Origin: a virus
Virus record (IMG/VR): IMGVR_UViG_3300025695_000763
Coordinates: 1 to 38,368 of that record
Direction: 5' to 3' (one strand)
Length of the DNA: 38,368 bases
Shown here: one piece after another, positions 1 through 38,368 of the stretch
Numbering within the stretch: position 1 is the stretch's first letter
Layout: every line of letters starts with the position of its first letter
Notes under the pieces: generated by a model
What the model was told of the DNA's origin: nothing
Seen by the model: the letters and a program-made list of their open reading frames with translations, nothing else
Database searches by the model: none
Made by a program: the position numbers and the translations under genes

Positions 1-714
1 AACATCGATACACTTCGTAATAAGATCAGGCAGTTTGCTTCTTCTGTATCTTTACAAGGTGGTTATAAGGTAGTTATCCTAGATGAGGCTGATTATCTAA
101 ATGCCCAATCTACTCAGCCAGCACTTCGTGCCTTTATCGAAGAGTTCTCTAACAACTGCCGTTTCATTCTTACTTGTAACTTCAAGAATAAGATCATTGA
201 ACCGCTACACTCTCGTTGTTCAGTATATGAGTTCGGTATCCCTAAAGAAGAAAAGCCTGCTATTGCCGGTGAGATCTTCAAGCGTGTTTGTCATATCCTT
301 GAGACTGAATCTATTGAGTACGATAAGAAAGCTGTTGTTGAATTGGTACAAAAGCACTTTCCGGATTTCCGTCGAGTACTTAATGAGATTCAGCGCTATT
401 CCTTATCAGGTAAGATTGATGCGGGTATCCTTGTAAACCTAGCTGACGATAACTTCAAAACTCTTATGGGTTATCTGAAAGCAAAGAACTTCAAAGGTAT
501 GCGTTCTTGGGTTGCTAACAATTCTGACCTAGATTCATCGGTTATATTTCGTAAGATATTTGACCAGTGTAAGGACTTTATGTCAGCTGAGTCTGTAGCT
601 GCTACTGTATTAATCCTTGGTCGTTACCAGTATCAAGATGCGTTTGTTTCTGACCACGAACTAAATACAGTTGCTTGTTTAACCGAAATTATGATCGATG
701 CGGAGTGGGTGTAA
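1..714 (+). CDS. 44: Clamp loader large subunit gp44 (AAA+ ATPase), 5' partial
   Basis: ATPase subunit of the T4-type sliding-clamp loader, which with gp62 opens the gp45 clamp and places it on primer-template DNA. The frame is open from base 1, so the N-terminus and Walker A lie left of the window. Visible are the Walker B/DEAD-type motif (VVILDEADYL, near the start) and the SRC motif (LHSRC) that carries the arginine finger in clamp loaders. The C-terminal helical collar follows. The stop overlaps the next start (TAATG). About 237 residues are visible, against roughly 320 for T4 gp44. Family assignment is from motif recognition and the neighbouring gp62/RegA/gp43 order. Confidence 0.93.
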   Translation, partial: NIDTLRNKIRQFASSVSLQGGYKVVILDEADYLNAQSTQPALRAFIEEFSNNCRFILTCNFKNKIIEPLHSRCSVYEFGIPKEEKPAIAGEIFKRVCHILETESIEYDKKAVVELVQKHFPDFRRVLNEIQRYSLSGKIDAGILVNLADDNFKTLMGYLKAKNFKGMRSWVANNSDLDSSVIFRKIFDQCKDFMSAESVAATVLILGRYQYQDAFVSDHELNTVACLTEIMIDAEWV

Positions 715-1307
715 TGGATACTATCATTTACGACTTTGAAACATTAAGTCAGGATCCTATCAGAGGTGCTGCGATTAACTTGGCATTACTATCTTACGAC
801 GAAACTCGTTTGTATTCTGATAATCCGTACGACTACGAAGAACTTCTACGTGAAACTCGATATATCAAATTTGATGTTGAAGAGCAGGTAGAAATCTACA
901 ACCGTAAGATTGATCCGGATACCCTTGCTTGGTGGTCAAAGCAACCAGCCGAAGCTCGTGCTGTACTTAAACCTTCTGATGAAGATAAGTCTATTACAGA
1001 GTTCAACCAGTTCTTGTTTGATAACATTAACTTTACAACTCTTAAGAGAGCATATACTCGTGGTAATACTTTTGATCCTATCTTGCTTCGCGAACTACTA
1101 GAAGCAGTTGGTGAGAAAGACCCATTCCCTTTCTGGATTGTTAGGGATACACGTTCTACTATCGACGGTATGGCTTTTGGTCATAAGATAAAGAACACCT
1201 TTATTCCTGAAGGCTTGGAAGAAAAGTTCATTGCCCACGATTGCCGTCATGATATCGTAATGGATGTTATGCGTATGCAGTCCTTGGCTCAAGCTCTACG
1301 AGGTTAA
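714..1307 (+). CDS. dexA: DexA-like 3'-5' DNA exonuclease (DEDD family)
   Basis: Predicted 197-residue DnaQ-superfamily exonuclease. Exo I is YDFET at residues 6-10, Exo II is around FDPILLRELL, and Exo III is the HDCRHD segment near the C-terminus. The block with WWSKQPAEAR followed by PSDED matches T4 exonuclease A (DexA), which has WWKNQSPEAR and PSDED at the same place. T4 DexA degrades DNA 3'-5' and is dispensable. The ATG at 714 is chosen over an upstream in-frame ATG (675) because it abuts the gp44 stop, has GGAG 8 bases upstream, and begins just before Exo I. Its placement between gp44 and gp62 differs from T4. Confidence 0.85.
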   Translation: MDTIIYDFETLSQDPIRGAAINLALLSYDETRLYSDNPYDYEELLRETRYIKFDVEEQVEIYNRKIDPDTLAWWSKQPAEARAVLKPSDEDKSITEFNQFLFDNINFTTLKRAYTRGNTFDPILLRELLEAVGEKDPFPFWIVRDTRSTIDGMAFGHKIKNTFIPEGLEEKFIAHDCRHDIVMDVMRMQSLAQALRG

Positions 1308-1308
1308 T

Positions 1309-1707
1309 ATGAGTCCATTTGATTATATAACTGCGGTGACTCAATCTAAGAAAGACCTATTAAGCGAAGACCCTAACGGCGATAAGAACTACAAGAAAGT
1401 TGCCTTCATGGTAAACCGTGGATTGAGTCAACACTTAGAAACCATTTTACACGCAAATGAGATGAACATAAACCACCACTTGGACGGTTCTCTTCAATTT
1501 CAATATCTTATAAATAGTATTAGAAAGAAGAAACTCTGGGGAAAATGGGCGAAAGCCGATGATAACCAGGATATCGAATTGGTAAAAGAATATTATGGAT
1601 ATAGCGACGAAAAAGCTCGTGATGTTCTTAAATTACTAACTAATGACCAACTTATTGAATTGAAGAAAAGGGTGTATAAAGGTGGAACAAGAAAACCAAC
1701 AAATTGA
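1309..1707 (+). CDS. 62: Clamp loader small subunit gp62
   Basis: Predicted 132-residue small subunit of the clamp loader, the non-ATPase partner of gp44. It is shorter than T4 gp62 (about 187 aa) but shares landmarks: a segment with FMVNRGLSQ that parallels FMVENALSQ in T4, and LWGKWAK that parallels RYGKWAK. ATG 1309 follows the dexA stop by one base; an upstream in-frame start would only add residues overlapping dexA. The reading frame ends just before regA. Identification rests on these motifs plus synteny with gp44, RegA and gp43. Confidence 0.85.
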   Translation: MSPFDYITAVTQSKKDLLSEDPNGDKNYKKVAFMVNRGLSQHLETILHANEMNINHHLDGSLQFQYLINSIRKKKLWGKWAKADDNQDIELVKEYYGYSDEKARDVLKLLTNDQLIELKKRVYKGGTRKPTN

Positions 1708-1723
1708 GTGGACGCCAGCGGTA

Positions 1724-2098
1724 ATGCTTGAAGTGCTACTCAACGAACCTGACGATTTCCTGAAAGTTAGAGAAACACTAACTCGTATGGGTGTAGCGTC
1801 TAAGAAAGAAAACAAGCTATTTCAGTCTTGTCATATTCTACATAAGCAAGGACGATACTTCATCGTTCACTTTAAAGAATTGTTCTTACTTGACGGCAAA
1901 CCTTCTAACCTGCTAGAGAACGATATTCAACGTAGAAACACAATCGCGACATTGTTGTCGGATTGGGGATTAATAACCGTGCTTGATAAAGAGCAGGTTA
2001 ATAACGTTGCTCCTCTGCGTCAGGTTAAGGTTATCCCTCATAGAGAAAAGTGTGAATGGGAACTTTGCCCTAAATATAATATCGGAAATGTAAAATAA
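1724..2098 (+). CDS. regA: RegA translational repressor
   Basis: RNA-binding protein that represses translation of many T4 early genes by covering their initiation sites. The protein is highly similar to T4 RegA: PDDFLKVRETLTRMG, QSCHILHKQG, YFIVHFKE, DWGLI and the PKYNIGN tail all have close T4 counterparts. ATG 1724 gives 124 residues, matching T4 (122), and begins exactly where T4 RegA begins. A GTG at 1682, with a better AAGGG Shine-Dalgarno, would add 14 residues and overlap gp62 by 26 bp, so it remains possible. The stop lies immediately before the first TTTACT/TATAAT promoter. Confidence 0.95.
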   Translation: MLEVLLNEPDDFLKVRETLTRMGVASKKENKLFQSCHILHKQGRYFIVHFKELFLLDGKPSNLLENDIQRRNTIATLLSDWGLITVLDKEQVNNVAPLRQVKVIPHREKCEWELCPKYNIGNVK

Positions 2099-2101
2099 AG
2101 C

Positions 2102-2130
2102 TTTACTTCTTGATTGAAGTAGGTTATAAT
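2102..2130 (+). promoter_or_regulatory. Sigma70-like promoter P1
   Basis: TTTACT at 2102-2107, 17 bp spacer, TATAAT at 2125-2130, followed by the 2161 gene. The spacer contains a dyad (TACTTC 2104-2109 / GAAGTA 2116-2121) that recurs in weaker form in the 29707 promoter and could be an operator. It belongs to the twelve-member promoter family in this window. Confidence 0.8.
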
Positions 2131-2160
2131 TGAACCTTATTTGATAAATAGGAATATATT

Positions 2161-2367
2161 ATGAATGGTACACGTAAAGAATTTGTATTAGGTATGCTTT
2201 TTGTAGTAGCAGTATCTATTATCTTCGAGACATTTCGGGCTAGATTAGACCTCGGCGCTGCCCCATGGTATCTGGTCTTCGCTTCTATCGTTTCGTTTGG
2301 ATATTGTGCATTCTACCTAATCGAAGCTGTCGTAGACCTTAAGAAGTCTATGACACGATATAAATAG
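2161..2367 (+). CDS. Small two-helix membrane protein
   Basis: A 68-residue protein with two hydrophobic segments (about residues 9-23 and 36-57) separated by a charged/proline turn, and a basic C-terminus (LKKSMTRYK). Probably an inner-membrane protein with both ends on the same side. It is the first gene after promoter P1, with an AGGAA-type ribosome site at 2150-2154. Not recognised as a named family. Its last codons overlap a TATAAATA late-type promoter box. Confidence 0.65.
   Translation: MNGTRKEFVLGMLFVVAVSIIFETFRARLDLGAAPWYLVFASIVSFGYCAFYLIEAVVDLKKSMTRYK
2359..2366 (+). promoter_or_regulatory. Candidate T4-type late promoter box
   Basis: TATAAATA, identical to the T4 late -10 box, overlaps the stop of the 2161 gene and lies 132 bp before hsp20. 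A transcript beginning about 6 bases downstream would carry the whole structured leader of hsp20. An AT-rich octamer can occur by chance. Confidence 0.45.
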
Positions 2368-2498
2368 TTTAGTCCCACTACCTTGGGATCGAGCCTGAGT
2401 ATGCTCCCAAACTACTCACTACAACTTAACTGAGAAAGAATGCCGAATGGTTCGGGTTCATAATTCTCAATCTTGCTTTAATATTAAGGAGATACACA
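2368..2498 (+). promoter_or_regulatory. Structured hsp20 leader with ROSE-like RNA thermometer
   Basis: A 131-base leader upstream of a small heat-shock gene. Visible pairings: TCCCA 2373-2377 / TGGGA 2384-2388, in conflict with an alternative TTGG 2383-2386 / CCAA 2407-2410 plus GAGC 2391-2394 / GCTC 2403-2406. Next is a long hairpin TGAGAA 2431-2436 / TTCTCA 2464-2469 enclosing CCGAA 2443-2447 / TTCGG 2451-2455. Last is CTTGCTT 2472-2478 pairing with AAGGAG 2486-2491 across a 7-base loop, leaving G2475 bulged. This terminal hairpin buries the Shine-Dalgarno and contains the U(U/C)GCU anti-SD motif typical of ROSE thermometers. Structures were inferred by eye, without energy calculation. Confidence 0.6.
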
Positions 2499-2981
2499 AT
2501 GACTAACGTAAATGTCAAATCACTATTCCCACGTTCAGCTTTTGTTGGATTCGATCATCTATTCGATGAGCTAGACCGAGTCGCAAGGCACGCAAACGAT
2601 AACTACCCTCCTCACAATATCGTCAAGTTCGACGATACGACTTATCACGTCGAATTAGCAGTTGCTGGTTTTGCTGAGAATGAGTTACAAATAGAAGTGA
2701 AGGATCGCTCTCTATACGTTCGCGGTGAACATAAGAATAGGGGTCGGGAGTATATTCATAAAGGAATATCTGCTAAGAAATTTAACCGCACCTTCCGATT
2801 GTCGGAGTACGTGGAAGTCAATGGAGCTAATCTAACAGACGGAATCCTTGCCATAGAGTTGAAGGTAATCGTCCCAGAAGAAAAGCGTCCTCGTCAAATT
2901 GATATCAATTCAAACAGTCGAGGAATTACTAATGACTATCAAACAAAAGACCCAGAGTTTCTACGAGAAACAGGAAACTAA
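2499..2981 (+). CDS. hsp20: Hsp20/IbpA-type small heat-shock protein
   Basis: A 160-residue cytoplasmic holdase chaperone of the alpha-crystallin family. The crystallin core runs from about residue 40 to 130: the segment with YHVELAVAGF, then ENELQIEVKDRSLYVRGEH, the FNRTFRL strand, and ILAIELKVIVPEE before the IxI-like region PRQIDIN. Such genes are common in T4-like marine phages and may protect virion assembly or host proteins during infection. GGAG lies 7 bases before the ATG, inside a hairpin that resembles a heat-opened RNA thermometer, so translation is probably temperature dependent. Confidence 0.93.
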   Translation: MTNVNVKSLFPRSAFVGFDHLFDELDRVARHANDNYPPHNIVKFDDTTYHVELAVAGFAENELQIEVKDRSLYVRGEHKNRGREYIHKGISAKKFNRTFRLSEYVEVNGANLTDGILAIELKVIVPEEKRPRQIDINSNSRGITNDYQTKDPEFLRETGN

Positions 2982-3005
2982 CCCTACAAGCAAGGGGGGT
3001 TATTA

Positions 3006-3095
3006 ATGAAGACTCGCTTAGATAAGTATGGCGAAATCGGATTAATAACCCTAACTATGGTTGGAGTGCTTTTTGCTTTCCAACCATTGCTTTAA
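3006..3095 (+). CDS. Tiny single-helix membrane peptide
   Basis: A 29-codon ORF beginning ATG 3006 with a G-rich ribosome site (GGGGGG, 2995-3000) just upstream. After a charged N-terminus (KTRLDKYGE) the rest is one hydrophobic helix (about residues 11-29). It is consistent with a small inner-membrane peptide. The G-run can pair with a TAACCC just after the hsp20 stop region (TAACCC / GGGTTA). No family recognised; coding status rests on start signal, position and hydrophobic pattern. Confidence 0.4.
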   Translation: MKTRLDKYGEIGLITLTMVGVLFAFQPLL

Positions 3096-3213
3096 GGTTA
3101 AATAAAGGACTATAAGCTATGGCTGGTACTAATACTATCAGCCACTTGCTTGGTTACTGGAACCAGCGCAAGACCAAAACTATTACACACACAAACATAC
3201 GAAGGACACTATT

Positions 3214-3435
3214 ATGTCAAACAAAAACCCATTTGAAATCCGCACAGAAATCCTATCTATGGCTAAAGATTACCTTGATAAACAAACTCAAATGAACCTT
3301 GAGATTACAACCAAGCTATTCGAAGTTGGCCAGAAGAACGCCGAAGAACTAAGGGAAGCAATGACTCCATATACTATGGATGAGCTTATGGACAAAGCAA
3401 AGGAAATGTATTCGTTCGTTTCTAAGAAGGATTAA
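3214..3435 (+). CDS. Conserved small T4-like phage protein
   Basis: A 73-residue, mostly helical, charged protein beginning MSNKNPFEIRTEILSMAKDY. The NPFEIR...MAKDYLD opening is familiar from small proteins of marine T4-like phages, but the function is unknown. It has an AAGGA ribosome site about 9 bases upstream and follows a 118-base stretch containing hairpins (GGCTG/CAGCC around 3121-3143). It shares the transcription unit with hsp20 and the 3439 gene. Confidence 0.7.
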   Translation: MSNKNPFEIRTEILSMAKDYLDKQTQMNLEITTKLFEVGQKNAEELREAMTPYTMDELMDKAKEMYSFVSKKD

Positions 3436-3438
3436 TCT

Positions 3439-3579
3439 ATGTGGCCATATACCAAGGAAGAAAATGACAGCCTTAGTCAATGCGGTTGCGAGGAGGGTGA
3501 ATACAATTCATATAAAGAGATGTGCGAGCATCAAGAAGAGTTGACCGAATCCCTTAACCAAAATGATGAGGAAGAATAA
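3439..3579 (+). CDS. Small acidic conserved phage protein (MWPYTKEE type)
   Basis: A 46-residue, strongly acidic protein starting MWPYTKEENDSL and ending in NQNDEEE. The MWPYT opening is a recurring signature of tiny proteins in marine T4-like phages. Three cysteines (CGCEEG and MCEH) are present but do not form a clear zinc site. It is the last gene before the terminator at 3600 and starts three bases after the previous stop. Function unknown. Confidence 0.6.
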   Translation: MWPYTKEENDSLSQCGCEEGEYNSYKEMCEHQEELTESLNQNDEEE

Positions 3580-3599
3580 CTTCTTTCAAAAATAAATAC

Positions 3600-3622
3600 A
3601 AACCCCTCTCCTCGAGGGGTTT
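3600..3622 (+). terminator. Rho-independent terminator ending the hsp20 unit
   Basis: Perfect 9-bp stem AAACCCCTC (3600-3608) / GAGGGGTTT (3614-3622), 5-base loop. Its last three bases are also the first bases of the -35 box of the next promoter. Confidence 0.75.
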
Positions 3623-3648
3623 ACTTTCTGCTCTAGATATAGTATAAT
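3620..3648 (+). promoter_or_regulatory. Sigma70-like promoter P2 (DNA polymerase)
   Basis: TTTACT 3620-3625, 17 bp, TATAAT 3643-3648, directly upstream of gene 43. The -35 box overlaps the 3' arm of the terminator. Confidence 0.8.
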
Positions 3649-3681
3649 ACCCTATTGATAATGAAACGAGGTTGAACACTT

Positions 3682-6201
3682 TTGAAATTCTACACTAATG
3701 TGTCTAGGTTCGGTAATAGCTTACTTGTTCGTGGCTACAAAAACGGACACAAGTTCCAAGACCGAGTCAATTTCGCCCCAACGCTATTCGTCCCATCGGA
3801 GAACGGCGATTGGAAATCCTTAGACGGTACTAAGCTTGCTCCTGTTGAACTTGATTCTATGCGCGAAGCAAAAGACTTCATGGCGCAGTATGGCGATACG
3901 TCTAACTTTAAAATCTATGGCAATACTAACTACATCGCCCAGTACGTCCAGCAACAACACCCAGGAAATATCGAGTTTAACCGAGATAACATCAACGTAA
4001 CAACTATCGATATCGAGGTTGCTTCAGATGAGGGATTCCCTCAGCCACGCGAAGCCAACTATCCTGTAATATCTATTGCTTTAAAGAATAACATTGATAA
4101 CGTTTACTATGTTTGGGGTCTTGATGACTTTGATGTTAGTAAAGCGTTGATGAAAGACTATGAAGTAATCTATTACAAGTGCGAGTCCGAAGCTCATCTC
4201 CTAATGAACTTCGTAAACCATTGGTCTTTACCTAAGAATATGCCCGACGTTGTTACTGGCTGGAACTCTACTCTATTTGATATTCCTTACCTTGTAAACC
4301 GTATGTCTCGTATTATCGGTAATGATATGGTTAAGAAACTATCTCCTTGGGGTAAAATCAACGAGCGAGAAGTCAAGTTGATGAACCGAGTTGAGCAGAA
4401 GTTCGAGTTGGTTGGTATTGAACTCCTAGATTACCTTGACCTGTATAAGAAGTTTACTTACTCTGCAGAAGAGTCGTATAAACTAGACCATATCGCTCAC
4501 GTTGTACTCGGCGAGAAGAAGTTATCGTACGAAGAACACGGCAACCTTTATACTCTTTACAAAGAAGATCACCAGAAGTTTATCGACTATAACATCAAAG
4601 ACGTTGAGTTGGTTGACCGTATGGAAGATAAGATGGGGTTGATTACCCTTTGTATGACTTTGGCTTATAAAGCTGGGGTAAACTATTCTGAAGCATTTGG
4701 TACAACTGGTATCTGGGATACTTACATCTATCGTGTATTACATGAAGATAAGGTAGCTCCGCCACCTAAACAAGATAACTTCAAGGCAGACTTCCCAGGT
4801 GGTTATGTTAAAGCTCCTCGGGTTGGTCGTCATTCTTGGGTAGTTTCTTTTGATTTAAACTCACTATATCCGCATTTGATTATGCAGTATAATATGAGTC
4901 CTGAGACTATCGTACAAGAATCCACCACTGGCGTTACTGTAGATAATGTACTTAACCTACAAAAGCCTGATTCAGTTCGACCTGATTGTACAATGGCTGC
5001 TAACGGTTCGCATTACCGCAAAGACGTTCGTGGAGTTATACCTAAACTCGTTGAAGATATGTATGCTGGTCGTAAGGTTGTTAAGAAGGAAATGCTCAAA
5101 TACGAGCAAGAACTACAGCATGCCGATAAGAACGATAAGAAAGAAATCTACCGATTAGAAAAGTCTATCACTACACTTGACAACGAGCAGATGGCTCTTA
5201 AGATCATGATGAACTCACTTTATGGTGCTATCGGTAATCGTTGGTTCAGATACTATGACCTTCGTATTGCTGAAGGTATTACTCTATCTGGTCAGTTATC
5301 TATTCGTTGGGCAGAGAAAGCTGTAAACAATTTCATCAATAAGATACTAGGTGTAACTGGTAAAGATCACGTTATCGCTATCGATACTGACTCGGTCTAC
5401 ATTGACTTCGAGCCGTTGGTTAAGCACTTAAACTGGGATAAGAAACCAAAGGAAGATGTCGTTAAGTTGATTGACAAAGTATGTTCCGACCAGTTTGAAC
5501 CTATGCTAGAACGTTCTTATGAACAGCTTGCTGAGTATATGGACGCATATGAGAATAAGATGGCCATGGCTCGTGAAGCTATTGCCGATGCTGGTATCTG
5601 GACTGCTAAGAAACGATACATACTAAACGTACACAACAACGAAGGTGTTCAGTATTCTAAACCAAAACTGAAGATAATGGGTATCGAAGCTGTTAAGTCG
5701 TCGACTCCTATGTCTTGCCGTGATGCGTTGAAGGCGTTGTTTAAAGTAATCGTATCTGGCACTGAGAAAGATACCCAAACTGCTATCGCCCAATTCAAGG
5801 AACACTTTATCAACCTTCCTCCCGAAAAGGTTGCGTTTCCTCGTGGGGTTTCTAAGGTTACTGCTTGGGAAGATAAGACTCTCGTGTATAAGAAAGGGTG
5901 TCCTATTCACGTTCGTGGTGCTATCCTATATAACAAAGCATTATCTGATAACAACCTTAAACGGTATCAGACGATACAAGATGGCGAGAAGATTAAGTTC
6001 TGCTATCTTAAAACACCAAATCCTATCAAGGAGAATGTGATTGCGTTTCCGGAGTACTTACCGGAGGAGTTGAAGCTCCATAAATACATTAACTATGACC
6101 TTCAGTTTGAGAAGGCATTCCTAGACGTTGTTCGTCCGATATTGGCTGCGATCGGTTGGAACGAAGAAGAAACAGTAAGCCTTGAGGATTTTTTCGCATG
6201 A
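3682..6201 (+). CDS. 43: DNA polymerase gp43 (family B)
   Basis: Replicative DNA polymerase with 3'-5' proofreading, 839 residues (T4 gp43 is 898). Exo I is IDIEV near residue 110, and Exo II is TGWNSTLFDIPY. Palm motif A is SFDLNSLYP near 390, motif B is MMNSLYGAIGN near 510, and motif C is IDTDSVY near 570. KLKIMGIEAVKSSTP also matches T4. The last residues, VSLEDFFA, correspond to the T4 C-terminal clamp-binding peptide (SLDFLFG). Translation appears to begin at TTG 3682, with GAGG about 10 bases upstream; no ATG fits the N-terminal homology. Its stop overlaps the MazG-like start (ATGA). Confidence 0.98.
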   Translation: MKFYTNVSRFGNSLLVRGYKNGHKFQDRVNFAPTLFVPSENGDWKSLDGTKLAPVELDSMREAKDFMAQYGDTSNFKIYGNTNYIAQYVQQQHPGNIEFNRDNINVTTIDIEVASDEGFPQPREANYPVISIALKNNIDNVYYVWGLDDFDVSKALMKDYEVIYYKCESEAHLLMNFVNHWSLPKNMPDVVTGWNSTLFDIPYLVNRMSRIIGNDMVKKLSPWGKINEREVKLMNRVEQKFELVGIELLDYLDLYKKFTYSAEESYKLDHIAHVVLGEKKLSYEEHGNLYTLYKEDHQKFIDYNIKDVELVDRMEDKMGLITLCMTLAYKAGVNYSEAFGTTGIWDTYIYRVLHEDKVAPPPKQDNFKADFPGGYVKAPRVGRHSWVVSFDLNSLYPHLIMQYNMSPETIVQESTTGVTVDNVLNLQKPDSVRPDCTMAANGSHYRKDVRGVIPKLVEDMYAGRKVVKKEMLKYEQELQHADKNDKKEIYRLEKSITTLDNEQMALKIMMNSLYGAIGNRWFRYYDLRIAEGITLSGQLSIRWAEKAVNNFINKILGVTGKDHVIAIDTDSVYIDFEPLVKHLNWDKKPKEDVVKLIDKVCSDQFEPMLERSYEQLAEYMDAYENKMAMAREAIADAGIWTAKKRYILNVHNNEGVQYSKPKLKIMGIEAVKSSTPMSCRDALKALFKVIVSGTEKDTQTAIAQFKEHFINLPPEKVAFPRGVSKVTAWEDKTLVYKKGCPIHVRGAILYNKALSDNNLKRYQTIQDGEKIKFCYLKTPNPIKENVIAFPEYLPEELKLHKYINYDLQFEKAFLDVVRPILAAIGWNEEETVSLEDFFA

Positions 6202-6605
6202 GTGTAGACCTACACGTAACAAACTACCAGAAAGTAAAGAATTTTATGAACGCATTCGGACAAGAGGTTAAGACTTCTCCCGAGTTTCCTTCTCTTGAAG
6301 TACAAGCACTTCGTATTGACCTTATCAAAGAAGAACTTGATGAATTGATAGAAGCTATGGCTGAGAAAGATATTGTTGAAGTTGCCGATGCCATTACTGA
6401 TATTCTATATGTCACGTATGGAGCAGCTGCTGCCTTTGGTATCGACGCCGATGCTTGCTTCCGTGAAGTACAACGTTCTAATATGTCAAAGCTGGGTGAA
6501 GACGGCAAACCTATCTACCGCGAAGACGGCAAGATATTAAAAGGTCCGAACTATTCAGAACCGGACTTAAAAAAGACTTTACTTTCTCAGATAGGTATAG
6601 TATAA
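6198..6605 (+). CDS. MazG-like nucleotide pyrophosphohydrolase
   Basis: A 135-residue all-alpha NTP pyrophosphatase-type protein. The MazG/PRA-PH signature is KEELDEL (about residues 38-44) followed by EVADAITDILYVTYG (about 55-69), giving the acidic residues that bind Mg. The C-terminus has the GPNYSEPDL motif often seen in phage relatives. It probably hydrolyses a nucleoside triphosphate; the substrate is unknown, although candidates are (p)ppGpp-related or non-canonical dNTPs. The start overlaps the polymerase stop (ATGA), so the two are translationally coupled. The TATAAT of the next promoter supplies its stop codon. Confidence 0.85.
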   Translation: MSVDLHVTNYQKVKNFMNAFGQEVKTSPEFPSLEVQALRIDLIKEELDELIEAMAEKDIVEVADAITDILYVTYGAAAAFGIDADACFREVQRSNMSKLGEDGKPIYREDGKILKGPNYSEPDLKKTLLSQIGIV

Positions 6606-6606
6606 T
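6578..6606 (+). promoter_or_regulatory. Sigma70-like promoter P3 (hypermodification cassette)
   Basis: TTTACT 6578-6583, 17 bp, TATAAT 6601-6606, with an A-tract just upstream. It overlaps the end of the MazG-like gene and drives the TET/JBP oxygenase gene. Confidence 0.8.
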
Positions 6607-6631
6607 AGGCGCTGTTAAACAGGAGAACATT

Positions 6632-8062
6632 ATGGAATTAGTTAAGTTTGGTGGATACGAGTGGCAAAAGTACGTTGGCTCTGAAGGGCAAGACGTCTAC
6701 GTTGCTATGTTCGTAGTCGACCAAGATGAGTTATTAGGTAAGTATGCCGATGAAGGCTCGTACGATATCTTAATCGATAGCGATGCGGACTTCTACTTAC
6801 CGCCTGAGTGTGATATGACAGAAGCAACCAATTGTAATAATGAATGTATTGGTTGTATCGGCGAAGATCGTGTTGCTTTCAAGTTTAGAAAGGGTGTGTT
6901 CACTCAAGACGAACAGAACGGTGCGTTCGAAGGGTTATTCTCGGCAGCAGCTGAATCTAATAACCGTGGTATGGCTGCGGGTCCACGTGCCGAGAAGTCT
7001 GGTGGTCGTGATTGGGTTACTCCTTTCCAACGTGACCTTCTTGATTACTATATGGACGGTTCGCCTCAAAGTGTTATGGGTGGCGATCCGATCGAAGAGA
7101 TAATCGAGAAACATAAAACCGCCCAGTACGAAACACGTGGTGAGGTATGGCTTCGCTCTAAGATTGAATCAGAGTTTGGGGTCTATGACAACTTCTTCTC
7201 AGTTGCCGAGAAACGTCTTGCCGAGCTTGATGTTAATGATGCTCGCTCCTATGCCAAGAAGTTACACGAAACAATGATCTCTGATACTTCTTATGCTACG
7301 CCGTTGTGGTCTGGTATTACTGGTTTCTATGGTCGTTATCCTCGTATTCCGTATGGTCGAGCAACTTCCCACGTTGAGCATAACCGTACTGAGTTTGAGA
7401 AGTGCTATCCGTTTGCTCGTAAGTTAGATAAGACTATGGCTGACTTGATGCCAGTTCGTTATGAAGCTCAGAAGAAGTGTGCCGACCAAGTTGATAAGAA
7501 GTTCTTAATTGGTGAAGATACTACCTTTACAACCGTAACAGTTAACACTACTATGAAAGACCGTAATGCTCGTATGGCTTGCCATCGCGACGCTGGTTCT
7601 TTGAACGAAGGGTTTTCTAACTTGACGGTAATCTCTCCTGAAGGTAAGGATTGGAAGGGTGGTTACTTAGTTGCTCCGGAAGTTCGTGCTGCGATTAATG
7701 TTCGTCCAGGCGATTTGCTACTGATCGACAATATGAGAGTTATCCACGGTAACACGCCTATCGATGCTCCCGAATCAGGTGAAGATGACTTACTACGTAT
7801 GTCTCTTGTATTCTATTTCCGCGAAGATATGTTAAATCTAGGCGACTGGGATTATGAGCAACTACGTCGTAAGTTCGTTGACGACCGTAGATTGAATAAG
7901 GAACATCCTCACTGGCGCGAGCGTTGGAATGGGGTATCTCCTGGAATGTGGCATAGCCAAGAGTGGTTTGATTACCTAATTGAGAATGGCGGTAGGGAAA
8001 TGGCTGAACGTAATGACCCAGACGCCTTAGTTGAACAAGCAAGTTTGGAGGACTTCTTTTAA
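6632..8062 (+). CDS. TET/JBP-family 2OG-Fe(II) DNA base hydroxylase
   Basis: Predicted 476-residue 2-oxoglutarate/Fe(II) dioxygenase of the TET/JBP family, which hydroxylates 5-methylcytosine or thymine in DNA. Iron ligands are H318 and D320 (CHRDAG) and H372 (VIHGN). R389 or R397, in the block RMSLVFYFRED, would bind 2-oxoglutarate. GYLVAPEV and GDLLLIDN lie between them, as in JBP-like enzymes. The N-terminal third (about residues 1-200) is unassigned and carries a cysteine cluster (C60, C68, C72, C75). The protein ends QASLEDFF, nearly identical to the DNA polymerase tail, suggesting clamp binding. It overlaps the glycosyltransferase start by one base. No C5-methyltransferase is visible here, so the base substrate is open. 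Confidence 0.85.
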   Translation: MELVKFGGYEWQKYVGSEGQDVYVAMFVVDQDELLGKYADEGSYDILIDSDADFYLPPECDMTEATNCNNECIGCIGEDRVAFKFRKGVFTQDEQNGAFEGLFSAAAESNNRGMAAGPRAEKSGGRDWVTPFQRDLLDYYMDGSPQSVMGGDPIEEIIEKHKTAQYETRGEVWLRSKIESEFGVYDNFFSVAEKRLAELDVNDARSYAKKLHETMISDTSYATPLWSGITGFYGRYPRIPYGRATSHVEHNRTEFEKCYPFARKLDKTMADLMPVRYEAQKKCADQVDKKFLIGEDTTFTTVTVNTTMKDRNARMACHRDAGSLNEGFSNLTVISPEGKDWKGGYLVAPEVRAAINVRPGDLLLIDNMRVIHGNTPIDAPESGEDDLLRMSLVFYFREDMLNLGDWDYEQLRRKFVDDRRLNKEHPHWRERWNGVSPGMWHSQEWFDYLIENGGREMAERNDPDALVEQASLEDFF

Positions 8063-8877
8063 TGAGAATTTTAATTCCTACATATATGCGTGAAGATAAT
8101 CAACGTTGTTGGGATAATATGCCGGAGTCGGTTCGTTCGCGAACCACTCTGTGTACTCGTTCTGACCGAGTTGATGTTTTGAAAGAAAACTATCCCGATG
8201 CTGATGTTCTAGATATCGGTATGACTGATGGTATTGCTGATGTTCGCCAGCGTCTGGTTAATCTGGGCAATGGCGAAAAGATTATGATCATTGACGACAA
8301 CTGTACGTTTATGTATCGTGACGAAGAAATGAAACTCAAGAAGATGGAGACTGAAGAGCAGTGGTTCGAGATGCTTTCTATGGTTGAGGAAGAACTCGAT
8401 AACTATGCTTGGGTTGGTATCTCAGACCGTGCGGGTAACAACCGTATCGAGGAAGATCTAGTTGAGATTACTCGTTCATATTCTTGTTATGGTATTAACA
8501 CTCAGATGTTTAATGACAATGACATCAGCTTTGATGGTATGTGGAGTAAAGATAAAAATATAAAGCTTTTTGAAGATTTTTACGCTATACTATCACTATT
8601 GAAGGCTGGAATGAAGAATGCTGTTATATACAAGTATGCGTTCAACCACCCTCATGGCAAACCTGGAGGCAACTCTACGTTTCGTAATGGAGAACTACAA
8701 GAATCTTGTTACCGAGCGTTACAGCGTGAGTTCCCTGGAGTTGTTAAACTGACTGTGAAAGAAAATGCTTCTTGGACTACTGATGAAGGTTCTACTACTC
8801 GTGTAGAAGCAATTATCAGTTGGAAGAAAGCTTTTATCGATAGATCTGGAGCTACATTAGATGAATTCTTTGGTTAA
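8062..8877 (+). CDS. TET-associated-type DNA glycosyltransferase
   Basis: A 271-residue GT-A-like protein resembling the TET-associated glycosyltransferases that add sugars to hydroxylated DNA bases. Evidence is the N-terminal strand RILIPTYMRE, GIADVRQRLV, and the metal/nucleotide-sugar motif IMIIDDNCTF near residue 75 (DDN in place of the usual DDD). It lies directly downstream of the oxygenase with a one-base overlap. A short FNHPHGKPGG segment lies in the middle. It ends ATLDEFFG, a second copy of the clamp-binding-like tail. It probably transfers a sugar from a nucleotide donor made by the next gene to hydroxymethylated bases in phage DNA. The sugar cannot be told. Confidence 0.75.
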   Translation: MRILIPTYMREDNQRCWDNMPESVRSRTTLCTRSDRVDVLKENYPDADVLDIGMTDGIADVRQRLVNLGNGEKIMIIDDNCTFMYRDEEMKLKKMETEEQWFEMLSMVEEELDNYAWVGISDRAGNNRIEEDLVEITRSYSCYGINTQMFNDNDISFDGMWSKDKNIKLFEDFYAILSLLKAGMKNAVIYKYAFNHPHGKPGGNSTFRNGELQESCYRALQREFPGVVKLTVKENASWTTDEGSTTRVEAIISWKKAFIDRSGATLDEFFG

Positions 8878-10366
8878 TCTCGTTATTCCTGCGGCAGGGT
8901 CGGCTACTCGACTCCGCCCTTTATCAAGCAACACTTCTAAGATTATGGTTCGTGTAAACGGTAAACCATGCTTAGACTATATCGTAGAACAGGCACGTAA
9001 GACTGCTAACATCAACGAGATCGTTATCGTTGACGGGCAGTTTGATGATGTGCGCGATTACTGTTCTGTTAAACATCCGGATATTAAGTTCGTAAAGCAA
9101 GGCGACCTACTCGGTCCACGTCATGCTATTATGAAAGGTGTTAACGAACTATCTTGCCCCGATCTACCACTCGTTGTTTGGTTAGGTGATGCGATTATCC
9201 TTGAAGAAGATATGCCTTTTGGTACGGACTTCTTGTTGGCTAAGTCTGCTGACGATCATTCTAACTGGTGTATGTGGGACGGTAGTAACTTCTTCAATAA
9301 ACCCGATAACTCTATAGCTAATGCTGATGCTCTTGTTGGTCTGTATTCCTTCAATGACGGTTTAGAAGCTAAAGAGGCATTCAACTATGCTTCTGGTTAT
9401 GAAATCTCAGAAGCGCTCGAGAACTATAATGCTGGGAATTACACCAAGGTAATGACTAACAAGTGGTACGATATTGGTGAACTCCCTTCGTATTACAAGA
9501 CTTGTGCTGCTCTATTAAACCTAAAGTCTCGTGCGTTTAATACAATGGAATATGATCCTGAGCTTGGTACAGTTCGTAAGTCTCCGGACTATCATGACGC
9601 AGAATCAGTAACAACTATTAATCGAGAGAAAGGTTGGTATAAATGTTTGAACCAAAACCAATCTATGTTTGTCCCTAGAGTATTTGATACTGAATGTGAC
9701 ATTGTAATGTCGTATGAGTCTGGTACGTTACTATCCGACCTTATGTTATATGAGAACCTATCTGCTTCAGCTTGGGAATACATTATTGATAAGTTATTCC
9801 GATTGAAGACTAAGTTCTTTAATGACAAATGTGAAGATAGGGAGTTCTTGGGGGAGTTCTCTAAACTTTCTAGAGCTATGTGGTTCGATAAAACTGTTAG
9901 TAGAATTGATGAGAAAAACTACTTTACTTCTTCTACAAAAGATAGTATAATAGCTATTGCTGTCGAATGTCATCGTCACAGCCGTCCTACTTCTGGTATG
10001 CATGGCGATTTACATTTTGGCAATATTCTGTACAATCAGCAAACTGACCAGATTAGGTTAATTGACCCTCGAGGTGGATACGGTGAACACGAAGGTATAT
10101 ATGGTGACAACCTATATGACTGGTGTAAACTAGCGCACGACTTGTATCATGGCTACAACGCAATGGTTTCTAATGTTCCTCATAATCAGGACGTTAAAGA
10201 TATCTTTGTTCGTAAACTCCGTGAGTACGGTTTGCCAGTTGACCTAATCTTGGGTGGCGGTTTATTATTGATCGCTACTTGTATTCCTTTACACTATGAC
10301 GATTCTGGAAGACAAGAACGTTTTATTGACTACGTGGGCGATAACATTGAAAAGTATAGTATTTGA
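8861..10366 (+). CDS. Fused sugar nucleotidyltransferase / APH-type kinase
   Basis: A 501-residue two-domain enzyme. The N-terminal half (about 1-230) is a sugar-phosphate nucleotidyltransferase: IPAAGSATRLRPLS with a TSKIMV lysine and the GKPCLDYIVE segment, then VVWLGDAI. The C-terminal half has a kinase fold of the aminoglycoside/choline phosphotransferase type: the catalytic loop MHGDLHFGN (H381, D383) and the metal-binding IDPRG. Together they could phosphorylate a sugar and activate it to an NDP-sugar for the upstream glycosyltransferase. Similar fusions occur in surface-polysaccharide clusters, so a glycan role is the alternative. It starts 17 bp inside the glycosyltransferase gene. 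Confidence 0.82.
   Translation: MNSLVNLVIPAAGSATRLRPLSSNTSKIMVRVNGKPCLDYIVEQARKTANINEIVIVDGQFDDVRDYCSVKHPDIKFVKQGDLLGPRHAIMKGVNELSCPDLPLVVWLGDAIILEEDMPFGTDFLLAKSADDHSNWCMWDGSNFFNKPDNSIANADALVGLYSFNDGLEAKEAFNYASGYEISEALENYNAGNYTKVMTNKWYDIGELPSYYKTCAALLNLKSRAFNTMEYDPELGTVRKSPDYHDAESVTTINREKGWYKCLNQNQSMFVPRVFDTECDIVMSYESGTLLSDLMLYENLSASAWEYIIDKLFRLKTKFFNDKCEDREFLGEFSKLSRAMWFDKTVSRIDEKNYFTSSTKDSIIAIAVECHRHSRPTSGMHGDLHFGNILYNQQTDQIRLIDPRGGYGEHEGIYGDNLYDWCKLAHDLYHGYNAMVSNVPHNQDVKDIFVRKLREYGLPVDLILGGGLLLIATCIPLHYDDSGRQERFIDYVGDNIEKYSI
9923..9951 (+). promoter_or_regulatory. Intragenic sigma70-like promoter P4
   Basis: TTTACT 9923-9928, exactly 17 bp, TATAAT 9946-9951, inside the kinase half of the fused enzyme and about 400 bp before the HAD phosphatase. 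The fit to the family is as good as for intergenic members. Confidence 0.6.
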
Positions 10367-10700
10367 TTTAGATGATACAATCTGTTTCCCTAATCATGAT
10401 TGTAAGGATTCGGTGAGTAAGTATTACGAAGCTGCTCCCAACTCTAGTATCATTCGAAAGATGAGAGAATTGAAAGAAAATGGTTATCACATAATCATAA
10501 GCTCGGCTCGTCGAATGGTCACTCATAAGGGGGATATAGATATGATACTTGATGATGTTGGTGAGTTGACAGAGCGTTGGTTACATAAACACTCTGTACC
10601 ATATGACCAACTTATCTTCGGTAAACCTTATTCTTCGACATACTACGTTGACGATAAGGCTATGAACTTAGAAGAATTTCTAAGAAAAGACTTTACTTAG
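10347..10700 (+). CDS. HAD-family sugar phosphatase-like protein
   Basis: A 117-residue short HAD hydrolase. Motif I is VFDLDDTIC, motif II is the SSAR segment (IIISSARRMVTHKGD), and the end has LIFGKPYSSTYYVDDKAMNL. This pattern matches small HAD proteins found beside sugar nucleotidyltransferases in capsule clusters, where they act on phosphorylated sugar intermediates. The probable start is TTG 10347, which places motif I at residue 4 and overlaps the upstream stop by 20 bp. An ATG at 10296 would add 17 residues overlapping the kinase domain. The -35 box of the next promoter overlaps its stop. Confidence 0.8.
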   Translation: MKSIVFDLDDTICFPNHDCKDSVSKYYEAAPNSSIIRKMRELKENGYHIIISSARRMVTHKGDIDMILDDVGELTERWLHKHSVPYDQLIFGKPYSSTYYVDDKAMNLEEFLRKDFT

Positions 10701-10720
10701 AAGCGATTCTATAGTATAAT
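10692..10720 (+). promoter_or_regulatory. Sigma70-like promoter P5
   Basis: TTTACT 10692-10697, 17 bp, TATAAT 10715-10720, ten bases before the primase-like gene start. Confidence 0.8.
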
Positions 10721-10730
10721 AGGATACATT

Positions 10731-11669
10731 ATGATATACTCTTTGACAATCTTTAAAAGCATATTCGATAACAAAACGCATAAGCGCATGGACTTCGACA
10801 GCTGGGATAAACTCGAGGAGCTACTATATAAACTATCTGCCTTGCCTTATAAAAGTAAGAAAGATGCTCAATTGTTTTCGCCAGCCACGTACCAGCCTGA
10901 CACTACTCGTTCGAATAAGAACGTTGATTGTTGGGCTGGTTGGGCTGCAGTAGACGTTGACGAGCATGAGTTCGGTGGCGACCTTCGTTCGGAACTGTGC
11001 GAGAAATACGGTGAATACTATTTTGTCTGCTATTCTACAGCCAGCAGCACCGTAGGGAAACCAAAGTTTAGACTAGTGTTTCCGCTCGAAGAAGCAGTTC
11101 CGCAAGGTAAGATACGCCATTTTTGGTTTGCTCTGAATACCCAGTTAGACTCTATTGGGGACAAACAGACTAAAGACCTGAGCCGTATGTACTATATCCC
11201 TGGAAGTTATGCTGGCGCTGATAACTTCATATTCACCAATAAGGGTAAGTTCATCAAACCAGCCGAACTCATGAGTCGTCACCCATTTACCGAGCCAAGC
11301 GGTAGTAAATCTTTCTTGGAGAGGTTGCCACCTGAACTTCAGCAACAGGTTATAGCTCATCGCAAATCGCAATTACCTAATAAGGATAAGTATTCTTGGA
11401 CTGGTTTGCGCGATTGCCCTTTCGTTTCTAAACGAATACTAGATGAGTATAAGTCTATTACTGAAACAGGTTGGTATCATAAAATGTATCAGTTTATGGT
11501 CTCTGTTTCTTTTAATGCTATTCGAAGCGGATATCCTATCTCGGATATTGAACTCGAGAAGCTGGCAAGGGAACTAGACCTACAAACTGGAAATTGGTAC
11601 GAGAAGCGACCCATACTCGGTGAAGCAAACTCTGCCCTAAACTATGCTTATAAAAACAGTGAGGTATAA
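10731..11669 (+). CDS. Primase-polymerase (AEP)-like replication protein
   Basis: A 312-residue protein resembling archaeo-eukaryotic primase-type domains of phage and plasmid replication proteins. Evidence: hDhD-like motif AAVDVDEHE near residue 73; YSTASS followed by GKPKFRLVFPL near residue 102; then QTKDLSRMYYIPGSY near residue 145. The histidine usual in the second AEP motif is not apparent, so catalysis is uncertain. A helical C-terminal region follows, with no helicase motifs. It lies between the modification cassette and uvsX/41, consistent with a replication role. The classical DnaG-type gp61 primase is not in this window. Confidence 0.55.
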   Translation: MIYSLTIFKSIFDNKTHKRMDFDSWDKLEELLYKLSALPYKSKKDAQLFSPATYQPDTTRSNKNVDCWAGWAAVDVDEHEFGGDLRSELCEKYGEYYFVCYSTASSTVGKPKFRLVFPLEEAVPQGKIRHFWFALNTQLDSIGDKQTKDLSRMYYIPGSYAGADNFIFTNKGKFIKPAELMSRHPFTEPSGSKSFLERLPPELQQQVIAHRKSQLPNKDKYSWTGLRDCPFVSKRILDEYKSITETGWYHKMYQFMVSVSFNAIRSGYPISDIELEKLARELDLQTGNWYEKRPILGEANSALNYAYKNSEV

Positions 11670-11672
11670 ATA
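11665..11672 (+). promoter_or_regulatory. TATAAATA late-type box (weak candidate)
   Basis: TATAAATA overlaps the stop of the primase-like gene and touches the next ATG. Any transcript from it would start inside the 11673 gene, so it could only serve the 11853 gene. Confidence 0.2.
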
Positions 11673-11852
11673 ATGTTTGAAGCAATCAAAAGGTTCTTCA
11701 TGGAGCGTGTATTCTTTGAAGAAGCTCCAAAACCTGATCTAACCAGTATGACTAAAGCGGAATTGAGAGATTACGCTGAAGGCTGCGGGATCAAACTCCC
11801 ACAACGTATCAATAAAGACCGCATGATACACATAATCAAGAAAGAGGTATAA
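11673..11852 (+). CDS. Small SAP/HeH-like domain protein (first of tandem pair)
   Basis: A 59-residue protein: a short N-terminal helix (MFEAIKRFFMERVFFEEAP) followed by a roughly 35-residue helix-extended-helix unit, MTKAELRDYAEGCGI...INKDRMIHIIKKE, resembling SAP or Rho-N-like nucleic-acid-binding motifs. The next gene carries the same unit, so the two are tandem paralogues. Start ATG 11673, four bases after the upstream stop; its stop touches the next ATG. It may bind DNA or RNA near the replication complex; function unknown. Confidence 0.65.
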   Translation: MFEAIKRFFMERVFFEEAPKPDLTSMTKAELRDYAEGCGIKLPQRINKDRMIHIIKKEV

Positions 11853-12092
11853 ATGGCTATTTTCAAAAAGAAAAAGGCAAAGTCGAAGGCAAAGAAGGTT
11901 GAGGCTGTAGTCGAGACGACCACTACTGAAGAAGTAGAAGTTAAAGTCAAGAAAGCTCCAAAACCAAAAGAAGTTGACCTAAGTACAATGTCTATCAAAG
12001 AACTATATGCTCATGCCAAGGAAAAGGAAATCTCGTTACCACGTGGATTATCCCCTCATGAAGCTCGTAAGATTATTATAAAAAAATCTTAA
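11853..12092 (+). CDS. Lysine-rich SAP/HeH-like domain protein (second of pair)
   Basis: A 79-residue protein with a very basic N-terminus (MAIFKKKKAKSKAKK), an acidic/threonine linker (about residues 17-32), a KAPKPKE hinge, and a C-terminal helix-extended-helix unit (MSIKELYAHAKEKEISLP...EARKIIIKK) paralogous to the previous gene. The design suggests nucleic-acid binding with a flexible basic arm. Its start directly follows the previous stop (TAAATG), with AGAGG upstream. Function unknown. Confidence 0.65.
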   Translation: MAIFKKKKAKSKAKKVEAVVETTTTEEVEVKVKKAPKPKEVDLSTMSIKELYAHAKEKEISLPRGLSPHEARKIIIKKS

Positions 12093-12099
12093 ATAGTTC

Positions 12100-12128
12100 T
12101 TTACTTTTACTTTGTTATGCGGTATAAT
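12100..12128 (+). promoter_or_regulatory. Sigma70-like promoter P6 (uvsX)
   Basis: TTTACT 12100-12105, 17 bp, TATAAT 12123-12128, 30 bases before the uvsX start. Confidence 0.8.
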
Positions 12129-12157
12129 ATGCGTTGTTACTTAATTGGAGATTTGAT

Positions 12158-13219
12158 ATGAGTTTAATGTCTAAACTAAAGAAAAACTCGAAGGTTAAAG
12201 AGTCAGCTACCCTAGCTGATTCTGCCTTCTTTAATCAGAAGGACGTTATTCCTACTGACGTTCCTATGATGAATGTTGCCTTATCTGGCGATATTGATGG
12301 CGGTGTTACGTCTGGTCTAACGGTACTAGCTGGTCCGTCTAAACACTTCAAAACATCGTTTGCTTTAAAGATGGCAGCTGCTTATCTTAAGAAGTATCCC
12401 GATTCTATTATGTTGTTCTACGATTCTGAGTTTGGTTCTCCGCAATCATACTTTGAGCAGTTTGGTATTGACACCTCTCGAGTATTACATACACCTATCA
12501 AGGACGTTGAAGAATTAAAGTTTGACCTTATTGGTCAGCTTAACGAGCTAGAGCGCGACGATAAAGTCGTAATCGTAATTGACTCTATTGGTAACTTGGC
12601 TTCTAAGAAAGAATTAGAAGATGCTATCAATGAGAAGTCGGTGGCTGATATGTCACGAGCCAAAGCATTGAAAGGTCTGTTTCGTATGACGACTCCATAC
12701 CTTACAATGAAGAATATCCCTTTGTTAGCTATTAACCATACATACAAAGAGATGGGCTTGTTCCCTAAAGACGTTGTTTCTGGCGGTACAGGTATCTATT
12801 ACTCTGCGGATAATATCTGGATCATTGGTCGTCGTCAGAACAAAGAAAGTACAGGTATTATTGGATATGATTTCGTCATTAATATTGAGAAGTCGCGATA
12901 TGTTCGCGAGAAGTCTGCTATTCCTATCAAAGTTCTTTTTGATGGTGGGGTATGTAACTACTCTGGTTTGCTGGACGTTGCTATTGCTGGTGGCTACGTT
13001 GTTAAGCCTTCCAACGGTTGGTATGCAGTTGTTGACCAAGAAACTGGAGAAATGGGTGGCAAGGTTAGGGTGAAAGAAACTCTAGAGAAAGAGTTCTGGG
13101 ATCCTGTCTTTGAGAAAACTGACTTTAAAGAGTTCATCAAGAAACAGTATCAGTTTGGTATTGCTTCTGACGCTGAAGAACTAATTGATATGGAGGCAGT
13201 TGCTGATGGCGTGGCATGA
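12158..13219 (+). CDS. uvsX: UvsX RecA-like recombinase
   Basis: Predicted 353-residue RecA/Rad51-superfamily strand-exchange protein, used in T4 for recombination-dependent replication and repair. Walker A is AGPSKHFKTS at about residues 59-68, a degenerate P-loop as in T4 UvsX. Walker B is VVIVIDSIGN near 136. A loop region around DVVSGGTGIYYSADNIWIIGRR follows. ATG 12158 is chosen over an upstream start because GGAG lies 8 bases before it and the homology begins near there. The end overlaps the next gene by 14 bp. It forms a unit with the helicase gene, driven by P6. Confidence 0.95.
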   Translation: MSLMSKLKKNSKVKESATLADSAFFNQKDVIPTDVPMMNVALSGDIDGGVTSGLTVLAGPSKHFKTSFALKMAAAYLKKYPDSIMLFYDSEFGSPQSYFEQFGIDTSRVLHTPIKDVEELKFDLIGQLNELERDDKVVIVIDSIGNLASKKELEDAINEKSVADMSRAKALKGLFRMTTPYLTMKNIPLLAINHTYKEMGLFPKDVVSGGTGIYYSADNIWIIGRRQNKESTGIIGYDFVINIEKSRYVREKSAIPIKVLFDGGVCNYSGLLDVAIAGGYVVKPSNGWYAVVDQETGEMGGKVRVKETLEKEFWDPVFEKTDFKEFIKKQYQFGIASDAEELIDMEAVADGVA

Positions 13220-13592
13220 TGCGGATAACTACCTACTCGTCGAGCGTGAAGGGCTTGACGATTCTTGGGCAATACGTATCACCAAAGGTGCCTACACCGG
13301 AGTTGAATATAGTTACGGTGAAGTCTCCGTAGCTGAAGTTGACGAAAGCGAAGGCGGAAATGCCAAGCTTTCCTTTGAGTTTAATATCCACGAATTTCCC
13401 GAAGCGTTTACTCGGGAATCTTTGGAAGGCTCGAAGGAGTTCGGAGTGTATATTGGTGATATACTTACAGATGTTATTATGGGTGCGGTAGAGGAAAAAG
13501 AGAATGCAAGCAAATCTGGAAACAACAATACTTCGGAATCTTCTGACCAACGAGCAGTACGTTCGTCAGGTTATACCGTTTCTGAAGGCTGA
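13206..13592 (+). CDS. Conserved hypothetical protein between uvsX and gene 41
   Basis: A 128-residue protein starting MAWHDADNYLLVEREGLDD, with a beta-rich core (AIRITKGAYTGVEYSYGEVSV, then AKLSFEFNIHEFPEAF) and a low-complexity Asn/Ser C-terminus after about residue 100. GGAGG 9 bases upstream supports ATG 13206, which overlaps uvsX. Its last 89 bases overlap the start of the helicase gene in another frame, and that shared stretch encodes the low-complexity tail. No motif of a known enzyme is seen; the position suggests a recombination or replication accessory. Confidence 0.7.
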   Translation: MAWHDADNYLLVEREGLDDSWAIRITKGAYTGVEYSYGEVSVAEVDESEGGNAKLSFEFNIHEFPEAFTRESLEGSKEFGVYIGDILTDVIMGAVEEKENASKSGNNNTSESSDQRAVRSSGYTVSEG

Positions 13593-14886
13593 TTACTTTA
13601 CAGAATCTCATGCATTCTTATTCAATCAGGTTGGCTTATTTGTAGCCAAGTATAATGCGCTTCCGACTAAAGAAGCATTTCTGATTGAACTGGATCAGGC
13701 TGATTCGAGGGGAGTTGATACGTCAGAGGTTTCTGAATTACTTCAGACTGTCTTCACTCCCGAAGAAGTCAATAAAGATTGGTTAATGGAAAACACCGAG
13801 AAATGGTGCCAAGATAAAGCTATTCATAATGCTATCCTTGAATCTATTTCTATTATAGACGGCAAACATAAAGACCTTACTAAGAATGCTCTTCCCGACA
13901 TTCTTTCTAAGGCTCTTGGTGTTACCTTTGACCGTAATGTTGGTCACGATTATATCGACGGGTTTAAAGGTCGATATGACTTCTATCACAGAGTAGAAGA
14001 TCGTATTCCGTTTGACCTCGATTACTTTAATAAGATTACTAAGGGTGGACTTCCACGCAAAACACTAAATATTGCCCTTGCTGGTACTGGTGTTGGTAAG
14101 TCTTTGTTTATGTGTCATTGTGCTGCTAATTCATTAATGGAAGGTCGTAACGTCCTATACATTACTATGGAAATGGCAGAAGAACGTATCGCTGAACGTA
14201 TTGATGCCAACTTAATGAATATCCCTATTGACCAGCTCGAATCGTTACCTCTTGAAACGTTTGAGAATAAGGTTCGTAAACTTGCTAAGAAAACTCAAGG
14301 CAAGTTAATCGTTAAAGAATATCCTACTGCGTCTGCCCACGTTGGTCACTTTAGAGCGTTGGTAAATGAATTGAAGCTCAAGAAGAACTTCGTTCCGGAT
14401 ATGATCTTTATCGATTACCTTAACATTTGCGGTTCATCTCGTATGAAGATGGGTGGTACGGTTAATACATATTCGCTTATCAAGTCTATTGCTGAAGAGA
14501 TACGTGGATTGGCAGTTGAGCTAGATGTTCCTATTATGTCTGCTACTCAAACTACACGATCTGGTTATGGTAATACTGATGTTGGCTTGGAAGATACTTC
14601 TGAATCATTCGGTCTACCAGCAACGGCTGACTTTATGTTTGCGTTAATATCTACTGAAGAATTAGAAAAGCTCGGGCAGATTATGGTCAAGCAGTTAAAG
14701 AACCGATACAACGATCCTGGAATGCATAAGCGTTTCGTGATAGGCGTTGACCGTTCTAAGATGAAGCTATATGATGTTGAAGAATCTGCGCAATCGTTGA
14801 TAGGTGGTGATTCTGATATACCAGATAAACCTTTAAGCACTTTCGGTGCCAATGAGAAGAAATCATTCTCTGGTATCCAAGTATAG
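13504..14886 (+). CDS. 41: Replicative helicase gp41 (DnaB-like)
   Basis: A 460-residue hexameric 5'-3' helicase that in T4 forms the primosome with gp61. The N-terminal helical domain (about 1-170) is followed by the RecA-like motor: Walker A ALAGTGVGKS near residue 197, ITMEMAEERIAERIDAN, Walker B MIFIDYLN near 300, a QTTRSG sensor region and the conserved DTSESFGLPATADF segment. A basic/acidic tail with no motif ends the protein. Start ATG 13504 has AGAGG 9 bases upstream and lies inside the preceding gene. The gene is followed by promoter P7. Confidence 0.95.
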   Translation: MQANLETTILRNLLTNEQYVRQVIPFLKADYFTESHAFLFNQVGLFVAKYNALPTKEAFLIELDQADSRGVDTSEVSELLQTVFTPEEVNKDWLMENTEKWCQDKAIHNAILESISIIDGKHKDLTKNALPDILSKALGVTFDRNVGHDYIDGFKGRYDFYHRVEDRIPFDLDYFNKITKGGLPRKTLNIALAGTGVGKSLFMCHCAANSLMEGRNVLYITMEMAEERIAERIDANLMNIPIDQLESLPLETFENKVRKLAKKTQGKLIVKEYPTASAHVGHFRALVNELKLKKNFVPDMIFIDYLNICGSSRMKMGGTVNTYSLIKSIAEEIRGLAVELDVPIMSATQTTRSGYGNTDVGLEDTSESFGLPATADFMFALISTEELEKLGQIMVKQLKNRYNDPGMHKRFVIGVDRSKMKLYDVEESAQSLIGGDSDIPDKPLSTFGANEKKSFSGIQV

Positions 14887-14931
14887 TACCTAACGTTATA
14901 TGGATATAGCAAAGTATTATAACGAAAGTGC

Positions 14932-14960
14932 TTTACTTTTAAATCCACTCGAGTTATAAT
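14932..14960 (+). promoter_or_regulatory. Sigma70-like promoter P7
   Basis: TTTACT 14932-14937, 17 bp, TATAAT 14955-14960. A weak dyad (CGTTATA 14894-14900 / TATAACG 14918-14924) lies just upstream after gene 41. The downstream leader is duplicated at P8. Confidence 0.8.
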
Positions 14961-14985
14961 ACTTGTATTGAATAAATGAGGAAAT
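14951..14985 (+). repeat. 35-bp exact leader repeat, copy 1
   Basis: Positions 14951-14985 are identical to 15614-15648. The repeat spans the -10 box, transcription start and Shine-Dalgarno GAGG, i.e. the core promoter plus leader. A third partial copy begins at 34356. Confidence 0.9.
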
Positions 14986-14989
14986 AGAA

Positions 14990-15586
14990 ATGGCTAATCA
15001 TGTTTGGAATAACGTACAACTTTACACTTCTGATGGCAAACCACTCGATGTGTTCAGTCCATTAACAGATAAAGAAGTGATGTTAGATAACGCTCATGAA
15101 GTTTTAAACTTCCTTGGGGTGGATCTACCTGACGAAGATACTGTCAATACTCGGGATTGGTATATCGATAACATCGGAGCCAAATGGTGTAGTATTGAAG
15201 ATATCGGCGAGAACTACCTAGCTCTGAATTCTGCATGGTGTCCGCCGACTGAACTGGTTGTCAATATGGTTAAAGCTCTATCTGAGCAATATCCTGATTG
15301 TTATGGTACTATTACTTATGAAGACGAAGCGTATTGTTTTGTCGGTTCTGCCCTTATCACGAAAGACGGTATCGACGAAATGAACGAATTGGACACTGAC
15401 GATATTCTAGAGCAGTTTAACGAACAGCAAGAACTTGAAGGTGAGCCAACTGCAGAAGAACTTAATGATGTGTTTGAAGAAGAACTTACTGATAACTTCT
15501 ATGACTTTATCATGACTAGGTTATCTCTTAACCTTGACGAAATGGTTGATTGCTATCTAGAGTATATCGCCGAAGAAAATAGTTAA
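14990..15586 (+). CDS. Acidic YubB/DUF1281-like protein
   Basis: A 198-residue acidic protein. The segment with NIGAKWCSIEDIGENYLALNSAWCPPTELVVNM (read in pieces around residues 63-95) resembles the ferredoxin-like DUF1281/YubB family found on plasmids and phages, where the role is unknown. The C-terminal third is very acidic and helical (about 125-198). It has GAGG 8 bases before the ATG, from the repeated 35-bp leader, and its own promoter P7. Nothing follows it in the same unit before promoter P8. Confidence 0.65.
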   Translation: MANHVWNNVQLYTSDGKPLDVFSPLTDKEVMLDNAHEVLNFLGVDLPDEDTVNTRDWYIDNIGAKWCSIEDIGENYLALNSAWCPPTELVVNMVKALSEQYPDCYGTITYEDEAYCFVGSALITKDGIDEMNELDTDDILEQFNEQQELEGEPTAEELNDVFEEELTDNFYDFIMTRLSLNLDEMVDCYLEYIAEENS

Positions 15587-15594
15587 AAAAAAGC

Positions 15595-15623
15595 TTTACT
15601 TTTGTAATGTAATGAGTTATAAT
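15595..15623 (+). promoter_or_regulatory. Sigma70-like promoter P8
   Basis: TTTACT 15595-15600, 17 bp, TATAAT 15618-15623, preceded by an A-run that could act as an UP element. Confidence 0.8.
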
Positions 15624-15648
15624 ACTTGTATTGAATAAATGAGGAAAT
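15614..15648 (+). repeat. 35-bp exact leader repeat, copy 2
   Basis: Identical to 14951-14985, placing the same -10 box and ribosome site in front of the 15653 gene. Confidence 0.9.
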
Positions 15649-15652
15649 GAAT

Positions 15653-15838
15653 ATGTCTAATGAAGCTGTTGATCGTCGTAATGAAGAATTAAAGCCTGGA
15701 TCTCTATACTGGGTACATAACGTTGTAACTAATAAAGGTTATACCGTATATTCTAAGGAAATCCTTGACGCTAAAATTGAACGTGGTGATATAGGGGTTG
15801 ATGAAATCGTACAACTACGTAAGTCGGCGGAATTCTAA
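15653..15838 (+). CDS. Small hypothetical protein (61 aa)
   Basis: Begins MSNEAVDRRNEELKPGSLYWVHN. ATG 15653 is preferred over ATG 15647 because GAGG then lies 8 bases upstream, as in the duplicated leader before the 14990 gene. The compact sequence (KPGSLYWVHNVVTNKGYTVYSKEIL, then GDIGVDEIVQLRK) suggests a small beta-rich fold. No family is recognised. The stop overlaps the next start (TAATG). Confidence 0.6.
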   Translation: MSNEAVDRRNEELKPGSLYWVHNVVTNKGYTVYSKEILDAKIERGDIGVDEIVQLRKSAEF

Positions 15839-16062
15839 TGGAGTACTTACTAATGATAGTACTGGTTGCCCTTTCTTGTATCTTTACTTGGAAGAAGGCA
15901 TATGCCAAAGGGTATCAGGAATCAAATAGATTGTCAGCAGTCGACTCCATCGCCATAGCGCTCGCTGCCCTAGAATCTTCTGGTGTTATAGAGAAGTACG
16001 TTGACGATGATGGTAATGAAGCCATCCGTGCAGGGAAAGGCATACTGACCATTGATGATTAA
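15838..16062 (+). CDS. Small single-pass membrane protein (74 aa)
   Basis: An N-terminal hydrophobic helix (about residues 3-16, MEYLLMIVLVALSCIFTW) is followed by basic residues and a soluble C-terminal part with DSIAIALAALESSGVIEKYVDDDGNEAI. Similar small phage proteins with a signal-anchor and a short cytoplasmic domain are known, but the function is not. It is translationally coupled to the 15653 gene by one-base overlap. A terminator follows two bases after the stop. Confidence 0.6.
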   Translation: MEYLLMIVLVALSCIFTWKKAYAKGYQESNRLSAVDSIAIALAALESSGVIEKYVDDDGNEAIRAGKGILTIDD

Positions 16063-16063
16063 T

Positions 16064-16090
16064 AAGTCCCCTAGTGGGACTTTCTTTTTA
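16064..16090 (+). terminator. Rho-independent terminator before the tagged-cargo operon
   Basis: Stem AAGTCCC 16064-16070 / GGGACTT 16076-16082, loop of 5, then a T-rich run (TCTTTTTAT). It is followed immediately by a late promoter box. Confidence 0.8.
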
Positions 16091-16108
16091 TATAAATATA
16101 AGTATAAT
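16091..16108 (+). promoter_or_regulatory. Late promoter TATAAATA with adjacent TATAAT
   Basis: TATAAATA 16091-16098 directly after the terminator T-run, 38 bp before the first tagged-cargo gene. A TATAAT at 16103-16108 has only a degenerate -35 (CTTTCT 16080-16085) 17 bp upstream. The late box fits the expected timing of virion proteins. Confidence 0.55.
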
Positions 16109-16136
16109 TGTCAAGTTTATTAAATGGGAATCTGAT

Positions 16137-17483
16137 ATGTACTCTTTCAAAGAATTTCTCTCCGAAGCTACAAAGCTCTGGTTTGGTTTAGAACATCTAC
16201 CAAACAAATCCGGAACAGAGAAAGAACTCTATAAATTTTTACAACTACTCAAAAAGCATTACGGCAAGGAAGACGAGTTCTTCTATTTCGAGCCGAAGTA
16301 CGATTACCGTAAAGGCAATAAGAGCCTTACTATCAAAGTTACAGATGCTCAGTTAATCAAGAAAGTTGCCGCATCCCCTTACCTAGCTGACTATGGATTT
16401 GTTCCTGCTGGTCAGAACTTCAAGTCTAGTCAAAAAGTAAAGGTTACTCTATATCCTTCTGGCGGTATGCGTGGTTCTGGTCGATTACCTAAAGTCGGCG
16501 AAGACGTCAAGATACCTTCAACTGATGAACAAGAAATGGGAACTATCCTATACTTTGAATCAGCTATGAAAGGAAAGCCACTTTCCGTAGAAGAAATCTC
16601 AAAGCAAGTTGGGTATAGGTTTGATGAGAACTGGTACTACTCGTTTGAAGAACAGTACAAAGCATTCCATTCTAATATGGGTTCGTTAAAGGGTTCTAAG
16701 ATTTACCTAGATTCTGGTACAAACGATTCTAATATCCTTATACAGTTGGCTCGTAAGCTTGGTCTTAAAGACTTAAAAGATAACTGGAATCCAGCTGATA
16801 TTTGGATTATGTCTATCAGTAAAACGAAGATTATCTCAGAATGTAAAGGTATGAAGACTCTCGCCGAGTTTAATGCGTATCTTGAAAAGAAGTTTGAATC
16901 AAAAGAGATAATTGGCGTTAGTCTTAAGAAAGTATCTAAGGGTAAACGTGGTAAGTTCGAAGTTGTTAAAGCAACTGATCTTCCTGACGTCGATTTGTCA
17001 CCAGCACCTACTATCTTCAACCCATTCGCTAAGAACTTTATCTTCATGACTCAGGGAACTCCGTCTGGATTCCAAATCCGTACAGGTTATAAATCTGCAT
17101 CGGTTACTGATGAAGGTAAGATTAGAGTTTACTTAGAAGGTCGCGAGAAAGGTTCTAACGTACAGCTTGGTGCGGTATCAGCTAAAGCGTTTGTTGATAT
17201 GGCAGCTGATAATGGCTTTAATATCGAAGCCGATAAGAAAAAGATATTTGCCGATCCTATGGCATACCTAAACAAAACCCTCCCTCGTTTACTTAAAAGC
17301 CCATATGTTCAAGATAACGTTTCAGACTTTCCTGTTGATGATATCCTTGCTCTTAAGACTGGTGCATTCCTAACATACTACCTAGACATTTTATTGTCAT
17401 CGGACGTTTCCATACTCAAGGATTGCTACTTCTCTTCTCTTAAGAAAAACGAATTCTCATCTGTTCATTGTAAGGTGTCTTAA
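16137..17483 (+). CDS. Tagged cargo protein; possible PD-(D/E)XK-like nuclease
   Basis: A 448-residue protein starting MYSFKEFLSEA, the pattern of the T4 internal-protein capsid-targeting sequence (MKTYQEFIAEA), so residues 1-10 may be removed by the prohead protease during head maturation. In the middle, WNPADIWIMS followed about 40 residues later by IIGVSLKK resembles the D...(E/S)xK arrangement of some PD-(D/E)XK restriction-type nucleases; this is a weak inference. GGGA 7 bases before ATG 16137 decides the start. First gene of the late operon and overlaps the next start by one base. If a nuclease, it could be injected with phage DNA. Confidence 0.6.
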   Translation: MYSFKEFLSEATKLWFGLEHLPNKSGTEKELYKFLQLLKKHYGKEDEFFYFEPKYDYRKGNKSLTIKVTDAQLIKKVAASPYLADYGFVPAGQNFKSSQKVKVTLYPSGGMRGSGRLPKVGEDVKIPSTDEQEMGTILYFESAMKGKPLSVEEISKQVGYRFDENWYYSFEEQYKAFHSNMGSLKGSKIYLDSGTNDSNILIQLARKLGLKDLKDNWNPADIWIMSISKTKIISECKGMKTLAEFNAYLEKKFESKEIIGVSLKKVSKGKRGKFEVVKATDLPDVDLSPAPTIFNPFAKNFIFMTQGTPSGFQIRTGYKSASVTDEGKIRVYLEGREKGSNVQLGAVSAKAFVDMAADNGFNIEADKKKIFADPMAYLNKTLPRLLKSPYVQDNVSDFPVDDILALKTGAFLTYYLDILLSSDVSILKDCYFSSLKKNEFSSVHCKVS

Positions 17484-18724
17484 TGTTAAACTTCTCAGAA
17501 TATCTATCGGAATCAAAAAATACTCACATGACTCACATCGAAGATCAAGTTATCTACGGTGGGGTTAAAGGTGCGAGGGATGCTATTATGGCACTTCGCT
17601 CCCTTCGTGATATGCTTTCTGGTAATGCTAAATCCGGTTCTGACCTAACTGTAAAGTGGGACGGCGCTCCAGCTGTATTTGCTGGAATCGACCCTCGTGA
17701 TGGTCAGTTCTTCGTAGCCAAGAAAGGCGTATTTGCCAAGAACCCAAAAGTCTATAAGTCTCATGAGGAAATAGAAGGGGATAACTCTGGCGACCTAGCT
17801 GATAAGTTAAAGGCGTCTTTCGATGTAATGTCTCAAATGGGTATTACAAATGGGATTGTTCAGGGTGATATTATGTTCACTCAGAAAGACCTTAAAACCG
17901 AAACTATTGATGGTCAGAAATACGTTACTTTCCACCCTAACACTATTGTATATGCGGTTCCTGCTGATTCGGAAGAAGCAAAGCAGATAAAGGCAGCAAA
18001 GGTTGGTATCGTACTACATACTACTTATTCTGGTGCTACTTTAGAAGATATGAAAGCAACCTTTGGTGTAGACCTTTCTAAGTATAAGTTACCAAAAGAC
18101 GGTTGGTTACAATCGGCTGATTATCACGATCTATCTGGTAAAGCTACGTTGACTGCCGCAGAAACTAAAGAACTTAATAAAGAGTTGACTTTTGCTGGTA
18201 AGACTTTCCGTAAGATTGCGGGCGATACGTTACGTCAATTAGAAAAAGAATCAGAATTACCACGTATGATCGAGACTTACAATAACTCGTTTGTTAGAGC
18301 TAAGAAAGAGATCACTAATACTAAAACTCACGTTGAAGGTTTAATCCAGTTCATTCAGGATAAGTTCCAGAAAGAAGCTGATAAACGTAAGACCGAAAAG
18401 GGTAAGCAAGCGCAGTACGATAAGCGTGATCTTATCTTGTCGTTCTTCTCTTCACGTAATAAAGCATCCCTCGTGGCTATGTTTGAGTTGCAACTTAGTA
18501 TTCAACGTGCCAAGAAATTGATTATAAATAAGTTAAACGAACTTAATAGTATTAATACGTTTGTTAAAACTCGTCATGGTTTTAAAGTGACAGGTGCTGA
18601 AGGTTTTGTTGCTATCGACCGTCTTGAAGGCGGAGCAGTAAAACTGGTAGACCGTATGGAGTTTTCTACAAACAATTTCGACCCTGATGTTATCAAGGGT
18701 TGGGACAGTCCTACAAGAGGTTAA
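17483..18724 (+). CDS. Tagged cargo protein with ligase-like KxDG motif
   Basis: A 413-residue protein with N-terminal tag MLNFSEYLSES. VKWDGAPAVFAG (K58-W-D-G) has the form of motif I of nucleotidyltransferase ligases, where the lysine becomes adenylated. Later segments FFVAKKGVF, NGIVQGDIMF and KVGIVLHTTYSG are placed roughly like motifs III-IV of that superfamily. The helical C-terminal half (about 200-400) is charged. Related proteins are frequent in marine T4-like phages as uncharacterised proteins. Ligase activity is inferred, not shown. It is coupled to the preceding gene by one-base overlap. Confidence 0.6.
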   Translation: MLNFSEYLSESKNTHMTHIEDQVIYGGVKGARDAIMALRSLRDMLSGNAKSGSDLTVKWDGAPAVFAGIDPRDGQFFVAKKGVFAKNPKVYKSHEEIEGDNSGDLADKLKASFDVMSQMGITNGIVQGDIMFTQKDLKTETIDGQKYVTFHPNTIVYAVPADSEEAKQIKAAKVGIVLHTTYSGATLEDMKATFGVDLSKYKLPKDGWLQSADYHDLSGKATLTAAETKELNKELTFAGKTFRKIAGDTLRQLEKESELPRMIETYNNSFVRAKKEITNTKTHVEGLIQFIQDKFQKEADKRKTEKGKQAQYDKRDLILSFFSSRNKASLVAMFELQLSIQRAKKLIINKLNELNSINTFVKTRHGFKVTGAEGFVAIDRLEGGAVKLVDRMEFSTNNFDPDVIKGWDSPTRG

Positions 18725-18727
18725 AAA

Positions 18728-19174
18728 ATGTACAGCTTTAAAGATTTTATAGTGGCAACTGATCCACGCATGGCGGACGATGAATGGCTGGAATATATGC
18801 GACAAAAGCGTAAACATTCAGACTTAGACGGTATCTCTACCGAAGAAGTGGATGAAGCTCTTGACGCATCGGCTCGTTTGAAGCTAAAGCAAGCAATGCG
18901 TAAGAACAAGGCTAAAATTGCCCTTGCTCGTAAGAAGTCTATGGGTAAGAAAGCCAATAAAGAGACTATTGAAAAGCGAGCTAGAAAGCAAGCTATCAAT
19001 ACAATTCGTAAGAAACTTCTAAAGGGTAGAGACGAATCTGATTTAGGATTCTCTGCTCGTAAAGACCTAGATAAAAGAGTCGAGAAGAAGAAAGGTGCTA
19101 TCAATAAGTTGACTAAGAAATTAATCAAGAAAGTTCGCGCCGACGAAAAAGAACGTATGGCTAATAAGGGTTAA
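18728..19174 (+). CDS. Highly basic conserved phage protein with N-terminal tag
   Basis: A 148-residue, very lysine/arginine-rich helical protein. It begins MYSFKDFIVATD, related to the tag of its neighbours but without the E-A cleavage pair. The remainder (ARLKLKQAMRKNKAKIALARKK, then RARKQAINTIRKKLLKG and LTKKLIKKVRADEKER) is a familiar marine T4-like phage family of unknown role. The high positive charge fits a DNA-associated internal head or prohead-core protein. It lies three bases after the preceding stop and one base before the next gene. Confidence 0.7.
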   Translation: MYSFKDFIVATDPRMADDEWLEYMRQKRKHSDLDGISTEEVDEALDASARLKLKQAMRKNKAKIALARKKSMGKKANKETIEKRARKQAINTIRKKLLKGRDESDLGFSARKDLDKRVEKKKGAINKLTKKLIKKVRADEKERMANKG

Positions 19175-19175
19175 T

Positions 19176-20471
19176 ATGAAGTCCTTTAAGCAATTTGTAA
19201 CAGAAGCGCCTCAAGAAGCCGTGTTCACGTTTGGTCGATTCAATCCACCAACGGTCGGACACGAAAAGCTAATTGACGCAGTGGCGAAAGTTGCCGGACG
19301 TAGTAAATACTTTGTATATGCTTCACAGTCTCAGGACTCTAAGAAGAACCCACTAGACTATGAAACTAAAGTTAAGTTTATGCGCAAAATGTTCCCTAAA
19401 GCTGCGCGAAATATTATACTTGACAAAAAGGTTAAGAGCGTATTTGATATCATGGTATCTCTTCATGATAAAGGGTTTAGCAAGGTAACAATGGTTGTTG
19501 GTTCTGATCGAGTTAAAGAATTCGAGACGTTAACTAATAAGTACAACGGAGTACAAGGTCGTCACGGATTGTACGACTTCCAGTCTATTTCTGTAGTATC
19601 TGCTGGCGATCGAGATCCAGACGCTGAAGGCGTATCAGGTATGTCGGCGTCTAAAATGCGTGCTGCTGCTTCGGAAAACTCCTTTGACACTTTCGTACGT
19701 GGATTACCTTCAGGATTTAAAGAAGCAAAAGAACTATTCAATGCCGTCCGTAAAGGTATGGGTCTTGAAGAATCTCATATGTTCCGTCAACACGTTGAAC
19801 TCGAAACCGTATCTGAAGAACGTGAAGCATATGTTGCTGGCGACTTACTATCAGAAGGTGATGTTGTAGAATACGATAACAAGGTTGGTCAAGTTATTAT
19901 GCTTGGAGCTAACTATGTTATTGTTGAATCCGCCGACGGCATCCGTTCTCGTAAATGGGTTACTGACGTTAAAGTAATCGAAGAAGCAAAAGACAAAGAT
20001 ACTGACCAGCCTAAGAAATATATGGCTGGTATTAAGGCTAAATCTACTAAGAAGGCTCGTGATGCGCACTTTGAAAAAGGTGCTAAGATGGACGATGACG
20101 ATCCGGATGCGTATAAACCTGCTCCAGGCGATGCTACTGCTGAGACCAAACCTTCGAAGTACACTAAGAAGTATAAGAAGATGTTCGGTGAAAAGAAAGT
20201 CTTATCTTATGAACAATATGACTCGTCTTTTGAAGGCGTATTGACTGAAGATACTAAGAAGGCTCTAAAGAATAAAGCTGAGAAAACTGGCGTGGCTTAT
20301 TCTATTCTTAAGAAAGTATACGACCGTGGCGTAGCTGCTTGGCGTACAGGTCATAGACCAGGAACTACCCCTGAGCAATGGGGTTTGGCTCGAGTAAACT
20401 CATTTGTAACAGGTGGTAAGACTCAGAAAACTACTGATGCCGACCTCTGGAAAAAACATAAAGGAAACTAA
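19176..20471 (+). CDS. Tagged nucleotidylyltransferase (HxGH-type)
   Basis: A 431-residue protein. Residues 1-11 are MKSFKQFVTEA, a near-exact capsid-targeting-like tag. Next comes a cytidylyltransferase/NMNAT-type Rossmann domain: FTFGRFNPPTVGHEKLI (G20, H29; GxxxPxxxGH), MVVGSDRV in the middle, and GMSASKMRAA near 155-163 (the ISSTxxR-like motif). These enzymes transfer a nucleotidyl group, for example in NAD or phospholipid-head synthesis; the substrate here is unknown. From about residue 210 there is a KOW-like turn (GDVVEYDNKVGQVIML) and a basic tail. If packaged, this is an enzyme delivered into the new host. Confidence 0.8.
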   Translation: MKSFKQFVTEAPQEAVFTFGRFNPPTVGHEKLIDAVAKVAGRSKYFVYASQSQDSKKNPLDYETKVKFMRKMFPKAARNIILDKKVKSVFDIMVSLHDKGFSKVTMVVGSDRVKEFETLTNKYNGVQGRHGLYDFQSISVVSAGDRDPDAEGVSGMSASKMRAAASENSFDTFVRGLPSGFKEAKELFNAVRKGMGLEESHMFRQHVELETVSEEREAYVAGDLLSEGDVVEYDNKVGQVIMLGANYVIVESADGIRSRKWVTDVKVIEEAKDKDTDQPKKYMAGIKAKSTKKARDAHFEKGAKMDDDDPDAYKPAPGDATAETKPSKYTKKYKKMFGEKKVLSYEQYDSSFEGVLTEDTKKALKNKAEKTGVAYSILKKVYDRGVAAWRTGHRPGTTPEQWGLARVNSFVTGGKTQKTTDADLWKKHKGN

Positions 20472-20472
20472 A

Positions 20473-21159
20473 ATGAAAGATTTTTTTACACTTTTAGAAG
20501 AAGTGTCTGCACTAACCGAAAAGCGTAACATCAAAGTTGTCAAAGGCGACAAAGAGCGCATGGTAAACAAAAACGAATTGTCTACCTATAAGCAGATGGG
20601 TTGGGAAGAAGTTAAAGAAGAAGTTGTATCTGAAAAACTCAAAAAGAGTTATAAAGATATGGGAACTTACTCTGTAGTCTTTAGAAACAAAAAAGGTAAA
20701 GTCGAAGCAGAAGTTCGTGCCGACAGTAAACAGAAAGCCGAGAAACAAGCAGCGATTCGAAACAAAAAAGTGAAGCCATCAGAAGGTGCGTGGGAAGTAA
20801 TTAAAACGAACGAATCTGTTGAACTAGATGAAAACAGACTGTTAAAAGTATCAAAACTTTCTTCTGCTGAATACCAAAAAGCAAAAAAACTTAAAGGTTT
20901 TGATAAGACTAATTACACATGGAATTCGGACGAGCAACTCTATATTAAGAAGACGAAGAACGAATCTGTTGAACTTGATGAATCTCTACGCAAAGATATT
21001 GCTCAATTATCTTCTAAATTTCCAGAAGGTTCTAAGGTTCGCTGTAAGAAAAGCGGTAAGACTGGGAAGGTATTAACAGTTGGAAAAGACTTTATAAAAG
21101 TTGCTGTTGATGGCGGTAAGGTTATGGATTATAAACCTTCTGAACTCGAGCCGATGTAA
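20473..21159 (+). CDS. Tagged hypothetical protein with internal ESVELDE repeats
   Basis: A 228-residue basic protein beginning MKDFFTLLEEV, a divergent form of the tag. NESVELDE occurs twice (about residues 115-122 and 170-177), each separating a small domain, and could be linker or protease sites. The C-terminal part (GSKVRCKKSGKTGKVLTV, then FIKVAVDGGKVMDYKPSELE) resembles a KOW/SH3-like beta-barrel. ATG 20473 lies one base after the previous stop; an upstream in-frame ATG would overlap that gene. Function unknown; probably part of the packaged set. Confidence 0.6.
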   Translation: MKDFFTLLEEVSALTEKRNIKVVKGDKERMVNKNELSTYKQMGWEEVKEEVVSEKLKKSYKDMGTYSVVFRNKKGKVEAEVRADSKQKAEKQAAIRNKKVKPSEGAWEVIKTNESVELDENRLLKVSKLSSAEYQKAKKLKGFDKTNYTWNSDEQLYIKKTKNESVELDESLRKDIAQLSSKFPEGSKVRCKKSGKTGKVLTVGKDFIKVAVDGGKVMDYKPSELEPM

Positions 21160-21569
21160 TGCCAGCTAAGTCCAAAGCTCAACAGAAACTATTCGGTCTC
21201 GCCCTCGCATATAAGCGTGGTGAGGTCTCTGACGTTTCGGACGAGGTAAAAGAATTATCTAAGCTACCGGAGAAAGATCTAGTGGATTACGCAGAAACCA
21301 AACATAAGGGTTTACCCGATAAGGTCGAAGAAGATACTACGATGCAAGATATCGAGAAGCTACTTGCTATCTCGTTCAAAAAGCGTAAGTACGACTTTGC
21401 TAAAGACCTTCTGACTAAGATACTAGGTAAAAAGTATAAAGAGAATAAAGGCAAATGGCGTCATAGTTTGGTTTGGTATGCTAGTGTAGTTTCTAAACAA
21501 ATCGATGGTGTTGATGCTAGAACTCTCGCTTCTAAGATCGACGGTAAGAAATATAAATTGGTGAACTAA
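21159..21569 (+). CDS. DUF3008-like basic protein
   Basis: A 136-residue protein. The opening MPAKSKAQQKLFGLALAYKRGE and the later ETKHKGLPDKV match the short DUF3008-type phage proteins (KSKKQQRFMG...TKHKGLP). A C-terminal extension (about residues 65-136) contains KKRKYDFAKDLLTKILGKKY and WRHSLVWYASVVSKQ. The family is found in many phages and has no known activity. It is coupled to neighbours by one-base TAATG overlaps on both sides. It lacks the cargo tag but lies within the tagged operon. Confidence 0.7.
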   Translation: MPAKSKAQQKLFGLALAYKRGEVSDVSDEVKELSKLPEKDLVDYAETKHKGLPDKVEEDTTMQDIEKLLAISFKKRKYDFAKDLLTKILGKKYKENKGKWRHSLVWYASVVSKQIDGVDARTLASKIDGKKYKLVN

Positions 21570-21940
21570 TGGAATCTTTTAAAGAACGTTATTTTGGTGA
21601 ATACGAAGGGTCTATGGTTCCGCTTGAATCTCCTATGATCGAACTCGATGAAGAGAAAGAGCCTGAACTTAATAAACCAAAAAGAAACTCTGGCGAGGGT
21701 AAGAAATATGTGGTTTATGTAAGGGATCCGAAAACAGGTAATGTTAAAAAGATATATTTCGGCGACGTTAAAGGCGGTCTTACTTCAAAGATTAATGACA
21801 AAGAAGCAGCAAAGAACTTTGCCTCTCGTCATAACTGCGACATGAAGAAAGATAAAATGTCTCCAGGATACTGGGCTTGTCGTTTACCAAAATATGCAAA
21901 AGAATTGGGATTGAAAGGTGGCGGAAATTTCTTCTGGTAG
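21569..21940 (+). CDS. DUF5872-like protein with tag-like N-terminus
   Basis: A 123-residue protein starting MESFKERYFGEYEG. The core KKYVVYVRDPKTGNVKKIYFGD, then KEAAKNFASRHNCD and PGYWACRLPKYAKELGL, matches the DUF5872-type domain seen in marine phages (VKDPKTGNVKKV...FRARHNCD...YWSCR). Two cysteines and two histidines could bind metal. The function is unknown; its co-occurrence with head-core-like proteins suggests a virion role. The end overlaps the next gene by 23 bp. Confidence 0.7.
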   Translation: MESFKERYFGEYEGSMVPLESPMIELDEEKEPELNKPKRNSGEGKKYVVYVRDPKTGNVKKIYFGDVKGGLTSKINDKEAAKNFASRHNCDMKKDKMSPGYWACRLPKYAKELGLKGGGNFFW

Positions 21941-22187
21941 ACCTTATGTAGATAATGGTGATATCAGAGAATTTGATGTTACCTTATCGCAAGAAGAATA
22001 TGTTTGGCACAGGGACTTCGGGGATAGGAAGATTGAAATCCTATCTGGTCAAGGATGGCAATTACAATACGAAGGGTGTTTACCTACACTACTGCAAGAA
22101 GGTCGTTGTTACTTTATACCCGATATGGAATATCATCGGCTTATAAAAGGTGAGTCTGATCTAATAATAAAAATGTATAAATACTAA
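21918..22187 (+). CDS. Small cupin-like protein
   Basis: An 89-residue protein with a GTG start at 21918 (GGGA about 8 bases upstream). The pattern YVWHRDFGDRKIEILSGQGWQLQ...LLQEGRCYFIPDMEYHRLIKG resembles a single cupin barrel. H and D in WHRD and the histidine in YHRLIKG are candidate metal ligands. Small cupins of this type recur in T4-like marine phages without known function. No ATG is available without truncating the conserved N-terminal strand. Confidence 0.65.
   Translation: MAEISSGRPYVDNGDIREFDVTLSQEEYVWHRDFGDRKIEILSGQGWQLQYEGCLPTLLQEGRCYFIPDMEYHRLIKGESDLIIKMYKY
22176..22183 (+). promoter_or_regulatory. Candidate late promoter box
   Basis: TATAAATA, overlapping the end of the cupin gene and 26 bases before the 22210 gene. 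Confidence 0.45.
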
Positions 22188-22209
22188 CAACTAAATTTAT
22201 GGGGCTGGC

Positions 22210-22494
22210 ATGAAAGAATCCAACAACCAAGACGATCGATTGAACCGAATCGAAGGTAAGATCGACAAGTTATCCGACGCTATGATAAGTCTAGCAAGAG
22301 CCGAGGAAAGGCAGATTGCCTTTGAGCAAAAGCAAGCTAACTTATACGATAGGTTTTTAAAACTAGTCGATAGAGTCGAAGATACCGAGAAGCTAACTCG
22401 CGAAAACGCACATACAATAAACATTTTAAATAGGATCACATACGTGGTTGTAGTTGCCTTAGTCGGCTCAATAGTAAAACTATTCATAGGATAA
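22210..22494 (+). CDS. Coiled-coil protein with C-terminal membrane anchor
   Basis: A 94-residue protein: a heptad-rich helix (about residues 8-70, DDRLNRIEGKIDKLSDAMISLA onwards) followed by one hydrophobic segment (ITYVVVVALVGSIVKLFIG). This layout matches XhlA/haemolysin-type phage membrane proteins, some of which aid lysis, but the similarity is architectural only. It lies five bases before the next gene and follows a late promoter box. It could also be a virion or membrane-remodelling protein. Confidence 0.6.
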   Translation: MKESNNQDDRLNRIEGKIDKLSDAMISLARAEERQIAFEQKQANLYDRFLKLVDRVEDTEKLTRENAHTINILNRITYVVVVALVGSIVKLFIG

Positions 22495-22498
22495 GCAA

Positions 22499-23248
22499 AT
22501 GAACGATAAACAAATCACCCAAGCAATCGCTTCTGCGTATGCATCAATGTACCAGCCTAAAGAAGAGCCAGCTCAAGAAGTTGTTGAAGAAGCTCCAGAA
22601 GTCGAACAGCCTTCACAAGACTTAGAAGAATCACTAAGTGGTACTATCAATAAGAAGTTGAGTAAAGATAAGAAAGACCAAGAAGATGCCAAGGCTAAAG
22701 TAAAAGCTAAAGGTGGTGTTATCGGTAAGAAAGGTTCTGGCGTTTCTATGAAAGAAGAAGAACTTGACGAAGCCACTAAAACATTCAAATCCCTTGAAGA
22801 TTGGTTAATGGCTGTACTTGCTATCCCAGGAGCATCTGTTTCTAAGATGGGGAATAACCTTAGAGCAAACGGTTTAGGTCGTACTCAATCAGCTACGTTT
22901 GAATTGAAGAAAGGTCGCGGATCTTTATTAGAAGCTAAACTTGACCCAGTAGGTAAAGAAGATGGCGATATCGACAACGACGGCGATACGGACGAATCTG
23001 ATAAGTATCTTGCTAAACGCCGTAAGACTATCTCTAAAGCTCTAGAAAAGAAAAAGGCTAAGACCGAAGCAAAGGAAGAATGCCCTAAATGTGAAGGCGA
23101 AGGCTGCGATCATTGCGAAGGCAAAGGATACCACGAATCTTGCGGTTCTAAGAAAAAGACTATGTCTGAAGTAGAACAGCCACGAGCTAAAGGCGAGAAA
23201 GACTTTAAAGATAAGCACGTTATCAAGAAGACCGTCGAAGGTGAGTAA
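22499..23248 (+). CDS. Prohead-core-like protein with EF-hand-like and DnaJ-like motifs
   Basis: A 249-residue acidic, low-complexity protein. The N-terminus is helical and rich in Glu/Pro. Near residues 150-170 is LDPVGKEDGDIDNDGDTDES followed by DKYLAKRRK, a Ca-binding dockerin/EF-hand-like loop that recurs in core or structural proteins of marine T4-like phages. Near 195-222, CPKCEGEGCDHCEGKGYHESC is a single DnaJ-type zinc-binding CxxCxGxG unit. The mixed composition and the MKEEELDEATK segment fit a proteolytically processed head scaffold or internal protein. The function is inferred from these features only. Confidence 0.6.
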   Translation: MNDKQITQAIASAYASMYQPKEEPAQEVVEEAPEVEQPSQDLEESLSGTINKKLSKDKKDQEDAKAKVKAKGGVIGKKGSGVSMKEEELDEATKTFKSLEDWLMAVLAIPGASVSKMGNNLRANGLGRTQSATFELKKGRGSLLEAKLDPVGKEDGDIDNDGDTDESDKYLAKRRKTISKALEKKKAKTEAKEECPKCEGEGCDHCEGKGYHESCGSKKKTMSEVEQPRAKGEKDFKDKHVIKKTVEGE

Positions 23249-23268
23249 TAAATACTATTAGATAAATA
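23247..23268 (+). promoter_or_regulatory. Two NATAAATA late-type boxes
   Basis: AATAAATA 23247-23254 and GATAAATA 23261-23268 precede the 23286 gene by 17-38 bases. They match the relaxed NATAAATA form known for T4-like phages of marine hosts. Weak evidence alone. Confidence 0.35.
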
Positions 23269-23285
23269 ATCTATATGGTATTGAA

Positions 23286-23651
23286 ATGAACTTTGATGAA
23301 CTGACTGAAGATAACTTTCTGTTATTCGCAGCTAAAAACTATGACAACCCGCAATGTGAATCCTCTGATGAGTTCTATAATGACCTTCAGAGGTTCAAGT
23401 ATTTAAAGCGGTTATTTAAAAGATATACAGTTAATCAAGACTTACAGGAACGGTTGATATTAAACCATATAATCGTCCTATATAACTTGTTTGGAATTAA
23501 AGGCTGTAATCGAATGATATTCTTTAAAATGGAAGAGGAATACTGGTCTGCTCTAAAGACCTTTCTAGTATTCCTTAACTATCTACCAGAATCCGATAAA
23601 GTCGAAGTTCCACTGGATCCGACTATAATTAAAGTACTGAGGGAAATATGA
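23286..23651 (+). CDS. Conserved T4-like marine phage protein (MNFDELTEDNF family)
   Basis: A 121-residue helical protein. The opening MNFDELTEDNFLLFAAKNYDNPQC followed by RFKYLKRLFKRY, LILNHIIVLYNLFG and LKTFLVFLNYLPE is strongly conserved among marine T4-like phages, always small and of unknown role. Its neighbours there are usually structural or late genes, as here. Its stop overlaps the next start (ATGA), so it is translationally coupled to the 23648 gene. Confidence 0.75.
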   Translation: MNFDELTEDNFLLFAAKNYDNPQCESSDEFYNDLQRFKYLKRLFKRYTVNQDLQERLILNHIIVLYNLFGIKGCNRMIFFKMEEEYWSALKTFLVFLNYLPESDKVEVPLDPTIIKVLREI

Positions 23652-24220
23652 GTATTACCAGAACCGCAGACCTAATCTATACATTCCGTTTCTTGCGTCT
23701 GTTGACTAAGAAGTGGACTGATATGCCAGCATATGAGATGGGTATTATCGACGACGAAGGCAATCCTCTTAAAAAATCTTCTCAGCTGAAAGGTAACGAA
23801 GAAAAGGGTGCGTATACTATGTTCCACCGTTTGGTGTTCAAGTTACGTCGATTGCTTCAAAAGTTGCCTTTCGGTAAGACTGCGTTCGCTTCTTATGCCG
23901 CAGCATTATTCTTAATTAAAGAAAACTCCGACCTTTCTGACTCTGACGTTCAAATGGTAATGGAAACATTACTAGACGAACAAGGCGTCCAGTTAAACGA
24001 ATCTGTACAAGAAGATTTAGCTCCTGGGGTTTATACAGTAGTTTCTGAAGAGATTATCCTACCTTCAACTGGAATGTCTATTGGCGCAAAAGGCTCGGAA
24101 GTTGTACTAGATGTTGGTTCTACTCCAGTAGATACTATCCTAGGCGAGAATGTATATAAAGTATATCACAAAGCAACTTCACAATACGTATTTGTAGGAC
24201 AAGGAGAATTAACCAAATGA
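23648..24220 (+). CDS. Conserved T4-like marine phage structural-region protein
   Basis: A 190-residue protein beginning MSITRTADLIYTFRFLRLL, with YTMFHRLVFKLRRLLQKLPFGKTAFASYAAALFLIKE in the first domain, and a beta-rich C-terminal part (from about 120: GVYTVVSEEIILPSTG onward). The N-terminal block is familiar from marine T4-like phage proteins adjacent to the 23286 family. No enzymatic motif is visible. It is linked by 4-bp overlaps at both ends to its neighbours, indicating one translational unit. Confidence 0.7.
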   Translation: MSITRTADLIYTFRFLRLLTKKWTDMPAYEMGIIDDEGNPLKKSSQLKGNEEKGAYTMFHRLVFKLRRLLQKLPFGKTAFASYAAALFLIKENSDLSDSDVQMVMETLLDEQGVQLNESVQEDLAPGVYTVVSEEIILPSTGMSIGAKGSEVVLDVGSTPVDTILGENVYKVYHKATSQYVFVGQGELTK

Positions 24221-24480
24221 TCGCAAACAATATAGGTTCTGGTGCTGTAGACGTATCGCCTTCGTATAAAATGTTTGACGTACCAGGAGATGTATTCCGT
24301 AAGTTTGAAACCGGAAGAAATAAGTTTGAGCGCTGGTCGAAATATCTAGACCTAACTCAAGAAGAACAAAAAGCTATATATGATTACGCACAGAAGAAGC
24401 CAAAGAACACTATCGTTTTGAGGGATTCTACAACTGGAGCTATGCGTGCGATTCGTCGCAAGTCCGCAAACAAACTGTAA
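24217..24480 (+). CDS. Small conserved phage protein (87 aa)
   Basis: An 87-residue protein with a central helical segment (VFRKFETGRNKFERWSKYL, then TQEEQKAIYDYAQKKPKN) and a basic C-terminus (MRAIRRKSANKL). Starts inside the stop of the previous gene (ATGA) and ends 15 bases before the spanin-like pair. No family motif is recognised; the position after two conserved structural-region proteins suggests a late virion or assembly role. Confidence 0.6.
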   Translation: MIANNIGSGAVDVSPSYKMFDVPGDVFRKFETGRNKFERWSKYLDLTQEEQKAIYDYAQKKPKNTIVLRDSTTGAMRAIRRKSANKL

Positions 24481-24495
24481 TCATAAAGGTATATT

Positions 24496-24990
24496 ATGGG
24501 AATATTTTCCGCAATCAAGGCTCTCGCAGCTTTGGTTATTGTCGTTATTATCGCAGGGGGTTTATACTATGTATCTAACCTCCAAGCCGACCTCGCAGTA
24601 GCGAAGAATAATCAAGAGAAACTTCAAGAATCAATTCAAACGCAACAGGCAGTTATAACTGCAGCAAAGCAAGATTCTGAAGCAATCCGAAAAGCAAATT
24701 CAGAGTTACTTGATAAAGTACAAGATCAACAAAAGCAACTATCAACCCTCCAAGACAAGTTTAATCAAAGCGCAAACGGCGACCCAAGAGACTTTGGATT
24801 TATCGCTTCTCGCAAACCTAGACTAATCGAAAAGCTAATCAACCGTGGCACTGCTAATGCTATGCGTTGTTTACAAATCGCATCTGGCTCACCGCTGACA
24901 GAAAAAGAACTCGCTGCTACTACTAAGTCGCAAGCCAATTCTGAATGTCCAGAATTAGCAAACCCAAACTACATTAAGGTGACGCCATGA
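24496..24990 (+). CDS. Inner-membrane spanin-like protein (Rz-type)
   Basis: A 164-residue protein with one N-terminal transmembrane helix (about residues 8-28) and a long periplasmic coiled coil rich in Gln/Lys (about 30-92), then a globular end with two cysteines (MRCLQIAS, SECPEL). The layout is that of the inner-membrane component of a two-protein spanin, which fuses inner and outer membranes in the last step of lysis. Its stop overlaps the lipoprotein start (ATGA), the usual arrangement for Rz/Rz1-type pairs. The call is by architecture and pairing. Confidence 0.7.
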   Translation: MGIFSAIKALAALVIVVIIAGGLYYVSNLQADLAVAKNNQEKLQESIQTQQAVITAAKQDSEAIRKANSELLDKVQDQQKQLSTLQDKFNQSANGDPRDFGFIASRKPRLIEKLINRGTANAMRCLQIASGSPLTEKELAATTKSQANSECPELANPNYIKVTP

Positions 24991-25361
24991 AACTACTAAT
25001 CCCTGCTGCTATTGCTCTATCTGTTACAGGATGCTCTATATTCGACTTCAGCCGAGAAGAAGTTGAACCGATAAAAGTAATATCCAAACCAGTAGAACGC
25101 ACCCCACTAGTCCTACCAGACTTACTACCTCTAGACACATTAGACGTCAAGTGGATAGTTATCACTCCAGACAACGCAGAATCCGTATTCGCGAAACTCC
25201 AAAAAGAAGGTACAGACCTCGTTCTGTTCGGTTTGACCGACGGTGGCTATGAGAGATTATCTATAAACATGGCCAAGATCCGAAACTATATAGATAACCA
25301 GCGTGTCATTATAATCAAATATCGGGAATACTATGAACCGAAAAAAGAAGAAAATAATTAA
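24987..25361 (+). CDS. Outer-membrane lipoprotein, spanin-like (Rz1-type)
   Basis: A 124-residue protein with a lipoprotein signal peptide: a hydrophobic stretch ending in the lipobox SVTGC (C16). The mature part has a Pro-rich stretch (PVERTPLVLPDLLPLD), then VKWIVITPDNAESVFAKLQKEG and a C-terminal helix NMAKIRNYIDNQRVIIIKYREYYE. The latter pattern is common in marine phage lipoproteins found beside lysis genes. It probably interacts with the protein encoded just upstream. Followed by promoter P9. Confidence 0.75.
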   Translation: MKLLIPAAIALSVTGCSIFDFSREEVEPIKVISKPVERTPLVLPDLLPLDTLDVKWIVITPDNAESVFAKLQKEGTDLVLFGLTDGGYERLSINMAKIRNYIDNQRVIIIKYREYYEPKKEENN

Positions 25362-25370
25362 AACTTTTCC

Positions 25371-25399
25371 TTTACTAATGAAGAAAACCATAGTATAAT
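25371..25399 (+). promoter_or_regulatory. Sigma70-like promoter P9 (nrd operon)
   Basis: TTTACT 25371-25376, 17 bp, TATAAT 25394-25399, 30 bases before nrdA. Confidence 0.8.
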
Positions 25400-25428
25400 A
25401 CCCTCCTTAACTAAAGTTGGAGTAATAA

Positions 25429-27723
25429 ATGAATAAACCAATTAACGTAATAAAGCGTGACGGATCGACTGAGCTCTTTCAGTTAGACAAGATCCACCGA
25501 GTCCTAGAATGGGCTACTGAAGAGATAAATGGCGTATCTATTTCAGAAATTGAATTGAAAGCCAACATCCAGCTATACGATAAGATCCCAGCGTCAGACA
25601 TCCACGACCTGTTGATCAAGTCTGCCGCAGAACTAATATCAGAACATACACCGAACTATCAGTATGTTGCCGCAAATCTTGTTAACTATAAACTTCGTAA
25701 AGAAGTATATGGTCAATATGAACCTACGGAATTTATACAGATAGTTAAGAATAACGTCGAAGAAGGCGTGTATGATGGTAAGGTCTTTGACTACTATACT
25801 GAAGAAGAATTACAGCAGCTGGGATCGTACATCAAACACGAACGAGACTCTAAGTTTACGTTCGTTGCTATGGAACAGTTCCGTGGTAAGTACTTGGTAC
25901 AAGATAGAAGTACTGGTAAAATCTTTGAAACTCCGCAGGTTCTTTACATGATGGTTGCGGCGACTTTATTCTCGCAGTACCCAACTGAAACCAGAATCAA
26001 ATATGTTAAGGAATTTTATGATGCAATATCGCTATTCTATATCTCGTTACCTACCCCGATCATGGCAGGCGTTCGGACTTCCACACGACAATTCAGTTCA
26101 TGCGTCCTTATTGAATCTGGCGACTCTCTGGACTCAATTAATAGTACATCAACTTCAGTAGTTCGATACATATCTAAGAAAGCAGGTATTGGTATTGGCG
26201 CTGGTGCTATTCGTGCAGTTGGTTCTCGTATCGGCGATGGTTCTGTAGTACATACTGGATTGATTCCGTTCCTTAAATTGTTCCAAGCATCAGTCAAGTC
26301 TTGTTCTCAAGGTGGCGTTCGTGGCGGTGCTGCTACGGTATACTTACCAGCATGGCACTTAGAATTTGAAGACTTAATCGTACTCAAGAACAATAAAGGT
26401 ACTGAAGAAAATCGTGTGCGTCATATGGATTATGCGTTCCAGTTTAATAAGACTATGTACGAACGTCTACTGACAGGCGGTAACATTACTCTATTCAGCC
26501 CTGACGATGTTCCTGACTTATATGAAGCATTCTATTCAGACCAAGTTAAGTTCAAAGAGTTATACGAGAAATACGAGCGTAAGACTTCTATCCGTAAGAA
26601 AGTCATACCAGCTATGGAACTGTTTACAGCGTTTATTACTGAACGTAAGGATACAGGACGTATTTACCTACAGAACGTTGATCACGCTAACGAACACGGT
26701 TCTTTCGTACCAGAAGAAGCGCCGATTCGTCAGTCAAACCTTTGCGCTGAAATCGATCTACCTACCAAACCTCTATCTTCTGCGGACGATGAAGAAGGCG
26801 AAATCAGCCTATGTACTCTAGCTGCAATTAACTGGGGTTTAGTTGAGGATCCTTCTGACTTTGAAAAGTATTGTGACCTTGCTGTACGTGCTTTGGATGA
26901 GTTGTTAGATTATCAAGACTATCCAGTTGTAGCTGCATACCGTTCTACTATGGATCGTAGACCTCTTGGCGTTGGTATTATCAACTTTGCGTATTTCCTA
27001 GCGAAGCGTGGGTTAAAGTATAACGACGATGCCTTAGCAACTATCGATGAGTTTGCCGAAGCTTGGAGTTATTACTTAATTAAGACTTCTGCCGACCTTG
27101 CTATTGAAAAGGGTGCTTGCTTAAAAACTAGTCAGACTAAATACAGCTACGGTATAACTCCGAATATGACATACAAGAGCGATGTTGATGACTTAGTTAA
27201 ACCGCAAAACCGTATGGATTGGAAGGCTCTACGTAATCAATTGATACAAAGCGGTATTCGTAACTCTACTCTAATGGCTTTGATGCCTGCAGAGACTTCG
27301 GCTCAGATATCTAACTCGACTAACGGTATTGAACCACCTCGAGCTTTGGTTAGTTATAAACAGTCTAAAGACGGAGTTATGGCTCAGGTCGTTCCAGGTA
27401 TTCACCACTTGAAGAACAAGTACGATTTACTATGGGATCAAGAGTCGCCGGAAGGTTACTTGAAAGTCTGTGCGGTATTACAGAAGTATATCGACCAAGG
27501 CATCTCTGTTAACACTAGTTATAACCCAGAACACTTTGAAGACTCTAAGGTGCCAATGTCTCAGTTAATTAAAGATATTATCACTTTCTATAAGTTCGGT
27601 GGGAAACAATTATACTATAATAACACATTCGATGGTGCGGGCGAATACAAAGACCCTGACGACTTGCCGGAATTAGATCAAGTCGATGCGGATGAAGAAG
27701 ATTGCGAAAGCTGTAAAATCTAG
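25429..27723 (+). CDS. nrdA: Ribonucleotide reductase alpha subunit (class Ia), NrdA
   Basis: Predicted 764-residue catalytic subunit that reduces ribonucleoside diphosphates to deoxyribonucleotides for phage DNA synthesis. Landmarks are an N-terminal ATP-cone (INVIKRDGSTELFQLDKI), the first redox cysteine in QFSSCVLIE, and the active-site loop QSNLCAEI with N, C and E in the expected order. ISLCTLAAINWG carries the second redox cysteine, and the tail CESCKI is the CxxC that is re-reduced by glutaredoxin. GGAG precedes ATG 25429 in the P9 leader. The operon continues into nrdB and a glutaredoxin. Confidence 0.97.
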   Translation: MNKPINVIKRDGSTELFQLDKIHRVLEWATEEINGVSISEIELKANIQLYDKIPASDIHDLLIKSAAELISEHTPNYQYVAANLVNYKLRKEVYGQYEPTEFIQIVKNNVEEGVYDGKVFDYYTEEELQQLGSYIKHERDSKFTFVAMEQFRGKYLVQDRSTGKIFETPQVLYMMVAATLFSQYPTETRIKYVKEFYDAISLFYISLPTPIMAGVRTSTRQFSSCVLIESGDSLDSINSTSTSVVRYISKKAGIGIGAGAIRAVGSRIGDGSVVHTGLIPFLKLFQASVKSCSQGGVRGGAATVYLPAWHLEFEDLIVLKNNKGTEENRVRHMDYAFQFNKTMYERLLTGGNITLFSPDDVPDLYEAFYSDQVKFKELYEKYERKTSIRKKVIPAMELFTAFITERKDTGRIYLQNVDHANEHGSFVPEEAPIRQSNLCAEIDLPTKPLSSADDEEGEISLCTLAAINWGLVEDPSDFEKYCDLAVRALDELLDYQDYPVVAAYRSTMDRRPLGVGIINFAYFLAKRGLKYNDDALATIDEFAEAWSYYLIKTSADLAIEKGACLKTSQTKYSYGITPNMTYKSDVDDLVKPQNRMDWKALRNQLIQSGIRNSTLMALMPAETSAQISNSTNGIEPPRALVSYKQSKDGVMAQVVPGIHHLKNKYDLLWDQESPEGYLKVCAVLQKYIDQGISVNTSYNPEHFEDSKVPMSQLIKDIITFYKFGGKQLYYNNTFDGAGEYKDPDDLPELDQVDADEEDCESCKI

Positions 27724-27731
27724 GGAAAATA

Positions 27732-28853
27732 ATGTCAGTATTTAAGAAAAGGGAGAAATCCCATTTAGATAGTAATATGTTCTTTGACGAGTCGGTCGAC
27801 ATTGCTCGATATGACTCGGTAAAGTACAGTCAGTATGAGAAACTGACAGATAAGATGCTAGGTTTCTTTTGGCGACCAGAAGAAGTCGATGTATCAAAAG
27901 ACCGTAAAGACTTTTCCGAATTAACAGATAACGAAAAGCATATATTTACTTCTAACCTAAAGCGACAGATTCTTCTAGATTCTGTTCAGGGGAGATCGCC
28001 TAATTTGGCGTTCCTTCCCCACACTTCGCTGCCTGAGTTAGAAGTGTTGGTCGAGACTTGGTCGTTCTTTGAAACTATCCACTCTCGTTCGTATACTCAT
28101 ATTATCCGTAATGTATATTCTAACCCAACTTTGGTATTTGATACATTAACGGATTCTAAAGAGATTACGGATTGTGCCGAAGATATATCTAAGTACTATG
28201 ACGACTTTATCGAGTATGCAGGTTGGTATCAATTACTGGGCGAAGGCAGGCATATGGTCAACAGTAAAGTAGTTGAGATTAACGAATACGATTTAAAGAA
28301 AAAGTTATGGTTATGTATAAACAGCGTTAATATATTAGAAGGCGTTCGTTTCTACGTATCATTTGCTTGTTCTTGGGCTTTTGCTGAGTTGAAGAAAATG
28401 GAAGGTAATGCCAAGATCATTAAGTTCATTGCTCGCGATGAGAATACTCACTTAGCAGCTTCTCAGCAGATTATTAAGAACCTAGTGAAAGAGGACGCAG
28501 ACTTCATTAAGATACAAGAAGAATGCGATGAGCAAGTAAAGGCTATGTTTGTAGATGCCGTAGAACAAGAAAAAGCTTGGGCTAAGTACCTATTCAAAGA
28601 CGGTTCTATGATCGGTCTTAATGAAAAGTTACTGGCTGACTATGTAGAATGGATTGCGTCTAAGCGTATGAAGTCTATTGGTCTACAATGCCCATACCAA
28701 GTATCAAAATCAAACCCTCTACCGTGGACTGAAAAGTGGATCGGCGGTGGTAATGTACAAGTAGCACCGCAAGAAACTGAGATTAGTTCTTATGTAATCG
28801 GTGGTGTAAAACAAGACGTAAACGAAGACACACTAAAAGGATTATCTCTATGA
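27732..28853 (+). CDS. nrdB: Ribonucleotide reductase beta subunit, NrdB
   Basis: A 373-residue diiron/tyrosyl-radical subunit paired with NrdA. The segment LLDSVQGRSPNLAFLPHTSLPELEV, given in parts, and ETWSFFETIHSRSYTHI contains the iron-ligand Glu/His residues and the radical tyrosine in SRSYTH. A second ligand set is in ARDENTHL near 235. The length matches class Ia proteins. It begins eight bases after nrdA and ends in a 4-bp overlap with the glutaredoxin gene. Confidence 0.97.
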   Translation: MSVFKKREKSHLDSNMFFDESVDIARYDSVKYSQYEKLTDKMLGFFWRPEEVDVSKDRKDFSELTDNEKHIFTSNLKRQILLDSVQGRSPNLAFLPHTSLPELEVLVETWSFFETIHSRSYTHIIRNVYSNPTLVFDTLTDSKEITDCAEDISKYYDDFIEYAGWYQLLGEGRHMVNSKVVEINEYDLKKKLWLCINSVNILEGVRFYVSFACSWAFAELKKMEGNAKIIKFIARDENTHLAASQQIIKNLVKEDADFIKIQEECDEQVKAMFVDAVEQEKAWAKYLFKDGSMIGLNEKLLADYVEWIASKRMKSIGLQCPYQVSKSNPLPWTEKWIGGGNVQVAPQETEISSYVIGGVKQDVNEDTLKGLSL

Positions 28854-29110
28854 TTAGAATCTACTCAAAAGAAGCATGTAAATACTGCGCAATGGCAAAA
28901 GAGTTAGCAGCCAGCGCTGAAATTGAATACGAAGAAATGACAGTTGGACCTACAGCTAACCATGACATCGACCGTATTGACTTTATGAATCAATTCCAAA
29001 CTGTTCGTTCATTACCTTTGATATTAAAGGTTAATGCCGAAGGTGAGATCACCGAAACGATCGGCGGTTATACTGAGTTCAAAGAAAAAGTCGACTCGGA
29101 CGCTTTATAA
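28850..29110 (+). CDS. Glutaredoxin, probable NrdA/NrdB electron donor
   Basis: An 86-residue thioredoxin-fold protein with the redox motif CKYCAMAK (C11-x-x-C14), SLPLILKV carrying the cis-proline, and GGYTEFKEKV near the end. Its position at the end of the nrd operon implies it reduces the C-terminal cysteines of the reductase, as T4 NrdC does. Start overlaps the nrdB stop (ATGA) and the stop overlaps the next start. Confidence 0.92.
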   Translation: MIRIYSKEACKYCAMAKELAASAEIEYEEMTVGPTANHDIDRIDFMNQFQTVRSLPLILKVNAEGEITETIGGYTEFKEKVDSDAL

Positions 29111-29256
29111 TGGAGTGCTTCAACTGCGGACTCGAATTCGAGGTTGAACATGAGTACTCGTATGAAAGGGATGGTATTGAAGTTAACTACTGCCCTTTCT
29201 GCGGGGAAGAAATGGAAAAAGAAAGACCGTTACAAGTATTTGACGAAGAGGATTAG
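29110..29256 (+). CDS. Small zinc-ribbon-like protein (48 aa)
   Basis: A 48-residue acidic protein with two CxxC pairs: CFNC at residues 3-6 and CPFC at about 29-32, spaced like a minimal zinc ribbon. It starts on the last base of the glutaredoxin stop (TAATGG). Small zinc ribbons are frequent in T4-like phages; partners unknown. The 40 bases after it hold an inverted repeat (GTCGAC twice, 29257-29262 and 29289-29294). Confidence 0.65.
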   Translation: MECFNCGLEFEVEHEYSYERDGIEVNYCPFCGEEMEKERPLQVFDEED

Positions 29257-29296
29257 GTCGACTATATATTAGCAAATAAGCAATTAATGTCGACCT

Positions 29297-29734
29297 ATGA
29301 ATTGGATATATGAAGATAAGCCATACGAACCTGAAGAGTTAGATCCGAAAGTTTTGTATGGCTTTGTTTATGAAATCGAAGACCTCGATAACGGAATGAA
29401 GTATATCGGTAAGAAGCTGTTCTGGCGATCAAAAGTACTACCAGTAACAAAAACAAGAAAGCGTAGGAAAAGACTCAAGGTAGAATCTGACTGGCGGGAT
29501 TACTATGGCTCGTCTGAAGTACTCACCGAAGAAGTTAAGTCTAGAGGAAAGGAACGGTTCAAACGAACTATCCTAAGACTATGCGCTACGAAAGCCGAAT
29601 GTTCTTACTTTGAAGCTAAGTGGCAGTTCGAAAGGGACGTGTTACTTCGTGAAGACTACTATAATGGATGGGTATCAGTTAGGGTAAGAAAAAGTCATTT
29701 AAAAGCTTTACTTCTTGAAGAAAGTAGGGTATAA
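29297..29734 (+). CDS. GIY-YIG endonuclease-like protein
   Basis: A 145-residue protein. The N-terminal part VYEIEDLDNGMKYIGKKLFWR has the spacing of a GIY-YIG core with the first motif degraded (FVYEI for GIY) and YIG intact. A basic stretch (KTRKRRKRLK) and DWRDYYGSS follow. The family of such proteins in phages includes putative free-standing or segregation-type endonucleases; R and E catalytic residues could be present in the WRDYYGS and YFEAKWQFE segments, but this is not certain. Its stop lies within the -10 box of promoter P10. Confidence 0.65.
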   Translation: MNWIYEDKPYEPEELDPKVLYGFVYEIEDLDNGMKYIGKKLFWRSKVLPVTKTRKRRKRLKVESDWRDYYGSSEVLTEEVKSRGKERFKRTILRLCATKAECSYFEAKWQFERDVLLREDYYNGWVSVRVRKSHLKALLLEESRV

Positions 29735-29735
29735 T
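29707..29735 (+). promoter_or_regulatory. Sigma70-like promoter P10 (rnh)
   Basis: TTTACT 29707-29712, 17 bp, TATAAT 29730-29735, with dyads in the spacer (TACTT/AAGTA) and across the -10 box (AGGGT/ACCCT). Overlaps the end of the GIY-YIG-like gene. Confidence 0.8.
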
Positions 29736-29763
29736 ACCCTTGAATTGATAATTGGAGATTATA

Positions 29764-30609
29764 ATGATTTTATTAGACTATAACGGTATTGCTTTGGCAG
29801 CAGTCCTAGCACATAAAGGCGATATGGAAGAAGACCTTATCCGCCACACCGTGCTAAACAATATCCGTATGTATAACAAAATGTTTCGTCAGAAGTATGG
29901 TCAGGTTGTTGTTGCTTGTGAAGGCGGATCTTGGAGAAAGGAATCGTTCCCGCAGTATAAAGCCAACCGTAAGAATAGGAAAGACGACGGTCGCGACTGG
30001 GATAAGTTATTCAAAGCGCTAAACCAAATTACTGAAGACATAAAGGCAAACTTTCCTTATAAGGTGATCAAGGTTCGTGGCGCTGAAGCTGATGATATTA
30101 TCGGCACTTTAGTTGAGAACAGTCAAGAGTTTGGTAATCACGAAGAGATTATGATTGTATCTGCCGATAAAGACTTTATCCAGTTGCAGAAGTATCCTAA
30201 CGTGAAGCAGTATTCACCATTCACTAAGAAGTTCGTAAACGACCCTAACCCTCGTAAGTATTTGTTCGAGCATATTCTAAAGGGTGATTCAGGCGACGGT
30301 ATTCCTAACGTCCTTTCTGGTGATAACGTATTCGTGGATAAGATTCGTCAATCGCCTATGTCTAAGAAGAAGATTGATGCTTATGCCGATAACGCTGAAG
30401 ACCTAAAGAACTTTATGGATCCGGAAGTATACCGCAACTATTGCCGTAATGTTAAAATGGTAGACCTTGCGGAAACTCCTGAACCCATAAAACAGGAAAT
30501 TATAAATACCTTTGAAAGCCAGAAAACGGCACCTAAGATGAAAATCTTAAACTACCTTATTAAGAATCGTATGAAAATGTTAATTGAGTGTATTGAGGAG
30601 TTCCACTAA
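29764..30609 (+). CDS. rnh: RNase H / 5'-3' exonuclease (T4 Rnh-like)
   Basis: Predicted 281-residue FEN-1-type nuclease that removes RNA primers from lagging-strand fragments. Acidic residues sit where expected: LLDYNG at the start, VACEGGSWRKESFPQYKANRK, EADDIIGTL near 105, SADKDFIQL near 130, and GDSGDGIPN near 175. ATG 29764 is preferred over TTG 29752 because TTGGAG at 29752-29757 then serves as the ribosome site. C-terminal part helical, with PKMKILNYLIKNRM near the end. It has its own promoter P10. Confidence 0.95.
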   Translation: MILLDYNGIALAAVLAHKGDMEEDLIRHTVLNNIRMYNKMFRQKYGQVVVACEGGSWRKESFPQYKANRKNRKDDGRDWDKLFKALNQITEDIKANFPYKVIKVRGAEADDIIGTLVENSQEFGNHEEIMIVSADKDFIQLQKYPNVKQYSPFTKKFVNDPNPRKYLFEHILKGDSGDGIPNVLSGDNVFVDKIRQSPMSKKKIDAYADNAEDLKNFMDPEVYRNYCRNVKMVDLAETPEPIKQEIINTFESQKTAPKMKILNYLIKNRMKMLIECIEEFH

Positions 30610-30611
30610 TA

Positions 30612-31034
30612 ATGACTAAACACGTATTTGAGATACTACAGAAAGCAGCCGAAGCACCTACCCGAGTAGAGAAAGCAGAAGTTCTAAATGAACTAAACTG
30701 TTTAGCGATTCGGGACGTTGTTAAAGGCGCATATGACGATTCTATTCAATTTTCACTTTTGCCTAAAGGTGAACCACCTTACACCCCAGCCGAAAATCCA
30801 AAAGCATCGTTAATGGATAAGTCCACTACATTACGATATTTCGTTAAAGGCGGTCCAGGGGAAAAGTTACCACCGGCAAAACGTGAAGCAATGTTCATAG
30901 AGCTATTGGAATCTATCCATCCGAAAGATGCGCAACTTGTTATCTGGGTTAAAGATAAGCAACTAGCGCAAAAATATAAAGGGATTACCAAGAAGCTTTG
31001 TCAAGGGGTATGGGATAATTTGATAAAGAGTTAA
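30612..31034 (+). CDS. DUF6433-like conserved phage protein
   Basis: A 140-residue protein with a pattern highly conserved in marine T4-like phages: VVKGAYDDSIQFSLLPKGEPPYTP, then LRYFVKGGPGEKLPPAKREAMFIELLESIHPKDAQLVI and a C-terminal GITKKLCQGVW segment. The role is unknown; it commonly sits beside replication genes, as here after rnh (two bases apart). The conserved charged and proline residues suggest a protein-interaction rather than an enzymatic role. Confidence 0.75.
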   Translation: MTKHVFEILQKAAEAPTRVEKAEVLNELNCLAIRDVVKGAYDDSIQFSLLPKGEPPYTPAENPKASLMDKSTTLRYFVKGGPGEKLPPAKREAMFIELLESIHPKDAQLVIWVKDKQLAQKYKGITKKLCQGVWDNLIKS

Positions 31035-31113
31035 CCATACATCATTAACAAAAGCAACGGCAACATTGAGTTGCGATAACAATAAGAAAAGGAGGTAAAG
31101 TCTACGCTTCGTT

Positions 31114-31152
31114 ATGAGTTTTCAATTTAACCATAAGAGGAAACCAATATGA
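31114..31152 (+). CDS. Possible 12-codon leader peptide
   Basis: A 12-residue ORF, MSFQFNHKRKPI, whose stop overlaps the ATG at 31149 (ATGA). A strong GGAGG (31091-31095) lies 18 bases upstream, further than usual, and a perfect hairpin GCAAC 31060-31064 / GTTGC 31070-31074 lies before it. It may couple translation of the next gene or may not be translated. Confidence 0.25.
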   Translation: MSFQFNHKRKPI

Positions 31153-31307
31153 CTCCTAGTCAACTAGAACGCTTAAAGAAAGACGCAAAGGAAACCAAAC
31201 ACTATATCTTTCGTCTGGAGAAGCAAGGAAAAACTAAAGCAGCCAAGAAGGTTAAACAAAAATACGAATTCTTGACTACTAACATTTCCGACCTGGAGGC
31301 AGCATAA
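31149..31307 (+). CDS. Small basic hypothetical protein (52 aa)
   Basis: A 52-residue, lysine-rich, apparently helical protein: MTPSQLERLKKDAKETKHYIF followed by KQGKTKAAKKVKQKYEFLTTNISDLEAA. AGAGGAA lies about 9 bases before ATG 31149. The 114 bases upstream hold a hairpin, a strong ribosome-site-like sequence and a possible leader ORF. No family recognised. It could bind nucleic acid through its basic face. Promoter P11 begins 8 bases after its stop. Confidence 0.5.
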   Translation: MTPSQLERLKKDAKETKHYIFRLEKQGKTKAAKKVKQKYEFLTTNISDLEAA

Positions 31308-31314
31308 AAAAGGC

Positions 31315-31343
31315 TTTACTTAGTGTCAAGGATAGGGTATAAT
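31315..31343 (+). promoter_or_regulatory. Sigma70-like promoter P11, -10 box in terminator loop
   Basis: TTTACT 31315-31320, 17 bp, TATAAT 31338-31343. The -10 box forms most of the loop of the terminator hairpin at 31328-31355. Confidence 0.8.
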
Positions 31344-31362
31344 TGCCCTATCCTTTCTTTTT
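31328..31362 (+). terminator. Rho-independent terminator overlapping promoter P11
   Basis: Perfect 10-bp stem AAGGATAGGG 31328-31337 / CCCTATCCTT 31346-31355, 8-base loop, followed by TCTTTTT. It ends the rnh transcript while its loop provides the -10 box for the next unit. Confidence 0.75.
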
Positions 31363-31381
31363 GAATTGAGATTATTATATT

Positions 31382-31939
31382 ATGAACATATTCGTACTAA
31401 ACGAAAACCCGAAGATAGCAGCCATAGAACAATGCGATAAGCATATTGTTAAGATGGTGTTAGAATCGGCACAGATGCTATCTACTGCGCATAGGCTACT
31501 AGATGGTGTTGTTGAAACCCGCAAATCCGTGTCAGGTAAAACCAACGTCAAGTACTGGCGTATGGAAGACGATAACCTAGAATCTATAATGTATAAAGCA
31601 GCACACGTTGCGCACCCATGCACGCTATGGACTATGGAGTCGTCTGCTAATTACCAATGGCATTATGAGCATTTCGTTGCGCTCTGCGACGAGTACAAAT
31701 ATCGTTACGGCAAAACTCACTTGTCCGATACTAAGCTACGATATATCCTAAAAGATCAACCAAAGACTATACCCACTGGAAGCCAAACGGCATTTAGACT
31801 TGCGATGGGGTCTAATCCAGAGTGTATAGATAAAGCTAACCCAGTAGAATCTTATCGCAAATTCTACAAAACTAAACAGCAACGATTCAATATGGTATGG
31901 AGTAAAAGAGATGTACCCGAATGGTTCAAAGGAGATTGA
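31382..31939 (+). CDS. Conserved phage protein (CDKHIVKM family)
   Basis: A 185-residue protein conserved in marine T4-like phages, with IEQCDKHIVKMVLESAQMLSTAHRLLDG near the N-terminus, HVAHPCTLWTMESSANYQWHYEHFVALCDEYKYRYGKTHL in the middle, and DVPEWFKGD at the end. The many conserved His, Cys and acidic residues look enzymatic, and relatives have been loosely annotated as nucleic-acid enzymes, but no catalytic motif can be assigned here. First gene after promoter P11; ends one base before the FmdB-like gene. Confidence 0.65.
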   Translation: MNIFVLNENPKIAAIEQCDKHIVKMVLESAQMLSTAHRLLDGVVETRKSVSGKTNVKYWRMEDDNLESIMYKAAHVAHPCTLWTMESSANYQWHYEHFVALCDEYKYRYGKTHLSDTKLRYILKDQPKTIPTGSQTAFRLAMGSNPECIDKANPVESYRKFYKTKQQRFNMVWSKRDVPEWFKGD

Positions 31940-31940
31940 T

Positions 31941-32195
31941 ATGCCAACTTATACGTATAAGTGTAAAGAATGTGAACACGATTTTACTAAGATTTGTAAG
32001 ATCGCCGACCGTAAACGACCGCTCGAAGAACCTTGCCCAGCTTGTCAGGCTGAAGGCTCGGTAGACCAAACTATCCTTTCGGCTCCAGGTTTAAATGCTG
32101 AGATCGGAGGATCGTTAAAGAAAGCTGGTTCGGGTTGGGGCGAAGTCCTTTCTAAAGTAAAAGACACCCATAAGATTAATAACATTAGAGACTAA
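31941..32195 (+). CDS. FmdB-type zinc-ribbon protein
   Basis: An 84-residue protein with two CxxC knuckles: MPTYTYKCKECEHDF (C8, C11) and CPACQAEG about 25 residues later, the FmdB/CxxC_CxxC regulatory-protein pattern. Such proteins are small putative regulators. ATG 31941 (GGAG 8 bases upstream) is chosen over an upstream in-frame ATG that overlaps the previous gene. The rest (GGSLKKAGSGWGEVLSKVKD) is glycine- and lysine-rich. Confidence 0.8.
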   Translation: MPTYTYKCKECEHDFTKICKIADRKRPLEEPCPACQAEGSVDQTILSAPGLNAEIGGSLKKAGSGWGEVLSKVKDTHKINNIRD

Positions 32196-32198
32196 TTG

Positions 32199-32885
32199 AT
32201 GCAAAACAAACCGCAGAAACTCAAGATTGATAACCTACGTCAAATTGAACCGATTACTGATAATCAGAATATCGCATTTAATGATTGGAAAAAGGGAAAC
32301 CACCTTATCTTAAACGGTTCGGCAGGTACTGGTAAAACGTTTATGGGAATCTACCTTGCTCTAGAACAGGTGTTAGATAAGTCTACTCCATACGATCAAG
32401 TCATAGTAATTCGTTCTATCGTACCTACTCGAGATATTGGCTTTTTGCCAGGAGACGAGGAAGAAAAGAAAGAAGCATATACTGGTCCATATAAAAGTAT
32501 TTGTACAGAGTTATTCGACGATTCTACGGCATGGTTGAAACTGACTAACTTCGATACAGTACAATTTATGTCTACTTCGTTTATTCGTGGCGTGACTTTA
32601 TCTAATGCTATCGTGGTAGTAGATGAGATGCAAAACTTGAACGGACACGAGCTTGACTCAGTTATTACTCGTCTTGGTTCTGATTGCCGTATGATTATGT
32701 GTGGGGATTACTATCAATCGGACTTCCATCGTCAAGGGGATAGGGAAGGTATCACCAAGTTCTTATCTATCGTAGAGAAGTTAAACCGATTCTCAGTAGT
32801 TGAGTTTGGCTGGCAAGATATTGTTCGTTCTGGAATAGTTCGCGACTATATTATGACCAAAGAAATGATGAAGATTAATCTATAA
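32199..32885 (+). CDS. phoH: PhoH-like P-loop ATPase
   Basis: A 228-residue ATPase with a Walker A motif NGSAGTGKT (about residues 39-47), a TRDIGFLPGD loop, and Walker B AIVVVDEMQN (about 138-147), followed by SRMIMCGDYYQSD-type sequence near 165. PhoH-like proteins are widespread in marine phages; the function is uncertain, with phosphate-stress and RNA-related roles proposed. ATG 32199 follows one TTG codon after the previous stop. The last base overlaps the next ATG. Confidence 0.92.
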   Translation: MQNKPQKLKIDNLRQIEPITDNQNIAFNDWKKGNHLILNGSAGTGKTFMGIYLALEQVLDKSTPYDQVIVIRSIVPTRDIGFLPGDEEEKKEAYTGPYKSICTELFDDSTAWLKLTNFDTVQFMSTSFIRGVTLSNAIVVVDEMQNLNGHELDSVITRLGSDCRMIMCGDYYQSDFHRQGDREGITKFLSIVEKLNRFSVVEFGWQDIVRSGIVRDYIMTKEMMKINL

Positions 32886-33550
32886 TGTTTACACATATTG
32901 ATACTGATTTTGGTTATGATGATCTACACTACGCTACGGAATTTGCGAAGCGTCATTACCTAACGCCGGAGGGTAAAGCATACCCTTCTATTACAACCGT
33001 ACTCTCTATTCTTTCTGAAGAATCGATCGCTAAATGGCGCGAACGAGTAGGCGAAGAAGAAGCCGATAGGATTTCTTATAGAGCTGCTACTCGTGGTACA
33101 GCCGTTCATGAGATTATAGAAAAGTACATCAACAACGAGGAAGATTTCAAAAATGGATACACTCCTGATATTCTTTCTAGTTTTCTTGATCTACAACGCA
33201 TTCTGGATTCACGTATTGGTCGGGTCTATGCGCAAGAGGCTCCCCTTTACTCGGATCACTTGGGGGTTGCTGGTCGTGTGGATTGTGTGGCTGAGTTTGA
33301 TGGTAAGCTATCTATAATTGACTTTAAGACTTCAAAGAAAGCTAAGAAATCCGAATGGATCACCAACTACTACATACAGGAAACGTTTTACGCTATAGCA
33401 TGGGAAGAACGTACAGGAATGCCTATAACTCAATTGGTTACTATCGTTGCCGTTGACTCAGATAATCCTCAGGTGTTTATCGAGCATAGGGATAATTGGA
33501 GCGGTAAACTACTGGAGACTATCGATGAATTCAGAAGAAGAAATTCGTAA
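32885..33550 (+). CDS. PD-(D/E)XK exonuclease (RecB/Cas4-like)
   Basis: A 221-residue nuclease. The core is ATRGTAVHEIIEKYI (helix with catalytic His near residue 77), GVAGRVDCVAEFDGKLSIIDFKTSKK near 130-152 with D, D and K of the PD-(D/E)XK motif, then YIQETFYAIAWEERTG with the RecB-type Q/Y motif. Such phage exonucleases degrade or process DNA ends during replication and recombination. It overlaps the phoH stop by one base, and its 3' end overlaps the 33525 gene. Confidence 0.88.
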   Translation: MFTHIDTDFGYDDLHYATEFAKRHYLTPEGKAYPSITTVLSILSEESIAKWRERVGEEEADRISYRAATRGTAVHEIIEKYINNEEDFKNGYTPDILSSFLDLQRILDSRIGRVYAQEAPLYSDHLGVAGRVDCVAEFDGKLSIIDFKTSKKAKKSEWITNYYIQETFYAIAWEERTGMPITQLVTIVAVDSDNPQVFIEHRDNWSGKLLETIDEFRRRNS

Positions 33551-33674
33551 AGATTGTTACGAAGAACTTAGTATGTGTTGCCAAACACTATGTAACAAGC
33601 AAGACGTGTATAACTATATTAAACACCTCGAAAATACTATCGAGGAACTAAAGGAAAAACTAAATGAAAAGTAA
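33525..33674 (+). CDS. Small acidic coiled-coil protein (49 aa)
   Basis: A 49-residue protein, MNSEEEIRKDCYEELSMCCQ onwards, with a C-terminal heptad-rich helix (YIKHLENTIEELKEKLNEK). ATG 33525 has GGAG 8 bases upstream, lies within the exonuclease gene, and an earlier in-frame start would lie deeper inside it. Three cysteines occur near the middle. It overlaps the next gene by 11 bp. It may be a small regulator or interaction partner; function unknown. Confidence 0.55.
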   Translation: MNSEEEIRKDCYEELSMCCQTLCNKQDVYNYIKHLENTIEELKEKLNEK

Positions 33675-34296
33675 TGAAAACCTTGATTTGACAAAAGCAC
33701 TACGTGGCGGTCCAGCTTATTTTACAACTCCCGCGACATTCGTTCATTCGTTCTACCTATATCAGATCGGCAGTGCCGAAGATTATGTAGATTGGTTTAA
33801 CACTATTCGTAACTGTACCGAGAACGATATTATCAAAATTCATATCAACTCTCCTGGTGGCGATTTGCTTACTACTATCCAGTTGATGCGAGCATTATCG
33901 GAAACTTCGGCTACGGTTATCTGTTCTGTAGAAGGCGAATGTATGTCAGCTGCTACTATGATTTTCCTACAGGCTGATATCGTAGAAGTATCTGAACACT
34001 CTATGTTTATGTTCCATAACTACTCTGGTGGTATGTTCGGTAAAGGCGGAGAAATGCTAGATCGATTAGAATATGAAAGTAAATGGGCACAGAACTTGCT
34101 CCGTACAGTATATGAAGATTTCCTATCTGAAGAAGAAATCGAAATGATGCTTAATAACAAAGACCTATGGATGAACGGCGAAGAAGTTACTGACCGAGTT
34201 CGAGTTAAGGCTGAGAAACTCCAAATGAAGTTGGCTGAAGAGGAAGCCGAAGAAGATAAACCCGAAGAAGGAACTCAGTTAGAGTTATTAGATTAA
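33664..34296 (+). CDS. ClpP-like serine protease
   Basis: A 210-residue protease of the ClpP/crotonase-like fold. INSPGGDLLTT forms the oxyanion loop, S95 lies in EGECMSAATMI and H118 in MFMFHNYSGG, giving the Ser-His pair. A NNKDLWMNGEEVTD segment near 165 provides the likely Asp. The C-terminus is acidic (EEAEEDKPEEG). Phage ClpP-like proteins may process virion proteins or alter host proteolysis. No ATPase partner is visible. It is followed by a terminator whose loop holds the next -35 box. Confidence 0.88.
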   Translation: MKSNENLDLTKALRGGPAYFTTPATFVHSFYLYQIGSAEDYVDWFNTIRNCTENDIIKIHINSPGGDLLTTIQLMRALSETSATVICSVEGECMSAATMIFLQADIVEVSEHSMFMFHNYSGGMFGKGGEMLDRLEYESKWAQNLLRTVYEDFLSEEEIEMMLNNKDLWMNGEEVTDRVRVKAEKLQMKLAEEEAEEDKPEEGTQLELLD

Positions 34297-34322
34297 GTTA
34301 TAAGCATATAGCAAATCGGTAT

Positions 34323-34350
34323 AAAAAGAGGCTTTACTTGCCTCTTTTTT
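34323..34350 (+). terminator. Rho-independent terminator with promoter box in loop
   Basis: Perfect 10-bp stem AAAAAGAGGC 34323-34332 / GCCTCTTTTT 34340-34349. The 7-base loop is exactly TTTACTT, the -35 box of promoter P12. The A/T arms would allow termination in both directions. Confidence 0.8.
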
Positions 34351-34361
34351 TATTATATAAT
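34333..34361 (+). promoter_or_regulatory. Sigma70-like promoter P12
   Basis: TTTACT 34333-34338 (hairpin loop), 17 bp, TATAAT 34356-34361; the following bases match the 14951/15614 leader for about 19 bases. Confidence 0.8.
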
Positions 34362-34392
34362 ACTTGTATTGAATTGATTGAGAGAATATATT

Positions 34393-34746
34393 ATGAATGA
34401 TTATGTTGAAATGATAAATGAAGTTATTACTAAAATGCGTACTGATTATGCGTTGTTTACTATCCGCTCTGAGTATGGTTCTACTAAAGATTTCGACGAA
34501 GCCTTCGCCCAAACTGAAGGTATGTACGTAGTAAGTACTGGTCGCTCTTATGATAAGATCATTAGAACGGACGAAGATGGCAGTCACCGTTCTGTGGCTG
34601 GATTTGTATGCCGTAAAGATAGTAAGAAGTTTAAAACTGGCGATTTGCTAATGGCTGCGAGCTGGTCTGGTCCAGCTACTAACTTCGCCCGTGGAAACAT
34701 ATTTGATAACATGCCGAATAGCATTCGTTGGACTGGCATAGCGTAA
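34393..34746 (+). CDS. Hypothetical protein (117 aa)
   Basis: Begins MNDYVEMINEVITKMRTDYAL, then an alpha/beta body with VVSTGRSYDKIIRTDEDGSHRSVAGFVCRKDSKKFKTGDLLMAASWSGPATN (described in parts) and ends NSIRWTGIA. The segment FKTGDLLMAASWSGPATNFARGNIF is compact and aromatic, as in small single-domain phage proteins, but no family is recognised. ATG 34393 is preferred over TTG 34378, since the GAGAG at 34380-34384 then serves as ribosome site. First gene after promoter P12. Confidence 0.65.
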   Translation: MNDYVEMINEVITKMRTDYALFTIRSEYGSTKDFDEAFAQTEGMYVVSTGRSYDKIIRTDEDGSHRSVAGFVCRKDSKKFKTGDLLMAASWSGPATNFARGNIFDNMPNSIRWTGIA

Positions 34747-34755
34747 GGAATTATT

Positions 34756-35334
34756 ATGAAAGATAAAGTGATATTAGTAGATTGTGATGGAGTTCTATTG
34801 GACTGGGAGTATGCCTTTGGGCAATGGATGACTCGTCATGGGTTTGAAGAAACTCGTACGGACGTTTATGAAATGGACGTTAGATATGGTATAGATAAGA
34901 AGTTATGTAAAATGCTTATCCGTATGTTTAATGAGAGTGCGACTATTCGTAAGTTGCCACCTCTACGTGATGCAATTAAGTATGTTAAGAAGTTACACGA
35001 AGATCACGGGTATGTATTCCATGCGATTACTTCTTTATCTAACGATTACTACTCTCAGCACCTACGTACAAAAAACTTGATTGAGTTGTTTGGACCTACG
35101 GTATTCGAGAAGTATGTCTACCTTGATACTGGTGCGGATAAAGACGAGGAGTTAGAAGTCTATCGCGGAACTGGTTGTTACTGGGTAGAAGATAAACCAG
35201 AGAATGCCGAAGTTGGCGCTGGAGTTGGTTTAGAAAGCATTCTTATGAGACACAATCATAACAGTATGTTCGAAGCGGAAGGGATAACCAAAGTCAATAA
35301 CTGGAAAGATATATATAACATTATTACGGATTAA
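34756..35334 (+). CDS. HAD-family phosphatase/nucleotidase
   Basis: A 192-residue HAD hydrolase. Motif I is LVDCDGVLLDW (catalytic D9 and D11), motif II is the AITSLS segment near 95, and motif IV is YWVEDKPENAEVG near 137. This pattern resembles phage 5'-nucleotidase-like and polynucleotide-phosphatase-like HAD proteins; the substrate is unknown. An AAGGAA site precedes ATG 34756. The gene is distinct from the 10347 HAD, which has the shorter sugar-phosphatase type. Confidence 0.82.
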   Translation: MKDKVILVDCDGVLLDWEYAFGQWMTRHGFEETRTDVYEMDVRYGIDKKLCKMLIRMFNESATIRKLPPLRDAIKYVKKLHEDHGYVFHAITSLSNDYYSQHLRTKNLIELFGPTVFEKYVYLDTGADKDEELEVYRGTGCYWVEDKPENAEVGAGVGLESILMRHNHNSMFEAEGITKVNNWKDIYNIITD

Positions 35335-35345
35335 GGGAATCTAAA

Positions 35346-35543
35346 ATGAGAGATAAAATTATCGAGTCGTTACGCTCGCATGCTATTGGTCATATCAATA
35401 AGCATAAAATGAACGTTGAGGTCTACCTCGAAAATCCAGCAGGTATTGGGGAGCATCCCGACGTGATGGAAGCAATCGAGCAAGAGCTAGAACTAGTGGC
35501 TAAATACCATGACCAATTAGAGATGATTGACAAATATCTGTAA
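35346..35543 (+). CDS. Small conserved phage protein (65 aa)
   Basis: A 65-residue helical protein: MRDKIIESLRSHAIGHINKH, then VEVYLENPAGIGEHPDVMEAIEQELELVAKYHDQLEMI. The middle NPAGIGEHPD motif is a recurring signature of a small family in marine T4-like phages with no assigned function. It lies eleven bases after the HAD gene and nine bases before the 35553 gene. Confidence 0.7.
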   Translation: MRDKIIESLRSHAIGHINKHKMNVEVYLENPAGIGEHPDVMEAIEQELELVAKYHDQLEMIDKYL

Positions 35544-35552
35544 GGATCTAAC

Positions 35553-35711
35553 TTGAAAAAGTTATGGAGATTGTGGGCAAAGGCATTAGGCGAGAAGTCA
35601 TCGCCTGACGATAAAGAAGCAGATAAAGTTGCTTGGCTTCGAACGTTTTTGATCACCCAAGCAGTAATTACTAATATGTTTATAATAGCAAATGCCGTTC
35701 GGCATTGGTAA
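35553..35711 (+). CDS. Small membrane protein with TTG start (52 aa)
   Basis: A 52-residue protein read from TTG 35553, with AAGGA 10 bases upstream: KKLWRLWAKALGEKSSPDDKEAD, then a transmembrane helix (about residues 30-47, LRTFLITQAVITNMFIIANAV) and RHW. The LWxLWAxALGEK...KEAD...IRHW pattern is a well-known small family of marine T4-like phages, so the non-ATG start is credible. Function unknown. Confidence 0.75.
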   Translation: MKKLWRLWAKALGEKSSPDDKEADKVAWLRTFLITQAVITNMFIIANAVRHW

Positions 35712-35720
35712 GGAATTGAA

Positions 35721-35978
35721 ATGAGACCATTAAAGAATAACATTGTAGTCGCGCAAGAAGCGAAAAAGAAAACAACTCAGTCAGGTATTATCCTATCTTC
35801 TGAAGTGAAGGATACCGTAAAGATGGGAGTTGTTATGTTCGTCGGACCTGAAGTTGAAACAGTTAAGGTCGGCGATACGGTATTGCCTAATTGGCAAATG
35901 GCTAAACCGTTGAATATCGGATCACAGCAGCAAGCTGTATTATCGGAAGACGATATTCTAGTTATTATGGATGAGTAG
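35721..35978 (+). CDS. GroES/gp31-like co-chaperonin
   Basis: An 85-residue protein of the Cpn10 fold: MRPLKNNIVVAQE, then KTTQSGIILSSE in the mobile-loop position, MGVVMFVGPEVETVKVGDTVLPNW, and DDILVIMDE at the C-terminus. T4 gp31 replaces GroES on host GroEL to fold the major capsid protein, and this is the probable role. It is shorter than T4 gp31 (111 aa) and closer to bacterial GroES in length. AAGGAA precedes ATG 35721. The start of the following small ORF lies just after its stop. Confidence 0.85.
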   Translation: MRPLKNNIVVAQEAKKKTTQSGIILSSEVKDTVKMGVVMFVGPEVETVKVGDTVLPNWQMAKPLNIGSQQQAVLSEDDILVIMDE

Positions 35979-35979
35979 A

Positions 35980-36102
35980 ATGAACCCTGTAGCCAAACAC
36001 GCTCATAAATTCAATAAGTGTTTAAAGCACGACGACCGTAAAGCCAAAGCCAAACGTGGCTACAGTAAGCATAAAAAAGCCCAGTGTAAAGACTGGGCTT
36101 AG
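35980..36102 (+). CDS. Small basic protein with terminator inside its 3' end
   Basis: A 40-residue protein rich in Lys, Arg and His, ending QCKDWA, with two cysteines (NKCLKH and AQCKDW). ATG 35980 follows the co-chaperonin stop by one base; an in-frame ATG at 35971 would overlap it. Its last codons and stop form the 3' arm of a terminator hairpin. It may bind nucleic acid or be a short regulatory peptide; no family recognised. Confidence 0.5.
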   Translation: MNPVAKHAHKFNKCLKHDDRKAKAKRGYSKHKKAQCKDWA

Positions 36103-36106
36103 TTTT
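36077..36106. terminator. Bidirectional terminator between convergent units
   Basis: Perfect 9-bp stem AAGCCCAGT 36077-36085 / ACTGGGCTT 36092-36100, 6-base loop, A-run on the left and TTTT on the right. It separates the plus-strand unit from the minus-strand operon whose last stop is at 36105. Confidence 0.8.
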
Positions 36107-36692
36107 AATCAGATAAGGGGTTATCCAAGGCTTTCTGTATTCTTTCTTCGAGCTCTTTTCGGAGTTTATCCATTTCAGCCCTGAGATCCTTTATTTCGGA
36201 ATCAGACCTATCCTGTAACCTCTGCGCTCTAGAATCGTAGTCGGTTTGTAACCTATCTCGCTTATTATCAAAACTCGTTTGCGCTTCACGTATCATCGTA
36301 CGCAACCTATTTTCTAATTCGCGCATATCGTCCTCTACCCTATCAACTTGACCTTCCATTGATATTAGGTCGTCACGAAGTCCGTTCTTTATATCGCGAG
36401 TATAATCAATAGCATCGTCGAGTTTACGTTCAATCTCAACGTTACGAGCTTCGACCGCTTCAATATCCAGTACAGCTAATTTCTCTGCCATTTCTTGGAA
36501 CGCTTTATACGATTCGAACCCTGCGTACATAGTACCAAGTATAGAACCAATTAAAGCAAACGCTCCCATAATAGTAGCAGGGGTCATTTTAATACCAAAT
36601 AATCTAAACTCTTTATTTGCTATTTCTTCTTTTAGATTCTCGATGCCTTCTTCGACATTCTCGGTCATTTGACCCAAATCTTTATTTGTCAT
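36105..36692 (-). CDS. Membrane-anchored long coiled-coil protein
   Basis: A 195-residue protein with an N-terminal cytoplasmic segment (MTNKDLGQMTENVEEG), a hydrophobic region (about residues 40-60, MTPATIMGAFALIGSILGTMYAG), and then a continuous charged helix with heptad character to the end (ARNVEIERKLDDAIDYT onwards). The architecture suggests a membrane-tethered coiled coil. It is the last gene of the minus-strand operon and overlaps the previous gene by 11 bp. The role is not known; relatives occur beside the exported proteins upstream. Confidence 0.65.
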   Translation of the reverse strand: MTNKDLGQMTENVEEGIENLKEEIANKEFRLFGIKMTPATIMGAFALIGSILGTMYAGFESYKAFQEMAEKLAVLDIEAVEARNVEIERKLDDAIDYTRDIKNGLRDDLISMEGQVDRVEDDMRELENRLRTMIREAQTSFDNKRDRLQTDYDSRAQRLQDRSDSEIKDLRAEMDKLRKELEERIQKALDNPLSD

Positions 36693-37134
36693 CGTTATCG
36701 CCTTCGAATTGTAACCTTCGTAAATTGGTTAATTCTTGTTGTAGTTTAAGAACCTCTAACCTTCTACGCTCCATCTCTAATCGGAAAAACGCATTACAAT
36801 CGATACGTTCTTTTGGCGCACCGATAGGAATTGTAATACGAGCATATACACCGATATCTTTCATAATGTCGTTAGAATTAAATTGACTATTAGGATCAAC
36901 TATTACATTAGACTGAAACTGGTCGTTCTGATTCATTACCCCAACAACACCAAACTCAAGGTTAGTCGACGATCCTATAGCTTGACGGCAATCCATGTCG
37001 CCAGCCCTAAACTGATCAGACGCATAACTCTGCGGTGAAGTCGGGATATTTAAGTTAAGAGAACTATTATCCCCAAACGCTGGTAAGCATATTATTGTCA
37101 TTATTACAAGTAAATATTTCACGTCGGTACTCAC
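36682..37134 (-). CDS. Exported conserved phage protein (periplasmic)
   Basis: A 150-residue protein with an N-terminal signal peptide (about residues 1-21, ending PAFG). The mature part has SLNLNIPTSPQSYASDQFRAGDMDCRQAIGSS, VYARITIPIGAPKERIDC and a helical, charged C-terminus (ALEKR-like, ending FEGDNDDK). The two cysteines (MDC and IDC) could form a disulfide. The motifs are familiar from marine T4-like phages, always with a signal sequence, but no function is known. Overlaps the previous gene by 4 bp and the next by 11 bp. Confidence 0.65.
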   Translation of the reverse strand: MSTDVKYLLVIMTIICLPAFGDNSSLNLNIPTSPQSYASDQFRAGDMDCRQAIGSSTNLEFGVVGVMNQNDQFQSNVIVDPNSQFNSNDIMKDIGVYARITIPIGAPKERIDCNAFFRLEMERRRLEVLKLQQELTNLRRLQFEGDNDDK

Positions 37135-37511
37135 TTTATCTTAGAACATATCCTTGAAGAAATATATGTAACACTATCGGCGTTGAGTAAACTCTTAGAC
37201 CGTGAGCAGATATATGTTGCTTTGTTTCTGTCTCGTTTACGAATATAGACGGCGACCTTCTTCCTCTGAAGGTAAGATATCTTCAGTATCGAATTGCCTC
37301 CAGTTGAATATGCGACTGGGTTCCAATCAGCATCGAATACAGATATCTCATAATACCGTATATTCTTTCTGTTATTGAACAAACTCATATTAGCAACTAG
37401 AACGTTCGATACAAACGATTGTTCAAGTTTAGGGTATGTTGGTGTCCATTCGTGGGCATTTAAACTCCAAGAAAAGAACACCAACAATAATACTACTACT
37501 TGGCGATACAT
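37131..37511 (-). CDS. Exported beta-rich protein with N-terminal signal
   Basis: A 126-residue protein with a signal peptide (MYRQVVVLLLVFFSWSLNAHE; likely cleavage after NAH or nearby). The mature part is beta-rich, e.g. NIRYYEISVFDADWNPVAYST and KKVAVYIRKRDRNKATYICSRSK, with a C-terminal pair of cysteines. The strand pattern resembles immunoglobulin-like periplasmic chaperone domains (PapD-like), a weak architectural impression. Overlaps both neighbours, so the operon is translationally coupled. Confidence 0.6.
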   Translation of the reverse strand: MYRQVVVLLLVFFSWSLNAHEWTPTYPKLEQSFVSNVLVANMSLFNNRKNIRYYEISVFDADWNPVAYSTGGNSILKISYLQRKKVAVYIRKRDRNKATYICSRSKSLLNADSVTYISSRICSKIK

Positions 37512-37996
37512 TCTGCTAACACCGAGGCACGATAAGTTCCGCCTGGAAACGATTTGTCATAACCGTAATCGGCAGTAGAAGATACCTTAAACCAAATAGA
37601 ACCAGCTAGTGATAAGTCATATTCAGTTACGTTGTTCCATTCAACTTTAGTATTTTCCCAAGCCGACATATCAGCATTTGATACTTCGGCAATTTCAGTT
37701 AAGCCAGTCCAATTAACAACGTCTGTTAGAGCAGGCGAAGTTGTAAAAGACTCTGGCCACGAAATCTGTGCTTTATACGAATCTGCTTCGATAATATCAT
37801 ATCGAACGACGGGCATAACACCACCATCTACTGGCAATGTGCTTAGTTTATTTGAAACTGGGTTACCATAAACCCCAGGAGTGTCGGTAGTGATAACGCA
37901 TTTAGATGCCACATTACCCGTTATAGGAACATCGACTTGAGCTTGTGCCAAAGAAGCTACAAATGCCGATGCGATAATTACTGATTTTTTGAACAT
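37496..37996 (-). CDS. Secreted beta-sandwich, fimbrial-like protein
   Basis: A 166-residue protein with a classic signal peptide (MFKKSVIIASAFVASLAQAQ). The mature part is beta-rich: VDVPITGNVASKCVITTDTPGVYGNP near the N-terminus, and FPGGTYRASVLAECIAK at the end, a strand-plus-cysteine layout reminiscent of fimbrial or spore-coat-U-like subunits. Paired cysteines near both ends could form a disulfide. Its neighbours are also exported, suggesting a phage-encoded envelope or surface structure. No receptor or adhesin motif is visible. Confidence 0.6.
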   Translation of the reverse strand: MFKKSVIIASAFVASLAQAQVDVPITGNVASKCVITTDTPGVYGNPVSNKLSTLPVDGGVMPVVRYDIIEADSYKAQISWPESFTTSPALTDVVNWTGLTEIAEVSNADMSAWENTKVEWNNVTEYDLSLAGSIWFKVSSTADYGYDKSFPGGTYRASVLAECIAK

Positions 37997-38368
37997 TATT
38001 GTTCCCCTTTATTTTTAGGATTGAGTTGTTCATATTGTAAATTCACCATTTGTTCATGCTTCAATTGTTGCGCAAAACTCACTCTTCTTGCCTTCTTGTT
38101 GTCGGGTATTTCACCGCCATCTAATGTAACCGTTTCTTCATATGTAGTTACAGGAATAGTCTGTACTGTATATGATTCCGGTATTATGCTAAGAGCCATT
38201 AACGCATTATGTTTAGCAACAGCGTCGCTAGTCATTAATGCCGAGTTAACTGCTCCGAGCGCAATTTCTAGTCTTTCTTTTTTCTTTTGTATCATCGCCC
38301 GACGGCGTTCTCTTTCGTCTTGGTCGCCATCGTCTGCTTCGACCTTCTTTTTATCTTCATTTTCTTGA
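37996..38368 (-). CDS. Charged helical protein, 5' partial at right edge
   Basis: The frame is open to the window edge: 24 charged residues (QENEDKKKVEADDGDQDERE, RRRA) precede the first in-window ATG at 38295, which is probably internal. The visible part is a charged helix (KKKERLEIALGAVNSALMTSDAVAKHNALM), a beta-like middle (SYTVQTIPVTTYEETVTLDGG), and a basic/glutamine-rich end. It overlaps the secreted gene start by one base (TAATG). The true start lies outside the window; function unknown. Confidence 0.55.
   Translation of the reverse strand, partial: QENEDKKKVEADDGDQDERERRRAMIQKKKERLEIALGAVNSALMTSDAVAKHNALMALSIIPESYTVQTIPVTTYEETVTLDGGEIPDNKKARRVSFAQQLKHEQMVNLQYEQLNPKNKGEQ

Follow-up and report, generated by a model that had tools for sequence, protein, structure and literature searches.

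A probable ROSE-type RNA thermometer in the leaders of hsp20 genes of T4-like marine phages

Among the core genes of T4-like cyanophages is hsp20, which encodes a small heat-shock protein. The role of the protein in the phage has been a matter of conjecture, the guesses being that it helps to scaffold the capsid (PMC3037559, PMC7674155) or lets the host survive heat (PMC7674155). The hsp20 leader found in a 38-kb IMG/VR virus fragment from a T4-like phage (hereafter the window, the whole stretch of 38,368 nucleotides that was analysed) raises the question of whether expression of the gene is itself governed by temperature. The initial annotation of the window read this leader as a ROSE RNA thermometer, a class of element described as always tied to bacterial small heat-shock genes (PMC4166951), and proposed that such an element, carried by a phage on its own small heat-shock gene, would be a new setting for the RNA. 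No earlier description of phage ROSE elements or of cyanophage RNA thermometers was found in a literature search, which left out most subscription journals and preprints, and the setting proved to be far wider than a single phage.

The leader (2368-2498) lies directly 3' of a small ORF (2161-2367) and is followed by hsp20 (2499..2981, + strand), whose 160-amino-acid product belongs to the small heat-shock proteins (PF00011, E 7.6e-19; phrog_432), placing it in the 5' untranslated region of a small heat-shock gene, the location expected of a ROSE element. Upstream are regA (1682-2098) and clamp-loader genes; 3' of hsp20 the window has genes for a family-B DNA polymerase (3682-6201), UvsX, a DnaB-like helicase and ribonucleotide reductase. 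The nearest named genome, that of phage C48C1 (Kyanoviridae), runs from regA through two ORFs to hsp20 and through two more to the polymerase gene. Within the window no tRNA or tmRNA was found in the leader; some relatives have a tmRNA gene immediately 5' of their hsp20 leader (loci L043, 2565-2972; L003, 1-165; and L037), that of L003 being permuted according to Rfam. Elsewhere in the window (8062-10366), a gene for a TET-associated glycosyltransferase (PF20691), followed by one for a nucleotidyltransferase with a kinase-like part, suggests that the phage DNA is modified.

The minimum-energy fold of the 3' part of the leader contains two hairpins, each with one bulged G. In hairpin II (AUCUU[G2475]CUU-UAAUAUU-AAGGAGAU; 2470..2493, + strand), assigned here as the thermosensing hairpin, the ROSE anti-Shine-Dalgarno motif UUGCU (2473..2477, +), which includes the bulged G2475, faces the hsp20 Shine-Dalgarno sequence AAGGAG (2486..2491, +). 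The latter, located 7 nt 5' of the ATG at 2499, is sequestered in the predicted fold. The outer pairs are A2470-U2493, U2471-A2492, C2472-G2491, U2473-A2490 and U2474-G2489, and beyond the bulge the inner pairs are C2476-G2488, U2477-A2487 and U2478-A2486. The pairing of CTTGCTT (2472-2478) with the Shine-Dalgarno sequence, leaving one G bulged, had been put forward in the initial annotation with coordinates that are exact. The annotation had also placed further hairpins upstream; those before 2431 are lineage-specific and occur in only four IMG/VR contigs. Hairpin I (GAAU[G2442]CCGAA-UGG-UUCGGGUUC; 2438..2459, +) is conserved and supplies the additional 5' hairpin of ROSE elements. In hairpin I nucleotides 2438-2441 pair with 2456-2459, G2442 is bulged and 2443-2447 pair with 2451-2455, so that its bulge repeats the motif of hairpin II, 5'-Y[G]C-3' facing 5'-GG-3', a likeness that the annotation had passed over. 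In the minimum-energy fold a lower stem specific to the window (2431-2436 with 2464-2469; 2431..2469, +) lengthens hairpin I. The fold energy of the leader is unremarkable for its composition (z of +0.24 for 2468-2515, -0.66 for the whole leader and -1.56 for 2420-2520) and is insufficient on its own; the leader stands above chance because it is conserved in relatives.

The comparison set comprised 81 window-type loci (80 from IMG/VR and C48C1), which yielded 51 unique leaders, one of them from the near-identical contig L002, together with leaders gathered through the Hsp20 proteins of cyanophages, Methylophilales phages and pelagiphages. U(U/C)GCU faces the Shine-Dalgarno sequence in 161 of the 165 unique phage hsp20 leaders (UUGCU in 116, UCGCU in 45), and both bulged hairpins are present in about 154. 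Using a motif parser, the two hairpins were identified in 51/51 window-type, 43/43 cyanophage-type, 55/60 Melnitz-type and 5/11 HTVC008M-type leaders; RNAalifold, which is independent of the parser, recovered both from a MAFFT-aligned clean subset. The bulged-G hairpin on the Shine-Dalgarno sequence of a small heat-shock gene, which the annotation took to be the defining feature of ROSE thermometers, is thus a near-invariant property of these phage leaders. Among the exceptions, one Melnitz-type leader has a changed Shine-Dalgarno sequence, and in four HTVC008M-like leaders (L271, L273, L276 and L278) CUGUCU replaces UUGCU before the Shine-Dalgarno sequence, a lineage in which the motif seems to have been lost or altered. 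The model fails to detect the leader of cyanophage S-B68 (L093), where UUUUAC[G]CU-uucg-AGGUAAAA nonetheless covers the Shine-Dalgarno sequence and, with entirely different bases, keeps the same bulge; the Vienna minimum-energy fold of that leader does not show this bulged hairpin in full.

The paired positions covary. As MAFFT alignment of all leaders misaligns the Shine-Dalgarno sequence, the first covariance model, R1, was built on the clean subset, and it detected 52 of 52 sources (E 3e-18 to 0.011). In the R1 leaders 97.6% of cells are paired, and covariation is 0.394, compared with 0.133 for shuffled and at most 0.096 for slid alignments. The larger alignment A6 (93 leaders) has 97.4% of cells paired, 210 two-sided changes and covariation of 0.419 (0.148 shuffled, ≤0.075 slid), values that come from an alignment fitted to the structure of the model and are still firmer than those obtained by parsimony. 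The compensatory changes that an alignment of related leaders had been expected to reveal were therefore found. In hairpin II of the window-type leaders the pairs facing the Shine-Dalgarno sequence are invariant, and the next pair outward (-4) is C-G in 31, U-A in 16 and A-U in 1. In hairpin I the stem covaries across relatives around an invariant bulge motif; parsimony on the Hsp20 protein tree (155 leaders) gave some 85 two-sided changes in this hairpin, a figure biased towards paired states since the hairpins were picked by pairing. The annotation had named beforehand, as grounds for abandoning the thermometer, a failure of related phages to conserve the UUGCU/AGGAG pairing; the proposal withstood this test, the pairing being retained and its flanking pairs covarying.

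The element is strictly associated with hsp20. No bulged hairpin or motif was found in the other Shine-Dalgarno-bearing ORFs of the same loci (0/207), and when leaders were shuffled outside the Shine-Dalgarno sequence (2040 sequences) hairpin II arose in 1.8% and both hairpins in 0%. When whole phage records were searched with model R2, one match was obtained at hsp20 in 20 of 21 records, with an additional weak second match (E 0.02) in one record. Isolates with the match at hsp20 include S-MbCM100, S-CAM1, S-RIM12, S-MS29, Melnitz-3, HTVC008M and HTVC115P, as well as Sinorhizobium phage Phosso.

A covariance search with the Rfam ROSE models, which the annotation had recommended, came out in favour of the alignment but not of the score. 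RF02523 (ROSE_3) matches 2434..2504 (+) over its full length (model 1-69), the two bulges and the start codon AUG all falling in register; its 26.7 bits lie under the gathering score of 43. The E value was 0.00097 against all families (261 bases) and 3.4e-5 when this one family was run on the window, where the next match was at 6.45. No Rfam family reaches its cut-off in the window at gathering thresholds, and RF00435 (ROSE) and RF01832 (ROSE_2) gave no match to this region of the window even at E up to 10. A Freshwater-2 RNA match in the leader (14.6 bits, E 6.6) was set aside as chance. Twelve of 20 other phage records matched ROSE_3 at E ≤ 0.1, the best at 38.2 bits and none above the cut-off; in 11 of the 12 the match is the hsp20 leader (E 4e-9 to 1e-4), and in S-MbCM100 the matches are weak and located elsewhere in the genome. 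The positive control, the 'Pseudomonas phage Y7' record, was the only record over the cut-off (69.2 bits), a result from which ROSE_3 appears to derive from the validated two-hairpin Pseudomonas ibpA elements. This record (L094, OQ572409.1) and that of Campylobacter phage A11a (L092, MG065691.1) are unverified entries containing ibpA-like genes, with ROSE_2 and ROSE_3 above cut-off, and look like bacterial DNA in phage records. Judged by sequence and structure, the window leader would be a member of the broad ROSE kind, one that falls below the Rfam cut-off.

The ROSE-like thermometer of Pseudomonas ibpA is a 61-62 nt leader with two hairpins, of which hairpin II melts and hairpin I does not, and induction stops on deletion of the bulged G (PMC3669281, Krajewski et al. 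2013). The phage element resembles it in having two hairpins, a leader of about 60 nt, an unpaired start codon, a hairpin II in which U(U/C)GCU pairs with the Shine-Dalgarno sequence around one bulged G, and a hairpin I with the same GAU[G]CCG...CGGGUC bulge. In contrast to the Pseudomonas element, it is phage-borne, sits behind a T4-type late promoter instead of a bacterial one, scores under the Rfam cut-off and is predicted to be less stable, and in the window a 62-nt 5' extension is added. The ROSE and ROSE_2 elements (RF00435 and RF01832; Bradyrhizobium hspA and E. coli ibpA) likewise precede small heat-shock genes and have a last hairpin with a bulged G opposite the Shine-Dalgarno sequence, although, unlike the window, they contain three to four hairpins. 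The λ cIII thermosensor is also a phage RNA with a temperature-responsive ribosome-binding site, the response of the window leader being the one predicted here, but it switches between two alternative folds, closes on heating, does not control a heat-shock gene and has no bulged-G hairpin (PMC4166951).

Relatives of the phage element occur in bacteria. The hsp20 leaders of SAR11 (L303, L308, L317, L321 and L356) carry the same two-hairpin, bulged-G element, scoring 37-45 bits with R2 and in no case reaching an Rfam cut-off; in this bacterial form hairpin II is predicted to be weaker still, with ΔG = 0 at about 28 °C. When bacterial genomes were searched, the window Hsp20 retrieved no relatives. 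The Melnitz Hsp20 retrieved mostly alpha- and gammaproteobacterial proteins, many with ROSE-like leaders, and the parser found the same last hairpin in 51 of the 76 bacterial hsp20 leaders so obtained. As proteobacterial leaders share the last hairpin and SAR11 the two-hairpin form, the phage and bacterial elements are most likely homologous. Two other sets of matches were seen in bacterial records. Rhodobacteraceae bacterium Water_Bin34 (L292, L293) has nine matches of the phage model, with leaders that resemble phage loci L232 and L247, and these are probably phage contigs binned with the bacterium. A 188-kb contig of Nonlabens xiamenensis (L360, NZ_RMVE01000006.1) has a cyanophage-type leader with a CTAAATA box; being the size of a T4-like phage genome, it may be one.

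Taken together, the leader is probably (at about 0.78) a ROSE-type RNA thermometer on a phage late gene, a reading that combines computed structure and conservation with a temperature response that we infer. By analogy with the Pseudomonas ibpA leaders (PMC3669281), hairpin II would hide the Shine-Dalgarno sequence when cool and open when warm. At the normal temperature of the host the late transcript would fold into two short hairpins, in which hairpin II, pairing the Shine-Dalgarno sequence with U(U/C)GCU around one bulged G, would form a deliberately imperfect helix that represses translation, while hairpin I, the stable 5' member with a matching bulge, would aid folding and might also shield the end of the transcript on that side. 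Warming within the physiological range would melt hairpin II and free the Shine-Dalgarno sequence, allowing Hsp20 to be translated from pre-existing mRNA, and the phages would thus probably make the chaperone mainly on warming of the infected cell. Calculations of stability are in part consistent with this proposal. By nearest-neighbour energies the ΔG of hairpin II is zero at 49 °C in the window (medians of 56, 53 and 44 °C for window-type, cyanophage-type and Melnitz-type leaders), and at 58 and 68 °C for Pseudomonas-type and E. coli-type controls, temperatures that allow one element to be set against another but should not be read as in vivo melting points. Removal of the bulged G raises the value for phage hairpin II by about 18-25 °C. 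Retention of the bulge nearly everywhere, even though all it does is weaken the helix, is more in keeping with a tuned helix than with a plain repressor. When 2434-2510 is folded alone the ROSE fold is dominant at all temperatures; in the full predicted leader (2372-2530), which includes the unusual 62-nt 5' extension, alternative structures are favoured at temperatures up to 20 °C, in part because the Shine-Dalgarno sequence pairs with coding sequence near 2526-2530. Also counting against the thermometer reading are the ROSE_3 score below the cut-off, the predicted opening of the Shine-Dalgarno sequence, which is no different from that of other genes of this phage, and the distance of the late box in the window, which is not the conserved one. 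Marine hosts meet only small swings in temperature, so the benefit of such a device is not obvious. Hairpin I may itself be a working part, as its bulge motif is kept in essentially all leaders while its stem turns over. The tandem Y[G]C/GG modules could then form a two-module heat sensor, with hairpin I, for example, docking on hairpin II to sharpen melting, that links the chaperone to the thermal condition of the infected cell in late-transcribed genes of T4-like marine phages; this elaboration is speculative and we hold it to be rather doubtful.

The strongest competitor to the thermometer is a conserved hairpin that is insensitive to temperature and either sets a low level of hsp20 translation or binds a protein (RegA or a host protein), or in which hairpin I serves chiefly to stabilise the 5' end. 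The predicted opening of the Shine-Dalgarno sequence between 4 and 50 °C leaves room for such a repressor, since it does not separate the hsp20 leaders from 20 Shine-Dalgarno-bearing ORFs of the window, and melting therefore does not single these leaders out. In addition, regA lies 400 nt upstream, and hairpin I of the relatives begins at about the predicted 5' end of the mRNA. Known T4 RegA sites, however, are the unstructured start regions of many early genes, while the element studied here is structured and occurs once per genome, at hsp20. The conserved part, moreover, is exactly the U(U/C)GCU with bulged G of validated thermometers that precede the same gene family (PMC3669281, PMC4166951), and the helix-weakening bulge is retained in nearly all leaders. 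We thus regard a repressor of this kind as unlikely.

The position of the promoter bears on a further possibility. A T4-type late promoter box (TATAAATA; 2359..2366, +) lies at the upstream edge of the leader, where it may drive the transcript of the window; matches to the box are frequent by chance (7 found, 4 expected). The spacing between box and start in T4 predicts transcription from ~2372 in the window. In relatives the bulged G of hairpin I usually follows the box at a distance of 8-11 nt in window-type and cyanophage-type leaders and of 10-13 nt in Melnitz-type ones, and by the same spacing the 5' end of the late transcript would fall roughly where hairpin I begins. The annotation's suggestion that the box is placed to include the whole leader holds better for the relatives than for the window, an exception in which the box is 75 nt upstream of that G because of the 62-nt 5' extension (2372..2433, +). 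This extension has two small predicted hairpins (2372-2377/2384-2389 and 2391-2394/2403-2406), is lineage-specific and lies outside the conserved element; its motif is limited to four IMG/VR contigs, being shared with L026, L027 and L029 besides the near-identical twin. Within it, GAGUA/UACUC versus GAGCA/UGCUC looks like one compensatory change. At some late genes of T4, hairpins have been described that discriminate early from late transcripts: the Shine-Dalgarno sequence is hidden in early transcripts that read through, and transcripts of the late class, initiated within the hairpin, undergo translation. The location of hsp20 within a replication gene cluster, with a late promoter box nearby, would suit such a device, but it needs a start inside the hairpin, and with the box of the relatives 8-11 nt before the hairpin I bulge the late transcript keeps both arms of both hairpins; on promoter position we dismissed this explanation as highly improbable. 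That the hairpin at the Shine-Dalgarno sequence arose by chance, as its ordinary fold energy might suggest, has a negligible probability given the A6 covariation, the control genes and shuffled leaders, and the specific association with hsp20.

ROSE-type leaders are near-universal before hsp20 in several abundant marine phage groups, behind the phage's own late promoter, and they escape notice when Rfam is searched at its usual cut-off. If the conserved leader senses heat, hsp20 would be a gene intended for expression on warming, and the question of its role becomes open to direct test. If these leaders work as proposed, infection by common ocean viruses would include a temperature-gated step.
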